From contig JAAZBM010000010.1 of NCBI GenBank assembly GCA_012513815.1, forward strand, positions 20,708-84,707: a DNA stretch of 64,000 nt. The letters run 5' to 3'. A program made the position numbers and the translations under genes. Under the pieces are notes generated by a model that did not search any database, had not been told where the DNA came from, and saw nothing but the letters and a program-made list of their open reading frames with translations. Source of the DNA: Candidatus Sumerlaeota bacterium (GTDB lineage: Bacteria > Sumerlaeota > Sumerlaeia > Sumerlaeales > Sumerlaeaceae). This document shows positions 1 to 64,000 of this stretch, piece after piece. The first letter of the stretch is position 1. Each line of letters begins with the position of its first letter.

Positions 1-1
1 C

Positions 2-856
2 ATGTACTGTCGCGATGCGTACGAAATGCACGAGAAACTCGCGGCCAGAGGCGTACAGCACAAATTCCGCATTCACCCCGGCAACCACATCTGGTCGTAC
101 TGGGACGAGCACCTCGGCGAACACATTGCCTTCCACGACAGCAACCTCAAAATAGCGATGCAGGGCAAACCGTTCGACGCCGGACAAATAATCAAAGGCA
201 ACTTCGAGAAGAAGTATATGGAACGCGTCATTCGCTTCGAGAAAGAAACCGCCGAATGGCTTGCGCAAGAGAACCCACCACGCCCAATCGTCCTACTCGG
301 AAGCTCGACCATTCAAGGATTCAACGAAAAGAAACTCATGCCCGGCCTGCCTGTCGTCAATCGTGGCATCTCCGCCGACCGCATCGGACTTGACGGCAAA
401 CGCGGACTCGCGAACAGAATATTCAACACCGTCATCGCGCTCAAACCCAAGGCGGTCATTATCAACAACGGCACCAACGACCTCTCCGCAAGCGCGAAGT
501 TCGGCGAACCGAACATGTATGAAGTAGCTAGCAAATACCGCGAAGTCGTCACGACAATCCTCAAAAGAGTTCCGGACTGCCACGTCTATATTGACTCATG
601 TCACCCCACTCGCGGCAAGAGTGTGCGTTCCGCCTACTTCATCAATCGATACAACAAAATCCTCAGCAAAATGGCGGACGAACTCGGCGACAACGTCCAC
701 TACATCGACCATGCGACAGCCGTCACGGCGCCTGATGGAACACTCAATCCCGAATTCGCCGCGGACGGACTTCACCTCAACCAAAAGGGCAACGCAATAT
801 TGCGCGACAAAATCATCGAGGCGCTGAAGCAACAAGGCCTCGTCCCTGACAAATAG
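2..856 (+). CDS. Esterase / SGNH (GDSL-like) hydrolase fusion, 3' part
   Basis: This is the C-terminal 284 residues of a longer protein cut by the window edge; the first ATG at base 2 need not be the real start. Residues 1-50 resemble the end of an esterase-D/feruloyl-esterase type alpha/beta hydrolase, including a likely catalytic histidine in HPGNHIWSYWDEH. From about residue 90 an SGNH hydrolase follows: block I GSSTIQGF (serine nucleophile), block III NNGTND, and block V DGLHLN with the catalytic Asp/His pair. The fold and the motifs are visible in the sequence; deacetylation of a polysaccharide or another ester is inferred. A strong hairpin terminator follows 22 bases downstream. The signal peptide, if any, lies outside the window. 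Confidence 0.75.
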   Translation: MYCRDAYEMHEKLAARGVQHKFRIHPGNHIWSYWDEHLGEHIAFHDSNLKIAMQGKPFDAGQIIKGNFEKKYMERVIRFEKETAEWLAQENPPRPIVLLGSSTIQGFNEKKLMPGLPVVNRGISADRIGLDGKRGLANRIFNTVIALKPKAVIINNGTNDLSASAKFGEPNMYEVASKYREVVTTILKRVPDCHVYIDSCHPTRGKSVRSAYFINRYNKILSKMADELGDNVHYIDHATAVTAPDGTLNPEFAADGLHLNQKGNAILRDKIIEALKQQGLVPDK

Positions 857-878
857 TCGCCCCACCTAATGGCATAAC

Positions 879-919
879 AAAACCGGCATATTTCCGCGAT
901 GGGCATATGCCGGTTTTCA
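879..919. terminator. Bidirectional hairpin terminator
   Basis: A perfect 13-bp inverted repeat (879-891 with 905-917) is flanked by an A-run on one side and a T-run on the other. It lies between the convergent esterase gene and the giant GLUG gene and can terminate both. Confidence 0.85.
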
Positions 920-940
920 TTATCGCATAGATTTCGTCAA

Positions 941-3900
941 CTACGGCAGCAACGCGCTATAGTCGTAGTTATCCGTTTCATCCGTCTCGGCAACGACATC
1001 CGTCGAGTCTGCCAGAACGCCGACCATCTTTCCGGCAGGAACAACGCCCGTAATACTGATGGCCTGTTCGCCGTTCGGCGCAAGCCCCGAGCAATTGACG
1101 CCACCTGCGAAGACCTTCGAGCTATCCTTGTAGAAGTAGCCCGTCTTCGCTTGCATTGTTCCGATAAATGCTTCGGTCCAGAAGCTGCGTGTCGCGACGG
1201 TTCCGACATTCTTAATCTTTCCGGTAATCGTCACCTGCGACCCGGTTTGACTGAACACAGGGCCCTCGCTCCAGACAATATTGCGAACGCCACTATCAAC
1301 CGGCGTGCTCAGGAAAATGCGGCCTGTCGCGCACGCGAAACGGTTATCAGGCGGATACATATCGCCGGGATTCGCCGCCAGCCCGGTGCGATTCACGACG
1401 GCAACCAGAGTATACATTCCATCGCCGATACTGTTAAGTGGTTTCGCGAAGTTATACACTCGTTCCGTTCCCGGAGCCGGAGCTTCAACCAGTTCACTCC
1501 AAGTTGCTGTTACGCCCGGAACCATCGAAGCGCCGCCATCACGCGAGGCGAAAACCTCGAGATAAACCTTCCCGCTCGGCGCGGCAGTCCCACGATTCGC
1601 GACGGTGACAACACACCGCAACGACTCGCCCGGCGCAACCGAGGCCGGCGCAAGCTGCGACGCGTCAACACTCAAATCCGTCACCGTCAAATCAATTCCG
1701 TTATCCTTGCCCGAAGGCAAAATCGACGCGTCATAACGCAAAACGTAATTATTCGTCTCATCAATTTCCGGAACAATATCCGTGCTGTCAGCCGTCACCG
1801 CCAGTGCCTTGGCAGCGATACCACCGGGAACAACACCACTCAGCGTGAAGTCTTGCAACTCACCTGCGCCAAGCGTATTGATATTCACACCGCCACCGAT
1901 AGTACCTTGCGGCATCAGCGTTCCCTCGGCCGTCAGCGTCCCGAAGAAGACCTCAACCCAGCAACCCGGGCGAACCATATCCTCGGTGCCGCCGTTGCAA
2001 ATCTGACCCGTCACGGTGACCTTATTCGGCACCGTCAAGTCGGGCTGAACATCCACATCGACAAGGAACAAATCGACATTCGGCAGGCTCGGGTTATGCA
2101 CCGCGAGGCGTTTGCCTGATACGACCTGCCAGTTGTTGGTATAGTTGACTTCATAAAGCGCTTCCGAATTCGAACCACGGTTCACACTCGGCATCAGCGT
2201 ATACAGACCGTCACTCAGCGCGTTCAGCTTCAGCGTCCCCGGCGCGATTGTTTCCGCAACACCCATACCGGCAGCCTTATACGAACTCGTCGCGGTAACA
2301 CCGGTACGAACCTGATCAAAACCGCCTGTCTTGCTCGCGAAAATCTCGCACCAGAAAGGTTCGCTCACGGCCTTTGTCGCCGTCGCCGTCCAAGAGAAAT
2401 CAACTGCGTCGCCCGGCTTCAGCGGAGCGCTAACACCGGCGCTAAAGTCGCCGCTCACCAACGCTATATCAAAAGCAAAATAAGCGCCACTCGCACTTGC
2501 AACCGCGTTCTTCGTGACCGACACCATCTGCGGTGCGGGCGTCTCATAGCCTGCGGCCTCGCCAAACACGACTTCATAATCACCCGTCGCCAGCGTAACC
2601 GTCGACCCGCTTTCGTGCCAAGTCAAACCGTCATCGACGCTCCACTTCGCGCCGGCAGCCACAGCGTCGCCCGGCGTCAACGTCACCGACAAACCGCCAT
2701 TCGCCACTTGATACAACGCGCTCGTCGTAAAGTTGCCATCCCGTTCCAGAACAAACGACACCGGAGCCGGAGCATCCCACGCCGCCAAATCCGCGAACGT
2801 AATCGTTTGCGTTCCGGCAGCTGCAGGCACCGACGTCCCGCTCTCATTCCAGTTCAGGCCACCATCGAGGCTCCACTTCGCCCCATCCGCAACGGCCTCC
2901 GCCGGAGCAAGGTCAACCGTCACAAAGCCCGGATTATAAATCCCATTCGCGACCGTTGTACCGTCCTTCGTAATCGTCACCGTCTGCGGCGCCGGAGTGC
3001 TCCAACCATCAGCAGCCGAGAACTCCACCGTATACACACCCTCAGGAATCGAAATCGTCCGACCAAGATTCCACGTCACGCCGCCATCAATCGTCCAGCG
3101 TGCGCCAACCTTCTCGACCGCCTTCGGCAACAGATTCACGGTCAGTTTCCCGTCCGTCATCCCTTGGAAATATGGATACGAATTATTTTCAACGATAGCC
3201 CACGTATTCACGAAATCCCACGCGACAAATTTGTCTTCTTCGATTGTCCCGAAAGTATTACGCTGATGCATCAAAGGACTACTCGTAGCGAAACCGCCTG
3301 CGGACTCTGTCTGCAGCGAGGTATCGACATCCCAGAAGCAACTCGTAATGGACGTCACAACATCATTGTAACCAACCAAGCCGCCCGCCTGACTATCAAA
3401 CCCTGTCACCTTGCCCATCGAATAACTCTCGTTAGCGACACCGGACTCGTAGTCATTAAAACCAATCAAACCGCCGACATAATAGTTGCCCTCAACCACG
3501 GCGTGACTGTACGTGTTATCGATAGACCCCATGTTCTTTCCAACCATACCGCCAACGGCGTTGTTACCAAACACGACACTGTACTTATCGACATAGCACT
3601 TCTCAATCATACCGTCAGCATCAAGATAACCGACGAGCGCGCCCACGGCATTGTGGCCGCTCACGAACGCGTTATCCACGCCGAGCCACTTGATTTCGCC
3701 GCTCACGAATCCAAAAATACCGGCGCCGTTTTCCGACGCGCAATTGACGTAGAATTCCGACAGCTTCTTCTTGTTACCGTCATACTTCCCGGCGAACGGC
3801 ACATCCTCCGTGCCAATCGGAATGAACCCTGCGCCCGCGTTCCATTCAAGCGTCTCAAAGCCATCGATGTCATTCATCTGCATGCAATACACGCCATCCG

Positions 3901-6900
3901 ATCCGCCTCCCAAAGTCATACTTTTCAGCCAGACCAAATGTCCAATCTCGGTAATGCGATAAGGATCTTCTTCAACACCCGAACCCTCAGGCGTATACAC
4001 GCCGGTCAGAATCTTCGGCTTGCCAAGCTCGATTGTAATCGTCGTCGTTTCCGGCTCGACCCAATCTTCAACAGGCTTGAAGCTCAAAGAATAATCGCCG
4101 ACGGCCAGATTCTTTGTTTCGCCACTCTTATACCAAGTGTAGCCACCATCGATACTCCAGTGACCAAGGCTCGGCAGCTCATCACTCAGATTAACCGTCA
4201 AGTCCGCCGAATTCGGATAATAAACTCCAATCTTCCCCGTCAGCTCGTTCTTCTTGATATGCGCCGTTATTTCCGCAGGCGTAATCCACCGAGACAAATC
4301 CTTGAACATAATAGCGTAATCGCCAACCGTCAGACTCAGCTCAACGCCATCGTCATACCAATTCAGACCGCCATCGATACTCCACTGACCACCATCCGCA
4401 ATCGCGCCCTCTGGCTCGATTTGAACACAAAGGCGACCCTTCTGCTCGACATACACGCCAAGCACCGCCTTCGTGGCATTCTTCTCGACCGTCACAATTT
4501 GCGACTCGGGCGTATCCCAACCGACAAGCGGCTTGAACGTCACAACATAGCTACCGACGGCAACCGTCAAAAACGCGTCATTCGCATTCCACGTCGTACC
4601 GCCATCGATACTCCACGCGGCGCCCGCGTCAACAGCCTTCGACGGTGACAACACACCCTGAAGCGTTCCCGTCTGCGGCGTATACAAGCCACTGCAAGTC
4701 GTCAGAGCATCCTTCGTGATCAAGACCTTTTCAGAGGCCGGAGTCTTCCAATTCTCCAAATCCTTATACTTCACCGTATACTCGCCAACGAACAAATCCT
4801 CAAGCGTTGCGCCACTCGCGTTCCAAGTCGTGCCACCATCGACACTCCATTGGCCGCCATCCGCCGCCGCGCTTGCAGGCAGAATCACAGCGCTCAAACG
4901 GCCCGTGTCTTTCATATACTTCGCCGTCAAAACGCGAGACTCATTCTCACTAATCGTAACAGTCACAGGCTCCGGGGTATACCACCCGTCGACATCCGCG
5001 AAAACAACCTTATACGTACCAACGGCCAAACTCTTCGTGCGGCCGCCTTCCAACCAACTCGCCCCGGAGTCAAGACTCCAGCGTGCGCCCGCCGGAACGG
5101 GTGCGTCAAAATTCACTTGCAAAGAACCCGTCAACGCCGTGTAGTAACCCTGCGTCTCGATCACCGTATTCTTTGCCAGCGCCACAAGGCTTGTCTCCGG
5201 AGTGACCCATCCCGAAACATCCTTGAACATCACATAATAAGACCCGATGAGCATACTGTCGACTTCCGACCCGCTGTCGTGCCAACTGCCGCCGCCGTCA
5301 ATACTCCACTGAGCGCCCGCCGCCACCGCAGCCTCCGGATAAATCGTCACCTTAATCTTGCCGGTCGCGAAATACGGATAACTCTCGCCCTCATCGATAT
5401 CCCACACACGTGTGAAATCCCAACCGACAAACGACCCTTGCTTCTTCATCTGGTCCGCGGTTAAGCCGCCGCGCTGACCTGTCGTAGAAGTATCCCAATA
5501 GCTTTTCACAACATGACCGTCGTTAATACCGACAAGCCCGCCATTCTCATGCAAATCCTTTGTCGAAGTCGTCCGCCCCGCCGCATAGCACGTCGTAATC
5601 GTCCCGTGATTAGAGCCGACCAAACCGCCCGCGTTAGTCACAACCACAGCGCCGCCCAGAGCATAGCAGTTCGTCAGATTTCCCTCATTCCAGCCAATCA
5701 GACCGCCGCCGCAATAGCCCGCCGTCACAGCTCCGCTCGCGCGGCACATCTCAATCGTCTTGGGGCTGTCATTCCAGCCAATCAAACCGCCAACATAATA
5801 ATTCCCCTTGACATCGCCCGTGACCTCAAGAGAACCCAACTGCCCGCTCTCCTGATTCCACCCAATCATACCGCCAACATAGCTATCACCGCGAACAGCA
5901 ACACTGCTATTGCACCACCCCGCGAAACCGGAGTTCGCGCCAATCAGACCGCCGATGGTATAAGTCCCTGTACCGCTCGCCTCGGCCTGCTGCCCCGTCA
6001 CGGAGCAACCATAAGTCAAGCTGCCGCTATTGTGACCGACCAAACCGCCAAGATAATAAACCCGGTCTGTCATGTCGACAATCTTAAACGGAGAAACTAT
6101 CTTCGCGCTACTGCCGGTAATCACGCCATTCACTTCATTCGACCCGGCAAAACCACCTGCGTAATTCGCGACACCCGCCAGCGAAACTTCCGCGCTACAG
6201 CCGCTGATGGACTGCAGATTCATCCCGGCAAAACCACCAATGTAGGTATCTTCATTCCGAGTATTCGTGACACGCACCTGTCCGCGAGCGCTGCACCCAT
6301 CAATGTAACCGGTATTAGTGCCCACAAAACCGCCCGCGTTATTACATCCTTGAACATCGGCATCCGACGAGCAATTCCCCGCAATAGTACCAGCGTTACC
6401 ACCGACAAAACCACCAACGAAACCCTCTCTATAATCCGAAGTTTCCGTTGCGGTAACAATACCCGTCGCGCGGCAATCCTGCAAGATTTGCCCCTCGTTA
6501 TAACCGGCAAAACCACCGGTCAGCACCACACCATTAACGGCCGCGAGCGAAACACAACCGCCATAAATCAAACCACTGTTATAACCTGTGATGCCGCCAA
6601 TAAAGCCACGGCCCGTCACAGTCTTCGACACACTGCTCGTCGTAATTGTACCGCCACGATTCCATCCCGTCAGCCCGCCGCTATAATCCGACGCGCAAAT
6701 AACATCAACGGAACTCGTATTGCCAACCATCGTCCCGGCCTCACTATAACCCGCGATGCCGCCACAATATTTCCCGGAAGCATAAACCGCCCCGCCCGAG
6801 ACATAGCAATTGTAAATATTCCCGCGATTCAAAGTCCCCGCAACGCAACCGACATAGCTCTTACCCTTGACATAAGGCGTAATCAACCGGACATTGCGCA

Positions 6901-7294
6901 CATACGAACGCAGACCCATATACCCAAACAGACCTGCGTTATCCGAAGAAGTTGTCACGACATTCAAATGCAGAATCGAATTCCCATCGCCATCGTAATT
7001 CCCCAAAAACGGCGCGGAGCTGCTACCAATCGGAGCGAATTCGGCAAACATCATATCGATATTCCCGACCTGCTGATAATACATCCCGGCAGTCCGCCCT
7101 TTTTCGGTCTCTTTACGCAGCCAATCCAAATCGTCTGCTGTCTTGATGAGACATGGATCGTCCTGCGTGCCCGTTCCTGACGGCGCCGCGACTAGGCCAC
7201 ACGAAATCGTCATCATGAGCGCCAAACAACTGACAACACTCAACAGAGGACTTTTCAGCAAACGTGTTCTATCAAGACCTGTACCAAAAATCAT
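941..7294 (-). CDS. Giant secreted GLUG-repeat / CARDB protein
   Basis: About 2117 residues. I place the start at the ATG at 7294, which has GGAGA six bases upstream, rather than at a TTG 15 bases earlier. A signal peptide covers about residues 1-37. Residues 95-640 carry many GLUG-type repeats (GGLVGxNxG, GGFAGxNxG pattern with N/C/Y positions), as in bacterial surface adhesins. Then come six copies of a roughly 75-residue module with the core WS(I/V/L)DGGxxW, a second GLUG block, three more of these modules, and four CARDB/Ig-like domains to the C-terminus. No sortase, PEP-CTERM or autotransporter anchor is visible, so release or export by a type II-like system is inferred. It probably binds surfaces or matrix. 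It is a single gene, divergent from the CCA-adding enzyme gene. Confidence 0.85.
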   Translation of the reverse strand: MIFGTGLDRTRLLKSPLLSVVSCLALMMTISCGLVAAPSGTGTQDDPCLIKTADDLDWLRKETEKGRTAGMYYQQVGNIDMMFAEFAPIGSSSAPFLGNYDGDGNSILHLNVVTTSSDNAGLFGYMGLRSYVRNVRLITPYVKGKSYVGCVAGTLNRGNIYNCYVSGGAVYASGKYCGGIAGYSEAGTMVGNTSSVDVICASDYSGGLTGWNRGGTITTSSVSKTVTGRGFIGGITGYNSGLIYGGCVSLAAVNGVVLTGGFAGYNEGQILQDCRATGIVTATETSDYREGFVGGFVGGNAGTIAGNCSSDADVQGCNNAGGFVGTNTGYIDGCSARGQVRVTNTRNEDTYIGGFAGMNLQSISGCSAEVSLAGVANYAGGFAGSNEVNGVITGSSAKIVSPFKIVDMTDRVYYLGGLVGHNSGSLTYGCSVTGQQAEASGTGTYTIGGLIGANSGFAGWCNSSVAVRGDSYVGGMIGWNQESGQLGSLEVTGDVKGNYYVGGLIGWNDSPKTIEMCRASGAVTAGYCGGGLIGWNEGNLTNCYALGGAVVVTNAGGLVGSNHGTITTCYAAGRTTSTKDLHENGGLVGINDGHVVKSYWDTSTTGQRGGLTADQMKKQGSFVGWDFTRVWDIDEGESYPYFATGKIKVTIYPEAAVAAGAQWSIDGGGSWHDSGSEVDSMLIGSYYVMFKDVSGWVTPETSLVALAKNTVIETQGYYTALTGSLQVNFDAPVPAGARWSLDSGASWLEGGRTKSLAVGTYKVVFADVDGWYTPEPVTVTISENESRVLTAKYMKDTGRLSAVILPASAAADGGQWSVDGGTTWNASGATLEDLFVGEYTVKYKDLENWKTPASEKVLITKDALTTCSGLYTPQTGTLQGVLSPSKAVDAGAAWSIDGGTTWNANDAFLTVAVGSYVVTFKPLVGWDTPESQIVTVEKNATKAVLGVYVEQKGRLCVQIEPEGAIADGGQWSIDGGLNWYDDGVELSLTVGDYAIMFKDLSRWITPAEITAHIKKNELTGKIGVYYPNSADLTVNLSDELPSLGHWSIDGGYTWYKSGETKNLAVGDYSLSFKPVEDWVEPETTTITIELGKPKILTGVYTPEGSGVEEDPYRITEIGHLVWLKSMTLGGGSDGVYCMQMNDIDGFETLEWNAGAGFIPIGTEDVPFAGKYDGNKKKLSEFYVNCASENGAGIFGFVSGEIKWLGVDNAFVSGHNAVGALVGYLDADGMIEKCYVDKYSVVFGNNAVGGMVGKNMGSIDNTYSHAVVEGNYYVGGLIGFNDYESGVANESYSMGKVTGFDSQAGGLVGYNDVVTSITSCFWDVDTSLQTESAGGFATSSPLMHQRNTFGTIEEDKFVAWDFVNTWAIVENNSYPYFQGMTDGKLTVNLLPKAVEKVGARWTIDGGVTWNLGRTISIPEGVYTVEFSAADGWSTPAPQTVTITKDGTTVANGIYNPGFVTVDLAPAEAVADGAKWSLDGGLNWNESGTSVPAAAGTQTITFADLAAWDAPAPVSFVLERDGNFTTSALYQVANGGLSVTLTPGDAVAAGAKWSVDDGLTWHESGSTVTLATGDYEVVFGEAAGYETPAPQMVSVTKNAVASASGAYFAFDIALVSGDFSAGVSAPLKPGDAVDFSWTATATKAVSEPFWCEIFASKTGGFDQVRTGVTATSSYKAAGMGVAETIAPGTLKLNALSDGLYTLMPSVNRGSNSEALYEVNYTNNWQVVSGKRLAVHNPSLPNVDLFLVDVDVQPDLTVPNKVTVTGQICNGGTEDMVRPGCWVEVFFGTLTAEGTLMPQGTIGGGVNINTLGAGELQDFTLSGVVPGGIAAKALAVTADSTDIVPEIDETNNYVLRYDASILPSGKDNGIDLTVTDLSVDASQLAPASVAPGESLRCVVTVANRGTAAPSGKVYLEVFASRDGGASMVPGVTATWSELVEAPAPGTERVYNFAKPLNSIGDGMYTLVAVVNRTGLAANPGDMYPPDNRFACATGRIFLSTPVDSGVRNIVWSEGPVFSQTGSQVTITGKIKNVGTVATRSFWTEAFIGTMQAKTGYFYKDSSKVFAGGVNCSGLAPNGEQAISITGVVPAGKMVGVLADSTDVVAETDETDNYDYSALLP

Positions 7295-7371
7295 GCAAAA
7301 TCTCCACAAATTATATTTCTATATAATTCATATAAGTCAACTAAACGAAATAGTTATAAAAAAGTCGATAC

Positions 7372-8697
7372 ATGACAAAACCGAAAACACAATCCGCGCC
7401 CCCAACCATGCGAAACACCGACACAAACGATGCGCTCGCCAATGCGATGAGCATCATCAACTCATTGCGACAGCACGGGCACGAAACATTTCTCGTTGGC
7501 GGATGTGTGCGCGACAGACTTCTCAACAGACCCCCCAAAGACTACGACGTCACAACTCAAGCGACACCGCGACAAATCAAAGCATTGTTCCCGAAGGCAA
7601 AACTCATCGGGGCATCGTTCGCCGTCATGGAGTATCAACAGATTCAAATCGCCTCCTTCAGAAAGGATGGAAAATACTCGGACAAAAGGCATCCGGACAA
7701 CATCGACTTTGGAACAATCGAAGAGGACGCTGCCCGAAGAGACTTCACAATCAATGCCCTTTACGAGTTGCCGAACCCGCGCAATCTCGCAAGACCCGGC
7801 AGAATCACGGATTTCTTCGGAGGCCGCGAAGACCTCAGGAATCGCGTCTTGCGCACGGTCGGCAACCCCAACGCCCGCTTCAGAGAAGACGCCCTCCGAC
7901 TGATGCGCGCCGTCCGTTTCGCGGCACGATTCAACATGACCATCGCCCCACAAACACTGCGCGCGATGACACGCCACCACCGCAAACTTTCCATGATTTC
8001 CCGCGAACGTGTCCGCGACGAATTCCTACTCATCATCACCGGCGCCCAGCCGACACACGCCTTAGACATCATCATCAAAACAAAACTGCTCGCGCCTATC
8101 TGCGACAACCGCACGCTCGCCTATCTCGTCCGCAAAAACTGCGCGCGACTTACACCGCTATCAAAATTACTGAGCGCCACAACGTCAACCAACAACCATC
8201 AATGCCTCATGATTGCCGCACTGCTTGCCGACGCGGACAGAAAACGCCGCACACCCCAAGCGGCAGTCGAAGCGCTCCAAAAGCTCCGCCTCGCGAACAA
8301 GCAAACAAAACTCATCACGGAAATATTGCAATGCCTTGACCAACTGCGACTGCCCGACCACAAAACAATCGCGCAGCACAGCGCCCGCGTCATCGCGGCG
8401 CATCCCGCAGCCCCACTCATTCTCGCGCTCGCCCGCATCATCTTCAAAACAAAACCAAACATCAAACGCAACACCAACGCCATCAACAAATGGATAAACA
8501 CAAATCAGACGCGACTACCAGACCCATTAATCACAGGAAACACGCTCATCAGAATGGGAATCAAACCGGCGACGAGCTACGCGACAATTCTCTCGAAAAT
8601 TTACAACCTACAACTCGACGGCAAAATCAACACTGCAGACGAAGCGCGAAAAACCATCGCGAAAATCATCGTCGCGCAACAAAAACGAAACCGCTAA
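7372..8697 (+). CDS. CCA tRNA nucleotidyltransferase / poly(A) polymerase family protein
   Basis: 441 residues. The class II nucleotidyltransferase head is clear: LVGGCVRD (about residues 40-47), then PKDYDV with the metal-binding Asp pair, followed by RRDFTINALY and the RFREDALRLMRAVRFAARF neck segment. The protein either adds CCA to tRNA 3' ends or polyadenylates RNA; sequence alone does not separate the two. No HD phosphohydrolase motif is seen in the C-terminal half. The start has a weak ribosome binding site. It is monocistronic and convergent with tadA, with only 6 bases between the stop codons. Confidence 0.9.
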   Translation: MTKPKTQSAPPTMRNTDTNDALANAMSIINSLRQHGHETFLVGGCVRDRLLNRPPKDYDVTTQATPRQIKALFPKAKLIGASFAVMEYQQIQIASFRKDGKYSDKRHPDNIDFGTIEEDAARRDFTINALYELPNPRNLARPGRITDFFGGREDLRNRVLRTVGNPNARFREDALRLMRAVRFAARFNMTIAPQTLRAMTRHHRKLSMISRERVRDEFLLIITGAQPTHALDIIIKTKLLAPICDNRTLAYLVRKNCARLTPLSKLLSATTSTNNHQCLMIAALLADADRKRRTPQAAVEALQKLRLANKQTKLITEILQCLDQLRLPDHKTIAQHSARVIAAHPAAPLILALARIIFKTKPNIKRNTNAINKWINTNQTRLPDPLITGNTLIRMGIKPATSYATILSKIYNLQLDGKINTADEARKTIAKIIVAQQKRNR

Positions 8698-8703
8698 AAG
8701 CGC

Positions 8704-9195
8704 CTACCGCCGATTCTTCCGGAACCAATCCTGCATCAGCGCGACAGCGTCATCAGCCATCACATTGCCAACCGTCCGAACCTTATGATTCCAACCGTCA
8801 TGACAAAACAAATCGCAAACCGAACCACACGCGCCAAACTTTTGATTCTGTGCGCCATAAACAACTAGCGGAATGCGAGCCAGCAAAATAGCGCCCGCGC
8901 ACATCGCGCAAGGCTCAATCGTAACGAATAGCGTACAATCGTCAAGACGCCAATCGCCAAGATACTGCGACGCCTCGCGAATCGCCATAATCTCCGCATG
9001 AGCAGTCGGGTCCGTCAACAGCATACGCTGGTCACGACCACGCCCAATCACATCACCATCACGAACAATTACGGCGCCCACCGGAACCTCATTGACCTCG
9101 GACGAAAAACGAGCTTGTTGCAACGCTAAGCCCATATACTTTACGTAATCAGTCTCTGACATCGGCGTAAAAACCGCCGCTTTCCTTTTTGTCAC
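8704..9195 (-). CDS. tadA: tRNA-specific adenosine deaminase
   Basis: 163 residues. It deaminates A34 to inosine in the tRNA anticodon. The zinc site is intact: HAEIMAIREA carries the His ligand and the proton-shuttle Glu, and PCAMCAGAI carries the two Cys ligands. The start is a GTG at 9195; GGGAG about nine bases upstream lies inside the last codons of the preceding glycosyltransferase gene, two bases away, so the genes are translationally close. It is the last gene of an apparent gltA-glycosyltransferase-tadA operon. Confidence 0.93.
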   Translation of the reverse strand: MTKRKAAVFTPMSETDYVKYMGLALQQARFSSEVNEVPVGAVIVRDGDVIGRGRDQRMLLTDPTAHAEIMAIREASQYLGDWRLDDCTLFVTIEPCAMCAGAILLARIPLVVYGAQNQKFGACGSVCDLFCHDGWNHKVRTVGNVMADDAVALMQDWFRKNRR

Positions 9196-9197
9196 GA

Positions 9198-10361
9198 CTA
9201 TTGACTCCCACTCTTACTGGTTCTCTCATATACAGTATATGTTTCTTTGGCCGTTTTTGACCACGAAAACTCCGCTGCGCGCGCCATGCCTTTTTCACGC
9301 AAACGCGACGACAACGCACAATCACTCAGAACCATGCACAACTTACTCGTAAGATCGGCCTCATCTAAGGGGTCAACCTGCAAGGCCGCATCGGGACCGG
9401 TCACCTCCGGAAGCGAGGACGTCAACGACGTCACCACCGGAGCGCCACAAGACATCGCTTCGAGCGGCGGCATACCAAATCCCTCATAAAGCGACGGAAA
9501 AACAAACACATCCGTATGATTCATCAATTCAACGACAGCGTCATCCGACACATGACCCAAAAACTTTATCCGTTGACGATGCGAAGCGCGTTCGGCCTCC
9601 GCGAATATCGAATCCGTCAGCCAACCCTTGTCACCCGCGAGCAACAACAGATGCTCCGGAAAACGATCCGCCAACGCGTCAAAAGCACGAATGATGCGAC
9701 CGACATTTTTCCCCGGCTCCAGTGTGCCCACATACAAAATATACGGCAACGAACCCGCGTAAGCACCGACCGACATGCAGCGCTCGCGAGGCAAATCCAA
9801 AACGCGAAAACGCCGATGGGCAGCCAGTGGAATCACGGTCACGGGCGCTTTGCAATCGGGAAAATAATGAAGAATATCACGACGCGAATTCTCGCTGATG
9901 GTGATGATCTCATCCGCGACAGCGACACTCCGTGCCGTCATCGCGTACCAGTAAGCGCGCCGAAGCGTCCCACAACGTTCGGGGTGAACGTAATACGACA
10001 AATCGTGAAGCGACAAAACATAAGGACAAACCTTATAGAACGGCAAAAAGTTGGACAACCCATGCAGCAACGTGGGATGATGCTGACGGGCAGCCTCACG
10101 CGGGAAACACAGATACTCCTTTAGCAAACGCCGAATCTTCTTGCCCTCCGGAAAACCCCAAGGGATATTCTCGTAATTCGGCGGCGCATCCGCGAACTGA
10201 TAATTCCCGCAATTCTCACGGCTCGTATAGAGCGACAAATGGTCATCCGATTTCAGTAGCGGCAACAACTCCTCAGTCAACGCGTAGATATACTGACCAA
10301 CGCCGCTCTTCGCCGCGCGCACCTGCATCGCATTTAAAACCAAACGCATTCCCGGCAACAC
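9198..10361 (-). CDS. GT4-family glycosyltransferase
   Basis: About 387 residues with a GT-B fold. The N-terminal domain has the acceptor-side KSGVGQYIYAL motif. The C-terminal donor domain has LYVGTLEPGKNVGRIIRAF and the EX7E-type stretch FPSLYEGFGMPPLEAMSCGAPVVTS. Such enzymes transfer sugars from nucleotide-sugar donors in envelope polysaccharide or lipopolysaccharide synthesis; donor and acceptor are unknown. A GTG start at 10361 would overlap the citrate synthase stop by one base; an ATG at 10349 (MRLVLNAMQ) is an equally good start. It sits between gltA and tadA. Confidence 0.88.
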   Translation of the reverse strand: MLPGMRLVLNAMQVRAAKSGVGQYIYALTEELLPLLKSDDHLSLYTSRENCGNYQFADAPPNYENIPWGFPEGKKIRRLLKEYLCFPREAARQHHPTLLHGLSNFLPFYKVCPYVLSLHDLSYYVHPERCGTLRRAYWYAMTARSVAVADEIITISENSRRDILHYFPDCKAPVTVIPLAAHRRFRVLDLPRERCMSVGAYAGSLPYILYVGTLEPGKNVGRIIRAFDALADRFPEHLLLLAGDKGWLTDSIFAEAERASHRQRIKFLGHVSDDAVVELMNHTDVFVFPSLYEGFGMPPLEAMSCGAPVVTSLTSSLPEVTGPDAALQVDPLDEADLTSKLCMVLSDCALSSRLREKGMARAAEFSWSKTAKETYTVYERTSKSGSQ

Positions 10362-11680
10362 TACTTCCGTTTTGTCAAGGGTTGATACTGCGTCAACGGA
10401 GCGCCGATATAAATCTGCCGCGGACGAGTCAAACGCGAATTCTGGTCATTGTAAAGCTCTTTCCACTGAGCGATCCAACCGGGCATACGACCAATCGCGA
10501 AAATCACCGTAAACATATTCGTCGGAATACCAATGGCACGCAGAATAATCCCGCTATAAAAGTCAACATTCGGATACAGTTTCCGCTCGATAAAATACGA
10601 ATCTTTCAACGCGAGCTCCTCAAGTTTCCGCGCGATATCAAGCAACGGATCCTGCACCTTCAGACGCTTAAACACACGGTCACAGCAAGTCTTCAGCAGC
10701 CGAGCACGCGGGTCATACTTCTTATAAACGCGATGACCGAAACCCATCAACCGGAAAGGCTCATTCTTATCCTTAGCCTTCTCGATACACTCCTGAGGCG
10801 ACAGACCGCCACGATGAATCGACTCAAGCATATCAATCACCGCCACATTCGCGCCGCCATGCAGCGGACCCCACAGAGCGCAAATCCCCGCCGAAACGGA
10901 AGCATACAAATTCGCCTGCGCCGAACCCACAATACGAACCGTCGTCGTCGAACAATTCTGCTCGTGATCCGCGTGGAGCGTCAGAATCAAATTCAGCGCC
11001 TCATCAATCTCATTTTCCGGAATATACTGCCGATAAGGCTCACTGAACATCATGTGCAAAAAGTTGCTGCAATAACGCAAACTCGGGTCCGGGAACATAT
11101 AAGGCAAACCCTGAGCAGCCCGGTGCGAATACGCCGCCAGAGTACGAACCTTACTCATCAGATTCGCTGCCGCCGTATCAATCGCAAGCGTCGGGTCCTT
11201 ATCAATCATTCGCTGAAACTGACGGTCATAGCAAAACAGAGAGTTCACCATCGCCGACAGAATCGCCATGGGGTGCGCCTTCGGAGGAAAACTGTCAAAA
11301 TGATGTTTCATGCTCTCGTGAATATTCGCGTTCTCCGTAAGCAGCATTCCAAAATTCAAACGCTCCTCAACCGTCGGCAACTTCCCATTCATCAGCAGCA
11401 TGGCCGTCTCGATAAAATCATGCGTCGCACTCAACTTTTCAATCGGAATACCGCGATAACGCAAAATCCCATTCTCACCATCAATATAAGAAATATCACT
11501 CTTACAAACCGCCGTGTTCGCCATGCCAGGGTCATAAACCAGATGACCCGTCTTCGCATAGAGATTCGACACATCAAAACCAACTTCACCCTCGGTCCCC
11601 ACAACGACTGGCAATTCAATACTGCGGCCATTATAAGTTAGAGTCGCTGTCTGCGGAACAGGCGTATTCTTCTTCTCCAT
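10361..11680 (-). CDS. gltA: Citrate synthase
   Basis: 439 residues from the ATG at 11680, chosen over a GTG at 11710 because GGAG lies nine bases before it. It condenses oxaloacetate and acetyl-CoA to citrate. The type II citrate synthase hallmarks are present: the N-terminal beta-rich part with GILRYRGIPIE, the HADHEQN region, GPLHGGAN, the catalytic MGFGHRVYK motif, and the C-terminal PNVDFYSGI with the catalytic Asp. First gene of a minus-strand operon with a glycosyltransferase and tadA. No other TCA-cycle gene is in the window. Confidence 0.96.
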   Translation of the reverse strand: MEKKNTPVPQTATLTYNGRSIELPVVVGTEGEVGFDVSNLYAKTGHLVYDPGMANTAVCKSDISYIDGENGILRYRGIPIEKLSATHDFIETAMLLMNGKLPTVEERLNFGMLLTENANIHESMKHHFDSFPPKAHPMAILSAMVNSLFCYDRQFQRMIDKDPTLAIDTAAANLMSKVRTLAAYSHRAAQGLPYMFPDPSLRYCSNFLHMMFSEPYRQYIPENEIDEALNLILTLHADHEQNCSTTTVRIVGSAQANLYASVSAGICALWGPLHGGANVAVIDMLESIHRGGLSPQECIEKAKDKNEPFRLMGFGHRVYKKYDPRARLLKTCCDRVFKRLKVQDPLLDIARKLEELALKDSYFIERKLYPNVDFYSGIILRAIGIPTNMFTVIFAIGRMPGWIAQWKELYNDQNSRLTRPRQIYIGAPLTQYQPLTKRK

Positions 11681-11808
11681 TTTCGAAGTCTCCTTAAATT
11701 TTCTTGACACTCAACATCCACGGCACACCACACGATGAACAGCATCTTGTAATTTCTATAAAACACTTACACGTTCTTTAACTTCAAAAGAGCGCAATTT
11801 TCTGAACG

Positions 11809-12939
11809 TCATTCCCATGAGGACGGAAAGTCAATTTGCCAAATCTTGCACAACTTCCGACACAATCGAGCGCGACAAGAATCAATCTCGGTCATCATCT
11901 TGTGCCTCACGGCAGCAGACTCATTCTTATGCGGGAACTCCATCCCCGCCTCCAGAGCTATATGACACGGAAAAACACGTATCGCCAAATAGTTCAGCAA
12001 CCGATGGTCAAGATTCTTGATGATACCATTCGAAACACCCAAACGCAACGCGAACAAATGCATCGCGCACTCCTGCCAATCAATCAAACGCGCGCTGCCA
12101 AGCAACGCCAACGACCGACAAATCTGATCTGACATCAGCGCATTCTCTGACTCCCACAGTGTCTCACGCCCAACACGTTCTTGCATCAGCAAAAGCTCAA
12201 GATAGCGATGCATGCTCATGACAATCTGCTCTTCCGACTTACCCATCGCCGACGTGTTCTCAATCACATAAACATTACTGCCCGGCCAACGATACTCCTT
12301 CAGCGTGACATTATAACGCTTCGCTATATCCTTAAAAGCACTCGTCCGATGCGTCGAAAGATAACCCGGCAAATGCACCAGAACACCAATCCGCAGACCG
12401 GTCCCGGCATCCTCCGGACGCGTCGTCAGATAACCAAGCTCTTCATCATAAGCGTACTTCGCGATGATGCGAGTCGAAAACTCATGCTCAAGTTTCAGGG
12501 CGCGACCAAGCGCAAGAAAAGGCTGGCAACCCGGCAAAACACTCGTGAATACAAAATGGTCACGGCCATTGACCACGATGTTCTCGCAGCCATCACCACT
12601 CGAAAACAAAACTTGATGCGGCTCCGCGCGAACAATGAGCTGATAAGGCAACTGAAAACTTTCCTCTAAAAAACGACGCTCCGTATAGTTCAAGTCACCC
12701 AAGCAAAACTCGACGCCGCGGTCATGCCAATAATCAGCGAACAAACCATTATCATACGCAGCCTGACGAGCCATATCCACAAGCTCCATCAGCGTCGCGG
12801 AATCCTCAGTGGAAGGAAAACGAAAATTCTCCGCGTTCCGCGAAAGACGAACATACGTCAGCAAAACAGCATCACTATCCGTCGAAGCCATCTGCCAAAC
12901 ATCATCGAGACTCGAAAACGGAGAACCCGAAGAGTTCAT
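11809..12939 (-). CDS. McsB-like protein-arginine kinase homologue, apparently inactive
   Basis: 376 residues, close to the usual 350-365 of McsB. The ATG at 12939 overlaps the stop of the upstream mcsA-like gene by one base, with AAGG before it. The guanido-phosphotransferase scaffold is recognisable: VRLSRN near residue 33, GYLTT, GTGLR and HLPG around 170-195, and SEEQIV. However, the catalytic residues are changed. The NEEDH acceptor-binding loop reads NGRDH (about 124-128). The CPTN cysteine loop reads RPED (about 174-177). The first nucleotide-binding Arg of SSRxR is Tyr, and the YGEGS loop is lost. The C-terminal RDxxRA phospho-arginine site is also absent. Family membership is well supported; loss of kinase activity is inferred. 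Confidence 0.85.
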   Translation of the reverse strand: MNSSGSPFSSLDDVWQMASTDSDAVLLTYVRLSRNAENFRFPSTEDSATLMELVDMARQAAYDNGLFADYWHDRGVEFCLGDLNYTERRFLEESFQLPYQLIVRAEPHQVLFSSGDGCENIVVNGRDHFVFTSVLPGCQPFLALGRALKLEHEFSTRIIAKYAYDEELGYLTTRPEDAGTGLRIGVLVHLPGYLSTHRTSAFKDIAKRYNVTLKEYRWPGSNVYVIENTSAMGKSEEQIVMSMHRYLELLLMQERVGRETLWESENALMSDQICRSLALLGSARLIDWQECAMHLFALRLGVSNGIIKNLDHRLLNYLAIRVFPCHIALEAGMEFPHKNESAAVRHKMMTEIDSCRARLCRKLCKIWQIDFPSSWE

Positions 12940-13541
12940 CACTTTAGCCTTTTTATCTGATCCCGCAACTTAGCCGCAGACAAATAATCCTCGGACCTCA
13001 CCGCCAAACGCAACTGCTTCCGCAAAGCATGCAAACGAGTGGTATGCAAAACACGATCACTGACCGACGCGCCATCCTGAGGACACATCCCAACATGACG
13101 GGCAACCTCATCACCGGGCCAAAGTGGAATATTCTCTAAACAAACATCCCGAAAAACACGATAGCAACGCGAGCAACCCAAACGACCGGTCTTCCGAAAC
13201 GAACGCAAAGTGGTCTTGCAATAAGGACAAGTGATATCCGCCATATCCGACTCTTCCAGATTGCCCACAACATTAGACGAATCCAGAGCTTGCGTTATCA
13301 TATCATCAAGACTGTCGCTCCCAAAAAACTCCCGAAGCAACTCGGACAATTCCTCCGGAGACAAACCCTGCGTCAACTTCGGCGAAATCTCCGAAGCGCA
13401 CGGCTCGCACAAAAAATGCTCATTCAAAACGCCACCGGCATCACTCATAAACGCGACTTTCACGGTCGCGGGATTACGGTGACAGTGACAACACAGGACG
13501 GCAGCATTGTCATCATCAAAACCATCATGACCAGACATCAT
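12939..13541 (-). CDS. McsA-like zinc-finger protein with UVR motif
   Basis: 200 residues. Paired CxxC motifs form zinc fingers: CCHCH near residue 17 with CEPC near 41, then CPYC near 106 with CSRC near 123. The C-terminus is a UVR motif (RLHALRKQLRLAVRSEDY followed by AAKLRDQIKRLK), as in McsA, where it contacts ClpC. In Firmicutes McsA activates the McsB kinase. Here it lies directly upstream of, and overlaps by one base, an McsB homologue that has lost its catalytic residues, so a kinase-independent adaptor role is plausible. Two adjacent ATGs (13541 and 13538) are both possible starts. Confidence 0.85.
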   Translation of the reverse strand: MMSGHDGFDDDNAAVLCCHCHRNPATVKVAFMSDAGGVLNEHFLCEPCASEISPKLTQGLSPEELSELLREFFGSDSLDDMITQALDSSNVVGNLEESDMADITCPYCKTTLRSFRKTGRLGCSRCYRVFRDVCLENIPLWPGDEVARHVGMCPQDGASVSDRVLHTTRLHALRKQLRLAVRSEDYLSAAKLRDQIKRLK

Positions 13542-13692
13542 TCAATACCATCCTTTACTAAAACTTCACTACTATCTACAAATTATAATACGCCACATTC
13601 GAGAATCCGACCACCGACTAAAAACACCAAAAACATAAACAATAGAAAAACACAGTAGTTTTTGTGAGTTTTATTATTCAGAATACAATTAA

Positions 13693-13779
13693 CCGATTTA
13701 TGATGGCGCACTTACTGACGAAGAAGTCGCCCAACTCACCAGAGGACTCACAAGTGTTGACGACTGGTCACTCATGTAA
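13693..13779 (+). pseudogene. C-terminal remnant of a LamG-type secreted protein
   Basis: The open frame reads PIYDGALTDEEVAQLTRG then LTSVDDWSLM before a TAA, with an in-frame stop directly upstream at 13690. It matches the LamG repeat end IAVYDGVMTDQEVADL and the final VNDWSLQ of the phosphatase gene just downstream. No start codon, ribosome binding site or upstream coding sequence is present. It is best read as the tail of a decayed or deleted paralogue that has kept its terminator. Confidence 0.65.
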
Positions 13780-13809
13780 TTTTATCTGACGACACAACCT
13801 TGATCAAGA

Positions 13810-13841
13810 AGCCCAACCATTTTGTGATAGTCGGGCTTTTT
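13810..13841 (+). terminator. Hairpin terminator after the LamG remnant
   Basis: AGCCCAAC pairs with GTCGGGCT with one A/C mismatch, followed by TTTTT. It lies 30 bases after the remnant stop codon and isolates the downstream phosphatase gene. Confidence 0.65.
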
Positions 13842-13949
13842 GTTTGCTCTCAAAAAACGAAAAAAGTAGAAACCTGAATAATTAATTAATATCGCTTGCA
13901 GTACCTCATATCACTATGGTTCATCCCAAATAGTCTATAGGGAATTAAA

Positions 13950-15863
13950 ATGAGAATCAAACAATTATATCTGTCGGCTCTGGTCATGGCTTCCGCTGCC
14001 CTTGCGGGAGCGATACCCACAATGACCGGGCAATGGAATTTCACAAACAGCAACCTCGACGCGACCGTCGGAACCGCAATGGCATACAGAGGAACAACAC
14101 AAAGCAACACATCATTCGGCAAGGCATCAACATTCGGCATGCCAAACGTCGAAGGTGTCGACAAAGTCGTCATGGCATTCCCCGCATGCAACAACTCACA
14201 GGGATACATTTTCCACCCCAACACATCCGCATCCGGCGGTAGTGACACTAACCAATACACAATCCTCATGGACATCGGATACAAAACAGTTCCATCAGGA
14301 TACGGAGCGCTTCTCCAGACAGACCCAAACAACAGCAACGACGCAGAATGCTTCTGCTACAACGGAGGAATCGGCATATCCGGACAATACGATGGAGAAT
14401 TACAGGAAGGTGCATGGCACAGAGTCGTATGGACAATGAACAACAGAGTTTTTAAGAAATACATCGACGGACAACTCGTCGGAACACAAAATCTGGACGG
14501 TTACGCGGATGACAGATGGTCAATGTACTCCGGGGCCTCCGGAACAGCACTCGTCTTCACCGACAACGACAACGAGACGGCCCCCGGCTACTGCTCGCAA
14601 ATCGCCGTATACGACGGAGTCATGACTGACCAAGAAGTCGCCGACCTCGGCGGACTCTATGTCTCGACTGTCAAGGTCAAAACACCCCCATATCTCCAAA
14701 ACATGAAGACAAACGAAATGACCATCATGTGGGAAACATCGACTGACAACGCCGCGACCGTCGAATATGGAACAACAACCGCCTATGGTCAAACCGCGAC
14801 GCCCACGGCCATCGCCTCCAAGGCCGCCACATACATCCACAAAGCGGTACTCACATCACTCACCCCCGACACACTCTACCACTACCGCGTCAAGAACGTC
14901 GGCGCTGACCCCGAATACACCGACGACGCGACGTTCAAAACAGCCCCCGACACCAACACCGGTGACTTCGCGTTCGCCTTCTGGAGCGACAGTCAGGGAG
15001 CAGTCAACGGCAGCAACGACCATCCGACAAACGACCTCTTCGACCACATGGCCGCACAGGGAATCGACTTTGCCGTCACAGCCGGTGACCTCTCCGAAGC
15101 AGGTGACTCATCTGCGCACGTTCGCAACTTCTTCCTCAACCGCACATGCGCGCACCTCGGAACAAAAGTCCCGTTCTTCATCGCATGGGGCAACCACGAC
15201 GCCTACAACACTGAGCCGCCGCAAGGTGAACTCAACTTCATCAGACAATGCGCCTCACTTCCATCCCAAGACCGCACGGACCAACCCGGCAAAGTCAACG
15301 CCGGTCGTGGCGGATTCAGCTACACATACAGAGGCGTATACTTCTGCTTTATCGACGACCTGCATCCGGACGACATCATTAACGGATGGCTCGATGCCGA
15401 ACTCGCGTCGGACGCATGCAAAAACGCGCGCATGCGCGTCTGCGTCGTACACCAGCCGCCCTACTGCGACATGTGGGTTGATGGAACACCATCATACCGC
15501 ACAAACCTCGTGCCCAAACTCGAAGCCAACAACTTCGTCCTGTGCCTCTCCGGACACACACACGAATACGAAAGAGGATTCCTCAACAACATCAACTACG
15601 TGATTTGTGGTGGAGCGAGCTGGCTCGACCTAACAGAACCCATCGTCAAAGATTGGGAACACATCACCGTTGGCGGAGCGCACAACATGGACGGAGCACC
15701 CAGAGCCGGACTCCTGCACGGATACACACTCTTCAACATCAGCGATGGAGTCGTCACAGCGCAATTCCACACCTTCTCATCGACGGGCGAGTACACTGGA
15801 ATCAAAGACAGCTTCATCATAAACCTTCCTGTTGCGGCTGTCAACGACTGGTCGCTGCAATAA
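13950..15863 (+). CDS. Secreted LamG - FN3 - metallophosphoesterase (purple-acid-phosphatase-like)
   Basis: 637 residues. A signal peptide covers residues 1-20. Residues 25-230 look like a LamG/concanavalin-like domain (NRVFKKYIDGQLVGTQNL, ending in IAVYDGVMTDQEVADL). An FN3-like domain typical of purple acid phosphatases follows from PPYLQNMKTNEMTIMWET to about residue 335. The metallophosphoesterase core is complete: FWSDSQG, AGDLSEAGD, WGNHDAY, VVHQPPYC and SGHTHEYERG supply the metal-binding Asp, Asn and His ligands. It probably removes phosphate from extracellular esters. AGGGAATTAAA precedes the ATG. A hairpin terminator follows 30 bases downstream. Confidence 0.87.
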   Translation: MRIKQLYLSALVMASAALAGAIPTMTGQWNFTNSNLDATVGTAMAYRGTTQSNTSFGKASTFGMPNVEGVDKVVMAFPACNNSQGYIFHPNTSASGGSDTNQYTILMDIGYKTVPSGYGALLQTDPNNSNDAECFCYNGGIGISGQYDGELQEGAWHRVVWTMNNRVFKKYIDGQLVGTQNLDGYADDRWSMYSGASGTALVFTDNDNETAPGYCSQIAVYDGVMTDQEVADLGGLYVSTVKVKTPPYLQNMKTNEMTIMWETSTDNAATVEYGTTTAYGQTATPTAIASKAATYIHKAVLTSLTPDTLYHYRVKNVGADPEYTDDATFKTAPDTNTGDFAFAFWSDSQGAVNGSNDHPTNDLFDHMAAQGIDFAVTAGDLSEAGDSSAHVRNFFLNRTCAHLGTKVPFFIAWGNHDAYNTEPPQGELNFIRQCASLPSQDRTDQPGKVNAGRGGFSYTYRGVYFCFIDDLHPDDIINGWLDAELASDACKNARMRVCVVHQPPYCDMWVDGTPSYRTNLVPKLEANNFVLCLSGHTHEYERGFLNNINYVICGGASWLDLTEPIVKDWEHITVGGAHNMDGAPRAGLLHGYTLFNISDGVVTAQFHTFSSTGEYTGIKDSFIINLPVAAVNDWSLQ

Positions 15864-15893
15864 GCAAACTGTTTAGAACAGAAACAAACAACA

Positions 15894-15934
15894 AACACCC
15901 CGATGTCGGAAATCAACGGCAGCGGGGTGTTTTT
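15894..15934 (+). terminator. Hairpin terminator after the phosphatase gene
   Basis: AACACCCCG pairs with CGGGGTGTT across a 20-base loop and is followed by a T-run. Confidence 0.85.
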
Positions 15935-15998
15935 CATCCTACAGACTTGTTGTCAATCGTAAATATTCATCAAACACAACGATAACATTTCTATACAA

Positions 15999-17048
15999 AT
16001 GAATATCCGCGCAAACATCTTTCTAACGATTGCGGTAGCAGCAACACTACTGCTGACGGCTTGTGCTGACAACAACAAAATAATCCTCCCAAACGACCCG
16101 ATTGGCCGACCCATCATCGGACTTATTCTCAAAAGCATCACAGCCACAACCACGCAGAGAATGTTGGTGAATACGGTCGAATACCAAAAGAAAAAGAACA
16201 CCTTCAACATCATCATCGAAGGCACTGTTACGCCTAATAGCGTCGCAAAACAGGAAGAACTCGTTCGAAAGATGATTGAGGCCGGTGTCGACGCGATTGT
16301 CATCGATCCCATCAACCGAACCACCGCACTAAAAGAACTCAAAAAAGCCATCGACAAAGGCATTCCCGTCGTCAACATTGACATCCCATTCGACAAAAAA
16401 ACCATGGAAGCGCTCGACATCGATATCCCATACATCGCGCCCGACAACGAGAAAGCAGCCGAAAACATCGCCGACTATGTCATATCCAAAATGGGAGACA
16501 GCAACGAACTCATCATCCTCGAAGGAATGCCACAAACGGCACTCGGAGAAGAGAGAACGAAAGGCTTTATCAAATCAATTGACAAAAACAACAAGACGCT
16601 CAACAGCATATACCTCGTGCCATGGTCGGATAACGAAATAAAAGAAATTCTCAAAAAAGCGCTGACGGCGCACCCAGGAACAAAAGCTGTCCTGACATGC
16701 ACCGACACAATTGCATTCTACGCGTGCCAAGCAATCAACGACCTCGGCCTCACCGGAAAAGTCCTCGTCGGAACAATCGGCTATCAGCACAAATCGATAC
16801 AGAGCCTCATCACCAAAGGCAAAGTAACAGCCGCCGCAAACCTTCACCATGACAAATACGGAATTGACGGAATCGAACTTGCCCTCAACCTGTTAGCCGA
16901 CCGCGAGCACTCACTCGACGACGTCAGGACATCGACAACCATCATCACCGCGAAAAACGCGCCGGTCATGTCGATGCAAACATCAGATGAGACCACAAAT
17001 CCTGACGACGAATCCAAAAACACGACACCATCAAAACGCAAAAACTAA
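15999..17048 (+). CDS. Periplasmic sugar-binding lipoprotein (RbsB-like)
   Basis: 349 residues. The N-terminus is a lipoprotein signal with lipobox LTAC (Cys21). The body is a type I periplasmic binding fold of the ribose/galactose class: VDAIVIDPINRTTALKEL, GIPVVNIDIPF, then IILEGMP, VLTCTDTIAFYACQAI and VLVGTIGYQ. It should bind a sugar or sugar-like ligand for an ABC importer or a sensor kinase. No permease, ATPase or kinase lies next to it, so it is an orphan. The C-terminal tail is polar and low in complexity. The ribosome binding site is weak. The 3' end overlaps the convergent GLUG gene by four bases. Confidence 0.85.
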   Translation: MNIRANIFLTIAVAATLLLTACADNNKIILPNDPIGRPIIGLILKSITATTTQRMLVNTVEYQKKKNTFNIIIEGTVTPNSVAKQEELVRKMIEAGVDAIVIDPINRTTALKELKKAIDKGIPVVNIDIPFDKKTMEALDIDIPYIAPDNEKAAENIADYVISKMGDSNELIILEGMPQTALGEERTKGFIKSIDKNNKTLNSIYLVPWSDNEIKEILKKALTAHPGTKAVLTCTDTIAFYACQAINDLGLTGKVLVGTIGYQHKSIQSLITKGKVTAAANLHHDKYGIDGIELALNLLADREHSLDDVRTSTTIITAKNAPVMSMQTSDETTNPDDESKNTTPSKRKN

Positions 17049-18409
17049 CGCCGACGAAAACGCGGATAAACGCTCCCTGACGCAAGCTCCCACACATCGG
17101 CAAAATCCCAACCCTTAAAAATCTCACGACGACTAAAAACGCGTGTTTCAAATCCCAAACCAGCATCGGAACGGCTTATACCGGAAACCTTTGTATCCCA
17201 AAAACAATTCGCCACACGTCCGATATTCAGCCCCGCGAAGCCACCCGTATAATCTCGGCCCTCAACCAAAACAGAAGCATAGCTGTTACTCACAGAACCA
17301 TTATTATAACCAACCAAACCGCCGACTTTCTGCTTGCCCAAAACCGTAGACCCTAATGCGTAACAATCGCGCACCACACCATTCTGATTCAAACCGACCA
17401 AACTCCCCACACTGTTGCTCCCCCAAAAACTGCTATTCTCAATTCCAAGATGACGAACCTCACCCGAAGAAACACACCCGAACAACCCGACACCGGTCAC
17501 AAATTCCGGCATCGAAATATGCACATTCGTGACGACCTTTCCATTACCATCGAAAAAGCCACAGAAACCTTGCCCTTGCATATTCGTGCCAATCGGCAAC
17601 AGCAACTGACGCACACGCACTGCCCGCCCTCGCGACGCCGACGCCGACTCCTCCGGCGACAACTTCTTCGTGACACTGCCATCAATATCACGCACCATCC
17701 GATAATGCTTGCCACGCGTCGCCTCATTCCCAAGCGTACACTGCGCCGACAACCACGCCAAATGCCCAAGCTCCTCGATAATATACGGGTCAGCCGCCGA
17801 ACCACTACCATGAATCGGCACAACAGCAGGCACAAAAATCGTCGATGGTGCTACCACCACCCGTGGCGCCACCCGCGGCCGCCGCTTCTTGACCAAAACG
17901 CCCGACGAAACCAGACTCCCTGTCGACACCACAGGCGCAACCGGAGCAACCTCCGCAGGCGGCGCGGCGATGGCAACCGTCGTCCCCGAAGACTCATGTT
18001 CAATCTGTTCCTCCGCGGACAAAATCGAACTAATCGTCGGAGTCGTCACCGTCGACGAAGAAACAACATCAGCCACCGGAGACTGCGCCCCATCAGGTCG
18101 AAGCGCGTCAACCAACTCCTGATTATGCGCGTTTCGCATTGCGCGCACATTACGGATGCCATCGAAAAATCCAACATTCCCCTCCGCCCGAGGTTCAACA
18201 ACCGACGGCGAAGTCCGTGACGTATTGGGAGACAAAAAATATACTGCCGCAGCAACAAGCACCGCTACCAAAACTATAAACGCGAGCGCCAACAAAACCC
18301 GAGACAAAGGACGTCGTGAAACTGAAGGTTCATCCTCTTCACAAACAGGACAAACCTCAAGACCATGATAATCAATCGGATACCAACACTTTTCACAAAA
18401 CCTTTTCAT
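17045..18409 (-). CDS. Zinc-ribbon, membrane-anchored GLUG protein
   Basis: About 454 residues from the ATG at 18409 (MKRFCEKCW). The N-terminus is a small zinc ribbon, CEKC then CPVC within 25 residues. One membrane span follows (about 38-60), then a long Pro/Val/Ala linker. From about residue 190 the C-terminal domain starts with GSGSAADPYIIEELGHLAWL, as in GLUG proteins, and ends in GLUG repeats (VGSLVGLNQNG, VGGLVGYNNG, TGGFAGLN). The inferred topology is a cytoplasmic ribbon and a periplasmic or surface repeat domain. It shares the GTGTQDDPCLI-like domain opening with the giant protein at 941-7294. Function unknown. Confidence 0.8.
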   Translation of the reverse strand: MKRFCEKCWYPIDYHGLEVCPVCEEDEPSVSRRPLSRVLLALAFIVLVAVLVAAAVYFLSPNTSRTSPSVVEPRAEGNVGFFDGIRNVRAMRNAHNQELVDALRPDGAQSPVADVVSSSTVTTPTISSILSAEEQIEHESSGTTVAIAAPPAEVAPVAPVVSTGSLVSSGVLVKKRRPRVAPRVVVAPSTIFVPAVVPIHGSGSAADPYIIEELGHLAWLSAQCTLGNEATRGKHYRMVRDIDGSVTKKLSPEESASASRGRAVRVRQLLLPIGTNMQGQGFCGFFDGNGKVVTNVHISMPEFVTGVGLFGCVSSGEVRHLGIENSSFWGSNSVGSLVGLNQNGVVRDCYALGSTVLGKQKVGGLVGYNNGSVSNSYASVLVEGRDYTGGFAGLNIGRVANCFWDTKVSGISRSDAGLGFETRVFSRREIFKGWDFADVWELASGSVYPRFRRR

Positions 18410-18520
18410 ACTATGACTTACAAAACAACAACAAACATTGTGTGTTTTCCAAAATGTTATTAATAGCATCATGTAATTTTTTAAAAAGATGTTATCGGAA
18501 TTTGCCAGTCGGAGGGCAAG

Positions 18521-20242
18521 ATGAAACCGTTTGATGAAAACATTACGAAGCTCATTAAGTCACGCTATCCTATTATCTACGTACACACATGGGAAGAAAA
18601 CAGGCTCATCGATACTGTCAAGGAAGTTGTCGAAAAAATCCGTAACGAAACCGTAAACAAAACGGATCGCAAAATCTATCTCTGGAGCTCAACAAAAGGC
18701 ATCGTCGAAACTCGACGCAAAGAAGGCAACGCCGAAAGCGAAGAACAAATCAAAGACACGCAAGACATCCTGAAGGCGCTGACGCAAGTCGAGCGGTGCA
18801 CCAACAACGCAATCTTCATTTTCAAAGATATGCACCAATACTTCGGATACTGCAACAGACCACCCGACAACGAAGTCATCAGAAAAATCCGCGACCTCGT
18901 CCCGACAATCCAAGAAGGAACATCCGCATTCATCACGCTCATCTTCGTCTCGCCGAGCCTCGTCCTACCGCAAGAACTCCAAAAAGATGTGACGGTGCTC
19001 GAATTCCCGCTGCCCACATTCGACGAAATCATGGAAATCCTCAACGGCATCATCGAGGACCACAAAGACCTTCCGCACGTACACATCGACCTCAACAAAA
19101 CGCAAAGTGAGCAACTCGTCCGTGCCGCAATGGGACTAACGAGTTCCGAAGCGCGGCGAGCCTTCATGAAAGCAATTGTCGGAGACAAAACCCTCAGCGT
19201 CAAAGATGTCGACATCATCCTCGAAGAGAAACAGCAAATCATCAAGAAAAGCGGAATCCTCGAATTCATCAACTCCGAACTCAAAATCGAAGATGTCGGC
19301 GGCCTCGAAAACCTCAAGGCGTGGCTCCGAAAAAGAAACAAGTCATGGCTCGAAGACGCCAAGAGATACGGCGTCCCCGCGCCCAAAGGCGTCCTCATCA
19401 CCGGCGTCCCCGGCTGCGGAAAAAGCCTCGTCGCCAAAGCCATCAGCACCATGTGGCAAATCCCGCTACTCCGCCTCGACGTCGGCCGCATTTTCAGCGG
19501 CATCGTCGGCAGCAGCGAAGAGAACGTCCGCAACGCCATCAGCACCGCCGAAGCGATTGCCCCGTCCATTCTCTGGATTGACGAAATCGAAAAAGGCTTC
19601 AGCTCCTTCGGCGGGCACAACGGCGACAGCGGAACATCAAGCAGGGTATTCGGCACGTTCCTCACATGGATGCAAGAGAAAACAAAACCCGTCTTCGTCA
19701 TCGCGACAGCCAACAACATCGAAACGCTCCCGCCCGAATTCCTCAGAAAAGGACGCTTCGACGAGATTTTCTTCGTTGACCTTCCCACCAACAACGAGCG
19801 ACAAGACATCTTCAAGGTTCACCTTGACAAACGCCTGCTCAACAAAGACGGAACACCCAAAGAACCCGAAGTCATGGGCAACTTCGAAATCTCGCAGACC
19901 GTCCTCTCGAATCTCGCCGAGCTTACCGAAGGTTTCGTCGGTGCCGAAATCGAACAGATTGTCATCACGGCGCTTTTCGAGGCGTTCGCCGCCAACAGAA
20001 GCATCACCTATGACGACCTCAAAAAGTCGATTCAAGACACCGTGCCTCTTTCGATAACGCAGGCGGAACGCATCATCACCATTCGCGAATGGGCAAACGC
20101 CCGGGCCGTCGCCGCAACGAGAAGAGAAGACCTCGTCGGCTACAGCACCGAAAGCCCCGAAACGAAAAACGAAACCAAGGAAGCGGCAACCAACGACGTC
20201 ACCAAGAAGCGCGGTGGAAGATCGCTCACGGTCGATATGTAG
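18521..20242 (+). CDS. AAA+ ATPase, Ycf46-like
   Basis: 573 residues; GGAGGG lies just upstream of the ATG. Residues 1-250 form the N-terminal domain seen in Ycf46-type proteins (IKSRYPIIYVHTWEENR, a degenerate first ATPase-like fold). The C-terminal AAA+ module is complete: DVGGLENLKAWL near 258, Walker A GVPGCGKS (295-302), Walker B SILWIDE (349-355), sensor ATANN near 395 and arginine finger RKGRFDE near 410. The tail is polar. Ycf46 is a plastid and cyanobacterial AAA+ protein of poorly defined function. It is the first gene of a five-gene operon in which every gene has a strong ribosome binding site and gaps are 11-25 bases. Confidence 0.9.
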   Translation: MKPFDENITKLIKSRYPIIYVHTWEENRLIDTVKEVVEKIRNETVNKTDRKIYLWSSTKGIVETRRKEGNAESEEQIKDTQDILKALTQVERCTNNAIFIFKDMHQYFGYCNRPPDNEVIRKIRDLVPTIQEGTSAFITLIFVSPSLVLPQELQKDVTVLEFPLPTFDEIMEILNGIIEDHKDLPHVHIDLNKTQSEQLVRAAMGLTSSEARRAFMKAIVGDKTLSVKDVDIILEEKQQIIKKSGILEFINSELKIEDVGGLENLKAWLRKRNKSWLEDAKRYGVPAPKGVLITGVPGCGKSLVAKAISTMWQIPLLRLDVGRIFSGIVGSSEENVRNAISTAEAIAPSILWIDEIEKGFSSFGGHNGDSGTSSRVFGTFLTWMQEKTKPVFVIATANNIETLPPEFLRKGRFDEIFFVDLPTNNERQDIFKVHLDKRLLNKDGTPKEPEVMGNFEISQTVLSNLAELTEGFVGAEIEQIVITALFEAFAANRSITYDDLKKSIQDTVPLSITQAERIITIREWANARAVAATRREDLVGYSTESPETKNETKEAATNDVTKKRGGRSLTVDM

Positions 20243-20267
20243 CGCAAATATACGGAGGTAAAAGAAC

Positions 20268-21032
20268 ATGTCATGCGTCGTCATCGGATTCCCAATCGGA
20301 CTCGCAATGTGGACAGCAATCGCTGCCGCATCAACACCTAAAGTGGTGCAAACATCAAAGGAAATATACAAAGACTGGCTCGCGTCAACTAAACTCGAAC
20401 TACCGACATCGTTCCGAAGCAGCAAGGAACTCATCAAAGTCGTCCAAAAGTGCGGATACGACTGCGTCAAATGGGACGGCCGATACAAAACCGAAATCAA
20501 CGGAACGGTCATCTTTTGGGAAAAAATCTTCGGACGATGGCACGCCGTCTCCGCCTCATACGACGCCCCCGTCGTCAGGAAATTCGTCGACAGAGTCAAC
20601 GACGAAATGAAGATGGAAATCTTTAACATGGACAAGGCGAAAAAGGCTCTCGAAGAGAGCGAAAAGGCGGCCTCACGCCTCTGGACGACCAGCTTCACGG
20701 ACGGCGATTTGCTCATCAAAGCCCTCGCGGACAAAGGCTTCTCCGCCAAACCGGATCCCGACGGCAACATCATTTGCGCCGTGGACGCCAAGTCCGCGCT
20801 CTGCTTCAGGCCCGTGGAAAACGGCCCATACTCCGTCGAAGTCAAGAACATCGACGACCTCAGCCAAGTCCATCGCGAGCTTGTCGAACTCGACGGCCAC
20901 TACAGACAGCTCATTCAACAACGAACGGTGCAGAACATCAAGAACAGAGCAAAGTCACGAAACATGACCATCGAATCGGAAACGGTTATGCAAGACCAAT
21001 CTGTCGTCATCGTGCTCAACGTAGAGGAATAA
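20268..21032 (+). CDS. DUF1257 (Ycf35-like) protein
   Basis: 254 residues, 25 bases after the AAA+ gene with GGAGG before the ATG. The N-terminus is hydrophobic (MSCVVIGFPIGLAMWTAIAA), followed by a central region with LIKVVQKCGYDCVKWDG and a C-terminal segment KNRAKSRNMTIESETVMQ then SVVIVLNVEE. This matches the pattern of DUF1257/Ycf35, in which a helical middle leads to a final beta-hairpin. The assignment is from remembered family features plus the Ycf46 neighbour, so it is moderate. A second GDLLIKALADKGFSA-like unit in the middle suggests an internal duplication. Molecular role unknown. Confidence 0.65.
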   Translation: MSCVVIGFPIGLAMWTAIAAASTPKVVQTSKEIYKDWLASTKLELPTSFRSSKELIKVVQKCGYDCVKWDGRYKTEINGTVIFWEKIFGRWHAVSASYDAPVVRKFVDRVNDEMKMEIFNMDKAKKALEESEKAASRLWTTSFTDGDLLIKALADKGFSAKPDPDGNIICAVDAKSALCFRPVENGPYSVEVKNIDDLSQVHRELVELDGHYRQLIQQRTVQNIKNRAKSRNMTIESETVMQDQSVVIVLNVEE

Positions 21033-21044
21033 AGGGCGAACTCT

Positions 21045-21824
21045 ATGGATAACGAATCGCGATTCGACCAATGGCAACGGCGACTTGACACCGACGAAAA
21101 ACAACTGGTATCTTTTTTCGACACAAAAGTCACCGCCTCGGACACTGTCTTTATCTTTCCCGACATCCCACCGGAAGTCTGGAAACTCACGCTAAATATC
21201 CCGGTCAGTAAGGACACGTGCGTTCTCGCCATCATCCTCATGTTCCTCGACGACTTCGACGGAACAAACGCCCTCATACTCACGACGAACGCGTTATGCC
21301 TGCGACAAAAAGCAAGAACGGTGACGTACCCTTACCAGACCAGCGCCGGAACTCAAGTCCCCGACGACATCATCGGAAAGATTAAAACAAAATACCCCGC
21401 GATTGCGGAATTTCTCGCGACCGTTACGGCGCCCGAATACGTCACGAACTTCCACAAGACGCTCCCGCACCAAAGTAGCACAAGCTTCCCGCTGATGCAG
21501 GACACACCCGACACGAACAACCTGCCATCCGCCCTCGAGAATTCACCCGCCACAAAACTCGACCCGACTCTCTCGTTCAGACTTGACCTCAACAACGCGA
21601 CCCTCGACGACCTACTCGAAATGCCCGGATTCTCGCTCGTCACGGCGCAATCGTTCATCAAAGAGAGAGACCGCCGCCACGGATTCGCCTCATACACCGA
21701 CATCGGCGAGTTCCTCGACCTCCAGCCGCACCAAATCGAAAAACTCAGAATGGAAACGACTCTAAACCCAATGTCGGACAACACCATTTCAAAGGCCTCA
21801 AAAAGGGCCATCGTTGACTATTAG
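21045..21824 (+). CDS. Unknown protein with C-terminal helix-hairpin-helix domain
   Basis: 259 residues; AAGGG precedes the ATG and the gap to the previous gene is 12 bases. Residues 1-130 are not recognised; they read as a mixed alpha/beta domain with FDGTNALILTTNALCLRQKA, which resembles a small nucleotide- or lipid-sensing fold but cannot be named. A Ser/Thr/Pro linker leads to a ComEA-type helix-hairpin-helix (about 185-245): LDLNNATLDDLLEMPGFSLV, then FIKERDRRHGFASYTDIGEF. Such domains usually contact DNA, RNA or protein partners. Third gene of the Ycf46 operon. Confidence 0.7.
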   Translation: MDNESRFDQWQRRLDTDEKQLVSFFDTKVTASDTVFIFPDIPPEVWKLTLNIPVSKDTCVLAIILMFLDDFDGTNALILTTNALCLRQKARTVTYPYQTSAGTQVPDDIIGKIKTKYPAIAEFLATVTAPEYVTNFHKTLPHQSSTSFPLMQDTPDTNNLPSALENSPATKLDPTLSFRLDLNNATLDDLLEMPGFSLVTAQSFIKERDRRHGFASYTDIGEFLDLQPHQIEKLRMETTLNPMSDNTISKASKRAIVDY

Positions 21825-21835
21825 GAGACAACACT

Positions 21836-22090
21836 ATGGCAAAGAAGAAAATCAAAATTCAAGTCATGAGCGACGGAATGATTCACACGGAAGTCTCGGG
21901 CATTAAAGGGAAAAAATGCATGGACTACATCAAAGTCATTGAAGAACTTGCGCAGATGACGACTATTCATTCTAAAGCGACTAAAGAATATTATGAACCG
22001 GAAGACAAGGTTTATCTTACTCCGTCAACCAATCAAACGAAAACAGAGGATGTCTTGCCCACTGTTCAGCAACAGAACAAAATGGAGTAG
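21836..22090 (+). CDS. DUF2997 small protein
   Basis: 84 residues; AGGAG precedes the ATG and the gap is 11 bases. The sequence has the DUF2997 pattern: a short beta-hairpin IKIQVMSDGMIHTEVSGIKG, then KKCMDYIKVIEELA and a TKEYYEPED motif. DUF2997 proteins are known to travel with DUF1257 genes. The C-terminal 25 residues are polar and probably disordered. The conserved single Cys (KKCMDY) may bear on the nearby radical SAM protein, but this is speculation. Confidence 0.75.
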   Translation: MAKKKIKIQVMSDGMIHTEVSGIKGKKCMDYIKVIEELAQMTTIHSKATKEYYEPEDKVYLTPSTNQTKTEDVLPTVQQQNKME

Positions 22091-22101
22091 GACCGCAACT
22101 C

Positions 22102-22770
22102 ATGAAGAGCATTGAAAAAGGCAATACTGTTCTTCGCGTACATCAATACCTCCCGAGAACCGAAGCCGAAGGACCCGGTGTCAGAGCATGCGTCTGGGTA
22201 CAAGGATGCTCAATTCACTGCAAAGGATGCTTCATGCAAGAAGCATGGGACCCAAATGCCGGCAAAGAATACGACGTAGAAGAACTCGCAAATGACATCC
22301 TCGCGCAAAAAGACATCGAAGGCCTAACCATACTCGGCGGCGAGCCTTTCGACCAAGCCCACGCCGTCGGACTACTCGCATCAATCATGCACGTACACGG
22401 CCTATCCGTCATGACTTTTACCGGCTACAAAGTCGAAGAACTCTGGATGAAAAACGACACCGACGTCAACGCCCTACTCAACGCCACGGACCTGCTCGTT
22501 GACAGCCCGTTCATTCTCGAACTCGAATCGAACGACAGGCCATGGGTTGGCTCATCGAACCAGCGCTTCCACTTCCTCAGCAGCAGATACATCGACCTCA
22601 AGGACTCGCTACACACAATCAAAAACAAAATCGAAGTCCGCATCGACAAAAACGGACAATACAAAATCAACGGCATGGCGAGTAAGAAAATCCGAGACGA
22701 GATGTTTGACAAACTCCGCTGCCCCCAAAATAACTCAATCCCAATATCTGAGCCTAAACCGAGAGAATAA
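22102..22770 (+). CDS. Radical SAM 4Fe-4S protein, activating-enzyme type
   Basis: 222 residues; a GGAGTAGGA purine stretch precedes the ATG and the gap is 11 bases. The cluster motif CSIHCKGC (Cx3Cx2C, Cys36/40/43) sits in the GPGVRACVWVQGC context of NrdG/PflA-type activating enzymes. GGEPF is the SAM-binding GGE motif. It should bind one 4Fe-4S cluster and cleave SAM to make a radical. No anaerobic ribonucleotide reductase or glycyl-radical enzyme gene is nearby, so the target may be one of the operon proteins or something encoded elsewhere. Last gene of the Ycf46 operon. Confidence 0.88.
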   Translation: MKSIEKGNTVLRVHQYLPRTEAEGPGVRACVWVQGCSIHCKGCFMQEAWDPNAGKEYDVEELANDILAQKDIEGLTILGGEPFDQAHAVGLLASIMHVHGLSVMTFTGYKVEELWMKNDTDVNALLNATDLLVDSPFILELESNDRPWVGSSNQRFHFLSSRYIDLKDSLHTIKNKIEVRIDKNGQYKINGMASKKIRDEMFDKLRCPQNNSIPISEPKPRE

Positions 22771-22847
22771 TTCGGAATTATCTCACAAACAAATTTTACT
22801 TTTTGACAGCAATAGCAAAAAACTTTATTACGAAAGCTTGAATAACC

Positions 22848-23819
22848 ATGTCTGTAGATATGCCTTTAGAAGAACTTTTGAAATACAACGGAACAAATGC
22901 CAGACCTAACGACTACGATGAATACTGGCAAAAGGCACTCGACGAACTCGACAACACAGCGCCATCGGTCAGACTGACACCCGCCGAATGGCAAATTCCA
23001 AATTTCGTCTGCAGAGACCTCTGGTTCCACGGCGTCCGAGGCGGCAAAATCTACGCGAAAGCGGTCAGACCGGCCGGCACGGAAAACACAAAACTCCCCG
23101 CCCTCCTTCTCTTCCATGGTTACAGTGGCGCAAGCGAACCTTGGCAATACATGTTGGGATTCGCAGGCATCGGATTCGAAGTCTTCTACATGGACTGTCG
23201 CGGACAGGCCGGCGCAAGCTACGACGACAACGGCAACAGAGGACGCACACACTTCGGAACGCTCATGAAAGGTGTCATGGACGGAGACCCACAGCGCCTT
23301 GCGTTCAGACACATCTATCTTGACACGGCGCAGCTCGCCAGAATCGTCATGAACCTCCCCGGGATCGACCCGGACAGAGTCGCCGTCTACGGCCAGTCAC
23401 AAGGAGGAGCGCTCTCCGTCACATGCGCCGCGCTCGAACAAAGAATCGCCTACTGCGCCCCCGTATTCCCATACCTCAGCGACCACAAAAGAGTCTACGA
23501 TCTCGCCTTCCCGGTCGGTGTCAACGAGGAAATCAACTACTGGTTCAGAACATACGACCCACAGCACAAGAGAGAAGATTGGCTCTTCGAACAACTCGGC
23601 TACGTCGACATTCAGTTCCTCGCGCCACGTATCAAAGCCAAAACGCTCATGATGTGCGGACTCAAAGACACCTGTTGCCCGCCCTCATCGCAGTTCGCGA
23701 TGTACAACAAAATCACCGCGCCCAAGCAACTCAGAGTCTTCCCGGACTTCATCCACGAAACGTTGCCCAACCAAGCGGACGAAATGCTGCAGTGGCTCTT
23801 GCCGCAGATTTTGGCATAA
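22848..23819 (+). CDS. Acetyl-xylan esterase / cephalosporin-C deacetylase family hydrolase
   Basis: 323 residues, the usual length of the AXE1 (CE7) family. The triad is visible: Ser184 in YGQSQGG, Asp274 in GLKDTCCPP and His303 in FIHETLP. The family hallmark DxxCCPP is intact, as is the RGQ oxyanion region (MDCRGQAG). It removes acetyl groups from xylo-oligosaccharides or similar acetylated sugars. There is no signal peptide, so it acts in the cytoplasm as CE7 enzymes do. No clear ribosome binding site. It lies 77 bases after the radical SAM gene and is probably a separate unit. Confidence 0.9.
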   Translation: MSVDMPLEELLKYNGTNARPNDYDEYWQKALDELDNTAPSVRLTPAEWQIPNFVCRDLWFHGVRGGKIYAKAVRPAGTENTKLPALLLFHGYSGASEPWQYMLGFAGIGFEVFYMDCRGQAGASYDDNGNRGRTHFGTLMKGVMDGDPQRLAFRHIYLDTAQLARIVMNLPGIDPDRVAVYGQSQGGALSVTCAALEQRIAYCAPVFPYLSDHKRVYDLAFPVGVNEEINYWFRTYDPQHKREDWLFEQLGYVDIQFLAPRIKAKTLMMCGLKDTCCPPSSQFAMYNKITAPKQLRVFPDFIHETLPNQADEMLQWLLPQILA

Positions 23820-23988
23820 ATCGCAACGCGACAAACACACCTAAACAAACGGACATGAAGCACCAACATCATGCCCACAATGGACTGTACGCTACCTTTC
23901 CTAAATGAAAACCATAGCATACAGGTAATTTATTCTGTTTTGAGATTCCACCAAACTATTGCGATAAGGCAACACAAATAATCCCATC

Positions 23989-26316
23989 ATGACCGACATC
24001 AAAAAAGCACAAAAGCCCAAAGTAAAAGACTACGGGAATTTCCTCGCGCTATGGAGAATGCTGCTCTATCTCAGAGGATACAAACTCGCGCTCTTCCTGA
24101 TGCTCATGTGCATGATTGGTGAAGCGCTCGCGACCATGGGCACTCTCTCCCTCATCAAACCCATGACCGACCTCATGTTCACAGGACGACTGATTGACAG
24201 ACCCGAAGAAGGAAAACTCTCGCACTTTGTCCTCGGCCGCCCGAACGAGAGCGCCAACTCCGAGACCGTCGGCGTTGTCGGCGTCGGAGGCATGGAAGAC
24301 CAGACCGTCCGAAGCATCCGCTCATTCTTCACGCAATACATCACCCCGCAAACGACAACCGTCGCCATTGACCTCACACGAGTCGAGGGCATCGGTCCCG
24401 AAGGATGGTCCGCGATAGCGCTCGGCCAAACAATGGCAGACCAAACAACCGGAACAAAACTCATCGTCGCCCTGCCGCAAAACATCGAATTCCCCGAGAG
24501 TGTCACCACGGCGTCCCAACACTCGATATGCCTCACAACGACATCACAAACATGGCAAACTTGCCTGACGCAAATCATCCGAGACGCCGAAGTCCCGCCA
24601 TCGCCCAAACAAGACATCGCCATCGCCGCGAACTCCTTCAAGGCAAAGGCATACGACGCCATCATGCCCTACATCGGATACATCGAGCGATACAGCAAAG
24701 GCAACCTCTTCATGGTAATGGGCATGCTACTCGGCGTCATGCTATTCTTCGCGCTCCTCATGGCGATCTTCGGATACGGCCTCAACTACTACGCCAGCAT
24801 GCTTGCCAGAATCGTCGCCATCAAGATGCAAGAAGAACTTTTCGCGCGATCCATGCAACAGGACGTCGCGTACTTCGCGCGAAAGCGGGACGCCGACCTC
24901 ATGAGCATTGTCATGAGCGACACCGTCGTTGTGACTGACACCGTCGAAATCATTTTCTCCGGCCTCGTCAGAACCCCCATTACACTCGTCACACTACTCA
25001 TCGCGATGCTCATCATCTCGCCCAAGCTCACCTTATTCTGCATGACCGTCCTACCCGTCATGGGCATACTCATCGCCCTCCTCGGCAGAACCGTCAGACG
25101 CTACGGCAGAACAATGAGAGAAAGAGCCGCTGACCAGAATGTCGTCGTACAGGAAGCCTACACCGGCATCAGAGTCATCAAGGCATTCAACACCGAAGCA
25201 CGAGAAGCAAGCAGATTCCACGTACTCAACAACAGGCTCATGCGAGACTTCAAGAGAGTCGTCATCGCCACAGAAGCCGGCGAAAGAGCAATCAGGCTAC
25301 TCGGATTCATCACCATCGGCCTCATGATATTCTTCGGAGGCTGGATTGTCCTCGGCACACGCGAACTCTCCGCATCCGACTTCACACTCTTCGTCGCCCT
25401 ACTCTCCCAAGTCTTCAGGCCTCTGCAAGCAATCAGCAAAACAAACAGCAGACTCCAGCGGGGACTGGCATGTTGCGACCGTATCTATGCGGTACTCGAT
25501 GAAGAACCGACAATCGTCGACGCGCCCGACGCGACCGCAATGCCTAAAATCGCCAAAGAGATTCAGTTCAAAAACCTCTGCTTCAGATACGACAACACCG
25601 ACCACGACACACTCTGCGACATCAACATCACTGTCCCGTGTGGACAAAAAGTGGCAATCGTCGGCGAAACCGGCTCAGGCAAAAGCACTCTCGTCAACCT
25701 GCTACCAAGATTCTTTGACCCCACCAAAGGCCAAATACTCATCGACTCAAGAGACATCCGCACCGTAACGCAAGCATCACTCCGCGACCAAATTGCGCTC
25801 ATTACGCAAGAGACGGTTCTCTTCGACGACACCGTGGCCAACAATATCGCCTACGGAAAACCGGACGCCACAAAAGAGGAAATCATCGAAGCCGCTAAAC
25901 AGGCAAACGCCCACAAGTTCATCACCGAAAGACTCGACAACGCCTACGACACCATCATCGGAACACGGGGCGGCAGACTCTCCGGAGGCGAAAGACAAAG
26001 ACTGGCAATTGCCCGCGCAATCCTCAAAAACGCCCCGATTCTGATTCTCGACGAAGCAACAAGCGCGCTCGACACTGAAACCGAAAGCCTCATCCAAGAA
26101 GCCCTCGACAGAGTCATGATTGGCAGAACCGTTTTCGTCATCGCGCACAGACTCAGCACCATCAGAAACTGCGACATCATCTACGTAATGGACAAAGGAC
26201 AAATCGTCGAAAGCGGGTCACAACAAGAACTGCTCGACATCCCAAACGGACGTTACGCAAGATTCTACAACATCCAGTTCGGCGGTGGCAACAACAACCA
26301 CGAAACAAACAACTAA
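23989..26316 (+). CDS. MsbA-type ABC exporter with STAS-like insertion
   Basis: 775 residues, about 180 longer than typical MsbA half-transporters. TM1 is near 32-60 and the remaining spans lie between 240 and 480. The nucleotide-binding domain has Walker A GETGSGKST (559-567), signature LSGGERQR, Walker B ILILDEATSALD and the H-loop IAHRLST. It should work as a homodimer exporting lipid or another amphipathic substrate. The extra length sits between TM1 and TM2 (about 70-235). Part of this reads like a STAS domain: VAIDLTRVEGIGPEGWSAI then KLIVALP, with the usual DSSG replaced by GPEG. A hairpin terminator follows. Confidence 0.9.
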   Translation: MTDIKKAQKPKVKDYGNFLALWRMLLYLRGYKLALFLMLMCMIGEALATMGTLSLIKPMTDLMFTGRLIDRPEEGKLSHFVLGRPNESANSETVGVVGVGGMEDQTVRSIRSFFTQYITPQTTTVAIDLTRVEGIGPEGWSAIALGQTMADQTTGTKLIVALPQNIEFPESVTTASQHSICLTTTSQTWQTCLTQIIRDAEVPPSPKQDIAIAANSFKAKAYDAIMPYIGYIERYSKGNLFMVMGMLLGVMLFFALLMAIFGYGLNYYASMLARIVAIKMQEELFARSMQQDVAYFARKRDADLMSIVMSDTVVVTDTVEIIFSGLVRTPITLVTLLIAMLIISPKLTLFCMTVLPVMGILIALLGRTVRRYGRTMRERAADQNVVVQEAYTGIRVIKAFNTEAREASRFHVLNNRLMRDFKRVVIATEAGERAIRLLGFITIGLMIFFGGWIVLGTRELSASDFTLFVALLSQVFRPLQAISKTNSRLQRGLACCDRIYAVLDEEPTIVDAPDATAMPKIAKEIQFKNLCFRYDNTDHDTLCDINITVPCGQKVAIVGETGSGKSTLVNLLPRFFDPTKGQILIDSRDIRTVTQASLRDQIALITQETVLFDDTVANNIAYGKPDATKEEIIEAAKQANAHKFITERLDNAYDTIIGTRGGRLSGGERQRLAIARAILKNAPILILDEATSALDTETESLIQEALDRVMIGRTVFVIAHRLSTIRNCDIIYVMDKGQIVESGSQQELLDIPNGRYARFYNIQFGGGNNNHETNN

Positions 26317-26348
26317 ACACAACAGCAAACAGCACAAATAATAAACTG

Positions 26349-26384
26349 ACAGCCTACCCGGAATCTCCGAGTAGGCTGTTCAAT
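26349..26384. terminator. Hairpin terminator between exporter and pseudopilin genes
   Basis: ACAGCCTAC (26349-26357) pairs perfectly with GTAGGCTGT (26371-26379) across a 13-base loop. The two flanking genes converge, so it may serve both, although the T-run is short. Confidence 0.7.
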
Positions 26385-26430
26385 TAAGGACCTACACGAG
26401 AAGCGCCGTTGCGCCCCTCATCAAAACCAA

Positions 26431-27012
26431 TTACATTGAGAAGTTGGTAACATCGTCTTCATCAAGACCACGAGCTGAACCGGCCTCGGTCACACCATTC
26501 GGGCCACAAGAATAAATCTGCACACCGGCCTGATTGAAGAAGTTATCCTTGAACGGACCTTCCTGAATCTTGCTACCGCCATTGGCCTCGCCATACTTCT
26601 CGCTCGAGATAAAGCTATAAGGCATACCCCATGGGTCGATGATGTTGACTTGCTCGGCAACCGAAGCAGACGTCTGGGAATCAAGCTTGTTCATCTGAAT
26701 GTTCAGATAAGGGCCTTTCCAATTCGGCAAGTTCGCAACGTTGTAAACAACATCCGAGTGGAACAAACCGGTGCCAAAACCGGAACCATCCGCCAGCAAA
26801 CTCCCTGTGCTCGGGTAACGACCGACATCCAACTTATAACGCTCAGCGGCAAGCGACATTTCGCGAATATCCGAAGCGGCCGTAGCGACGCGAGCATTAT
26901 CAACTTCTTTAATATAAACACCCGTGATCATCGTCGCGAGCATCATGATAATCATGATAACAACCAGCATCTCCAAAAGGGTGAATGCTTTTGCTGAACT
27001 ATTTCTTCTCAT
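26431..27012 (-). CDS. GspG-like pseudopilin, copy 1
   Basis: 193 residues. A type IV prepilin leader ends in KA|FTLLEMLVVI: the +5 Glu is present but the -1 residue is Ala instead of the usual Gly. A long hydrophobic helix follows, then RVATAASDIREMSLAAERY and DVGRYPSTGSLL, as in GspG, and DPWGMPYSF. The end GPNGVTEAGSARGLDEDDV matches the calcium-binding C-terminal loop of GspG major pseudopilins. A structural subunit of a type II secretion-like pseudopilus is inferred. Last gene of the five-pseudopilin cluster on the minus strand. Confidence 0.88.
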   Translation of the reverse strand: MRRNSSAKAFTLLEMLVVIMIIMMLATMITGVYIKEVDNARVATAASDIREMSLAAERYKLDVGRYPSTGSLLADGSGFGTGLFHSDVVYNVANLPNWKGPYLNIQMNKLDSQTSASVAEQVNIIDPWGMPYSFISSEKYGEANGGSKIQEGPFKDNFFNQAGVQIYSCGPNGVTEAGSARGLDEDDVTNFSM

Positions 27013-27108
27013 TAGGTAGTACCTGTCCTTCTTGTTATGTTTTTCTCTTATTTGTAGTATATAATCACTAATAGCTGATTAACAATGTTTTGCGCGATTA
27101 ATTGCAAC

Positions 27109-27918
27109 TTAGTCGTGCAACGTCCCGAAAAAGTAGAAGATATCATCTTTCATATAGTCATCATTCTGATACTCATTCATGATGCCATCCGGACCCCAGC
27201 TTACGACAGCAAACTGTGGATTCGTCCGATAATTCCCATCACGACGAAGTTGACCATTACTAAAAGTGTTATTCTCCATGATATTACTCGAAACGGTCTG
27301 AGACATTGGATAATAACCCGTCGGGCCATAAGGGCTATACAGGAAATATGGATTGCCCCAAGGATCAAGCGGAAAATCACGACGACGATCTGTATCACTA
27401 TTCAAATAGGAACTATCCGTCGGACCCGAATAGGTCGGAGGAATATACCAACGCTGGAAGGTTGCATAGGGGCCCTTCCACTGACGAATCATACGCGTGA
27501 CACGAGCATCAGCATTGGTGCTCTCACCCGTACCATAAACCGAAACACCGCCCAACCTAGACTGATTATCAAACTGACCTTCAAGATTCGTATGAGCATT
27601 GATAACATACATGTTATCCGTCTCCAAGTTAATCTGGTTTCCACGACCCGCATACGTTCCATTATGAGTAATCGGGCGGTCATTCAAAATCTGCAAAGGA
27701 ACAAAGAACCCAAATTCCATCGCGACAACTTCCTCAGCCTGACCAAGCATCTTACACTCAGCCTGCGCGATTGTAACACGAGCTTCCTTCATCTGGCTAT
27801 TATAGACCATCACAATCAGGGTGGTGATAAAGGTCAAGATGGCCATAACGGTTACCAATTCCGTCAAGGTTAAACCACGGCGACCTGTCATTCTAATATC
27901 TGTTAAGGGGGTTTTCAT
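27109..27918 (-). CDS. GspG-like pseudopilin, copy 2
   Basis: 269 residues from the ATG at 27918, chosen over 27939 because GGAG lies eight bases upstream. The leader ends RRG|LTLTELVTVMAI with Gly at -1 and Glu at +5. The region ARVTIAQAECKMLGQAEEVV follows the helix. The sequence then carries WKGPYATFQRW and LDPWGNPYFLYSPYGPTG, shared by the paralogues here. The C-terminus SWGPDGIMNEYQND then DDI looks like a calcium loop. It is longer than standard GspG (about 140), with extra mid-domain sequence. Confidence 0.87.
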   Translation of the reverse strand: MKTPLTDIRMTGRRGLTLTELVTVMAILTFITTLIVMVYNSQMKEARVTIAQAECKMLGQAEEVVAMEFGFFVPLQILNDRPITHNGTYAGRGNQINLETDNMYVINAHTNLEGQFDNQSRLGGVSVYGTGESTNADARVTRMIRQWKGPYATFQRWYIPPTYSGPTDSSYLNSDTDRRRDFPLDPWGNPYFLYSPYGPTGYYPMSQTVSSNIMENNTFSNGQLRRDGNYRTNPQFAVVSWGPDGIMNEYQNDDYMKDDIFYFFGTLHD

Positions 27919-27946
27919 TAGTTTAGCTCCTAATCTCATTCTCTAC

Positions 27947-28588
27947 CTAAAACTGCTGCTTGATATCATCTGAAGTATTCAGGATACCATCCGGACCACA
28001 GCTCACAACCGTAAACCGATCATAAGTCAAGGTGCCGCTAGGAGTCGAAACACCACCGGGAGTCACAACACCAAGCTGAGGGTCGACAAAACCATAAGGC
28101 GTAAAGAACATATAGACATTGCCCCACGGATCCACCGGAGTCCCATTGAAATTATCATCAAAAGTGACCTGCTGCTTGAACTCCAGATAAGGACCACGAT
28201 GACGATTGGGATTCGTCGGAAGAGGACGAATACGTTGCCAAATATAATCCTCATCATCAACCATCTGACCGGCGGGATTCGTCTTCGGGTTTATAAAAAC
28301 GCCCTGCAGGTTATTGGGTCTATTCACCGTATCCGTCGTCGCGGGATCATCCAAATAATACAGCTGCGTGAAGAAACCCGTATGAACACAAATCTGCTCC
28401 TCACCCTCCGCAAGCTCACGAATCGCGTTCATCGCGTTAGTAATACGAGCTTCATCTGCACGCTTCGTAAAAGCAAAAACAACCATAACGGTCAAAACCG
28501 ACAATATAATCATGGCAATAAGCAATTCAAGCAACGAAAAGCCTGAACGATTACGATCGAGTACGTTTCTCATCTTCATTTTTCTCAT
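27947..28588 (-). CDS. GspG-like pseudopilin, copy 3
   Basis: 213 residues. The leader ends RSG|FSLLELLIAMIILSV with Gly -1 and Glu +5. ARITNAMNAIRELAEGEEQI and GPYLEFKQQVTF, then DPWGNVYMFFTPYGF, follow the same plan as the neighbours. The C-terminus SCGPDGILNTSDDI is a clear GspG-type calcium loop. Three closely spaced ATGs (28588, 28579, 28573) make the exact start uncertain. It lies 15 bases from the next paralogue. Confidence 0.88.
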   Translation of the reverse strand: MRKMKMRNVLDRNRSGFSLLELLIAMIILSVLTVMVVFAFTKRADEARITNAMNAIRELAEGEEQICVHTGFFTQLYYLDDPATTDTVNRPNNLQGVFINPKTNPAGQMVDDEDYIWQRIRPLPTNPNRHRGPYLEFKQQVTFDDNFNGTPVDPWGNVYMFFTPYGFVDPQLGVVTPGGVSTPSGTLTYDRFTVVSCGPDGILNTSDDIKQQF

Positions 28589-28603
28589 CCTATAATCCCA
28601 GCG

Positions 28604-29404
28604 TTAAAATATCAGTACGATATCATCCGAATTCGTGTTGGTAGTACCGACACCGGTCCAACCAACAACCTTGCTACGCAAATAATCCGCAGCATTATTC
28701 CCATCACGAGTCCCGGGCAAACCATCAGGACCAAGCGAAACCAAAAGACTGTCATAAAAACTCGTCGCCTCAGTGCCGGTGTCACCGGTCGCAGGATAAA
28801 ACAAATAGGGATTACCCCACGGGTCAAGCGGCAACTTGTTGTCCAAAGAATCAACCGGGCCACCATTCGCGTTCGAAGTCATATCCTGAATCGGAGCGAG
28901 CGTGTTACCCGTCGTGCTACGCAAAACATAAGCGCCAATCGGATTCAACGTCACATTACGCATATCGGTCAAAGTGATAGACTGCGGGAATGTCGCGTAG
29001 GGGCCCTTGAACTGCTTCGCGAAACTACGCCACTGAGCTTGGCTCATACCCTCGCGATTCGCCGCCTGCGTCGGGTCTACATTATACGAATACTTAAAGA
29101 ACGGAACCTCATTAGTGACGCCATTCGCCGGCATACCTGTTGCGGGAATATTATCCTGAACATTGTCCAAATCTTCCAAACGAAGATAAGCGCCAAGCTC
29201 CGCGCGAGCAAGCATCTCGGCCTTCATAAAGCTATCCAAATCCGACTTCGCGGCTGTGATACGGGCCTCATCAACACGAGCCCGAAACTGAGGCAAAACA
29301 AGCAGCGCAAACATTGCGATTATCGCTGCAACCATCGCCATCTCCATCGCGGTAAAACCGCTGCGACCTTGTCTGTAACTATATAATGAGAGACTCTTCA
29401 TCAT
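28604..29404 (-). CDS. GspG-like pseudopilin, copy 4
   Basis: 266 residues, with AGGA seven bases before the ATG. The leader ends RSG|FTAMEMAMVAAIIAM with Gly -1 and Glu +5. ARITAAKSDLDSFMKAEMLA and GPYATFPQSITL, then LDPWGNPYLFYPATGDTG, follow. The C-terminal loop SLGPDGLPGTRDGNNAADYL then NSDDIVLIF keeps the calcium-loop pattern but with a long insertion. Paralogous to its neighbours but clearly diverged outside the helix and the DPWGNPY motif. Confidence 0.88.
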   Translation of the reverse strand: MMKSLSLYSYRQGRSGFTAMEMAMVAAIIAMFALLVLPQFRARVDEARITAAKSDLDSFMKAEMLARAELGAYLRLEDLDNVQDNIPATGMPANGVTNEVPFFKYSYNVDPTQAANREGMSQAQWRSFAKQFKGPYATFPQSITLTDMRNVTLNPIGAYVLRSTTGNTLAPIQDMTSNANGGPVDSLDNKLPLDPWGNPYLFYPATGDTGTEATSFYDSLLVSLGPDGLPGTRDGNNAADYLRSKVVGWTGVGTTNTNSDDIVLIF

Positions 29405-29447
29405 CTTTTTTCCTTGTTTATATCTTCGTCTTCGGTTTTTCGTTTCA

Positions 29448-30290
29448 CTAAAATTCTACCAAAATATCATCGGAACCAACTTCGCGAATGCGCGGATGAG
29501 CCGGATCGACTGTCGTCGCATTACCCGAAGCATCAATGTTCAGCAAAATCGGATTAATCTTCGCGTAATCTGTAAACTGCGAAGGCTGCAAAGCAGTGAA
29601 AGGACCTTTCACATCACCCGTATACAAACGACGCGTCATCATATCAGCCTGCTGCGAAGCCGCTGACGACTGCAATGAATCCAATTCACCCGGAACCGCG
29701 TTACGACCATAACTCACAATACCCGCAAAATAATCCGGCTGCTCACCGGGCTTCTCAATAAAGCGAGGAGTAATACGGCCTGTCGTGGCGTCACCGTTGC
29801 TCTTCAGCAAATACATCGTATAAGGATTACCCCACTGGTCACCGGGCCAATCATAAGGAGCACCGACAGCGCCGGGCAAAGTCATACTGACAATCTTCTT
29901 CGAATTACCCGTCAGATAAGGAGAGGACTTCGTCCAATTCTTCTTCAAACGCAAAGTCAGATTATTGACCAAATGACCATGATACTCAAACTGCGCCACC
30001 GGAATCGGCTTCTGACCGGTAATGTTACTCATCAGATTATCATAACTAAAATTCAAAAAACAAAGCTTCGGGAAAAAGCCAAGGTCCGTATTCGCGAAAC
30101 CAACGGCGGTAGCGAGTTGACGACACTCAGCGACGGTGGCCTTCTTCCGGGCCTCTTCCATAGCCGTAAAAATCGAGATTGTCGCCATCGCCGACATAAT
30201 CGACAGCAACGCGGCGACTATCATCATTTCAATCAGCGTAAAGCCTGCTTCACAAGCTGGAGTTATATGTTTTATTCTGATCATCATCAT
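29448..30290 (-). CDS. GspG-like pseudopilin, copy 5
   Basis: 280 residues. Three consecutive ATGs start the frame. The leader ends EAG|FTLIEMMIVAALLSI with Gly -1 and Glu +5. ARKKATVAECRQLATAVGF and WPGDQWGNPYTMYLLKS follow. The C-terminus REVGSDDILVEF keeps a shortened version of the calcium loop. It is the most upstream of the five pseudopilin genes and lies 83 bases after the GspK-like gene. Confidence 0.87.
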   Translation of the reverse strand: MMMIRIKHITPACEAGFTLIEMMIVAALLSIMSAMATISIFTAMEEARKKATVAECRQLATAVGFANTDLGFFPKLCFLNFSYDNLMSNITGQKPIPVAQFEYHGHLVNNLTLRLKKNWTKSSPYLTGNSKKIVSMTLPGAVGAPYDWPGDQWGNPYTMYLLKSNGDATTGRITPRFIEKPGEQPDYFAGIVSYGRNAVPGELDSLQSSAASQQADMMTRRLYTGDVKGPFTALQPSQFTDYAKINPILLNIDASGNATTVDPAHPRIREVGSDDILVEF

Positions 30291-30373
30291 GTCTATTTTT
30301 CTCTTGGCGTTATTCTTAATTCTATGCTCAACTGCGAACGATTGTCAAGACTATTCGTGCGCTTATCGCTTTT

Positions 30374-32578
30374 TTACCATTCCGACACAACCGAACTTAC
30401 CTCCGGGGAACCACCGGCGCCACCCAAAATAATCAGGTTTTGCTTGCCCGAAACTTCACTCGTCTTCGACGACTTGCTCAACGCCTCAACCGACGCAGCA
30501 TAAGAAGCTGACGAAACGGTGACGCAATCCAACAACCGGACCGCCGCCGAAAAATCACTCTCATTACTTATCGATGGTATCACCGCGCAAACAAAATCGG
30601 TCACACAACGATAAGGATTACTACCGGCGCCATCGCCCTGAGCCTTCTCTGCCGTCAGACGCTTCCAAAGCTGCGGCGTCAACACCAACTGACCATCGGC
30701 GCCACGAGCGTCAAGCGACAACAAAGCCTGCGGACGGCACGTATTCACATTCAGCTTCCCACGAGTATAAACACTCGAAGTCTCAACATCCTCGACCACA
30801 ATCGCCGTACCGGCCACAAACAACTCCGCCACCGTCTGGTCAAAATTCAACTTCGCGTCATCGCCCGTAGCCTTACTATTATAAACAGGCATCTGCCACA
30901 AACGGAACTGACGGCTCGACGGGTCTGCGAAACCGCTATTCACACGCAACAAATCAAGCGGCGAAGAACAACCCTTGTCGCCATGCTCAAGACGCATCGA
31001 CGCCATCGAACGGATATAATGCTGCTTGCCGCTATCCATCAACGCCGGAATCGCAAACGGAGTCGCCGACGAAGTCGCGCTCACACGCACCGTCGGGTCC
31101 GAACGTTGCCAGCTAATCATGCTATCAAGCCCATTCACAGGCCCATAACTCATGACATCAATCAAATCCCCAACCTTGTTACGCAAAACCACATAACCAC
31201 CAAAGTCAGGCAAATCCAAACCACCGGCCTCATAAACATTATAAAGGTGACCATCGGGCTGAACTCCGAAAATATCAAAAAGGCCGTCGCCACTCTCGCC
31301 TGTCTTGCGGAACAAATCCGTCACGACCAAAACGCCGCCGGCAGGGAGATTAGCGCTAACACTCACTTGACTCGACAAAACGCCATCAAGACCATAAACT
31401 TCTAACTGCCACCCCGCGAGCGACAAATTCCGACCCCACGGGTTATACAACTCGACAAACTGACCGCTGTCACCCTTGACCGCCGCCGTTGCGCTGTCAG
31501 CATAAACTTCCGTAATCAGCGCCGTAGCCTCGACACCGATCACAGCCTTATCCAACGACTTATCCTTGTTCGTATACATCACCGTTGGCGTCGTGTTATC
31601 ATCAAAATAGTCAATGATATTCGCCGCGAACTGCATCAACAAACGCTCATTCTTATCTGGGAAAGCCTCCGCCAGAGCCTGCCAAACACCAATCGGGTCA
31701 TCCGAAGCATGATCCGTCGTCAGCCGACTTCCGTGCGCCCCCGAAGCAAGCGAATAAACCTCCGGCGTCTGCGACACAACCGTAACATACGGACGCAAAC
31801 GCGCCATCTCATCCGCGCTAAACGGAGCCGGATAATTCCCCACGGCATGCGTCGCGTCGCCAAGCGAAAGCAAAGGCTCAGCGTCATTCACAAACATCGG
31901 CGGCGTCGAATCCGCGGAACTCACATCCACATACTCGCCATCCTCATCCTTAGCCGCCGCGACCTCCGAAGCCGTAACCTTCAAAGACGCCTTAGAATCA
32001 TCCTGCTTACCAACCTCGCGGCAAGCATCCAACAGCGAAACAAGCATCCGACCATACGCCGGGAAAACCCGATTATTAGCGCTATTCTGAACACGTTCCG
32101 TAGCCGAATCACGAGTCGCGGCCTTATCCGACGCCGCAACCTCCACAGAAACATGAGACTGAGCATTCTTCACATTATCCGCGACATCACCCGACTCGGA
32201 CGGCGATTCAAGAATCGAACGCACAAACCGGTCAAAAGCCTCTGCGTCCTTCACATAATTCAAATTCACCCGACCCGACAAATCATCAACATTCTCAATG
32301 ACACCCGTTTGCTGTTGCAAATCATTTGCCTGAGTTAATATCTGACGAGAAGACGCAATCGTCGCCGAAGTCGCCGTCTCCGCAACCGCGGCCGCAGTGC
32401 CATTAGCCAAACCGGCATCATAGCGAGCCTGCACCTGACGACCATAAAAATTGCCCGACTGGCCCTCAATCAGCACAAGATAAGACAAGCTGAATAAAAG
32501 GAACAGCAACAGAACAAGCAGACCAAGAACAACAACTAACGAAGCGCCACGTTCTCTATTTCTAACAACTAATTTCAT
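30374..32578 (-). CDS. GspK/PilX-like minor pseudopilin with lamin-tail domain
   Basis: About 734 residues from the ATG at 32578 (MKLVVRNRERG), which I prefer to upstream ATGs without a ribosome binding site. The leader ends ERG|ASLVVVLGLLVLLLF, lacking the +5 Glu as GspK does. The N-terminal third has GspK-like features (ARYDAGLANGTAAAVAETA; DLSGRVNLNYV). A lamin-tail domain follows at about 365-460: ALITEVYADS, FVELYNPWGRNLSLAGWQL. The C-terminal part has GKLNVNTCRPQALLSL, the HHH-like part of GspK. It probably caps the pseudopilus tip. First gene of the 26.4-32.6 kb operon. Confidence 0.8.
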   Translation of the reverse strand: MKLVVRNRERGASLVVVLGLLVLLLFLLFSLSYLVLIEGQSGNFYGRQVQARYDAGLANGTAAAVAETATSATIASSRQILTQANDLQQQTGVIENVDDLSGRVNLNYVKDAEAFDRFVRSILESPSESGDVADNVKNAQSHVSVEVAASDKAATRDSATERVQNSANNRVFPAYGRMLVSLLDACREVGKQDDSKASLKVTASEVAAAKDEDGEYVDVSSADSTPPMFVNDAEPLLSLGDATHAVGNYPAPFSADEMARLRPYVTVVSQTPEVYSLASGAHGSRLTTDHASDDPIGVWQALAEAFPDKNERLLMQFAANIIDYFDDNTTPTVMYTNKDKSLDKAVIGVEATALITEVYADSATAAVKGDSGQFVELYNPWGRNLSLAGWQLEVYGLDGVLSSQVSVSANLPAGGVLVVTDLFRKTGESGDGLFDIFGVQPDGHLYNVYEAGGLDLPDFGGYVVLRNKVGDLIDVMSYGPVNGLDSMISWQRSDPTVRVSATSSATPFAIPALMDSGKQHYIRSMASMRLEHGDKGCSSPLDLLRVNSGFADPSSRQFRLWQMPVYNSKATGDDAKLNFDQTVAELFVAGTAIVVEDVETSSVYTRGKLNVNTCRPQALLSLDARGADGQLVLTPQLWKRLTAEKAQGDGAGSNPYRCVTDFVCAVIPSISNESDFSAAVRLLDCVTVSSASYAASVEALSKSSKTSEVSGKQNLIILGGAGGSPEVSSVVSEW

Positions 32579-32744
32579 TTCGGTTCCATCATAAATATAA
32601 TACTTCATCATTAGCTTATGTGCAAAAACTTTTAAAATAACGACTTTTCTTACCAATAACAACTTACCACAACTTTAAATAATACATCTACCCGATAACC
32701 ATTGTAATTTCTACAAAATCCTAATTCTTGACAAATCGCCGGAA

Positions 32745-33518
32745 ATGAACACCGAAGAATACTACAAAATGCACCGAATGGAAGACCGGATGTGGTGGTT
32801 TAGGGGACGAAGAAAAATCGTCCTCGGGCAATTGCGTTACCTGCTCGGCACCCCAACCGGCCAGCAAAAACCCATTCTCGCTGACATCGGATGCGGAACC
32901 GGCAGACTCATGCCCGAACTCGCGCAAATTGGCACACCCATCGGCATCGACATCGCAACCGTAGCCCTCGGTATTTGCAAACAAAACAACGCCCAATACA
33001 TGCGGGTCGCGCGCGCGAACGCCATCCAACTTCCAATACTCGACAACTCAATCGACGCCATCACAGCGCTCGACATACTCGAACACCTCCCCGACGACGC
33101 CAAAGCGCTCGAAGAATTCCACAGAATCATCAAACCCGGCGGCGGCGCAGTCATCACCGTCCCCGCCCACCCAAACCTATGGGGAATGCACGATATCGCC
33201 TTGCACCACAAAAGAAGATACAAGACCCAAGAACTCAAAAACAGAATCGCGAACGCGGGCTTCAACATCGAACGCCTGTCATACGCGATGATGCCCGCAT
33301 ACCCAGCGGCATGGCTCTGGCGCAAACACAAAAACCTGCGCGACACAAATCAGGACGCGCAGAACGCCAAAACAGACGACTTCCTACCACCAAAATGGAT
33401 CAACGAAACACTATACCACATGCTCAAAGCCGAAGCGGCATGGCTCACCCGGGGACACACACTCCCATTCGGTCTCAGCATCATCGCGGTCATCCGAAAA
33501 CCAATAGCCCAGAGCTAA
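32745..33518 (+). CDS. Class I SAM-dependent methyltransferase
   Basis: 257 residues. Motif I is LADIGCGTGRL near residue 46-56, followed by IGIDIA (acidic loop), ALDILEHLPDD (motif IV) and IIKPGGGAVITVPAHPNLWG. This is the UbiG/methyltransf_11 type. The WWFRGRRKIV start is common in methyltransferases of envelope glycan clusters. Substrate unknown. Divergent from the GspK-like gene, with 166 bases between starts. Confidence 0.85.
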   Translation: MNTEEYYKMHRMEDRMWWFRGRRKIVLGQLRYLLGTPTGQQKPILADIGCGTGRLMPELAQIGTPIGIDIATVALGICKQNNAQYMRVARANAIQLPILDNSIDAITALDILEHLPDDAKALEEFHRIIKPGGGAVITVPAHPNLWGMHDIALHHKRRYKTQELKNRIANAGFNIERLSYAMMPAYPAAWLWRKHKNLRDTNQDAQNAKTDDFLPPKWINETLYHMLKAEAAWLTRGHTLPFGLSIIAVIRKPIAQS

Positions 33519-33520
33519 CA

Positions 33521-33616
33521 ATGACTCGCGAACTATACGACGACCCAAACATGGTACCATACAACAAGCTGTCACACGATTTCCGAATTCCTCCGACCCA
33601 TCAACTACAAAATTGA
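33521..33616 (+). pseudogene. Possible fragment of a RyR-domain gene
   Basis: A 31-codon frame starts three bases after the methyltransferase stop. MTRELYDDPNMVPYNKLSHD resembles the PxLVPFxxLPEE segment of RyR domains, and a true RyR gene follows at 33955. There is no convincing ribosome binding site. It could be a decayed duplicate or chance similarity. Confidence 0.3.
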
Positions 33617-33954
33617 ACCTCTGTAAACAAATGCGAGCTGTTGCAGGAAATCGACCGGCGCCGTGAAATTCTTCCCCACGAACGACGGTTCTTTTTTGCC
33701 ATCACGGCCTTTTTTCTTGCAATCTCCCGCAAAACTGTGGTATATAATTATACCAAAGGGAACAACCCTCAACTTGATGATTCCGGAGACGAACCCGAAC
33801 ATGATTGTTGCGACGAACAAAACAACGAAACGCATAAATGATAATTGCGATTCAGCTTGTTCTTCGCGAAACAGCGTGCGCAACAACAATCATCACAAAA
33901 CGAAAACAGCAATTTTGTCTCGATTAAATTCTAAGGATAAAGGAGAAACACTCT
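33617..33954. other. Gene-free stretch upstream of the RyR gene
   Basis: No convincing coding sequence; a 94-codon minus frame is present but has no ribosome binding site or family match. On the plus strand TTGCAA (33718-33723) and TATAAT (33743-33748) are 19 bases apart and could be a promoter for the RyR gene, leaving a 5' leader of about 200 bases. The leader has no obvious riboswitch. Confidence 0.35.
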
Positions 33955-34437
33955 ATGACTGATTTCGATCATTTAGTTGCCCGCGAAATGCACAACGACA
34001 ACCTTTCGATGCAACTCAGCTTAGGCAAACACATCGGCGACGCGCCAAATCTCGTCCCGTGGGAAGACCTCAGCGAACTCTCAAAGGAAGCTGTGCTTTG
34101 GCGGGCCACATTCGTCCTCACAAAACTCCGCGCAATCGGCTGTGACATCAGACCAGCAAAACCCGAAGAATCGTTTGAGTTTGTGTTTACTGATAAAGAA
34201 ATCGAGAAAATGGCCATCCTCGAGCATGACCACTGGATTGTCAGAAAACTTAAGCTCGGCTTCGTATGGGGCGCAAATCTCGACGGAACGGCCAAACCGC
34301 CGACCCATCCGTTCCTCGTGCCATTCGTGAATCTACCCGAAGAGCAAAAAACACGCGACAGGGACTTCAGCAGAAAAATCCCTCAGCTACTCGCTCGCAT
34401 CGGCTATGTCGTCGAACGCAAAACAAACGACGCCTAA
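33955..34437 (+). CDS. RyR-domain protein
   Basis: 160 residues, with AAGGAG ten bases before the ATG. The C-terminal 100 residues carry a bacterial RyR (ryanodine receptor repeat) domain: MAILEHDHWIVRKLKLGFVW, then THPFLVPFVNLPEEQKTRDR and a final helix IPQLLARIGYVVER. The N-terminal 60 residues have a similar APNLVPWEDLSELSKE stretch and may be a half repeat. In bacteria RyR domains are linked to ligand sensing and, in some fusions, to conflict systems; here the protein stands alone. Function unknown. Confidence 0.8.
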   Translation: MTDFDHLVAREMHNDNLSMQLSLGKHIGDAPNLVPWEDLSELSKEAVLWRATFVLTKLRAIGCDIRPAKPEESFEFVFTDKEIEKMAILEHDHWIVRKLKLGFVWGANLDGTAKPPTHPFLVPFVNLPEEQKTRDRDFSRKIPQLLARIGYVVERKTNDA

Positions 34438-34616
34438 ACAACTCTCGTGACACCGCACTTGTCGAACAACAAGCTAACGGTCAAAATCAACGATGATGAC
34501 CGACCTTTTTAACGTGCCATCAAAATCCAACCCCAACGCTCCGATTTCCCTCAACGCAATCGCGCGCACAACCATATAATATTGTACCCGAGCAAAACGA
34601 AAGTGAACAAAAAACC

Positions 34617-35819
34617 ATGACTGCCACAAAAGAACAACGCGTAAGCCTGTTCTTGCTTACCATCGTTTACCTCGGATTCATCAGCCTCGGCATGCCCGAC
34701 GGTCTACTCGGCGCGGCATGGCCCAAGATGCGGCAGGACTTCGGCCTATCCCTCAGCGACAACTGGCCGCTGATGGCGCTCACCACAACCGGCGGAGCCT
34801 TCGCCGGATTCATCAGCGGACGGGTTCTGGCCCGCTTCGGCGTCGGCCTCGTACTAGCCGTCAGCGCCCTACTCACAGCCGTCAGCATCCTCGCGTGGGC
34901 ATGCGGCAGCACATGGGCGACGCTCGTCATTTTCGCCCTACCCCTTGGCCTCGGTAGCGGCTCCGTTGACAGCGGCATGAACAGCTTCGTCGCGAAAAAT
35001 CTCACCGCCAGACACATGAACTGGCTGCACGCGTTCTGGGGCGTCGGCGTTTGCACAGGCACCGGAATCCTCAGCACCATCTTCTTCTGCGGCGGAATCT
35101 GGAGAACGGCATACCTCACCGTCGGAATGCTCCAACTGATTCTCACCATCATATTCTTCACCACGCTCAAGCAATGGCACACCGGCAAACCGGAACAAAC
35201 CGACGACAACAACACCGAAAAACAAACGTCACTCTGGCAAACCCTCAAACTCAAAAACGCCCAACAGAGTCTCGCGATGTTCATCCTTTACGCCGGCATC
35301 GAGTGCAACATGGGCGTCTGGTCCGCGAGCCTACTCGTCACCAACAGAGGCTGGTCGCCCGCCACCGCCGGAACAATGCTCACACTCTACTGGGCATCGC
35401 TCACCGTCGGCCGCTTCCTTCTCGGGGCCATTGCCAACCGTCTCGGAAACCAACGCCTCATCTGGGTCGGATGCGTCGGCCTTGCCCTCGGCGCCACCAT
35501 CCTACTCATCAGTCGCTTCTTCGCCACACCAACTGACGGCATCCTCGTCGCTGTCGCCATGCTCGTCACGGGCTTCTTCTGCGCGCCCATTTACCCCTGC
35601 GTCATGCACGACACGCCCAACCGTGTCCCCGAAAATCACGTCAGCAACCTCATTGGAATGCAAGTCAGCACCGCCATCATTGGCATGGCGCTCATGCCCA
35701 TCATCGGCGGATTCATACTCAAACACATCGGCCTCGAATCGCTCGCCCCCATCGTACTCGCGTGCGCCATACTCCTCGCATGCCAGACAATCACCCTTCG
35801 GCGAAACTGCAAAAACTAA
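34617..35819 (+). CDS. MFS transporter
   Basis: 400 residues and 11-12 predicted membrane spans, an ordinary MFS size. The N-terminal half has the GxxxGR-type loop FAGFISGRVLARFGVG between TM2 and TM3, and the second half repeats it as LTVGRFLLGAIANRLG. MPDGLLGAAWPKMRQDF resembles the fucose/sugar-permease-like branch (FHS family). Substrate probably a sugar or another small solute; not determinable. The ribosome binding site is weak. The 3' end overlaps the convergent polyferredoxin gene by four bases. Confidence 0.85.
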   Translation: MTATKEQRVSLFLLTIVYLGFISLGMPDGLLGAAWPKMRQDFGLSLSDNWPLMALTTTGGAFAGFISGRVLARFGVGLVLAVSALLTAVSILAWACGSTWATLVIFALPLGLGSGSVDSGMNSFVAKNLTARHMNWLHAFWGVGVCTGTGILSTIFFCGGIWRTAYLTVGMLQLILTIIFFTTLKQWHTGKPEQTDDNNTEKQTSLWQTLKLKNAQQSLAMFILYAGIECNMGVWSASLLVTNRGWSPATAGTMLTLYWASLTVGRFLLGAIANRLGNQRLIWVGCVGLALGATILLISRFFATPTDGILVAVAMLVTGFFCAPIYPCVMHDTPNRVPENHVSNLIGMQVSTAIIGMALMPIIGGFILKHIGLESLAPIVLACAILLACQTITLRRNCKN

Positions 35820-37279
35820 CCAAGCCGACTTTGCTTATCGACGCACCCGACAGTCATCGCCTTCGGCGACACCGGGCAAACATCCTGACAAGCGCCACAG
35901 CCAATACACTTCGATGCTGTAAGGCGGGGAATGCTCAAACCCGTCGGGAATGTCCTTAACTCCAGAGCGCCCGTCGGACAAACCTTCACACACAAACCGC
36001 ATTCCTGCTCATCCTGAACGGTGCGACAATGCTCCGCCGAAAAACTCGCCACACCAATCTGCGTTTTCTGTTTCTCCGCAAGCGACAGCGGCAACAGCGC
36101 ATCCGTCGGGCAAACCTCATTGCAACGGTTGCAATCATAGCGGCAATACCCATGCGACAAATCAATCCGTACACCGCCATCAACCGTATTCCCCGGAACA
36201 ATAATCCCACTCGGACAAACGGCAACACACAACTGACAGCTAATACACTTCGCCGAAAAGCGAGACCAAACACCGCCACCGGGAGGCATCATCAAACACG
36301 TCCCCGACGCGGCAGCAGCGCCACCATCAGCAACCGGCGACAAAGCACCGGACGCCGCCTGAACTCCACCCGCCAAGCGCGACAAAGCATAACCACCACT
36401 AGCGCCTAACGCGAGCGCCGCGACAGCCACAGCGCCATCAACACAAAAAGCGCGACGACTGACATTAACACTCGCGGAATCATCCGCGGACGTCACCGTT
36501 GCTGCGACCAACCGCGAACCACGCCCTAGCGCGACCGCGCCAAAACGACAAACCGCCGTGCAATTCATGCAACGTACACACCGCTCATTGTCAATACTCC
36601 GGCTCGCGCTGTCAATGCAACCCACCGGGCAGACCGACTGACACAGGCCGCAATCAACACACGCATCCGAAATCGACATACGATAAACGCCATGTTTCGC
36701 GAACAAACCCAACACCGTCCCGACGGGACAGAGGGTCGTACAAAACACACGCCGCTTCCAAATCACCAACGCGACAATCACCAACAACGGCAACAACGCG
36801 TCAACCCAAAACGCGACCGGAGCACCCGAGAATCCCTCGCGCGCCCACAGAACAACGGCAGTGACGATACTCCCGAAATTCGAGTACGGCCCCAGAACAA
36901 CAAAGCCCAAACTCGACCCGCCCAACAACAAACCAACACACAAAAACGCCACAACATAACGCGTTTTGCGCAGATTTCGATACAGCGAACGCTTACACCG
37001 AAAAACAAATCCTATCAAATCCTGCAAAATGCCAAACGGGCAAAAGACGGAACAATAGAACCGACCAAAGAAATAGGTCAAAATCACCGTCACGCCCACA
37101 ACCGCTAAACCGATACCCGAAAACGCCGTCACCAGTGAAACCAGTGCGCCGCCAAACTGCAAGTGCATTAGCAATTCCGCGAGACGACAGCCCGAAACAA
37201 ACGAAAACACTGCGGCGACGAAAAAGATCGCCGCCGCAAATATCCGCAATAAACGCGACCGCGAAGTCAAGCGTTTCAT
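35816..37279 (-). CDS. Membrane polyferredoxin, NapH/YccM-like
   Basis: 487 residues from the ATG at 37279, which overlaps the upstream reductase stop by one base. The N-terminal half has four to five membrane spans and the NapH-type FYCSVFCPFG and FCTTLCPVGT motifs. A first ferredoxin pair follows (CGLCQSVCPVGC; CVRCMNCTAVC). A further hydrophobic stretch then leads to a soluble part with four more 4Fe-4S motifs (CISCQLCVAVCP, CNRCNEVCP, CGLCVKVCP, CIGCGACQDVCP). It should carry electrons between the membrane pool and a partner, plausibly the co-transcribed iron-sulphur aldo/keto reductase. Confidence 0.87.
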   Translation of the reverse strand: MKRLTSRSRLLRIFAAAIFFVAAVFSFVSGCRLAELLMHLQFGGALVSLVTAFSGIGLAVVGVTVILTYFFGRFYCSVFCPFGILQDLIGFVFRCKRSLYRNLRKTRYVVAFLCVGLLLGGSSLGFVVLGPYSNFGSIVTAVVLWAREGFSGAPVAFWVDALLPLLVIVALVIWKRRVFCTTLCPVGTVLGLFAKHGVYRMSISDACVDCGLCQSVCPVGCIDSASRSIDNERCVRCMNCTAVCRFGAVALGRGSRLVAATVTSADDSASVNVSRRAFCVDGAVAVAALALGASGGYALSRLAGGVQAASGALSPVADGGAAAASGTCLMMPPGGGVWSRFSAKCISCQLCVAVCPSGIIVPGNTVDGGVRIDLSHGYCRYDCNRCNEVCPTDALLPLSLAEKQKTQIGVASFSAEHCRTVQDEQECGLCVKVCPTGALELRTFPTGLSIPRLTASKCIGCGACQDVCPVSPKAMTVGCVDKQSRLG

Positions 37280-38559
37280 CACTTCTTGGCAGCGGTATCA
37301 AAAGCCGCAGCGACTTCCTTCATCTTGTCAGCAATCTTGATATGCTGCGGGCACTTATCCTCGCACTTGCGACATGTGATGCAATCCGAAGCCCTCACAC
37401 CGGCCTTCTTGGCCTCGCCATCATACTGACGCTGACCACGTTCCTTGCCGCGATTCCCGACCGTATTCAGAGCCGTGAAGAACGACGGAATCGGAATCCC
37501 AACCGGACACGGCAAGCAATAACCACAAGACGTACACGGAACGGCATTCTTACCCAAGAAAGCCTGATGAGCCTTCTCAACCACAGCCAAATCCTCTTTG
37601 CTCAGCATACCAACCGAAGAACGCTCGGCATACAATATATTATCCTGAACATGTTGCATCTCTCCCATGCCGCTCAGCGCAATCGAAATCTCGGGCATAT
37701 TCCAAAGATAATCCAACGCCCATTCAACGGGGGTCTTTTGCTTAGGAGCTTCACTGAAGACAGCCGAAACTGCCGTCGGCAAATTCGAAGCCAACTGACC
37801 GCCACGCAAAGGCTCCATGATGACAACGCCCATGCCCTTCTCAGCCGCGTACTTCACTCCACGCAAACCCGCTTGATAATTCTCATCAAGATAGTTCAAC
37901 TGAATCTGACAAAAATCCCATTTCCCATAATCATCAACAATTTCTTTGAACGCGTCAAAACTGTCATGAATCGAGAAACCAAGGAAACGGATTTTGCCTG
38001 CTTTGCGAGCAGCCTCCAACTTATCCATAATCTTCCAAGGAACCGCCTGATTCTTCCAAATCCCCGCATTCAGCGAATGCAACAAATACATATCGATATG
38101 ATCCGTCTGCAAACGCTTCAACTGCTCATCCAGAACCTTATCAAAATGGCTCGGGTTCTTAGCCCCCCAGAAAGGATACTTCGTCGCGATATTCACCTTA
38201 TCACGATAACCGCTTTTTTTCAGCGCCAAACCTGTCGCGACTTCGCTCTCACCTTTGTGATAAACGTAAGCAGTATCAATATAATTCAATCCGTGCTCAA
38301 TCGCGTACTTCAACATACGCTCAACCTCACCCTGATTGATTTTTCCATCAGTAGTCGGTAACCGCATCATCCCAAAACCAAGCGGAGAAACACTCACGCC
38401 GGTTTTCCCAAATTTCCGCAAGGGCATACTCGAAACACCAACGTCAGCCTTTCCGGTCAACGCTGCACTCGTCTCGTCGGCGGCAAGGCTAAAACGACTC
38501 AACAAAAGGCCACCGGCAGCCGTCAAAGCAGCCGTCTTGATAAAATCACGTCTATTCAT
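37279..38559 (-). CDS. Tat-exported aldo/keto reductase with ferredoxin tail
   Basis: 426 residues. It begins with a twin-arginine signal, NRRDFIKTAALTAAGGLLLS. The aldo/keto reductase barrel shows GFGMMRLP, YIDTAYVYHKGESE (catalytic Asp and Tyr), the Lys in NIATKYPFW, and the His in DMYLLHSL. The C-terminal 100 residues carry CTSCGYCLPCPVGI and CITCRKCEDKCPQ, two 4Fe-4S motifs found in a common anaerobe subfamily. AAAGGG precedes the ATG. Substrate unknown. The next gene, overlapping by one base, encodes a membrane polyferredoxin, suggesting an electron-coupled pair at the membrane. Confidence 0.9.
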   Translation of the reverse strand: MNRRDFIKTAALTAAGGLLLSRFSLAADETSAALTGKADVGVSSMPLRKFGKTGVSVSPLGFGMMRLPTTDGKINQGEVERMLKYAIEHGLNYIDTAYVYHKGESEVATGLALKKSGYRDKVNIATKYPFWGAKNPSHFDKVLDEQLKRLQTDHIDMYLLHSLNAGIWKNQAVPWKIMDKLEAARKAGKIRFLGFSIHDSFDAFKEIVDDYGKWDFCQIQLNYLDENYQAGLRGVKYAAEKGMGVVIMEPLRGGQLASNLPTAVSAVFSEAPKQKTPVEWALDYLWNMPEISIALSGMGEMQHVQDNILYAERSSVGMLSKEDLAVVEKAHQAFLGKNAVPCTSCGYCLPCPVGIPIPSFFTALNTVGNRGKERGQRQYDGEAKKAGVRASDCITCRKCEDKCPQHIKIADKMKEVAAAFDTAAKK

Positions 38560-38716
38560 GAAATAAATCCCTTTCTACATGAAGTAATATAGTATTACAA
38601 TCTCAAAAGAATCGTGAATCACACAGAACCAACCTAATTCGCTGAACAACAATAAAAACATCAACACATCCAAACATGATTCATTGACTTGAACAAATGG
38701 TACAATAAAAGATAAA

Positions 38717-39616
38717 ATGAAAACTTTTCTCTCAGGAATCATTCGCCTTGCGCGACCCAAACAATGTTCAAAAAACCTGTTAGTTTTTTGCGGTATCTTG
38801 CTGACACCAATCATCACGCTCAGCATGCTCAAAGCCGAATTCCTGACATTCATCGCCTTTAGCCTCACATCAATGTCCGTCTACATGCTCAACGACATCA
38901 TCGACCTCAAAAACGACCGACAGCACCCACGCAAACAATTCCGCCCGCTACCGCAAGGCATCGTCACCGTACCCCAAGCAGCAGCGACATCAGCCCTCTG
39001 CCTCATCCTCGGAATCACCATTGCGGCAGCCGTCTCAAAAATCGTATTAGCTGTCATTGCATGCTACTACATCATGACAACCGCCTACACGATTTGCCTC
39101 AAGCATCAAGTCATTGTTGATGTCATGTGCGTCGCCGCCGGATTCGTACTTCGAGCCGTCGCAGGCATCACCGCCGCCGTCACACCACAAAACCAAGACA
39201 AACCAATCGTCACATCATGGTTCCTCGCTTGCATATTCTTCCTTGCACTCTTCCTTGTCCTCTGCAAAAGAAGACACGAGCGAGCGCTCCTCGAGGACAC
39301 CGCCGGGAACCACAGACCCGTACTCGACAAATACACCATTCCACTATTAGACCAGATGGTCTCCGTCGCGACATCATCAGCCATCATATGCTACTCACTC
39401 TACGTCATACTCGGCGTCAAAGAAAGCAGCCTCCACTTCCGCCACCCGCAATGGCTTGTCCTGACCATCCCCATTGTTGCCTACACCATTCTCCGATACC
39501 TCTATGTTGTGTACGGCAAAAAAGAAGGCGGAACACCCGAAGACATTCTCATCAAAGACCACGGGATGCAGCTCTCAATATTACTCTTTATCGCGGTGAT
39601 TTTCGCCCTCAAATAG
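38717..39616 (+). CDS. UbiA-family prenyltransferase, decaprenyl-phosphate phosphoribosyltransferase-like
   Basis: 299 residues with about eight membrane spans. The start LARPKQCSKNLLVFCGILL matches the RPKQWxKN signature of the decaprenyl-phosphate 5-phosphoribosyltransferase branch of UbiA, and NDIIDLKNDRQHPRKQFRPL is the first Asp-rich motif with the following HPxKxxRP. The second Asp site is replaced by CKRRHERALLED. It would attach phosphoribose to polyprenyl phosphate for a cell-envelope sugar. No partner epimerase genes are adjacent. Its 3' end overlaps the convergent ABC ATPase gene by eight bases. Confidence 0.82.
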   Translation: MKTFLSGIIRLARPKQCSKNLLVFCGILLTPIITLSMLKAEFLTFIAFSLTSMSVYMLNDIIDLKNDRQHPRKQFRPLPQGIVTVPQAAATSALCLILGITIAAAVSKIVLAVIACYYIMTTAYTICLKHQVIVDVMCVAAGFVLRAVAGITAAVTPQNQDKPIVTSWFLACIFFLALFLVLCKRRHERALLEDTAGNHRPVLDKYTIPLLDQMVSVATSSAIICYSLYVILGVKESSLHFRHPQWLVLTIPIVAYTILRYLYVVYGKKEGGTPEDILIKDHGMQLSILLFIAVIFALK

Positions 39617-40247
39617 CGGCGCCATCCGCGCCCAGCGCCATGGAGCGAGTCGTGAATCCCGACAATTCCTCCGGATAATGCGTCACACAAATAACCGTCA
39701 TCCCCGCATCACGACCATGACGCGCCACCAAGTCAAGCATCTTGCTACGCCCCGCAGCATCAAGCGACGAAAATGGCTCATCGAGCAACAACAACTTCGG
39801 ACCAATCCCGAGCGCCCGAATGAGATTCACGCGTTGCGCCATACCACCCGAAAGCGTAAGCGGCCACTGTGCCGCGGAATCCTTCAACCCCGCCTCATCC
39901 AACAAACCTTCCGTGCGTGCCCGAGCCTCAGCCGCATCGACACCCGCCGCAAGCATCGGGAGCATCACATTCTCCGACACACGGCACCACGGCAACAGCC
40001 GCGGCTCCTGAAAAACATATCCAGTGACAAGACCCGCCGAGCGATCCACACTCCCACCGGCCGCAGTCAGCAGCCCCGCGCACAGCCGCAAAAATGTCGT
40101 CTTTCCACTACCGCTCTCGCCGGTCACCACAACAAAATCGCCCGCGAAAAAATCCCCACTAAACGGCCCGACAGTTTTCCCCTGTCCAAACCGAACCGAA
40201 GCGTCACGCAAAGACAAAACAGCATTAGCACCCGAAGCTCCAATCAT
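39609..40247 (-). CDS. ABC transporter ATPase, SsuB/TauB-like
   Basis: About 212 residues from the ATG at 40247, which overlaps the permease stop as ATGA and has AAGG before it; an ATG at 40262 is the alternative. Walker A is GESGSGKTT, signature LSGGMAQRV, Walker B LLLLDEPFSSLD and H-loop THYPEE. It powers import by the adjacent permease. The type is that of the sulfonate/taurine/nitrate class. No periplasmic binding protein gene is nearby. Confidence 0.88.
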   Translation of the reverse strand: MIGASGANAVLSLRDASVRFGQGKTVGPFSGDFFAGDFVVVTGESGSGKTTFLRLCAGLLTAAGGSVDRSAGLVTGYVFQEPRLLPWCRVSENVMLPMLAAGVDAAEARARTEGLLDEAGLKDSAAQWPLTLSGGMAQRVNLIRALGIGPKLLLLDEPFSSLDAAGRSKMLDLVARHGRDAGMTVICVTHYPEELSGFTTRSMALGADGAAI

Positions 40248-41026
40248 TTTGCCTTGCTCCATTTCTCACTGCGGCGCTGCATCGGCCCCAGCAATAAAGA
40301 CTCAAGAAGCCCCACCAACAACACCGCAATCAAAATCCAAGCGAACAGCGTCGGCAGCTCAAGCGTCGAATTCGCGAGACTAATCGCCGCCCCCATGCCG
40401 TTATTCGACCCGATGACCTCCGCAAGCAACGTCACACGAACAGCGTTACAAACAACCTGCACCGCCGCCGCGCTCAGCGGCACCGTCAGCGCTGGAATAT
40501 AAACACGACGAACACGCATCGACAACGAAAAACGATAAAGCGTCGCCATCTCAAGCAAACGGTCATCGACCAAATCAAAACCCTTAATCGTATTCACATA
40601 AACAATCGGCGCAAGCATCACGGACGCGAAACACACAACCAAACCACTGCCGACGCCAAGCCACAACATCGCGATCACCACAACTGTAATCGGCGGAATA
40701 CTCATCGACACCCAACGCAACGGCTCCAGAAACCAACGCAAATCCTGACTCAAACCGGCCGCGATTCCCAACAGCAACCCGACTGCGCCACCCGCGAAAA
40801 TCGCAGCGCCGACACGCAAAAGTGTGACACCAAACGTCTGCCATCCGATAACGCTCGTCAACAAACCAAACAGCGTGGACAAAGTCTCAAATGGTGACGG
40901 CAAAACCAACTTCCCCGCATAAATACGAGCAAGCACGTACCACACGAACACCAGAAAAACACCACCCAAAAACGTCAGCAATAACCGCCGAAACGAAGGA
41001 CACCGAGAACATTTCCAAATAATCAT
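40244..41026 (-). CDS. ABC transporter permease, SsuC/TauC-like
   Basis: 260 residues, about six membrane spans. The EAA coupling loop is visible as LLEMATLYRFSLSMRVRRVY then PALTVPLS. The N-terminal LPSPFETLSTL is typical of the SsuC/TauC family. CGAGG precedes the ATG. Together with the ATPase it makes an importer for a sulfonate-, nitrate- or pyrimidine-like solute; the missing binding protein must be encoded elsewhere. Confidence 0.87.
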   Translation of the reverse strand: MIIWKCSRCPSFRRLLLTFLGGVFLVFVWYVLARIYAGKLVLPSPFETLSTLFGLLTSVIGWQTFGVTLLRVGAAIFAGGAVGLLLGIAAGLSQDLRWFLEPLRWVSMSIPPITVVVIAMLWLGVGSGLVVCFASVMLAPIVYVNTIKGFDLVDDRLLEMATLYRFSLSMRVRRVYIPALTVPLSAAAVQVVCNAVRVTLLAEVIGSNNGMGAAISLANSTLELPTLFAWILIAVLLVGLLESLLLGPMQRRSEKWSKAK

Positions 41027-41050
41027 CGCAACCTCGCTGACTTTAAAAAA

Positions 41051-42466
41051 CTACAAATCCGAAACAGACGGCTTGACCATCGGGCGCTTCTTCTCGCGCT
41101 TAAAGAGCCACGTCAGCAGCGGCGGCGTAATCATCGTCGTCACAATAACCATAATCACCGACGCCGAGAACGTCGCCGAATTGATAACCGGATGCCCCTC
41201 GGCAGTCTTCATCGTCGCGCCCAAACCGGCGACAATCAAGCCGACTTCACCACGAGGAATCATCCCGACACCAATCACCAAACGATCCAACCCACGTTCC
41301 AGAACGCCAAGACCGCAAACCTGTTTACCCAAAATCGCCGCAAGTGTCAAAACGCCCGCGAACAACAAAATCTCTTTCTGGGCAAACGTACTCAAATCAA
41401 CCTGCATTCCCATTCGCACAAAAAACACCGGAACAAGAAACGCCGACAGCGGGCGCAGCAATTCCGCCAGTGTAGTCTGCTCGCGTTTCGCGATATTATG
41501 CACCGCCAAATCCTCAAGCACAAGACCGGCCGCGAAAGCGCCAACAATTGACGCCAACCCGATGTACGTCGCGAACCACGACATAAAGAACATCCAAATC
41601 AGCGTGCAAGTCAGCAGCACACCCGCTCCGCGCAAGAAGCCCGCCAGACGAAACAAATGACGCGTAAAAATCCCACCGACAAACATCGCCACAACAAAGA
41701 ACGCAAGCGACTTCACGACAATCATGCCAAGCGACATAATGTCCACCGAGCCACCCTGATTAACCGCGTTCACCATACCAATCGCTATCGCCATCACAAT
41801 CAGCCCGAGCACGTCATCAATCACCGCAGCCCCCAGAATAATCTTCGACTCTCGTCTATGCATCTGCCCAAGGTCGCTAATCACGCGAGCCGTAATGCCA
41901 ACACTCGTCGCCGCCAAAACCGCGCCCAAAAACAGATGCACGGTATACGGTTCGCCCTTCAGGAAGATCTCGCCGACGCCGAATCCCAGCGCCACGGGCG
42001 TAATCACCCCAAGCACCGCCACCAGAAAAGCCGACGTCCCCACGCTCATCATCTCGCGAACGGTACTCTCCAACCCGACCTCAAACAGCAACAACATCAC
42101 ACCGACCTCAGACAGCAACGTCACAAACTCCGAAACGACGGGGTCATGAAAAACCGCCGTAATCTGAAGGCTCTCCGCAAGCGACGGAGAAAACAACGCG
42201 ACGTTCCCCAACAAAATACCAAACAGCAATTCGCCCAAAACCGCCGGCTGACCAAGACGCAACATCAAATCGCCGCCAAGTTTCGCCAGCAGCATAATCA
42301 TCATCAACGCAATCATCACACGCTGCAAAATCTGAGTTTGGCGATTCGGGTCAATAACCTCGCCCGCGCCGACTTCCGACGCGAAACTCGACTCACCACA
42401 AAACAAAATGATTAAAGTAATGGCGAACGCACTCAACAGTGTCTTCACCAACGAATGACTGAACAT
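41051..42466 (-). CDS. Cation:proton antiporter (CPA2 / KefB-NapA type)
   Basis: 471 residues, with a signal-like or first hydrophobic segment and about 12 membrane spans. The family region LGAVLAATSVGITARVISDLG is followed by GAAVIDDVLGLIVMAIA, which carries the Asp pair (IDD) used for ion/proton exchange. GMIPRGEVGLIVAGLG is also characteristic. No RCK/NAD-binding domain, so it is a NapA-like exchanger rather than a full KefB. Probably Na+ or K+ against H+. AGGAAATAAGGT precedes the ATG. Transcribed alone, 24 bases upstream of the ABC permease. Confidence 0.9.
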   Translation of the reverse strand: MFSHSLVKTLLSAFAITLIILFCGESSFASEVGAGEVIDPNRQTQILQRVMIALMMIMLLAKLGGDLMLRLGQPAVLGELLFGILLGNVALFSPSLAESLQITAVFHDPVVSEFVTLLSEVGVMLLLFEVGLESTVREMMSVGTSAFLVAVLGVITPVALGFGVGEIFLKGEPYTVHLFLGAVLAATSVGITARVISDLGQMHRRESKIILGAAVIDDVLGLIVMAIAIGMVNAVNQGGSVDIMSLGMIVVKSLAFFVVAMFVGGIFTRHLFRLAGFLRGAGVLLTCTLIWMFFMSWFATYIGLASIVGAFAAGLVLEDLAVHNIAKREQTTLAELLRPLSAFLVPVFFVRMGMQVDLSTFAQKEILLFAGVLTLAAILGKQVCGLGVLERGLDRLVIGVGMIPRGEVGLIVAGLGATMKTAEGHPVINSATFSASVIMVIVTTMITPPLLTWLFKREKKRPMVKPSVSDL

Positions 42467-42633
42467 ACCTTATTTCCTAAACATCTGCCCTCAAAGGACA
42501 TATATTTTTCGTACTTATCAAAATGCGACTTACATCGGGTTTTATTCCACGCGCGACAAACAAAACCGCCATGAATGTCATCAAACCCTCAGGGTAACAT
42601 CTTCTATCATACCATATTACGAGGTCTCGAGTA

Positions 42634-44289
42634 ATGATGAAAAAGGTTATCAGATGTGCAACACCCGTCGCGCTCGCAAGCGTCATCGCATCCTGCCAGA
42701 CGGCAACAATGGCGGCACAAAATGCTGTCGCAATCGTACCACAACCCGAGGAAATCGCAATCCTCGACGAAACAGCCAACCCGCCGTTTACTTTCGCGGC
42801 GCAAACGACCGTTAAGGCCACGCCCAAAGAAGCCGAGTTCGCAGCAAAGGAACTCAAAAAATGGATGAAGGCGCTCAACCCTGACAAAGCCCCAGCCGCG
42901 CAGGACACCGCCATCAACTTCATCACTGCCGAAAACAAACTCGGCGACGAAGCATATCAACTGACGGTCAACGCTAAAGAAATCACCATCAAAGCATCGG
43001 CCGCCCCCGGCTTCTACTACGGTGCCCAGACGCTCCGCAGATTGCTCCCCGCCTCGCACGACGGCCTCATCAACGGCGCCGCCAAAATCCCCGCGCTCAC
43101 AATCAACGACGCGCCCCGCTACAAATGGCGTGGAATGATGCTCGACTGCTGCCGCCACTGGTGGCCCATGGACGAAATCAAAAAAATCATTGACATGATG
43201 GCATCGCTCAAACTGAATGTCTTCCACTGGCACCTCACCGAAGACCAAGCATGGCGTATCGAAATCAAAAAATACCCCGAACTCGTCGAGAAGGGCGCAT
43301 GGAGATCCGGCGTCGGATTTGACTTGCCGACCACCAGCACCACTCACTACCGCGAAGACGGAATGTACGGCGGATTCTACACCCAAGAAGACGCTAAAGA
43401 AATCATCGACTACTGTGCCCAACGCAACATCACCGTCGTTCCCGAAATCGAAGTCCCCGGCCACGCGATGGCCATGCTTCACGTCTTCCCGCAATACGGG
43501 TGCACCGGCGGCCCATACGAAATCATGCAAAAAGGCGGCGTCTTCCCCAGCATCGCATGCGCCGGCAACGAGCAAGCGATGAAATTCTACGAAGATGTCT
43601 TCGACGAAATCGCGGCGCTCTTCCCATCCAAGTACATCCACATCGGCGGCGACGAAGCGCCTAAGGACGAATGGAAGAAATGCCCGAAGTGCCAAGCGCG
43701 AATGAAAGAAGTCGGTGCCGAAAACGAGAACCAGCTCCAAAACTGGGTCACCGAGAGAATGGAAAAACATCTCGCAAAGCTCGGCAAGAGAATCATCGGA
43801 TGGGACGAAATCCTCGAAGGCGACAAGCTCTCATCATCGGCTGTCGTGCAGTGCTGGAGAACATGGACGAAACCGCAGAACAAAGCCGCGGAAAACGGAA
43901 ACGAAATGGTCTTCTCGCCAACCGCAAACTGCTACCTCGACTACAAACAATCCGACACAACCAAAGAGCCACGCGCCATCGGAACGGTCACGCTCCCACT
44001 CGAGCAAGTTTACAAGCTTGACCCGTCAACGTCCCTCACCCAAGAGCAAGAAAAACTCGTCAAGGGTTGCCAAGGCAACGTCTGGTGCGAGTACATCGCC
44101 GGCGAAGACCACCTCGAATACATGATCGCCCCACGCATCGCGGCAATCGCCGAAGCAGCATGGACGCAGAAAAACAATCGCGGATGGCAGGACTTCAGAC
44201 GCAGACTCGAGAACGAAGTCAAGTTCTTCAAGGCGCAAAACTTCAAATATCGAGAACTTGACCCCATCGAAGAACCCGAATCCAAATAG
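42634..44289 (+). CDS. Beta-N-acetylhexosaminidase, GH20 lipoprotein
   Basis: 551 residues. A lipoprotein signal ends at IASC (Cys21), so it is probably membrane anchored. Residues 35-155 form the GH20b-like N-terminal domain. The catalytic barrel begins at PRYKWRGMMLDCCRHWWP, with HWHLTEDQAWR, PEIEVPGHAMA, and the catalytic pair Asp340-Glu341 in HIGGDEAPKDEW. WCEYI and WTQKNNRGWQDF close the active site. It releases terminal GlcNAc or GalNAc from glycans such as mucin or chitin fragments. GAGG precedes the tandem ATG. Followed by a strong hairpin. Confidence 0.94.
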   Translation: MMKKVIRCATPVALASVIASCQTATMAAQNAVAIVPQPEEIAILDETANPPFTFAAQTTVKATPKEAEFAAKELKKWMKALNPDKAPAAQDTAINFITAENKLGDEAYQLTVNAKEITIKASAAPGFYYGAQTLRRLLPASHDGLINGAAKIPALTINDAPRYKWRGMMLDCCRHWWPMDEIKKIIDMMASLKLNVFHWHLTEDQAWRIEIKKYPELVEKGAWRSGVGFDLPTTSTTHYREDGMYGGFYTQEDAKEIIDYCAQRNITVVPEIEVPGHAMAMLHVFPQYGCTGGPYEIMQKGGVFPSIACAGNEQAMKFYEDVFDEIAALFPSKYIHIGGDEAPKDEWKKCPKCQARMKEVGAENENQLQNWVTERMEKHLAKLGKRIIGWDEILEGDKLSSSAVVQCWRTWTKPQNKAAENGNEMVFSPTANCYLDYKQSDTTKEPRAIGTVTLPLEQVYKLDPSTSLTQEQEKLVKGCQGNVWCEYIAGEDHLEYMIAPRIAAIAEAAWTQKNNRGWQDFRRRLENEVKFFKAQNFKYRELDPIEEPESK

Positions 44290-44331
44290 CAAAAGCAAAA
44301 GCGAATTAATCATTTTGCCCTCTTTATATCT

Positions 44332-44376
44332 ATTATTGATGTCGCTGTCAACACGGCGGCATCAATAATGCTTTTT
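44332..44376 (+). terminator. Long hairpin with T-run between GH20 and patatin genes
   Basis: ATTATTGATGTCGC (44332-44345) pairs with GCGGCATCAATAAT (44356-44369) with one G-T wobble, and CTTTTT follows. It looks like the GH20 terminator but ends only two bases before the first possible patatin start at 44379, so it may also act in that gene's leader. Confidence 0.8.
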
Positions 44377-44378
44377 AC

Positions 44379-45803
44379 ATGACAGGCAAACGACAACGAA
44401 TGTGGTTCAACTCTAAAAAAACAATAGCGAAAGCGACTCAAACGACTCACGGCAACAAGCCGCTCACCAGAGTCCTCCTTATTACGGCCGCCATTGCCTG
44501 CATCGCGGTTTTCACGGGTTGCGTCGTCATCGGCGACCACCTCGACCAATTCAGAAAAAGATTCTACACCTACCCCATTTGGGTGTTTGACAACGCGAGA
44601 GGATACCGAGAAAACCAACCACCCGCCAAGCTCATGAACGACGACACCAACGTCGTGGTAGCCATCAGTGGTGGTGGCGCGCGCGCATCGTACTTCAGCG
44701 CCTGCGTACTCGAACAACTTGCCGCGCAGCCGGACCCAACCGGTAAGGGCAAATCGCTACTCGACAGAGTCCAAGTCGTCTCCGGCGTATCAGGCGGCAG
44801 CCTTGCGGCCATGTACTACGGGCTTTACAAACCCGCGAACCTCAACGACAGCAACCGCGGAAAGTTCTTCTCTCTCTTCAAGAACCACATGTCAATCAAC
44901 CAAGTCATGAGTGGTGTCTCGCACTTCGAAAACAACATCTGGGAATTCGGTCTCTACTACTACACGAGATGGCGTGTCAGCCAGACGCTCGCGCAAATGT
45001 ATGACCGCAAAGTCTTCAGACGGGCTACCCTCGGACACCTGCACAGCAGAGCCTTGCGCGGCGAGGCACCTCTCGTCGTCGTCAACGCAACCAACCTCGA
45101 CACCGGCGGCAAGTTCCTCTTCACGGCCCTGCCGACCGCAAAATACTTCAACACTGACCCCGCTGCGCTCAGCAACGCACCGGCGCTCAAGACGCTTGCC
45201 ACTGCGATGAATACATCCGTCAACAAGGCCGCAGGATTCGACACCATTGACTCCGAAGCAGACAACTTCAGAGCCTCTGTTGCCGTCGCCGCCAGCAGCG
45301 GACTGCCATTCACGCCCGGCCCCACGACCCTCGTCAACTACGCGACTAACGGCTATGTTCACCTCGCAGACGGCGGAATCAACGACAACACCGGCATCGA
45401 CTCGCTCGTCCAACTTTACATCAACGCCAAGGCCCGAGGCAAGAGAGGCAAACTCGTCATCATTTGCATCGACGCCATGCAAGGCAACGTCGTAGCACGC
45501 AGCAACGACAAAGACCCGGACGGATATGTTGGCTCGCTACAGTATGCGGCACACGCATTCGGCACGGCATCCGCGAGAACCCAGATTTACCAGAACGCTC
45601 TCGTTGACTCCGCGTCACCGTACATCAAAACAATCCACCTCAGACTCAACGACAACAAAGACGCCAATCTCCAGTTCAACGGCAGAGGACCCGGCGGAGT
45701 CGGAATCTTCATCACGCGCGAAGACGCAGGCTACATCGAACGAGCAGCCGCTGACCTCGTCGCCAAGAATCTCTCAAAACTCAATCGGGCAATTGCCAAT
45801 TAA
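44379..45803 (+). CDS. Patatin-like phospholipase lipoprotein
   Basis: 474 residues from 44379; an ATG at 44400 is also possible. A long basic N-region precedes a hydrophobic stretch and lipobox FTGC. The patatin core has the oxyanion loop ISGGGARASYF, the nucleophile elbow SGVSGGS, and the Asp dyad member in LADGGIND. It hydrolyses acyl esters of phospholipids or other lipids, probably at the outer membrane. The next gene, a GT2 enzyme, starts two bases after the stop, so the two are co-transcribed. Confidence 0.88.
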   Translation: MTGKRQRMWFNSKKTIAKATQTTHGNKPLTRVLLITAAIACIAVFTGCVVIGDHLDQFRKRFYTYPIWVFDNARGYRENQPPAKLMNDDTNVVVAISGGGARASYFSACVLEQLAAQPDPTGKGKSLLDRVQVVSGVSGGSLAAMYYGLYKPANLNDSNRGKFFSLFKNHMSINQVMSGVSHFENNIWEFGLYYYTRWRVSQTLAQMYDRKVFRRATLGHLHSRALRGEAPLVVVNATNLDTGGKFLFTALPTAKYFNTDPAALSNAPALKTLATAMNTSVNKAAGFDTIDSEADNFRASVAVAASSGLPFTPGPTTLVNYATNGYVHLADGGINDNTGIDSLVQLYINAKARGKRGKLVIICIDAMQGNVVARSNDKDPDGYVGSLQYAAHAFGTASARTQIYQNALVDSASPYIKTIHLRLNDNKDANLQFNGRGPGGVGIFITREDAGYIERAAADLVAKNLSKLNRAIAN

Positions 45804-45805
45804 AA

Positions 45806-46567
45806 ATGACCGCCACGAACGACGAACTTAGCGCAAAGGTCATCTTCGCCTTACCTGCATACAACGAGGCGAAAAACCTAACGCCGCTCATCGAAGAGAC
45901 GGACAAAGTTTTCGCTCAGCAAAATCTGAAGTGGCAAGCCGTCATTGTCGACGACGCAAGCACCGACGAAACGCCCGAGATTCTCAAAGCGCTGCAACTC
46001 AAGTTCCCCGTCGAATCGGTCAGACACGCCCAAAATCAAGGGCTTGGCGGCGCGATCAAAACGGCGATTCACGAGGCGCTGAAAAGGACAACATCCGACA
46101 ACGACATCATCGTCACGATGGACGCGGACAACACACACTCGCCCGACTTCGCCCCCAAAATGGCGCAACGAATCTGGCGAGAAAACTTCGATGTCGTCAT
46201 CGCTTCCAGATTCTGCGATGGCAGCGCGGAAGTCGGAGTCCCGTTCGCGAGACGCCTCCTCAGCCGCGCCGCAAGAATGATGTTCAGGCTCTTCCTGAAC
46301 ATGAAAAACGTCACGGACTACACATGCGGCTACAGAGCATTCCGCTCAACAACGCTGCAAAAAGCCATCGACAAATACGGCGACAAAATCATCGTCCGAA
46401 ACGGATTCGCGTGCACCGACGAACTGCTCGTCAAAATCGCGACGGTCACAAGCAAAATCAGCGAAATCCCGTTCACGCTCCGCTATGACCTCAAGCAGGG
46501 AAAAAGCAAACTCCCGCTCTTCAGAACAATCTACGAGACGCTCAAGCTACTCATCCTCAAGCGATAG
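45806..46567 (+). CDS. GT2-family glycosyltransferase, polyprenyl-phosphate mannose/glucose synthase type
   Basis: 253 residues, no C-terminal membrane spans. FALPAYNEAKNLTPLIEE and AVIVDDASTDETPEIL are the start of the GT-A fold; VTMDADNTHSPDFAPKM carries the DxD-like site; CGYRAFRSTTLQ and the C-terminal PFTLRYDLKQGKSKL follow, as in DPM1-like enzymes. It should transfer a sugar to a polyprenyl phosphate for envelope glycan assembly. It starts directly after the patatin gene and converges on a methyltransferase gene. Confidence 0.9.
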   Translation: MTATNDELSAKVIFALPAYNEAKNLTPLIEETDKVFAQQNLKWQAVIVDDASTDETPEILKALQLKFPVESVRHAQNQGLGGAIKTAIHEALKRTTSDNDIIVTMDADNTHSPDFAPKMAQRIWRENFDVVIASRFCDGSAEVGVPFARRLLSRAARMMFRLFLNMKNVTDYTCGYRAFRSTTLQKAIDKYGDKIIVRNGFACTDELLVKIATVTSKISEIPFTLRYDLKQGKSKLPLFRTIYETLKLLILKR

Positions 46568-46570
46568 CGG

Positions 46571-47200
46571 CTACAGCTTGACCAGCTCAAAGACCTCGCG
46601 GCAACAACTCGTCAACCGCGACAAATCCCGAGGCAGCGGCGTCGAATAATTGTTCGTATACCAAAACAACGATGTCGTCAAATTGTGAACGAAGGACTCA
46701 TCAAGATAGGACTTGTACGCCAAACCGCGCTCCACACCCAAATCATATCCGCGCTTATTCGCCGCGTAAATCAGTAACGTCGCGCCCTTCTTCATCACAC
46801 GCGACAACTCCTCGAAAATGACTTCCAACTCTTTGCGGTTATAAAACTCTAACATATCAACGACGAAGACTGTCTCGAATTCCTCATCCGGAAAAGGAAT
46901 CAAACAATTCTCTTCGGAAAACACCGCATGCTTCACGCGAAGATAACCACTTGCGTGCAGCGCCGCCACACGCTCTTCATCCGTGTCCGTGCCGCTCGCC
47001 TGAGGATTCCGACGGAGATAACTCTCATCATGCAACCCGATTTGCAACACATACGGCGACGATGGAATCCGACGAAAAGCGCAATAGCTACTCCAACGCA
47101 ACCACAAGTCATGCGTCCACGTGCTCAGCGACATCAGCAGCGGCGCGTCCGTCTCGGCTACGGGATAAACTTTATCCTTCTCAATCTCAACATCATCCAT
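46571..47200 (-). CDS. Class I methyltransferase-like protein
   Basis: 209 residues from the ATG at 47200 (a GTG precedes it). The Rossmann core is recognisable: VLQIGLHDESY (weak motif I), FPDEEFETVFVVDMLEF (motif IV region), and LSRVMKKGATLLIYAANKRG. The glycine-rich loop is degenerate, so binding of SAM is likely but not certain. Last gene of the PilV-to-methyltransferase operon, 13 bases after the small membrane protein gene. Substrate unknown. Confidence 0.72.
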   Translation of the reverse strand: MDDVEIEKDKVYPVAETDAPLLMSLSTWTHDLWLRWSSYCAFRRIPSSPYVLQIGLHDESYLRRNPQASGTDTDEERVAALHASGYLRVKHAVFSEENCLIPFPDEEFETVFVVDMLEFYNRKELEVIFEELSRVMKKGATLLIYAANKRGYDLGVERGLAYKSYLDESFVHNLTTSLFWYTNNYSTPLPRDLSRLTSCCREVFELVKL

Positions 47201-47212
47201 CACAACAATCCA

Positions 47213-47863
47213 CTACTTCTTTTTCTTAGGGTTACTACCGTTACCATTCGACCCACCGGACCGAGCGCCCCCACCTAACGAGATTCCCGAATAACGAGTC
47301 TCGATTTGCTTCTTACGCGCCGGAGCGTTTGCCTCCGCGTCACGGGGCTTTGTCTCCGTCGTCGCGTCCAAAGCGTCACCCAACAAGAAAGACGCTTCCA
47401 TCTTCGCCTCGGCCTCCGATGCGGCCTCCGCTTCGCGCATCTTCGGGCGCACCCTTAACCACAGCAGAATCGCGCAGAGCGTGATTAAGAACAATCCGCC
47501 CAACAACAGCAACCCCGACATTGCCCCGCCGGAGCCTTCGCCCTGCTCGCGACGCAACGACCGAACCGAAAACAGCCCGGGCTTCTGTTTCATCGTCTCA
47601 TAATTCTTATGAATCTTCGCCAACTCCGTCTCCAAAACCGCGCGCTGAAGCGCAAGCCGTTGCTCCTCCTGCTCGCGCGCCATACGTTCTTGCGTCGTCG
47701 CAAAATCCAGGCCGACCTTCTCGGTATACTGCATTGTCGCCGTTGTATCACTGTTGATTTCGTCCGGAACATTAATCATCACTGCCCCGCACGGAACAAC
47801 CGCGAACAGACTCACCACCAATAGCAAGCTAACATAAAACCGGTTCAAAACTAATCCCATCAT
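47213..47863 (-). CDS. Signal peptide - coiled coil - membrane span protein, unknown
   Basis: 216 residues; AGGA precedes the tandem ATG. A cleavable signal covers about residues 1-27. Residues 55-95 are a charged coiled coil (QERMAREQEEQRLALQRAV). A membrane span at about 114-137 is followed by a cytoplasmic tail rich in Ala, Glu and Gly and ending in a Lys run. I recognise no family. Its place between the giant PilX-like genes and a methyltransferase gene suggests a role in assembling that pilus-like system. Confidence 0.7.
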   Translation of the reverse strand: MMGLVLNRFYVSLLLVVSLFAVVPCGAVMINVPDEINSDTTATMQYTEKVGLDFATTQERMAREQEEQRLALQRAVLETELAKIHKNYETMKQKPGLFSVRSLRREQGEGSGGAMSGLLLLGGLFLITLCAILLWLRVRPKMREAEAASEAEAKMEASFLLGDALDATTETKPRDAEANAPARKKQIETRYSGISLGGGARSGGSNGNGSNPKKKK

Positions 47864-47879
47864 TAATTCCTTAGTATCT

Positions 47880-49640
47880 CTATTTCAATGGCCATTCCGG
47901 ATTTATCTCATTCCGAACAATAACCGCCGCCGTTGTCGAAACCGGCAAATCCAAATCGATTATCCGATTCCCATCACCATCAAAGAACTTGTCAATATAA
48001 CGACTATGAATACGCCAATCCTGCCAGTAGTTGCAATTGCCATTGAAGACCATCGCCTCATCGCGGCAGATCATCGACCCATGCAGAGTAAAGCTCTTGT
48101 TCGTATGCATCGCCATCGCGTGGTTCGTGAAGAAAATTCCCTCAAGCTCCGCGATATCTTTCTGCGCGAAGGAGCTATACGACGTCACTGAGAAAGAACC
48201 CGGACTCCAAGCCAACGGCGCGTTCGTCTCCTGATCAAACCAATCCGCGTAGGCATCCTGATTGCCCTGAGGCCGAGTCTGCGGGTAATACTGAATATTC
48301 TTCGCCCGCGCGTCAGTCATTTTCAGCTCATCACTATAGCTATAATTCGTCGTCCGAATCACGCCATTACCATCAGCGTCGTAAGCCGCGTAATCCATCT
48401 CCCCATCATTATCCGTGTCAAGATACGCAATCCCATCATCACTCGTGCCGCGGATGCCATCGCTACCCAGCGCATTCTCGCTTCCGATGTAGCGCAGACC
48501 ATAATCACTATTACTGTAGCAATTATTGACCCATGTTTGGTCATTAACATCACCAACCAAAATCTGACCGACAACACCATAAGCAATCAAATCCTCTTTG
48601 CCTTTCAGCGAGCTGTCGACAACATGGTCATAGTAATCCCAAATCTCATCCGGAGTATTTGCGGAATTCGGCGGCGTATTAAACACCGGCCCATTCAGAT
48701 ACTCAACGTCATCCGCGATATACAGATTCCCGCCGACATACAGCGTACCGGTTCCGCCAATGACACCCGACAAAACACAGTCGCCCTTCACAACAACCGT
48801 CCCCTCAATCTCAATCGGCGCGCTCTGCGTACCCATCAAATAAACCCCATTCTCCGAGGTCTTAGAAATCAGCGTCCGATTCAGCGCAGTATTGCTCTTG
48901 TTCACCTGACGAATCGTGCCATTCGCATTCTCGCAATAGTCATTGATATCCTTAAGGTTCGGCATCTTCAAACGACGCGTGCCCTGATGACCATAATGCA
49001 ACGGGTCACCATCCGCCCAACCATCAACAGGCAAAGTCCCCGCGAGCGGGTCAATATTCGTGCCATTGTTCTGGATATTTCCCGACGCGTAAATATGACC
49101 ATTCACCGTTGGAGAATAACGAAAATCAAAATTGAAGTTCGAGCGAATATCACCATGCGCCGTAATCTTCCCGCCCCAGAACCAGCCCCAGTTATTCAGG
49201 AAATAGCAATAGTCAAAAACATTCGACGACGGACGATACTGAACGCTCGCCTCGATGGTGCGCAAGCGATCCCGAATCCCACACGAAGCCTTCACAAGAT
49301 AAAAACCACCCGAAGGCTCGCTCGAATCCGCCGTGATTTTCATCGACAGCTTGTCAACATCATCCGGAATCTCAAACGGCATATCATCCTTGCCATAAGT
49401 CCGGCACAAACCGGACAAATCCTCTTTTTTCTCGGCCTCAGAGATGCGCTGAACACCCTCAAGCAAAGCATTCTCCGCAATCTGATAGCAACGCTCCCAA
49501 GCCGAACGATAATGCTGACGCCTGAACTCGAAAACGCCAAGAGAGATTATCGCGCCAATAATCAGGATGCTGACAAACAGAAATATCAATGTCGGGAATA
49601 TCGCAAAACCACGAGCCCCAACGATACGCATTCTATCCAT
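47880..49640 (-). CDS. Giant PilX/GspK-like pseudopilin, paralogue A
   Basis: 586 residues from the ATG at 49640, preceded by GAGAGGA. The leader ends ARG|FAIFPTLIFLFVSILII; the +5 Glu is replaced by Pro. EFRRQHYRSAWERCYQIAEN follows the helix. The middle has beta-helix-like VVVKGDCVLSGVIGGTGTLY and NLYIADDVEYL segments, reminiscent of bactofilin or outer-membrane beta-solenoids. Then come Ca-binding-like loops: SDGIRGTSDDG, DTDNDGEMDY, DADGNGVI, and near the end FFDGDGNRIIDLDL. Closely related to the upstream gene at 49699-51519, so it arose by tandem duplication. Confidence 0.78.
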   Translation of the reverse strand: MDRMRIVGARGFAIFPTLIFLFVSILIIGAIISLGVFEFRRQHYRSAWERCYQIAENALLEGVQRISEAEKKEDLSGLCRTYGKDDMPFEIPDDVDKLSMKITADSSEPSGGFYLVKASCGIRDRLRTIEASVQYRPSSNVFDYCYFLNNWGWFWGGKITAHGDIRSNFNFDFRYSPTVNGHIYASGNIQNNGTNIDPLAGTLPVDGWADGDPLHYGHQGTRRLKMPNLKDINDYCENANGTIRQVNKSNTALNRTLISKTSENGVYLMGTQSAPIEIEGTVVVKGDCVLSGVIGGTGTLYVGGNLYIADDVEYLNGPVFNTPPNSANTPDEIWDYYDHVVDSSLKGKEDLIAYGVVGQILVGDVNDQTWVNNCYSNSDYGLRYIGSENALGSDGIRGTSDDGIAYLDTDNDGEMDYAAYDADGNGVIRTTNYSYSDELKMTDARAKNIQYYPQTRPQGNQDAYADWFDQETNAPLAWSPGSFSVTSYSSFAQKDIAELEGIFFTNHAMAMHTNKSFTLHGSMICRDEAMVFNGNCNYWQDWRIHSRYIDKFFDGDGNRIIDLDLPVSTTAAVIVRNEINPEWPLK

Positions 49641-49698
49641 TTCTCGATATCCTCTCTCAATCAAAATACAAACACCTAACCCGACTAAACGCGACCCA

Positions 49699-51519
49699 TT
49701 AGGTCAAGGGCCACTCGGGCGCCTCTTCGGAACGAATGACAATCGCGGCCTTAACGGACTGAGGCAAATCAAGGTCGATAATCTTGTTGCCATCGCCATC
49801 AAAGAACAAATCGACATAACGGCTGTGGACACGCCAATCCTGATAGAAATCTAACTTCGAATTATAGACAATCGCCTCATCACGGCAAATGATGCCGCCC
49901 TTAAAAGCGAGCTTCGAACCCGTATACATCGCGACGGTATGGTTCGTAAACAGAACGCCCGAAATCGTCGAGATACTCTTGTTCGCAATGTCACTATAAC
50001 TCACTGTCCCCTGACTGTTAGGGATAGACGACAAAACACTACCATCCTCGTCAAACCAGTCTGCGTAAGTACTCGTCCGAGTGCTACCGCCGCCCCACCA
50101 ACCACCACTGCTTGTCTTTATCTTTGTAGGATAAAACTGAATGTTCGAGGTACGACTCGAGTTCATCGCAATCTCGTTATTATAATTATAATTCGTCGTC
50201 CGAATCACGCCATCGCCATCCGCGTCATAAGCGGCATAATCCATCTTGCCGTCATCATTCGTATCAAGATAAGCCTTGCCATCATCCGCTGTTCCACGAA
50301 TGCCATCACTGCCAAGAGTGTTCTCGGAACCAAGATGCGACAGACCATACTCCGAATTCGAATAACAGTTGTTCTTCCAAGTGTTGCTGTTGACATCACC
50401 AATCAGAACATTTCCAAAAACACCATAAGCAACCAAATCATCCTTATCGTTCTTCAACGATGTATTAACCCACTGATCACGCTTAGTCCATTCATTCTCC
50501 GGAGCACTCCCATTCGCCTGAGCACTCTCAAACGAAGGAGATTGCCGATAGGTAACGTTATCGTTAATGTACAGATTACCCTGAACATAAAGAGTCCCAG
50601 TTCCACCAACGACGCCGGACAAAACACAGTCACCCTTGACAACAACGGTGCCATTAATCGTAATCGGGTCAGAACTCGACCCTTCAAGATAGATGCCCTT
50701 CTCCGTAACGCCACCCGAAACAAGAGTTTTCACATTGTTATTCTTGCCAACTGTGATGCTCCCATTCGCATCGGTGATGTACTCATCAACCGTTTTCAGA
50801 TTCGGCATCTTCTGGCGGCGAACACCCTGATGTCCAAAGCGCAACGAATCCTCACCGGCCCAACCACTAACAGGCAACTTCTCCGTCAACGGGTCAATAT
50901 TCGTTGCGGTCTTAGTACCATTTCTACCCTCGGTAACCTTCCGGATATTACCATTGGCCCAGATATGACCATCCATCTGAGGACTGCCCATAAAGTCAAA
51001 GTTGTAATTCGAACGCGTGTCGCCGTGAGCCGTCGATGTACTACCACCGTAGAACCAGCCCCAGTTGTTCAGGAAATAGCAATAGTCAAAAACGCCTGAC
51101 GCCGGATGATACTGAATGGTCGCCGACAAAGTACGAGTCTTATCACCAATCGTAGCCGTCGCTTTTGCCGTATAATAACCTTCCGTTCCCGAAGAGTCAG
51201 CGCCAATCTTATACGAGAAATTCTTAACGTCACCCGGAACCTCAAACGGCATATCGTCCTTGCCATAGATGCCATACAGCGACGGAACATCAGACTTCTT
51301 CTCGGCCTCCGAAATACGCTGAACAGCCTCAAGCAAACCATTCTCCGCGACCTGATAGCAACGTTCCCAATTCGCCCGATTATGCTGACGACGAAACTCA
51401 AAACTGCTCAAGCCAACAATACCTGCAATCAAAAATCCACCAACAACGGTAAAAACAACCGCCGGCATCAGAGCAAAACCCTGACGATTTCCTTTCAACA
51501 AGCTCTTTACTTTTTTCAT
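49699..51519 (-). CDS. Giant PilX/GspK-like pseudopilin, paralogue B
   Basis: 606 residues from the ATG at 51519, with AGGAGG upstream. The leader ends RQG|FALMPAVVFTVVGGFLI, again with Pro instead of Glu at +5. The same plan as the downstream paralogue: WERCYQVAENGLLEAVQRIS, YLNNW-type FDYCYFLNNWGWFYGG, beta-solenoid VVVKGDCVLSGVVGGTGTLY, Ca-like loops DTNDDGKMDY and DADGDGVI, and FFDGDGNKIIDLDL then EEAPEWPL at the end. An insertion with GGWWGGGS is unique to this copy. Confidence 0.78.
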   Translation of the reverse strand: MKKVKSLLKGNRQGFALMPAVVFTVVGGFLIAGIVGLSSFEFRRQHNRANWERCYQVAENGLLEAVQRISEAEKKSDVPSLYGIYGKDDMPFEVPGDVKNFSYKIGADSSGTEGYYTAKATATIGDKTRTLSATIQYHPASGVFDYCYFLNNWGWFYGGSTSTAHGDTRSNYNFDFMGSPQMDGHIWANGNIRKVTEGRNGTKTATNIDPLTEKLPVSGWAGEDSLRFGHQGVRRQKMPNLKTVDEYITDANGSITVGKNNNVKTLVSGGVTEKGIYLEGSSSDPITINGTVVVKGDCVLSGVVGGTGTLYVQGNLYINDNVTYRQSPSFESAQANGSAPENEWTKRDQWVNTSLKNDKDDLVAYGVFGNVLIGDVNSNTWKNNCYSNSEYGLSHLGSENTLGSDGIRGTADDGKAYLDTNDDGKMDYAAYDADGDGVIRTTNYNYNNEIAMNSSRTSNIQFYPTKIKTSSGGWWGGGSTRTSTYADWFDEDGSVLSSIPNSQGTVSYSDIANKSISTISGVLFTNHTVAMYTGSKLAFKGGIICRDEAIVYNSKLDFYQDWRVHSRYVDLFFDGDGNKIIDLDLPQSVKAAIVIRSEEAPEWPLT

Positions 51520-51584
51520 GTGCGACTTCCTCCTGATTCCTATACACACGCTCCAAGCAATCGCTACTCAAAGCGCCTTTTAAT

Positions 51585-52220
51585 CTATTTGTTCCGAATG
51601 AAAACCCCGAACGAACGATTCGTCTGAATCCAGCTGTTTTCATCCGTTTGATTGCGATAACTCTTACGAGCCTCGCCATGATCACTGATCGCAAACTGCG
51701 TCAAAATAATCGAGTTGTCCGGCAAACCGCCAGGCTGCAAACCGCAACCAAACCAGACATAATCCAAACGCCCAAAACTAAAATTCGTCTCATCCGCATT
51801 CAAATCAACCTCATCGCCGGTCGACGTCGACGAACGATCCGGGTCATAAACCAACTTCTTGGTCACCGGATCAAAACGCAATTCCTGATACGGAGAAAAC
51901 TCATCCTTCCGGAAAATAATCCGATAGAAAAAAGCCTTCGTCGCGCCACTCTGACCCGGAACGGCATCAGTATTGCTAAACTGAACAATGTTGTTGTACG
52001 AAACATGACGAAGGATATTGAACAACTTATCCTGAATCATATCCGCACGCAAACTAACCTCAGCCTGAACAACACCAACACGAGACTCACGGGCAAGCAT
52101 GATGACAACCTGAAACAAAAAAAACATCACAACGGAAACGATCATCGATCCCAACAAAACTTCCAACACACTCAATGCGCGACGACCGCCTCGGCCGCTA
52201 TGTATCAACATATGACGCAT
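51585..52220 (-). CDS. PilW-like minor pilin
   Basis: 211 residues from the ATG at 52220, which overlaps the upstream stop by one base and has GGAG before it. The leader is RRA|LSVLEVLLGSMIVSVVM with Glu at +5 and Ala at -1. QAEVSLRADMIQDKLFNILR is the post-helix region of PilW/GspJ-like proteins, and FRKDEFSPYQELRFD resembles their beta-domain. Part of the tip complex of a pilus or pseudopilus is inferred. Second gene of the operon. Confidence 0.78.
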   Translation of the reverse strand: MRHMLIHSGRGGRRALSVLEVLLGSMIVSVVMFFLFQVVIMLARESRVGVVQAEVSLRADMIQDKLFNILRHVSYNNIVQFSNTDAVPGQSGATKAFFYRIIFRKDEFSPYQELRFDPVTKKLVYDPDRSSTSTGDEVDLNADETNFSFGRLDYVWFGCGLQPGGLPDNSIILTQFAISDHGEARKSYRNQTDENSWIQTNRSFGVFIRNK

Positions 52221-52789
52221 CACTGGAACTCCGGGTAAACAACAATAGTCATATCAAGCGTCTGCTTCGCCCCACGACCTAACGGAGGATCCCAACGCAT
52301 AGACAACGTAATCTGCTTCGCACGGTCGCCATCCTTCGTCGTCTGCTTATCAATCTTAACACGATACTCCGGAGAACGACCAGACAAGAAAACCAAATCC
52401 GGATGGAAAACCTGCATCGAAGTCGTGTTCAACGAATTCCAAGCGTCACTTGACGGAATACATACAGAGATAACCTTCGTCGTACCATCCGGAGCCAGCA
52501 CCGAAACAGAACCATCATAAATCGTATTCAACGGATAGTTCGAAGAAATACGCTCATAAGGCAACGCACGAATAACCTCCATATAATGATGACCAAAGTC
52601 AATCATCGTATCCAGATCATTCGACTTCGCCGCCTGCAAACGATTCAGTGCGACAGCAGCAAAGGCAGCAAGCAACAACAACGAAACAATCCCCATCGCA
52701 ATGATGGATTCAATAAAAATACTGCCACCACGCGACGAAACACCGAAACGCAGAAAACGAAACTTAGCGCCATTACTGTTTAATGTCAT
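52220..52789 (-). CDS. PilV/GspI-like minor pilin
   Basis: 189 residues from the ATG at 52789, with GGAG upstream. The leader ends RGG|SIFIESIIAMGIVSLLLL with Gly -1 and Glu +5, but Ser instead of Phe at +1. ALNRLQAAKSNDLDTMIDFG and YMEVIRALPYERI follow, typical of PilV/GspI. First gene of a six-gene minus-strand operon (PilV-, PilW-, two PilX-like, small membrane protein, methyltransferase). Confidence 0.78.
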   Translation of the reverse strand: MTLNSNGAKFRFLRFGVSSRGGSIFIESIIAMGIVSLLLLAAFAAVALNRLQAAKSNDLDTMIDFGHHYMEVIRALPYERISSNYPLNTIYDGSVSVLAPDGTTKVISVCIPSSDAWNSLNTTSMQVFHPDLVFLSGRSPEYRVKIDKQTTKDGDRAKQITLSMRWDPPLGRGAKQTLDMTIVVYPEFQ

Positions 52790-53088
52790 TCTGTCTCTCC
52801 GCATATCTACCTTTAGCAATTATGCTTATATTAGTATAGTGCAAACCCGCTAAAATCTCTCATCAGTCGACACTGCAACATTATTTGCATGTTCCTCAAA
52901 CCACAACTTTACCCAATAATTTCAATCCAGCGGATTCAACCTATTCAAATGTATTTGCCAAATGCTGCTATATTTACAAAAATAGTACCAAATTAGTGCA
53001 TAAAACATTTTTCCGGTAATAGTGTATTTACTAACTAAGGCAAAAAACACCTTGCTTTACATTTTTTTTCTAAAGGAGAATTTAAAAC
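52790..53088. promoter_or_regulatory. A+T-rich divergent control region
   Basis: This 299-base stretch separates the minus-strand pilin operon and the plus-strand rubrerythrin gene and holds no open frame. It is very rich in A and T. AAAGGAG lies before the rubrerythrin ATG. Possible -10-like elements are present on both strands, but I cannot choose one with confidence. Confidence 0.4.
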
Positions 53089-53664
53089 ATGCCAAGCCTC
53101 AAAGGGACACAAACCGAGAAGAACATTCTCACGGCGTTTGCCGGGGAATCACAGGCAAGAAACAGATACAACTACTTCGCGAGCAAAGCGAGAGACGAAG
53201 GATATATGCAGATTTCTGCAATCTTCGAAGAGACAGCTAATCAGGAAAAAGAACACGCCAAAAGACTATTCAAATTCCTCGAAGGAGGAGACGTCGAAAT
53301 CTGTGCGGCCTTCCCGGCCGGAGTCATCGGAACAACCATCGAGAATCTCAAAGCGGCAGCTGCCGGTGAGAATCACGAATGGTCCGACATGTATCCCTCA
53401 TTCGCCAAAGTCGCCGAAGAAGAAGGATTCACGGCCATCGCAGCGACAATGCGCGCCATCGCCATCGCCGAAAAACACCACGAGAATACCTATAAAACGC
53501 TCGTTCAAAACATCGAAGAAGGCAAAGTATTCAAGAGAGACGGAGTCTGCATTTGGTCTTGCAGAAACTGCGGTTACCTACACGAGGGAACAGAGGCGCC
53601 CATGGCATGCCCGGCATGCGCCCATGCGCAAAAGTACTTCGAGAAAGTCGCAGACAACTTCTAA
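53089..53664 (+). CDS. rbr: Rubrerythrin
   Basis: 191 residues. The N-terminal four-helix domain has the diiron ligands in AGESQARNRY, EETANQEKEHA and, further on, AEKHHENTY. The C-terminal rubredoxin-like domain has CRNCGYLHEG and CPACAHAQ, binding one iron. It reduces hydrogen peroxide and is typical of anaerobes. It probably draws electrons from a rubredoxin or NADH-linked partner encoded elsewhere. It has its own terminator and seems to be a single-gene unit. Confidence 0.96.
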   Translation: MPSLKGTQTEKNILTAFAGESQARNRYNYFASKARDEGYMQISAIFEETANQEKEHAKRLFKFLEGGDVEICAAFPAGVIGTTIENLKAAAAGENHEWSDMYPSFAKVAEEEGFTAIAATMRAIAIAEKHHENTYKTLVQNIEEGKVFKRDGVCIWSCRNCGYLHEGTEAPMACPACAHAQKYFEKVADNF

Positions 53665-53688
53665 TCGTCGCTGACTGATAAAAGAATA

Positions 53689-53722
53689 AAGCCCCGAGGC
53701 AATCCGCTCCGGGGCTTTTCTT
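53689..53722. terminator. Bidirectional hairpin terminator after rubrerythrin
   Basis: AAGCCCCG (53689-53696) pairs with CGGGGCTT (53710-53717), followed by a T-rich run; an A-rich stretch precedes it. It lies between two convergent genes. Confidence 0.85.
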
Positions 53723-53724
53723 GT

Positions 53725-54657
53725 TTACAATTCGTAAAAGTCAATCTTACGCTTCTGAGGAACCGGTGTCGGCTGATAGACCGGTTGCGGCTGATAAACA
53801 GGAGCGCTCGGGATTTGGCGAGAAGAAGACGGCGAAGAACTGGCGCTCGCGTCTCTATTACTACTCGACGACGAGGAACGCTCCGGCTTTGGCGTAGATT
53901 TCGCCTTGGAGCTCGAGGACGAATTTGACGATTTCTTGCTTGACGAAGAACTGCTGCTACGCGTCGAAGATTTGGACGACGAATCGCTGTCATCGCTGCT
54001 CTTCTTGCTAACACTCTTGGAAGAGGAACTGCTCGTGCTAACGCTCTTCTCCGAGGACGCCGACGACGGCTTACTCTTGGAAGACGAGACATCGCTACTA
54101 CCGGACGACGCCACCGGCTTCTTCGCGGCAGGCTTGGCTTCTTCGACAAAATCATCAACCAACTCAATCGTCTGCTTCTCACCGGTGGCAGGCGCGGCCG
54201 AAGCTGCCGACGGCGCTGTGCCTGGCTGTGGCAAACCGCTCGTGATTGTCGAAGGCTCTTCGGCAGGCGCTGCCGCAACCGGAGCGGCATCAGCAGTCGC
54301 CGGAGCGGCCGCCGCTGGTTGCGCCGGAGTAATACCGGCTTGCGACGCGGCTTCCTTTGCGGCGGCAAGGGCGCGTTCATGTTGCGACGCCTTCAGATTC
54401 GCCGCCTCCGCAAGCGACTTGGCCGTCTGCAATTCGGCGGACAAACTCTTCACTTGCAAATCAAGACGTGTCTTTTCTTTCTTCAGAGCTTGCACTTCGG
54501 TTGACAACGGAGAAACGCTTCCGCGGGCTTTGGTGGCCTGCGATTTGTAGAACAACGCGAAGCTGCCAAACGAGATAAGCAGGACAATGAATATCATGTC
54601 CACAAGAGCATGCAGTGCGCCACCGCGACAGGAACTAATACTGATATTTTTCATCAT
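53725..54657 (-). CDS. Serine-rich single-span membrane protein
   Basis: About 310 residues from the ATG at 54657. One membrane span (about residues 14-36, LVDMIFIVLLISFGSFALF) is followed by a coiled coil (TEVQALKKEKTRLDLQVKSL), an Ala/Pro-rich linker and about 110 residues of Ser/Lys/Asp runs, ending in a Pro/Gln/Tyr-rich tail with YQPQPVYQPTPVPQKR. The low-complexity part is disordered in all likelihood. I recognise no family. A role as an envelope spacer or scaffold is a guess. AAGG precedes the start. Confidence 0.75.
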   Translation of the reverse strand: MMKNISISSCRGGALHALVDMIFIVLLISFGSFALFYKSQATKARGSVSPLSTEVQALKKEKTRLDLQVKSLSAELQTAKSLAEAANLKASQHERALAAAKEAASQAGITPAQPAAAAPATADAAPVAAAPAEEPSTITSGLPQPGTAPSAASAAPATGEKQTIELVDDFVEEAKPAAKKPVASSGSSDVSSSKSKPSSASSEKSVSTSSSSSKSVSKKSSDDSDSSSKSSTRSSSSSSSKKSSNSSSSSKAKSTPKPERSSSSSSNRDASASSSPSSSRQIPSAPVYQPQPVYQPTPVPQKRKIDFYEL

Positions 54658-54695
54658 AAACGCCTTCTTTCTACTAAAAACCATACCAAGACCAA

Positions 54696-56090
54696 CTAAA
54701 AGGCACCGCGTCCAAACAGAACCGCCGGAATGGTTCTGATGAGAATTACAATGTCAAACAGGAGTCCTTGATTCTTTATATAATAAAAATCATATTCGAT
54801 ATTAAGCGCCAGCGGCAGATTCTTGCGGCCGACAATTTGCCACAAACCGGTGATACCGGGCTTGACATCAAGGCGGTGGCGCTCCCAGTCCTCATACTTC
54901 TCGACGATGAACGGCATCTCGGGTCGAGGCCCCACCATACTCATCTCGCCACGCAGAACATTCAGCAATTGCGGGAACTCATCCAAGCTCAGCTTGCGCA
55001 TCCACCGACCACACCGCGTGATGCGGTTGTCGTCCTCCGCTGTCGGTGCGACGGCGTAAGGGTCGGCGTCAACGCGCATCGTGCGCAACTTGTACATATT
55101 GAACAGCTGCCCCTTATACCCCACTCGTTGCTGGCGGAAGAAGACCGGCCCCGGTGAATCAAGCTTGATGATAATCGCGAGTATCAATAGCACGGGCGCG
55201 GTCAGCAGCAACAGTGTCAGCGACAGCACAATATCACCGGCGCGTTTGACGCCGATGGACAACGGATGCAGCCGGTCATTGCGCAATTGCACCACCGGCA
55301 TCTCGTCAATCTCATCAACTTTCACGCGGTCATTGATGACGCCAAACATCGTTGACGCGATCTTGAACTCAACATCAAGCTCATCGCAGCGGACAATCAA
55401 GTCCATCAGGCGATCCTGTTCCAGTTGCGGAGCGGCCACAAAGATGACGTCAATTTCCTCGCGTTTGACGATATCGACAATGGACTCGGTCGTCCCGAAG
55501 ACGGGAAACCCGGCCAACGTCGAAACTCGGCGGCGCTTGTAGGGGTCAATGAATCCGGCGAGCCGATAGCCTGACAACGGATTGGTGACAATGCGGTCGG
55601 CGACCCGACGCGCCGTCCGGGACAAACCGATAATCGCCACATTGAGCAAACCGGTTCCGCGCCGCGCCAGACGCTTTTTCCATTTCCGCAAAAGGGAACG
55701 GCAAATCGCCAGATAGAGAAAATACAGTACGGGCGTGGCAAGCAGAATGAACCGCCCCAAATCGAAGGACTTCAGGATATAGGCCAACGCCAGACTGAGC
55801 ACCGTGCCAAGCATCACTGTCTTGAGGACGGCCGCGGCGGTCGCGATGGACGTCCGCTTTGGCTCGTAATCGTACAACCCATAATACCACGAGCAACTCA
55901 GCCACAGCGGCAAGTAGAGCGCCAACGCGGCAACATAGACATGCATATCGTTGATGGGGCGAACGAGAATGCCCCACGAGGCCAAGGCGTCGCGCAACCA
56001 GTAACTGCAAAACCATACCGCCATATACATTACGGCATCAAGGATAACCAGTAGAACGGTCAAGATTTTGCTGTGTAAAAATCGCTTCAT
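54696..56090 (-). CDS. Undecaprenyl-phosphate sugar phosphotransferase (WcaJ-like)
   Basis: About 464 residues from the ATG at 56090, with AGGA upstream. Four to five N-terminal spans lead to a CoA-binding-like Rossmann domain (VAIIGLSRTARRVADRIV; GFPVFGTTESIVDIVKRE). The C-terminal bacterial sugar transferase domain has KRAGDIVLSLTLLLLTAPVL, DSPGPVFFRQQRVGYKG, LRTMRVDADP, LSLDEFPQLLNVLRGEMSMV and GPRPEMP. It starts exopolysaccharide repeat-unit synthesis by moving a sugar phosphate to undecaprenyl phosphate. G+C is visibly higher than in the flanking genes. Confidence 0.92.
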   Translation of the reverse strand: MKRFLHSKILTVLLVILDAVMYMAVWFCSYWLRDALASWGILVRPINDMHVYVAALALYLPLWLSCSWYYGLYDYEPKRTSIATAAAVLKTVMLGTVLSLALAYILKSFDLGRFILLATPVLYFLYLAICRSLLRKWKKRLARRGTGLLNVAIIGLSRTARRVADRIVTNPLSGYRLAGFIDPYKRRRVSTLAGFPVFGTTESIVDIVKREEIDVIFVAAPQLEQDRLMDLIVRCDELDVEFKIASTMFGVINDRVKVDEIDEMPVVQLRNDRLHPLSIGVKRAGDIVLSLTLLLLTAPVLLILAIIIKLDSPGPVFFRQQRVGYKGQLFNMYKLRTMRVDADPYAVAPTAEDDNRITRCGRWMRKLSLDEFPQLLNVLRGEMSMVGPRPEMPFIVEKYEDWERHRLDVKPGITGLWQIVGRKNLPLALNIEYDFYYIKNQGLLFDIVILIRTIPAVLFGRGAF

Positions 56091-56146
56091 GTGTCCTAAC
56101 CTATTTATATACAAATTCGCGAATCAAATGCTCGGAATTCGCGAGG

Positions 56147-58189
56147 CTATTTCACGGCCCAACAACCCGCGCGGACATTGGTCATGGTGGTTAGGTTCTC
56201 CTGCCACGACAGCGGAAGGGTTCCCGGCGTTGCGACAACGTGCGTGATGCCGCGCCCTTTGAGGTACGCGCGGACGCCCGCTCCATCGGTGATTTCGCGG
56301 TCGGCAAGCAGTTTGACATAGGACAAATCATCGTCGCACCAGTAGTATTTGCGTTCCAAGTAGAAGGGGAAGTTCCCGTCAGCCACCAAAACGGTCGCGT
56401 CGTCGGCGAGTGTGGCATTCAGCTCGCGAAACAGGTCGATGCGGGGACCGGTGTAGGTGCAGGCACGAAGGTATGCCAAGGAGTCGGCCTCGGACAGTAT
56501 CGGCCGCCATTGCCAATGGTTCGCGGGCATCATCCCCCAAGTAATTTGGCGTTTGACGGCATTGCCCGCGAAGAGCGCGACCAACAGGAGCAGAAAGGTC
56601 AGGCGTATCCGGCGTGTGAATCGCGCGGAGTCTTCGACTCGGGTCAGTAGGAAGCCGCCGCCGACAAAGATGACGGACAGTGTCTGCCCAAACTGCCGCA
56701 CCAGTTCAGCTTCGCCGCGGAGCCAACACAGGACGAACCATTGCGCCAGACCAACAACGCTCAGGGCGGCGGCCACGGGCAAGCGGCGAGCGTATATCAA
56801 CAGCGCGAGCGCGATGACTAAGGTGAAGACGACTTGCGGACTGGCGCTGTTGAGGAACACGGAGAAGTGTCGCGGGAGGTTGCTCAGCATCGCCTGTAGT
56901 CCCGTGAGTGTCGGCGTGTAGACATCGTTGATTTCCGTGAAGCGCGTGGCTAGCATCTCCCAACCCGGGCGCAGCGGAATCAGGCCGCGCGCGATAGGAT
57001 AAATCGGGTTGCCGCAACCGATGAAGGTGTTGCGCAGGAGCAAGATGATGCAGGGTATACCCATCCAACCGCAGCAGTATATGGCCATGCGCCATGGCAA
57101 GGCGGGCAGTCCGCGCCGCCGGAATAGCGCCGCGCCAACCAGTAGGAACCATGAGGGAATGGCCCAACCGAGCGCCGATAGTTTGGTGGCGACCGCGAAG
57201 CCTAAGAGCAGACCAATCGCGGCCATGCGATCCATCCCGAAGGGGTCGGGCGCCACGTCGCTGTTGCCGCCGAGGGGCTGAACGCGTAATCCGTCTGAGG
57301 CCGGGCGGCCGTATAGCTCATCGATGGTGAGTAGCAGACCGGCGGTCATGAACATCATTACCATGAGGTCGTTCGAGGTGTGCATCGGGACGAACCACGA
57401 GGTGGTCGTCAGCGCTGTGGCGGCGAGGAAGACCGCCCATGCGGAAGCGCGACGCCCAAACCACTCGTAGGCGAAGACGCCTGTCAGGCTGATTCCCAAA
57501 GCGCCGAAGAACCATTGCGCCATTGTGCAGTTGGTCGAGTCGGTGGATAAGCTCAGGAGGAAGGCGTAGAAGGCGCTGTCGAGTAGCGCGTAGTTGCTCG
57601 GGTAAACTTCCATCCATGTTTCGAGGGTGTTGTGGAAGACCCAAGCGCGGGCGACGGATAGGTGGTACCATTGCGAGTCTTGCTGGCTGTCGGGCGCCAG
57701 TGCCCCAAGTAGCATGTAGAGTAGCAGGATGGCGGTGACGGCGAACAGGCTGTAGTGAAGCCATGACCATCGGTCGGAGGGGACTACGCGCCGCCGTACC
57801 GCGCGTATGGATTGACTCCGGCGTTTGTGGCGTATGTGGCGCCGCATGAAGCGTAGGTCCGCGACCATGCGGATGGGGTGGTCGGCGCCGCGTATCGTCG
57901 CGAGGAGGTAGAGGACGCCGGAGGCAAAGGATGCCGCGGCCAGTGGCAGGATGAATTGTAGTGTCAAGAGGTGGCAATAGCCCAGTACGGCGGTCAGGGA
58001 GCCGAGTATGCCAATGCCGAGTATCGCCGAATATAGGATGGCTGTCAAGGTGTGACTGCGTAGCAGTGTCACCCGTGGCCACCAACAGCCGGCGCCAACG
58101 CAGGTGACGATGATTAGCCCAAGCCGTAGTAGTGCCCACGGAACCAGCGAAAGTGATGTAAGCCATGCGGGGTCGTTGTTTGAGAACAT
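56147..58189 (-). CDS. Multispan GT-C-like glycosyltransferase
   Basis: 680 residues with roughly 13 membrane spans and a C-terminal soluble part of about 90 residues. The first long loop has DSQQDSQWYHLSVARAWVF, which resembles the Asp-containing loop of GT39/ArnT-like enzymes that use polyprenyl-linked sugars. YPSNYALLDSAFYAF follows. The end, ATVLVADGNFPFYLERKYYW and RGITHVVATPG, is a common tail of this family. It probably glycosylates an envelope polymer or protein at the periplasmic face. Its G+C is visibly higher than the window average. Adjacent to the sugar phosphotransferase gene, 56 bases upstream of its start. Confidence 0.78.
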   Translation of the reverse strand: MFSNNDPAWLTSLSLVPWALLRLGLIIVTCVGAGCWWPRVTLLRSHTLTAILYSAILGIGILGSLTAVLGYCHLLTLQFILPLAAASFASGVLYLLATIRGADHPIRMVADLRFMRRHIRHKRRSQSIRAVRRRVVPSDRWSWLHYSLFAVTAILLLYMLLGALAPDSQQDSQWYHLSVARAWVFHNTLETWMEVYPSNYALLDSAFYAFLLSLSTDSTNCTMAQWFFGALGISLTGVFAYEWFGRRASAWAVFLAATALTTTSWFVPMHTSNDLMVMMFMTAGLLLTIDELYGRPASDGLRVQPLGGNSDVAPDPFGMDRMAAIGLLLGFAVATKLSALGWAIPSWFLLVGAALFRRRGLPALPWRMAIYCCGWMGIPCIILLLRNTFIGCGNPIYPIARGLIPLRPGWEMLATRFTEINDVYTPTLTGLQAMLSNLPRHFSVFLNSASPQVVFTLVIALALLIYARRLPVAAALSVVGLAQWFVLCWLRGEAELVRQFGQTLSVIFVGGGFLLTRVEDSARFTRRIRLTFLLLLVALFAGNAVKRQITWGMMPANHWQWRPILSEADSLAYLRACTYTGPRIDLFRELNATLADDATVLVADGNFPFYLERKYYWCDDDLSYVKLLADREITDGAGVRAYLKGRGITHVVATPGTLPLSWQENLTTMTNVRAGCWAVK

Positions 58190-58216
58190 TTCATGGTTAA
58201 ATACAACTTTGTGATA

Positions 58217-58477
58217 GAGTTGAGAGTTAAGAGTTAAGAGTGGAGTGGTGGACTAAAAGCTATTTAATTTTAAGATTATTGGGCCATAGGCCCAATAGGG
58301 CAACTGGGGCCAATAGGGCCAATAGGGCCAATAAGGCGAATAAGCCTGATGGGGCGAATGGGCCGAATAGGCCAACTGGGCGAATAAGCCGAATAGGCGA
58401 ATCAGCGAATCAGCCTAATGGGATTTTTAGTTATAGTTTTTTAGTCCTCTTTAATCTTAACTCTTAACTCTCAACTC
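58217..58477. repeat. Minisatellite element, copy A
   Basis: The element begins and ends with a perfect 22-base inverted repeat (58217-58238 with 58456-58477) made of GAGTTAA-like units. Inside lie a 40-base A+T-rich leader from 58241 (GGAGTGGTGGACTAAAAGC then TATTTAATTTTAAG) and a run of 9-base units of the GGGCCAATA/GGGCGAATA type, about 15 copies with single-base changes. The right arm includes the stop codon of the helicase gene that ends at 58464. Copy B at 63587-63800 shares the leader and the first units. Confidence 0.85.
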
Positions 58478-61307
58478 TTAACTCTGATTGAAGGTGTTTG
58501 TCTTGAAAGGCATTTGGGTATATGAATCGCTCGGTGCTTTTCTTGAATGCAACTTTGAAGTTTGTCCCTTTGTTTGTGATGCTTACGATTTTGCCTTTTC
58601 CGTGTTTCTTGTGCATGACGAACATCCCGACTTCTATCTCGGGCACGGAGGACTTCCGCTCCTCAGGTTTCCGCGCGGGCAATGTCGCGCGCGACTTTGG
58701 CAGATATTCTTCTTCCGGCTCGTTGACGGTTTCCGTTTTTTTTGTTTTGCCCGGCTGATTATAGAATTCCCGCTCATAATCCTCACGCCTAATGCTCGTA
58801 TCCCATCCGCCAACGGTCTCGTCCTTACTGTGCCGATCAATACCGGTATAGGATAGGCTCGCGTCTTCGTAGCGTTTGAATTTGAAAATGGCGTCATTCA
58901 TCAGATTGGAATTGAATACGTTAATGGAACACAACAGTTCAAAGTCCTTCACGTCAAGCCCTGTGACTTTCTTGAACAATTCCGGCTCAAGCTGTGTGAT
59001 AACATCCTTCAAAGACCGTTCACGGTAATCGGTCAGATACATGAACACGGGTATTCTCGTCGCAAACTTGATTAACTTTTCCTGTATCTGCTTGCGCATG
59101 GCCTTGTATTCTTTTTCCTCGGCGCTGAGTTCCTTTTTCTCCTCTGCCGTCAACTTTTTGTCGCTTTCTTTTTTGGCTTTCTTGACTTTTTCCGATTTGT
59201 TGATAATGGTCGCGATATCCGAATTCAGACTGCGGAAGCCCTCGATATGCATCAAAGCCGCAAGCGCTTCTTTGTTGTCCATGAGACGTTTGAGCGTTTC
59301 ATTATCTACATTGACAAGTAGCGCGGATTCCCAACGCTTGGCAAGTAGCGTGGCGGAAGTCCCGGCCATTGCAATGTCCAACACATCCTGCGCGTTTATC
59401 TGGCGCATTGAGCTGCCATCGAAAGCCAAGACGGGTAGGAAACTGATAAATTCAGCAACCTTCTTTTCGGGATTACTCTCTTTCAAATCGAGTTGGCGAC
59501 TATAATCCGAAATCTGTTGCAGGGCGCGGTCGAGCGCAAAGTCGAAAACATAACACTCGTGCTTCAAGATAACGCGTTCCCCGTCATCGTCTTTGATTTC
59601 CCATGGTGACTGCACCCGAAACGCCGCTTGGAAATAGGTCTCCGGACTTTTCAAATTACGGAGCATGAAAATGCCTGTCCACGGACGTATGGTCACGCCT
59701 GTGGTCAACTTGCCGCAAGAGAGTGTAATGGTCTTTGTGGCAATAGGGTCACGCATTTTCTTGAACATGCGATTAAGAGCTTCAAGCCCAATTCCCGCTT
59801 TTGTGCCCGCGCAAACGATAATCTCATAGTCGTGGAAGAAACTATTCTGACTCTGGGCGAGAAGATTCGCCATCGCCTCACAGGAGGCAATATTCGGCAG
59901 GAACCACATGGTATGCGACAGCAAGTTCAAAAGTCGCACATCGGAGTACGGCATAGGCGGACGCTTGTTCTGTCCGAGTTTCAGGTCATCTTTACTGGAA
60001 GGAAGATGAGACCCACGAATGAGATTGAGCCACTTCTGCACTTCGTCCTCGTAGACAAAGCGAGCCTTTTTGCCCGTTCCGTCGGCGGAGAAGAACACAT
60101 TCAAATCGAACTCGTCAAACTCGCCTTTTTGGGCTATCTGACAGATTGCATCCGGAATGCGGTAAGTCATCAAAATCATACGCGGCAATGACAGATAAGG
60201 ATTGTTCGCGTCCGAGCCTCGCCAATTCTCCTTTTCCCGTTGCTCGTCGGAATACGTCCAGTTGAAAATCTGATCTTCGATGAACTCGCCGGAGTTGAGC
60301 GCGCGGAACGGCGTGCCGGAGAGATACAAATAGTAGTTTGTGGTGATGGGCAAATCGTTTTCATCAAGCGCGTTGCCCCCCTCTTCCAGTTTGTACTTTT
60401 CCGGGTCAAAGTCCACACTATCTTCTTCGTCCGGATTGTCAAACAGTTTCTTCGCGTTCTCGCGCCATGCGCCAAAGTGATATTCGTCGAAAATGACCAA
60501 GTCCCAGTTGTTGGTATGAATGAATTCATTCTTCGGCTTAATGCCGCCTTTATCATTTGTTCCCAGCAAATCTTGGAACGAACCGAAAACGATGATGGGG
60601 CGGGACTTGTCCGCTTTCTCAAACTGTTGGTCAATGTTGATGCTGTCGGTGTGAGCGTCCTTGTTGGAGATAAACTGCCATCCCTCGAAATCCACATGAG
60701 TCATCAAATCTTCGTTCCACGCGGATTCCACGGCGGGCTTGAAGGTCAGCACCAGAACGCGCTTTAAGCCCATCTCTTTTGCGAGTTGATAAGCGGCGAA
60801 TGTCTTGCCGAAACGCATCTTGGCATTCCACAGGAATTTGGGTGCGCGCTTGGGGTCATCCTTTTTGAGAGAGAGAAAATAATCTCTCGTCCGTTTGACC
60901 GCGCGCTGCTGCTCCTTGCGCATTTTGAACGTCTGCGTTCGGTTGCCGACCAGTCGAACCCCTGTGCGCAGTTCCTCGATGGCGGCACGAACATCCTCTT
61001 CCGTACACTTAAACCATTCGTTACGGTCATCGCCCTCATGAAGTTGGGGGAATCCATTGCGTCGCAAAATCGCGTGTACCTGATGGTCAGAAAAACACGT
61101 TCCATCCGAACGCATGGCGGATTCTTTCAATAGGACTTTTGATTTCATGCCGCTTGTATGTGTCTGCTCGGCGATGCGCTTTTTTACATCTCGTTCGGTG
61201 TAACCCACTTTGATGTAGTCCTTGTGAGAAGCAACATTGGGAAACGTATAGGCATAGATAACCGGGGTAATAGCCGGGCGCGGGGCGAAAAGGTCAGTCG
61301 ACATCAT
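58464..61307 (-). CDS. GIY-YIG-like nuclease - helicase - Tudor-like fusion (restriction subunit)
   Basis: About 947 residues; I choose the ATG at 61307, with GGAGG five bases upstream, over the GTG at 61313. Residues 15-115 look like a T5orf172/GIY-YIG domain (YAYTFPNVASHKDYIKVGYT, then ERDVKKRIAEQT). A superfamily 2 helicase follows: FLWNAKMRFGKT (Walker A-like, about 160-170), VIFDEYHF (motif II) and YLSGTPFRAL (motif III). A long unique region leads to a C-terminal Tudor-like fold, VGMFVMHKKHGKGKIVSI, as in UvrD-type tails. It overlaps the methyltransferase gene by 14 bases. DNA cleavage plus translocation is inferred. The last residues (SELRVES) are encoded by repeat DNA. Confidence 0.85.
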   Translation of the reverse strand: MMSTDLFAPRPAITPVIYAYTFPNVASHKDYIKVGYTERDVKKRIAEQTHTSGMKSKVLLKESAMRSDGTCFSDHQVHAILRRNGFPQLHEGDDRNEWFKCTEEDVRAAIEELRTGVRLVGNRTQTFKMRKEQQRAVKRTRDYFLSLKKDDPKRAPKFLWNAKMRFGKTFAAYQLAKEMGLKRVLVLTFKPAVESAWNEDLMTHVDFEGWQFISNKDAHTDSINIDQQFEKADKSRPIIVFGSFQDLLGTNDKGGIKPKNEFIHTNNWDLVIFDEYHFGAWRENAKKLFDNPDEEDSVDFDPEKYKLEEGGNALDENDLPITTNYYLYLSGTPFRALNSGEFIEDQIFNWTYSDEQREKENWRGSDANNPYLSLPRMILMTYRIPDAICQIAQKGEFDEFDLNVFFSADGTGKKARFVYEDEVQKWLNLIRGSHLPSSKDDLKLGQNKRPPMPYSDVRLLNLLSHTMWFLPNIASCEAMANLLAQSQNSFFHDYEIIVCAGTKAGIGLEALNRMFKKMRDPIATKTITLSCGKLTTGVTIRPWTGIFMLRNLKSPETYFQAAFRVQSPWEIKDDDGERVILKHECYVFDFALDRALQQISDYSRQLDLKESNPEKKVAEFISFLPVLAFDGSSMRQINAQDVLDIAMAGTSATLLAKRWESALLVNVDNETLKRLMDNKEALAALMHIEGFRSLNSDIATIINKSEKVKKAKKESDKKLTAEEKKELSAEEKEYKAMRKQIQEKLIKFATRIPVFMYLTDYRERSLKDVITQLEPELFKKVTGLDVKDFELLCSINVFNSNLMNDAIFKFKRYEDASLSYTGIDRHSKDETVGGWDTSIRREDYEREFYNQPGKTKKTETVNEPEEEYLPKSRATLPARKPEERKSSVPEIEVGMFVMHKKHGKGKIVSITNKGTNFKVAFKKSTERFIYPNAFQDKHLQSELRVES

Positions 61308-62835
61308 CGTCACCTCCGTCTAAATCCATCGGCCGAATCATGGAATCAATGAAGGCAATTTCCTCTTCGGTTAAATCATACTTTGCATAAAGTTCTTCGT
61401 CCGTCCATGGTTTAGAAAAATCTTGAACCGGAACAAAGGAGAAGGAGTTTTTAGATATGTGCTGTGTTGAAGTTCTTTGCGCTACCAGAAAGCGAACAAA
61501 AGATGTTCTTAAGTAGTTATAAAGATTATTTGCTTCGTCTTCGGTTTCAAAACAGTCAATCACCAGATACGTTTCTGTACAAACATTTTTTGGAGGCAAT
61601 ACTTCCATAGTTGAGAAAATTTTTCGTCTACCATCTTTGTCAGCACGTCCTGCATGATCATATGTCAGATATGACATTATTACTTTCCATTTATCGATCC
61701 AATCAGTATTGCTTGTTACATCAGATCTAAGAAAAGGACCTTTGCCTCCATTATACCGAAGTGTAATATCTCCATTACTATATGGTTTTACATATGTACG
61801 TAATCCAAAAGGCTTTTGTGAACTGGCTCTAGAACTATAAAATTCTTTTTCCAAATGTTGCACCTTTTCGATAACAGATATTGCTTCACTATCACGAATA
61901 AAAACATCATATTTATTAAGAGATCGCATTGTAGATGTCGTTTTGTTATTGTGAACATTAACAACTTCACAATCGCCCTCAGAATCCCGATTCCACAGAA
62001 AATAACAGATACCCCCTGCAATATCAACGCCCGGGAAGCAGTCATTTGAATCTGTAAAATCATACAGGATTCTCAAACGTTTATCATTTAACATTTCTTC
62101 CCTAAAACTCTCTAACCCGCGTCCTCCAGAATACCACCTAGCCGGAACAACCATAGAAAGATAACGTGGCATTAACTTCTTTGCTTGCCTAATAAACATC
62201 TGATATATCGGAGTCGCACTTGCTTTTTGCCCCCCATCGCTCAACTGATATGGCGGATTGCTTATTATCACATCGAATTTCATTTTGAAAATCTCCTCCG
62301 GGTTCAGTGTGTGTATCCATTCGTAGGCATGGGCTTCGAGTGTTGAACCTCTCTCGTCTCCACCAAGAATCGTCTCTTGGGATATGCCGCAGTATTTACA
62401 TCTGCCATTTTCCCAACTATGGTTGACATTGCGGAATCGTATGTTTCCCTCGGCGTTGCGGAATCGCGTCACAGAATACTTTTTGTTCGGATACTTTGAG
62501 CAGTAGACCCCACGCCGGGAAAGTAGGCCTGTCATCTCTGTGATGGCGATTCCGAACAACTGTTTCTGAAAGATATGGTCAACGCGCTCCTGTAAATCCG
62601 GTATCTTTTTCTCCAACCCGTGAATCAACCTTTTGGCAATTTCGCGGAGGAAAACACCCGTTTTGCATGCGGGGTCAAGAAATGTTGTGTCGGGATTGCG
62701 GAACAGTTTCTGCGGCAACATATCGAGCATCTGATTCACAATTGCGGGCGGCGTGAATACCTCGTCGTTTGAGAGATTCGCCAAGCATGACAAAACATCG
62801 GGATTGTGTTCCGATGTGATCGTATCATCAGCCAT
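61294..62835 (-). CDS. Eco57I-like adenine DNA methyltransferase
   Basis: 513 residues, with AGGAGG upstream of the ATG. NDEVFTPPAIVNQMLDML precedes motif I FLDPACKTGVFLREI (about 52-65), and motif IV is SNPPYQLSDGG (about 192-202), the N6-adenine signature. CSKYP and CKYCG in between may form a small zinc site. The last 300 residues should hold the target recognition domain and are visibly A+T-richer than the rest (about 61600-62260). It overlaps the 224-residue upstream gene by eight bases and the helicase gene by 14. It should protect sites from the helicase-nuclease. Confidence 0.88.
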   Translation of the reverse strand: MADDTITSEHNPDVLSCLANLSNDEVFTPPAIVNQMLDMLPQKLFRNPDTTFLDPACKTGVFLREIAKRLIHGLEKKIPDLQERVDHIFQKQLFGIAITEMTGLLSRRGVYCSKYPNKKYSVTRFRNAEGNIRFRNVNHSWENGRCKYCGISQETILGGDERGSTLEAHAYEWIHTLNPEEIFKMKFDVIISNPPYQLSDGGQKASATPIYQMFIRQAKKLMPRYLSMVVPARWYSGGRGLESFREEMLNDKRLRILYDFTDSNDCFPGVDIAGGICYFLWNRDSEGDCEVVNVHNNKTTSTMRSLNKYDVFIRDSEAISVIEKVQHLEKEFYSSRASSQKPFGLRTYVKPYSNGDITLRYNGGKGPFLRSDVTSNTDWIDKWKVIMSYLTYDHAGRADKDGRRKIFSTMEVLPPKNVCTETYLVIDCFETEDEANNLYNYLRTSFVRFLVAQRTSTQHISKNSFSFVPVQDFSKPWTDEELYAKYDLTEEEIAFIDSMIRPMDLDGGDDDVD

Positions 62836-63502
62836 TGTCCTGTATCCTCCTATAATCTGATATATATTGTTTGAGGAATTTGCCCTCTTCGTCGGGCGGC
62901 GCTTCCTCAGCGAAAAGTTCTCCCTGAGTTTCTTTCAGAGTTTCGTCTCGTTTGCCATTCAGTAGCTCGTCAAAGGTGTAGTCCTTGCGTTGCATCTTTG
63001 CTTTGGTGATGAATGCCCATTCGGAAAACACGATGGGTTCGGTGGTGTCTTGTCCGTTCTCGTCGACACACATGAGGGTGAGTGCGTTTCCGCAAACGAT
63101 GTTGCGCGAGAGGATGAATTTGGCGGCTTCGCGTGTGTCTGTTCGACATTGTTTTTTGCAGACGGTTACGTATTCCTTATCCCAGATTTCGAAAAGGCGT
63201 TGGCGGCAGGCGATGGCGTTGTCGAGCAGTATGTCTACGCCGTAGATGCTGGAGAGGGCGAGGATGGCGTTGATTTCGTAGTCATGGGCGCTGCGCTTGT
63301 ACTTGCGTTTGACGACGGCGAGTTTGCGCGCGAGGATTTCCGCGAGGAAGTTGCCGTCGCCGCAAGCGGGTTCGAGAAACCGTGAGTCGATGCGTTCGGT
63401 TTCTTGTTTGACGAGGTCGCACATGGCCTTGACTTCGCGTTCGGCGGTGAGTACTTCGCCGAAGTCTGCGACGCGCTGTTTTGTTTTGACTTGCTGTTTC
63501 AA
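62828..63502 (-). CDS. Short methyltransferase-like protein with motif I only
   Basis: 224 residues. The only usable start is a TTG at 63502, since the in-frame stop lies 30 bases upstream and the next Met would cut a conserved segment. VADFGEVLTAEREVKAMCDL then motif I LEPACGDGNFLAEIL (about 43-57) match the N-terminal half of adenine methyltransferases. VVCGNALTLM follows. The place of NPPY is taken by VFSEWAFI, so catalysis is unlikely. The protein ends where a target domain would begin. It is the first gene of the operon and may be a specificity or regulatory partner. Confidence 0.75.
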   Translation of the reverse strand: MKQQVKTKQRVADFGEVLTAEREVKAMCDLVKQETERIDSRFLEPACGDGNFLAEILARKLAVVKRKYKRSAHDYEINAILALSSIYGVDILLDNAIACRQRLFEIWDKEYVTVCKKQCRTDTREAAKFILSRNIVCGNALTLMCVDENGQDTTEPIVFSEWAFITKAKMQRKDYTFDELLNGKRDETLKETQGELFAEEAPPDEEGKFLKQYISDYRRIQDNG

Positions 63503-63531
63503 GGGTTCTCGGTTTGTCTTTTGGGATATTT

Positions 63532-63561
63532 ATTATATTTATTATGTCAGATGAGGCGTAA
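63532..63561 (-). promoter_or_regulatory. Candidate promoter of the restriction-modification operon
   Basis: On the minus strand TTACGC (63556-63561) and TATAAT (63532-63537) are 18 bases apart, inside an A+T-rich stretch 30 bases upstream of the TTG start. This is a match to the sigma-70 pattern only by eye. Confidence 0.45.
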
Positions 63562-63586
63562 TAGTCGTTTTTTTAAAGCAGAGTGA

Positions 63587-63800
63587 AGAGTTGAGAGTGA
63601 AGAGTGGAGTGGTGGACTAAAAGCTATTTAATTTTAAGATTATTGGGCCATAGGCCCAATAGGGCAACTGGGGCCAATAGGGCCAATAGGGCGAATGGGG
63701 CGAATAAGCCTGATGGGGCGAATGGGCCGAATAGGGCAACTGGGGCGACTGGGGCGACTAAGTTAGAGTTGAGAGTTGAGAGTTAAGAGTGGAGTGGTGG
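63587..63800. repeat. Minisatellite element, copy B
   Basis: Starting with GAGTGAAGAG units, it contains the same leader (GGAGTGGTGGACTAAAAGC onward, 63606) and the same first GGGCCAATA-type units as copy A, in the same direction. It diverges after about 90 bases into GGGCGAATG/GGGGCGACT variants. It ends with a second GAGTTGAGAG run and a new GTGGAGTGGTGGA, as though a further copy begins. The two copies bracket the restriction-modification-like operon as direct repeats. Confidence 0.85.
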
Positions 63801-63856
63801 AGTAAGGGCCTTTTATTTTATTAGTTTTGGGCGGTTGGGGTGTTTTGGGGTTTGGG

Positions 63857-64000
63857 TTAGATTGGGTAGTATTGGGTTAGTTTTTTGGAGTAGGTGGGGT
63901 TGGTGTTTGTTTTTTGTCTGAGTTCGAGTAGGTTGATGATGGCGTCGGGGGCGTCGTCTTTGATGGTGGGGTTGGGGAAGGCTTCGCATTGGAGTAGTAT
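63857..64000 (-). CDS. Possible terminase large subunit, C-terminal end
   Basis: An open minus-strand frame runs off the window edge and stops at 63857-63859; 47 residues are visible. It contains LLQCEAFPNPTIKDDAPDAI and then INLLELRQKTN. A DD-x2-DA segment near the C-terminus is typical of the nuclease part of phage terminase large subunits, where the Asp binds metal. The match is short, so this is tentative; the rest of the gene lies beyond the window. The codon use is C-rich at third positions like the host genes. Confidence 0.4.
   Translation of the reverse strand: MLLQCEAFPNPTIKDDAPDAIINLLELRQKTNTNPTYSKKLTQYYPI

Follow-up and report, generated by a model that had tools for sequence, protein, structure and literature searches.

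In the window, a 64,000-nucleotide stretch of DNA from the phylum Candidatus Sumerlaeota, five consecutive genes encode a Ycf46-type AAA+ ATPase, a DUF1257-like protein (gene 2), a helix-hairpin-helix (HHH) protein, a DUF2997 protein and a radical SAM protein. Judged by their recurrence and correlated divergence in other genomes, these genes form one co-inherited module. Comparison of the encoded proteins also yields a new finding, a C-terminal tail shared by the ATPase and the HHH protein, R-x(1-3)-[VILM]-[DE]-hydrophobic. The five products are likely to work together as a machine for remodeling or modifying proteins that bear this tail and are mostly anchored in the membrane; we infer its chemistry and its target.

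Organization of the locus

The five open reading frames fill positions 18521-22770 of the plus strand, with intergenic gaps of 25, 12, 11 and 11 bases (Table 1). These coordinates agree with a first-pass annotation, which had described five ORFs separated by 11-25 bases. It had also described strong ribosome binding sites. This is correct for genes 1, 2 and 4, which are preceded by Shine-Dalgarno-like GGAGG or AGGAG sequences; the sites upstream of genes 3 and 5 are weaker. The annotation had named Lentisphaerota in its proposed survey where the actual host phylum is Sumerlaeota, and had overlooked both the common tail and a double copy within gene 2.

Table 1. Features of the five-gene locus (positions within the window)
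Feature	Position	Strand	Basis
Ycf46-type AAA+ ATPase, 573 aa	18521-20242	+	Pfam AAA, PHROG 8638, five-gene clade
ATPase C-terminal tail RSLTVDM	20219-20239	+	tail pattern search
Gene 2, divergent DUF1257-like protein, 254 aa	20268-21032	+	hydropathy, AlphaFold2, hhalign to Ycf35
HHH protein, 259 aa	21045-21824	+	Pfam HHH_3
HHH protein C-terminal tail RAIVDY	21804-21821	+	tail pattern search
DUF2997 protein, 84 aa	21836-22090	+	Pfam, structure prediction
Cys28 codon of DUF2997, predicted helix start	21917-21919	+	alignments and prediction
Radical SAM protein resembling but distinct from NrdG, 222 aa	22102-22770	+	Pfam, NCBIfam, motifs
CSIHCKGC, CxxxCxxC 4Fe-4S ligand motif of the radical SAM protein	22207-22230	+	sequence motif

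Co-inheritance and spread of the cassette

Among the best 80 ATPase loci of named genomes, 27 have all five families together, and 26 of these rank in the top 35; the 80 were kept from at least 574 confirmed relatives, so that 27/80 is not a natural frequency, and the scan may omit records very near the window. The five-family loci span several phyla, and gene order varies while gene content is kept. Named strains of Paenibacillus, Clostridium, Microbacterium and Micromonospora contain the cassette. Several loci are from short contigs or MAGs, and one labelled Methanosphaera (L078) is possibly a binning error. Gene starts in the fetched loci are mechanical (first ATG, GTG or TTG), apart from some gene-2 starts picked by hand.

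Every one of the 10 pairwise comparisons between the distance matrices of the five proteins gives a correlation (28 loci, window included; Mantel r 0.58-0.84, p = 0.001 for each). Since the genes are joined in 27 of the best 80 loci and every matrix pair is correlated, their association is not due to chance. The evidence for the assembly of the five genes into one system is strong. The neighborhood comparison that the first-pass annotation had proposed gives strongly non-random neighbors across genomes, and its suggestion of a single system is borne out by the recurrence.

In the ATPase tree, all 32 HHH-associated ATPases, including that of the window, fall in one 34-tip clade with a support of 0.938. 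None of the 26 other Sumerlaeota ATPase tips is in this clade. From this placement of the window's ATPase apart from those of its own phylum, the cassette is a horizontally moving unit. Among 146 genomes from the family of Clostridium peptidivorans (itself included), 4 have the cassette-type radical SAM protein, and the next matches score far lower.

The encoded proteins

The ATPase contains a family-specific N-terminal region (residues about 1-245), an AAA core (291-420; Pfam AAA, 3.3e-31) and a lid (462-495). PHROG 8638 matches residues 4-536 (2e-149), a full-length match that takes in the N-terminal region; together with the AAA core, this upholds the earlier Ycf46-type assignment. Walker A (GVPGCGKS), Walker B (WIDE) and the arginine-finger stretch (RKGRFD) are all intact, as previously described, and their key residues are invariant in an 8-sequence alignment. 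Pore loop 1, which we assign to SGIVG, is aliphatic, so strong threading is not assured.

Gene 2 has no DUF1257 match in Pfam, NCBIfam or PHROGs, and of 8 genomes searched with PF06868 (DUF1257), the 6 that contain the five genes have no match. An iterated HMM started from gene 2 reaches Ycf35, and hhalign relates gene 2 to Ycf35 at 96.8% (E 2.9e-10, 97 columns). The DUF1257 assignment of the first-pass annotation therefore fails by direct search and is recovered as homology by iterated profiles and hhalign. Gene 2 is homologous to DUF1257 by profile-profile comparison and falls short of the Pfam cut-off; it is accordingly named DUF1257-like and not a member. The gene-2 alignment holds 27 of the homologues found, some with starts picked by hand. 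Hydropathy places a hydrophobic N-terminus at residues 3-21. In the AlphaFold2 model (mean pLDDT 81.5, pTM 0.54; residues 1-28 below 50), gene 2 is predicted to consist of two DUF1257-like copies, at about residues 43-114 and 137-251.

The HHH protein has an orphan N-terminal region (residues 1-168) followed by an HHH_3 domain (180-235; Pfam 2.1e-6, 28.2 bits with a cut-off of 27). The DUF2997 protein matches PF11211 at 2.9e-10 and, as the first reading had it, belongs to this family, with 40.3 bits against a cut-off of 24.1. Its predicted structure is a beta hairpin plus a helix. A search for conserved Cys and Gly residues, which had been suggested earlier, finds G14, G25 and C28 invariant in 39/39 aligned proteins. 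This alignment uses 39 of 47 rows (L083, L084, L087, L089, L090, L098, L099 and L147 are left out), rows L145 and L146 repeat L032 and L040, and a further alignment (A6) also omits two phage rows. Across all 47 rows, only L147, a second copy in G034, lacks the Cys, and L090 has a partial domain without the second Gly.

The radical SAM protein matches Pfam Fer4_12 (1.5e-34). Its CxxxCxxC and GGE motifs are invariant in all 18 aligned sequences, so the motif reported earlier is intact and the protein is a putative radical SAM enzyme with its 4Fe-4S ligand motif in place. The best NCBIfam model is NrdG (TIGR02491), with 111.7 bits, below the equivalog cut-off of 126.1. The protein carries an EGPG motif, whose NrdG counterpart we take to be NGPG. 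Its distances correlate with those of the ATPase, gene 2 and DUF2997 at r 0.77-0.84 and with those of the HHH protein at 0.66. All 14 cassette genomes searched, some of them drafts, contain the cassette radical SAM protein; Gly_radical is undetected in 5 of these, and NRDD is undetected in the same 5 and in 6 more (11/14). The genome of the window has an NrdD with an adjoining NrdG-like gene on another contig, and by sequence the cassette protein is a lineage separate from that gene.

A C-terminal tail shared by the ATPase and the HHH protein

In the window, the tail is found at the end of the ATPase and HHH genes only. For the full pattern, R-x(1-3)-[VILM]-[DE]-[FLIYVMW]-end, the counts exclude ATPase ORFs lacking a stop codon, phage loci L052-L055 and L110, which is on the contig of L034; L127 is unclassed. 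The pattern is present in 41/43 HHH proteins and 27/32 ATPases adjoining HHH genes. It is present in 7/28 ATPases that have DUF1257/2997 genes but no HHH gene and in 3/46 solo ATPases. Gene 2 (0/60), DUF2997 (0/49) and the radical SAM protein (0/43) lack it. Among other ORFs of at least 150 aa, 5/1862 match, and 4 of these adjoin a cassette or are the second ATPase of L108. R is at position -5 in 40/41 tailed HHH proteins and 26/27 tailed HHH-adjoining ATPases; the sole exception in each set is from the window.

With the last three residues alone, the counts are 41/43 for HHH proteins, 27/32 for HHH-adjoining ATPases, 18/28 for ATPases with only DUF1257/2997 and 4/46 for solo ATPases, compared with 4/60 for gene 2, 1/49 for DUF2997, 0/43 for the radical SAM protein and 14/1862 for other ORFs. 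ATPases with a partner thus differ from solo ATPases (45/60 vs 4/46, Fisher p = 2.8e-12), a statistic that is not independent of descent because the HHH-adjoining ATPases form one clade. Of the ATPases whose locus includes DUF2997, 36/43 match a relaxed pattern, as do 4/48 of those with neither DUF (the window is not among these rows).

As ATPases of cellular loci next to DUF2997 are tailed and solo ATPases are mostly tail-less, the tail is a putative docking ligand for which DUF2997 and/or DUF1257 may be the reader. This role cannot fall to DUF1257 by itself, because DUF1257-like genes are present in 28/40 Sumerlaeota genomes, mostly alongside tail-less ATPases. In viral loci, the relaxed ATPase tail does not track detected DUF1257/DUF2997 genes (4/27 with, 23/52 without), which weakens a simple tail-reader model. 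The low share of full-pattern tails (7/28) among ATPases that have DUF1257/2997 genes but no HHH gene also counts against the docking proposal.

A proposed machine and its alternatives

The preferred reading, to which we give somewhat less than an even chance, is a tail-docked AAA+ remodeling machine. The ATPase would likely dock by its own tail, with DUF1257 and DUF2997 as an adaptor pair, onto tail-bearing HHH clients, which it is predicted to remodel; the likely substrate of a dedicated radical SAM enzyme is a member of the complex. The variable N-terminal parts of the HHH proteins, their constant HHH domain and tail, and the presence of up to seven HHH genes per locus suggest that they are clients or client adaptors. 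In L077, six HHH paralogues of more than 150 aa are on average 19% identical in their N-terminal parts and 52% in their HHH parts. With no protease among the five genes, the ATPase would pull or refold and not degrade. The machine probably works at the membrane in most hosts.

The radical step is the least certain part. It may act on the adaptor complex, where the GxxGxxC loop in DUF2997 is the leading candidate. The adaptor complex is favored because a glycyl radical enzyme is undetected in 5/14 cassette genomes and because the radical SAM protein covaries with DUF2997 and gene 2. Cys28 need not be the radical target, since loci in which an NrdG-like radical SAM gene is undetected nearby (e.g., L091, L108, L114 and phages L052 and L053) conserve it equally well. 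A more specific form of the preferred reading, a radical-SAM-coupled AAA+ remodelase in which membrane clients are recruited by an R-x-x-D-hydrophobic tail that the ATPase also has, ATPase and client share a DUF1257/DUF2997 docking site, and radical chemistry on the adaptor is the switch, is rather unlikely.

The same small DUF2997 protein, with a single Cys in an invariant loop, could instead be a modified, peptide-like product that is crosslinked at Cys28 by the radical SAM enzyme, with the ATPase, gene 2 and the HHH protein aiding membrane release or transport. Such maturation fits the occurrence of a dedicated radical SAM enzyme where no glycyl radical enzyme is detected. We consider it improbable, because the loci listed above retain DUF2997 with its Cys, no leader, protease or exporter is seen in the cassettes, and DUF2997 is without the tail.

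An anti-phage or other conflict system, in which HHH proteins sense or execute and the ATPase gates them, is given the same low probability. The patchy, horizontally moved distribution across several phyla and the varying, multiplying HHH N-terminal parts would suit it. However, PADLOC, which would not include a new system, gives the ATPase general AAA matches only (IetA, TRIP13), and the match of the radical SAM protein is a weak one to viperin. The flanks of 19 cassettes (95 of 116 proteins) contain 43 PADLOC families at 1e-10, and control flanks, from 18 ATPase loci that lack the cassette (86 of 95 proteins), contain 39, none with more than 3 and 2 proteins, respectively, among the first 25 families listed. 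As these counts are similar, no flank enrichment is seen. Viral genomes themselves also carry the ATPase and partners.

The first-pass annotation took the HHH protein as a hint of a nucleic-acid or ribosome-related target. HHH_3 is a domain of ComEA-type proteins, and there are matches to NCBIfam comE (0.042) and to ComE operon protein 1 in the PDB (E 0.99). On visual inspection, most members have LKPH-like residues (LQPH in the window's protein) in place of the domain's second hairpin; we take GxG as the reference motif of an intact hairpin. A hydrophobic, membrane-type segment is present in 37/43 HHH proteins, although that of the window is only marginal. As 8/33 HHH proteins match T2SS protein K, the domain has no fixed link to nucleic acid. 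The hint is unsupported by these features, and a machine directed at nucleic acid or ribosomes, with the HHH domain as its binding part, is still less probable than a conflict system. Finally, a stray NrdG-type activase in a cluster without joint function, as its top NCBIfam model might imply, is close to refuted by the sub-cut-off score, the EGPG motif, the correlated distances and the genomes in which NRDD or Gly_radical is undetected.

Comparison with known systems

A radical SAM protein tied to an AAA+ ATPase where a glycyl radical enzyme is undetected would put radical chemistry to a new use. The presence of the self-contained cassette in named strains makes the question of Ycf46 and Ycf35 testable outside photosynthesis, and the shared tail reduces it to a simple binding experiment. 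Both are plastid-genome reading frames for which we know of no resolved role. An open-access literature search finds DUF1257 in 3 papers, DUF2997 in 2, and Ycf46 together with radical SAM in none.

NrdG and other glycyl radical activases share the Fer4_12 radical SAM core, CxxxCxxC and GGEP with the cassette protein, which differs in its EGPG motif, its score under the NrdG cut-off and the 5/14 hosts in which a glycyl radical enzyme is undetected. A four-gene variant in Planctomycetes and Sumerlaeota (L032, L040, L104, L105, L107 and L130) resembles the cassette in its ATPase, its DUF1257-like protein with a hydrophobic start, its DUF2997 and an upstream radical SAM gene. Unlike the cassette, it has another, cysteine-rich radical SAM protein, presumably PflX-like, and no HHH gene is detected; its tails have E in place of D in five loci, and L107 is without a tail. 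In Rhizobium phage L338C and Pseudomonas phage SM1, DUF1257 and DUF2997 genes come after a Ycf46-type ATPase gene, but HHH and radical SAM genes are undetected in those two stretches. In some other viral contigs (L156, L165, L195 and L197), a radical SAM gene is near the ATPase.

Cyanobacterial and plastid Ycf46 belongs to the same ATPase family. The ATPases of 11 cyanobacterial loci are 42-45% identical to that of the window over about 500 residues, with alignments that start at residue 2-6 and stop at residue 524-573, and they end in [ML]EF in 11/11 loci. HHH, NrdG-like radical SAM and DUF2997 genes are undetected within 7 kb of the ATPase in these 11 loci. Ycf35 is homologous to gene 2 but has a single DUF1257 copy and no hydrophobic start. 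According to PMC4284462, the stress ferredoxin Fed7 interacts with a DnaJ protein and is encoded in one cyanobacterial operon with DUF2997 and DUF1257 (ycf35). This cluster is like the cassette in its DUF2997, by name, and unlike it in including a ferredoxin. A redox link of the proposed machine fits this arrangement. If the more specific, switch-type reading holds, Ycf46, Ycf35 and DUF2997 of cyanobacteria and plastids would be the same core, with a ferredoxin replacing the radical SAM enzyme.

Organization and distribution of the five-gene cassette

Five open reading frames lie head to tail on the plus strand with gaps of 25, 12, 11 and 11 bases, confirming the tight spacing described in the first-pass annotation. 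The flanking genes have no visible connection to the module on either side. The genome containing the window (G000) has an estimated completeness of 66%.

Features of the cassette and its flanks in the window
Feature	Window coordinates	Strand	Length (aa)	Family or domain
Upstream flank	15999-17048			Periplasmic sugar-binding-type protein (Pfam)
Immediate upstream neighbour	17045-18472	Opposite to cassette		GLUG-motif protein (Pfam)
Cassette	18521-22770	+		
Gene 1		+	573	AAA+ ATPase
Gene 2		+	254	None above threshold by single-sequence scan
Gene 3		+	259	HHH_3 domain at residues 180-235
Gene 4		+	84	DUF2997 protein
Gene 5		+	222	Radical SAM protein
Downstream flank	22848-23819			Acetyl xylan esterase family (Pfam); starts 77 bases past the cassette

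The locus survey, run with an ATPase alignment on a single genome of each species, retained the 80 best loci. In 27 of these 80 (26 of them in the top 35), members of all five families lie within 7 kb and on the same strand as the ATPase, and the five-gene system proposed earlier is real and conserved. Hosts include Clostridium, Gastranaerophilales, Gordonia, Dactylosporangium, Micromonospora, Microbacterium, Amycolatopsis, Mumia, Tenacibaculum and Tannerellaceae. The gene order varies: the ATPase is first in some loci, and the helix-hairpin-helix (HHH) and radical SAM genes are ahead of it in others. One viral contig (L152) also contains all five families.

Among the best 80 loci, the closest relatives of the window's ATPase are not from Sumerlaeota but from Neobacillus (59%) and Paenibacillus (56%), followed by Aneurinibacillus, Clostridium and a planctomycete (55% each). 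Of 40 Sumerlaeota genomes, 31 contain a match to the ATPase at 1e-20 (below 1e-50 in 28), but only three contain DUF2997. In the FastTree phylogeny of 110 ATPases, all 32 HHH-associated ATPases fall in one 34-tip clade with 0.938 support. The remaining two tips are L090, a cassette in which the HHH gene was not detected, and L078, where the HHH gene is on the opposite strand. The 26 other Sumerlaeota tips all fall outside this clade. Across 28 loci, pairwise distances correlate for all ten protein pairs (Mantel r 0.58-0.84, p = 0.001 each). Of 146 genomes in the family of Clostridium peptidivorans, its own (G042) included, four encode a radical SAM protein of the cassette type (E 7.7e-80 or better); the next matches begin at 1.7e-51, and all four also hold a lower-scoring match. 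By these sequence comparisons, the five genes are a conserved mobile cassette that has moved horizontally.

A C-terminal tail shared by the ATPase and the HHH proteins

The HHH proteins end in R-x-x-[DE]-hydrophobic, a feature absent from the first-pass annotation. The full pattern, R-x(1-3)-[VILM]-[DE]-[FLIYVMW] at the terminus, is present in 41 of 43, and the other two are near misses (VDMQ and RRVD). ATPases beside an HHH gene carry the full pattern in 27 of 32 cases, often as GGRTIDF or GGRTLDF. It is found in 7 of 28 ATPases accompanied by DUF1257 or DUF2997 without an HHH gene (last three residues, 18/28) and in 3 of 46 solo ATPases, which have none of these partners (last three residues, 4/46). 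For the last three residues, 45 of 60 ATPases with a partner have the tail versus 4 of 46 solo ATPases (Fisher p = 2.8e-12), counts that are statistically not independent of descent. Because the HHH protein and the ATPase are unrelated, simple inheritance does not explain their common tail.

The full pattern is absent from gene 2 (0/60), DUF2997 (0/49) and radical SAM proteins (0/43). Among 1862 other complete reading frames of at least 150 residues in these loci, five have the full pattern and 14 the last three residues. One of the five is an additional ATPase in L108. Three others (in L081, L088 and L090) adjoin a cassette; these three have hydrophobic starts by eye and no match to the HHH profile. 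The proteins at L088:7160-7660 (ending GGRVIDL) and L090:5595-6227 (ending SRKLDL), both cassette-adjacent and without a detected HHH domain, are candidate further clients by their termini. In the window, a scan of 108 six-frame ATG reading frames of at least 100 residues found the full pattern on two products only, the ATPase with RSLTVDM and the HHH protein with RAIVDY.

Position -5 is an arginine in all but one tailed HHH protein (40/41) and all but one tailed ATPase beside an HHH gene (26/27); both exceptions come from the window, where the two tails are longer. At position -2, ATPases beside HHH genes favour D (23) over E (4), whereas those at loci without HHH have E (18) rather than D (1).

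When the pattern is relaxed, 36 of 43 loci that have DUF2997 show the ATPase tail, versus 4 of the 48 that lack both DUF1257 and DUF2997. A DUF1257-like gene by itself does not predict the tail: such a gene occurs in 28 of 40 Sumerlaeota genomes, of which 25 lack DUF2997. In Sumerlaeota (e.g., L243-L249) this gene is mostly on a different contig from the ATPase. The viral ATPases (79 with complete ends) count against a link between partner and tail: where a partner was detected, 4 of 27 have the tail, and where none was, 23 of 52 do. In viruses, either the partners have diverged beyond detection or something else reads the tail.

Composition of the partner proteins

For gene 2, no Pfam, NCBIfam, PHROGs or PADLOC family passes threshold, and the Pfam DUF1257 model has no match in the six five-gene genomes among eight genomes searched. 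The earlier DUF1257 assignment therefore fails as a direct Pfam match and holds as homology through profiles. Iterated profiles seeded with gene 2 recover cassette homologues first and, in later rounds, true DUF1257 proteins, some of them cyanobacterial. By hhalign, a profile of 27 gene-2 homologues matches a profile built from 12 DUF1257 proteins (11 cyanobacterial and one from L063) at 96.8% (E 2.9e-10). The AlphaFold2 model (mean pLDDT 81.5, pTM 0.54) contains two alpha/beta copies at residues ~43-114 and ~137-251, and its N-terminus has low confidence and is hydrophobic by hydropathy. Its matches to known folds are weak and were left out of the argument. Met-Ser is at the window's positions 1-2 in all 27 aligned homologues, some with hand-picked starts. 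Gene 2 is a divergent DUF1257-like protein and, as modelled, a double copy.

Pfam identified HHH_3 in 30, T2SS protein K in 8, TPR families in one and GYF_2 in one of 33 proteins, which include the tailed L088 and L090 proteins. At least one 19-residue stretch with mean hydropathy of 1.6 or more is present in 37 of 43 HHH proteins; that of the window's protein (residues 50-68) is marginal at 1.69. L077 has seven HHH genes in one stretch; for the six proteins longer than 150 residues, mean identity is 52% across the HHH part and 19% ahead of it. In most members, LKPH-like residues replace the second hairpin by eye. Judged by sequence, the family looks like a constant recognition part carried on variable proteins.

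All 39 aligned DUF2997 proteins share G14, G25 and C28. In a wider set of 47, every row retains the cysteine except L147, which is an extra copy in G034. In the model (mean pLDDT 78.9), C28 lies at the start of a helix following a hairpin.

CxxxCxxC and GGEP are kept in all 18 aligned radical SAM proteins. The cassette proteins read EGPG in place of the NGPG typical of NrdG; L063, L115 and L126 read NGPG. The window's protein scores 111.7 bits, below the NrdG cut-off of 126.1. All 14 cassette genomes searched contain the cassette-type protein; Gly_radical is absent from five of them (two Microbacterium, Tenacibaculum, Paractinoplanes and Aneurinibacillus) and NRDD from 11, including those five. 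The window's genome has NrdD with an adjoining NrdG-like gene on a separate contig from the cassette. In six loci (L032, L040, L104, L105, L107 and L130), a different, cysteine-rich radical SAM gene is upstream of ATPase-DUF1257-DUF2997; thus two radical SAM kinds have joined this core.

Variant loci

In L115 and L126 (Treponema and Spirochaetales contigs), the ATPase clusters with an NrdG-like radical SAM gene and DUF2997. The L115 cluster adjoins a phage-baseplate/T6SS OB-domain protein (Phage_base_V, 1.1e-14) and a weak tail-assembly-chaperone match, a setting that suggests use with a contractile tail-like particle. Eleven viral contigs (L153, L156, L163, L165, L195, L197, L201, L215, L219, L222 and L225), ten of them >100 kb, have a Ycf46-type ATPase with DUF1257 and/or DUF2997 matches, and four have a radical SAM gene. 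Near the four-gene variants L032, L040 and L108 is a protein with an N-terminal RF-x-x-[LI]E or similar, TPR by Pfam in L108 and TPR-like by eye in the others. Zinc-ribbon-like proteins occur in L032 and L040 (by eye) and L091 (Pfam). In L063, another Sumerlaeota genome, the operon reads radical SAM-ATPase-GrpE-DUF1257 (GrpE, 2.8e-7), which may tie the system to Hsp70; a downstream reading frame presumably resembles a formylglycine-generating-enzyme relative.

Proposed function and comparison with known systems

Tentatively, and at somewhat under even chances, the ATPase would remodel tail-docked HHH clients through a DUF1257/DUF2997 adaptor, with the radical SAM enzyme modifying a member of the complex. 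In the mostly open-access literature searched, neither Ycf46 together with radical SAM nor a contractile injection system jointly with an AAA ATPase and radical SAM was found. The five-gene unit with its shared tail had no description there; DUF1257 appears there in three papers and DUF2997 in two, with both families named in two. One report is said to connect Ycf46 with CO2 use. The presence of ycf35 and ycf46 is tied to marine rather than freshwater red algae in one study (PMC5940233). Cyanobacteria offer a parallel: according to another study, DUF2997, Ycf35 and Fed7 share one operon, and Fed7 has a role in oxidative, metal and iron stress and a DnaJ-like interaction partner (PMC4284462).
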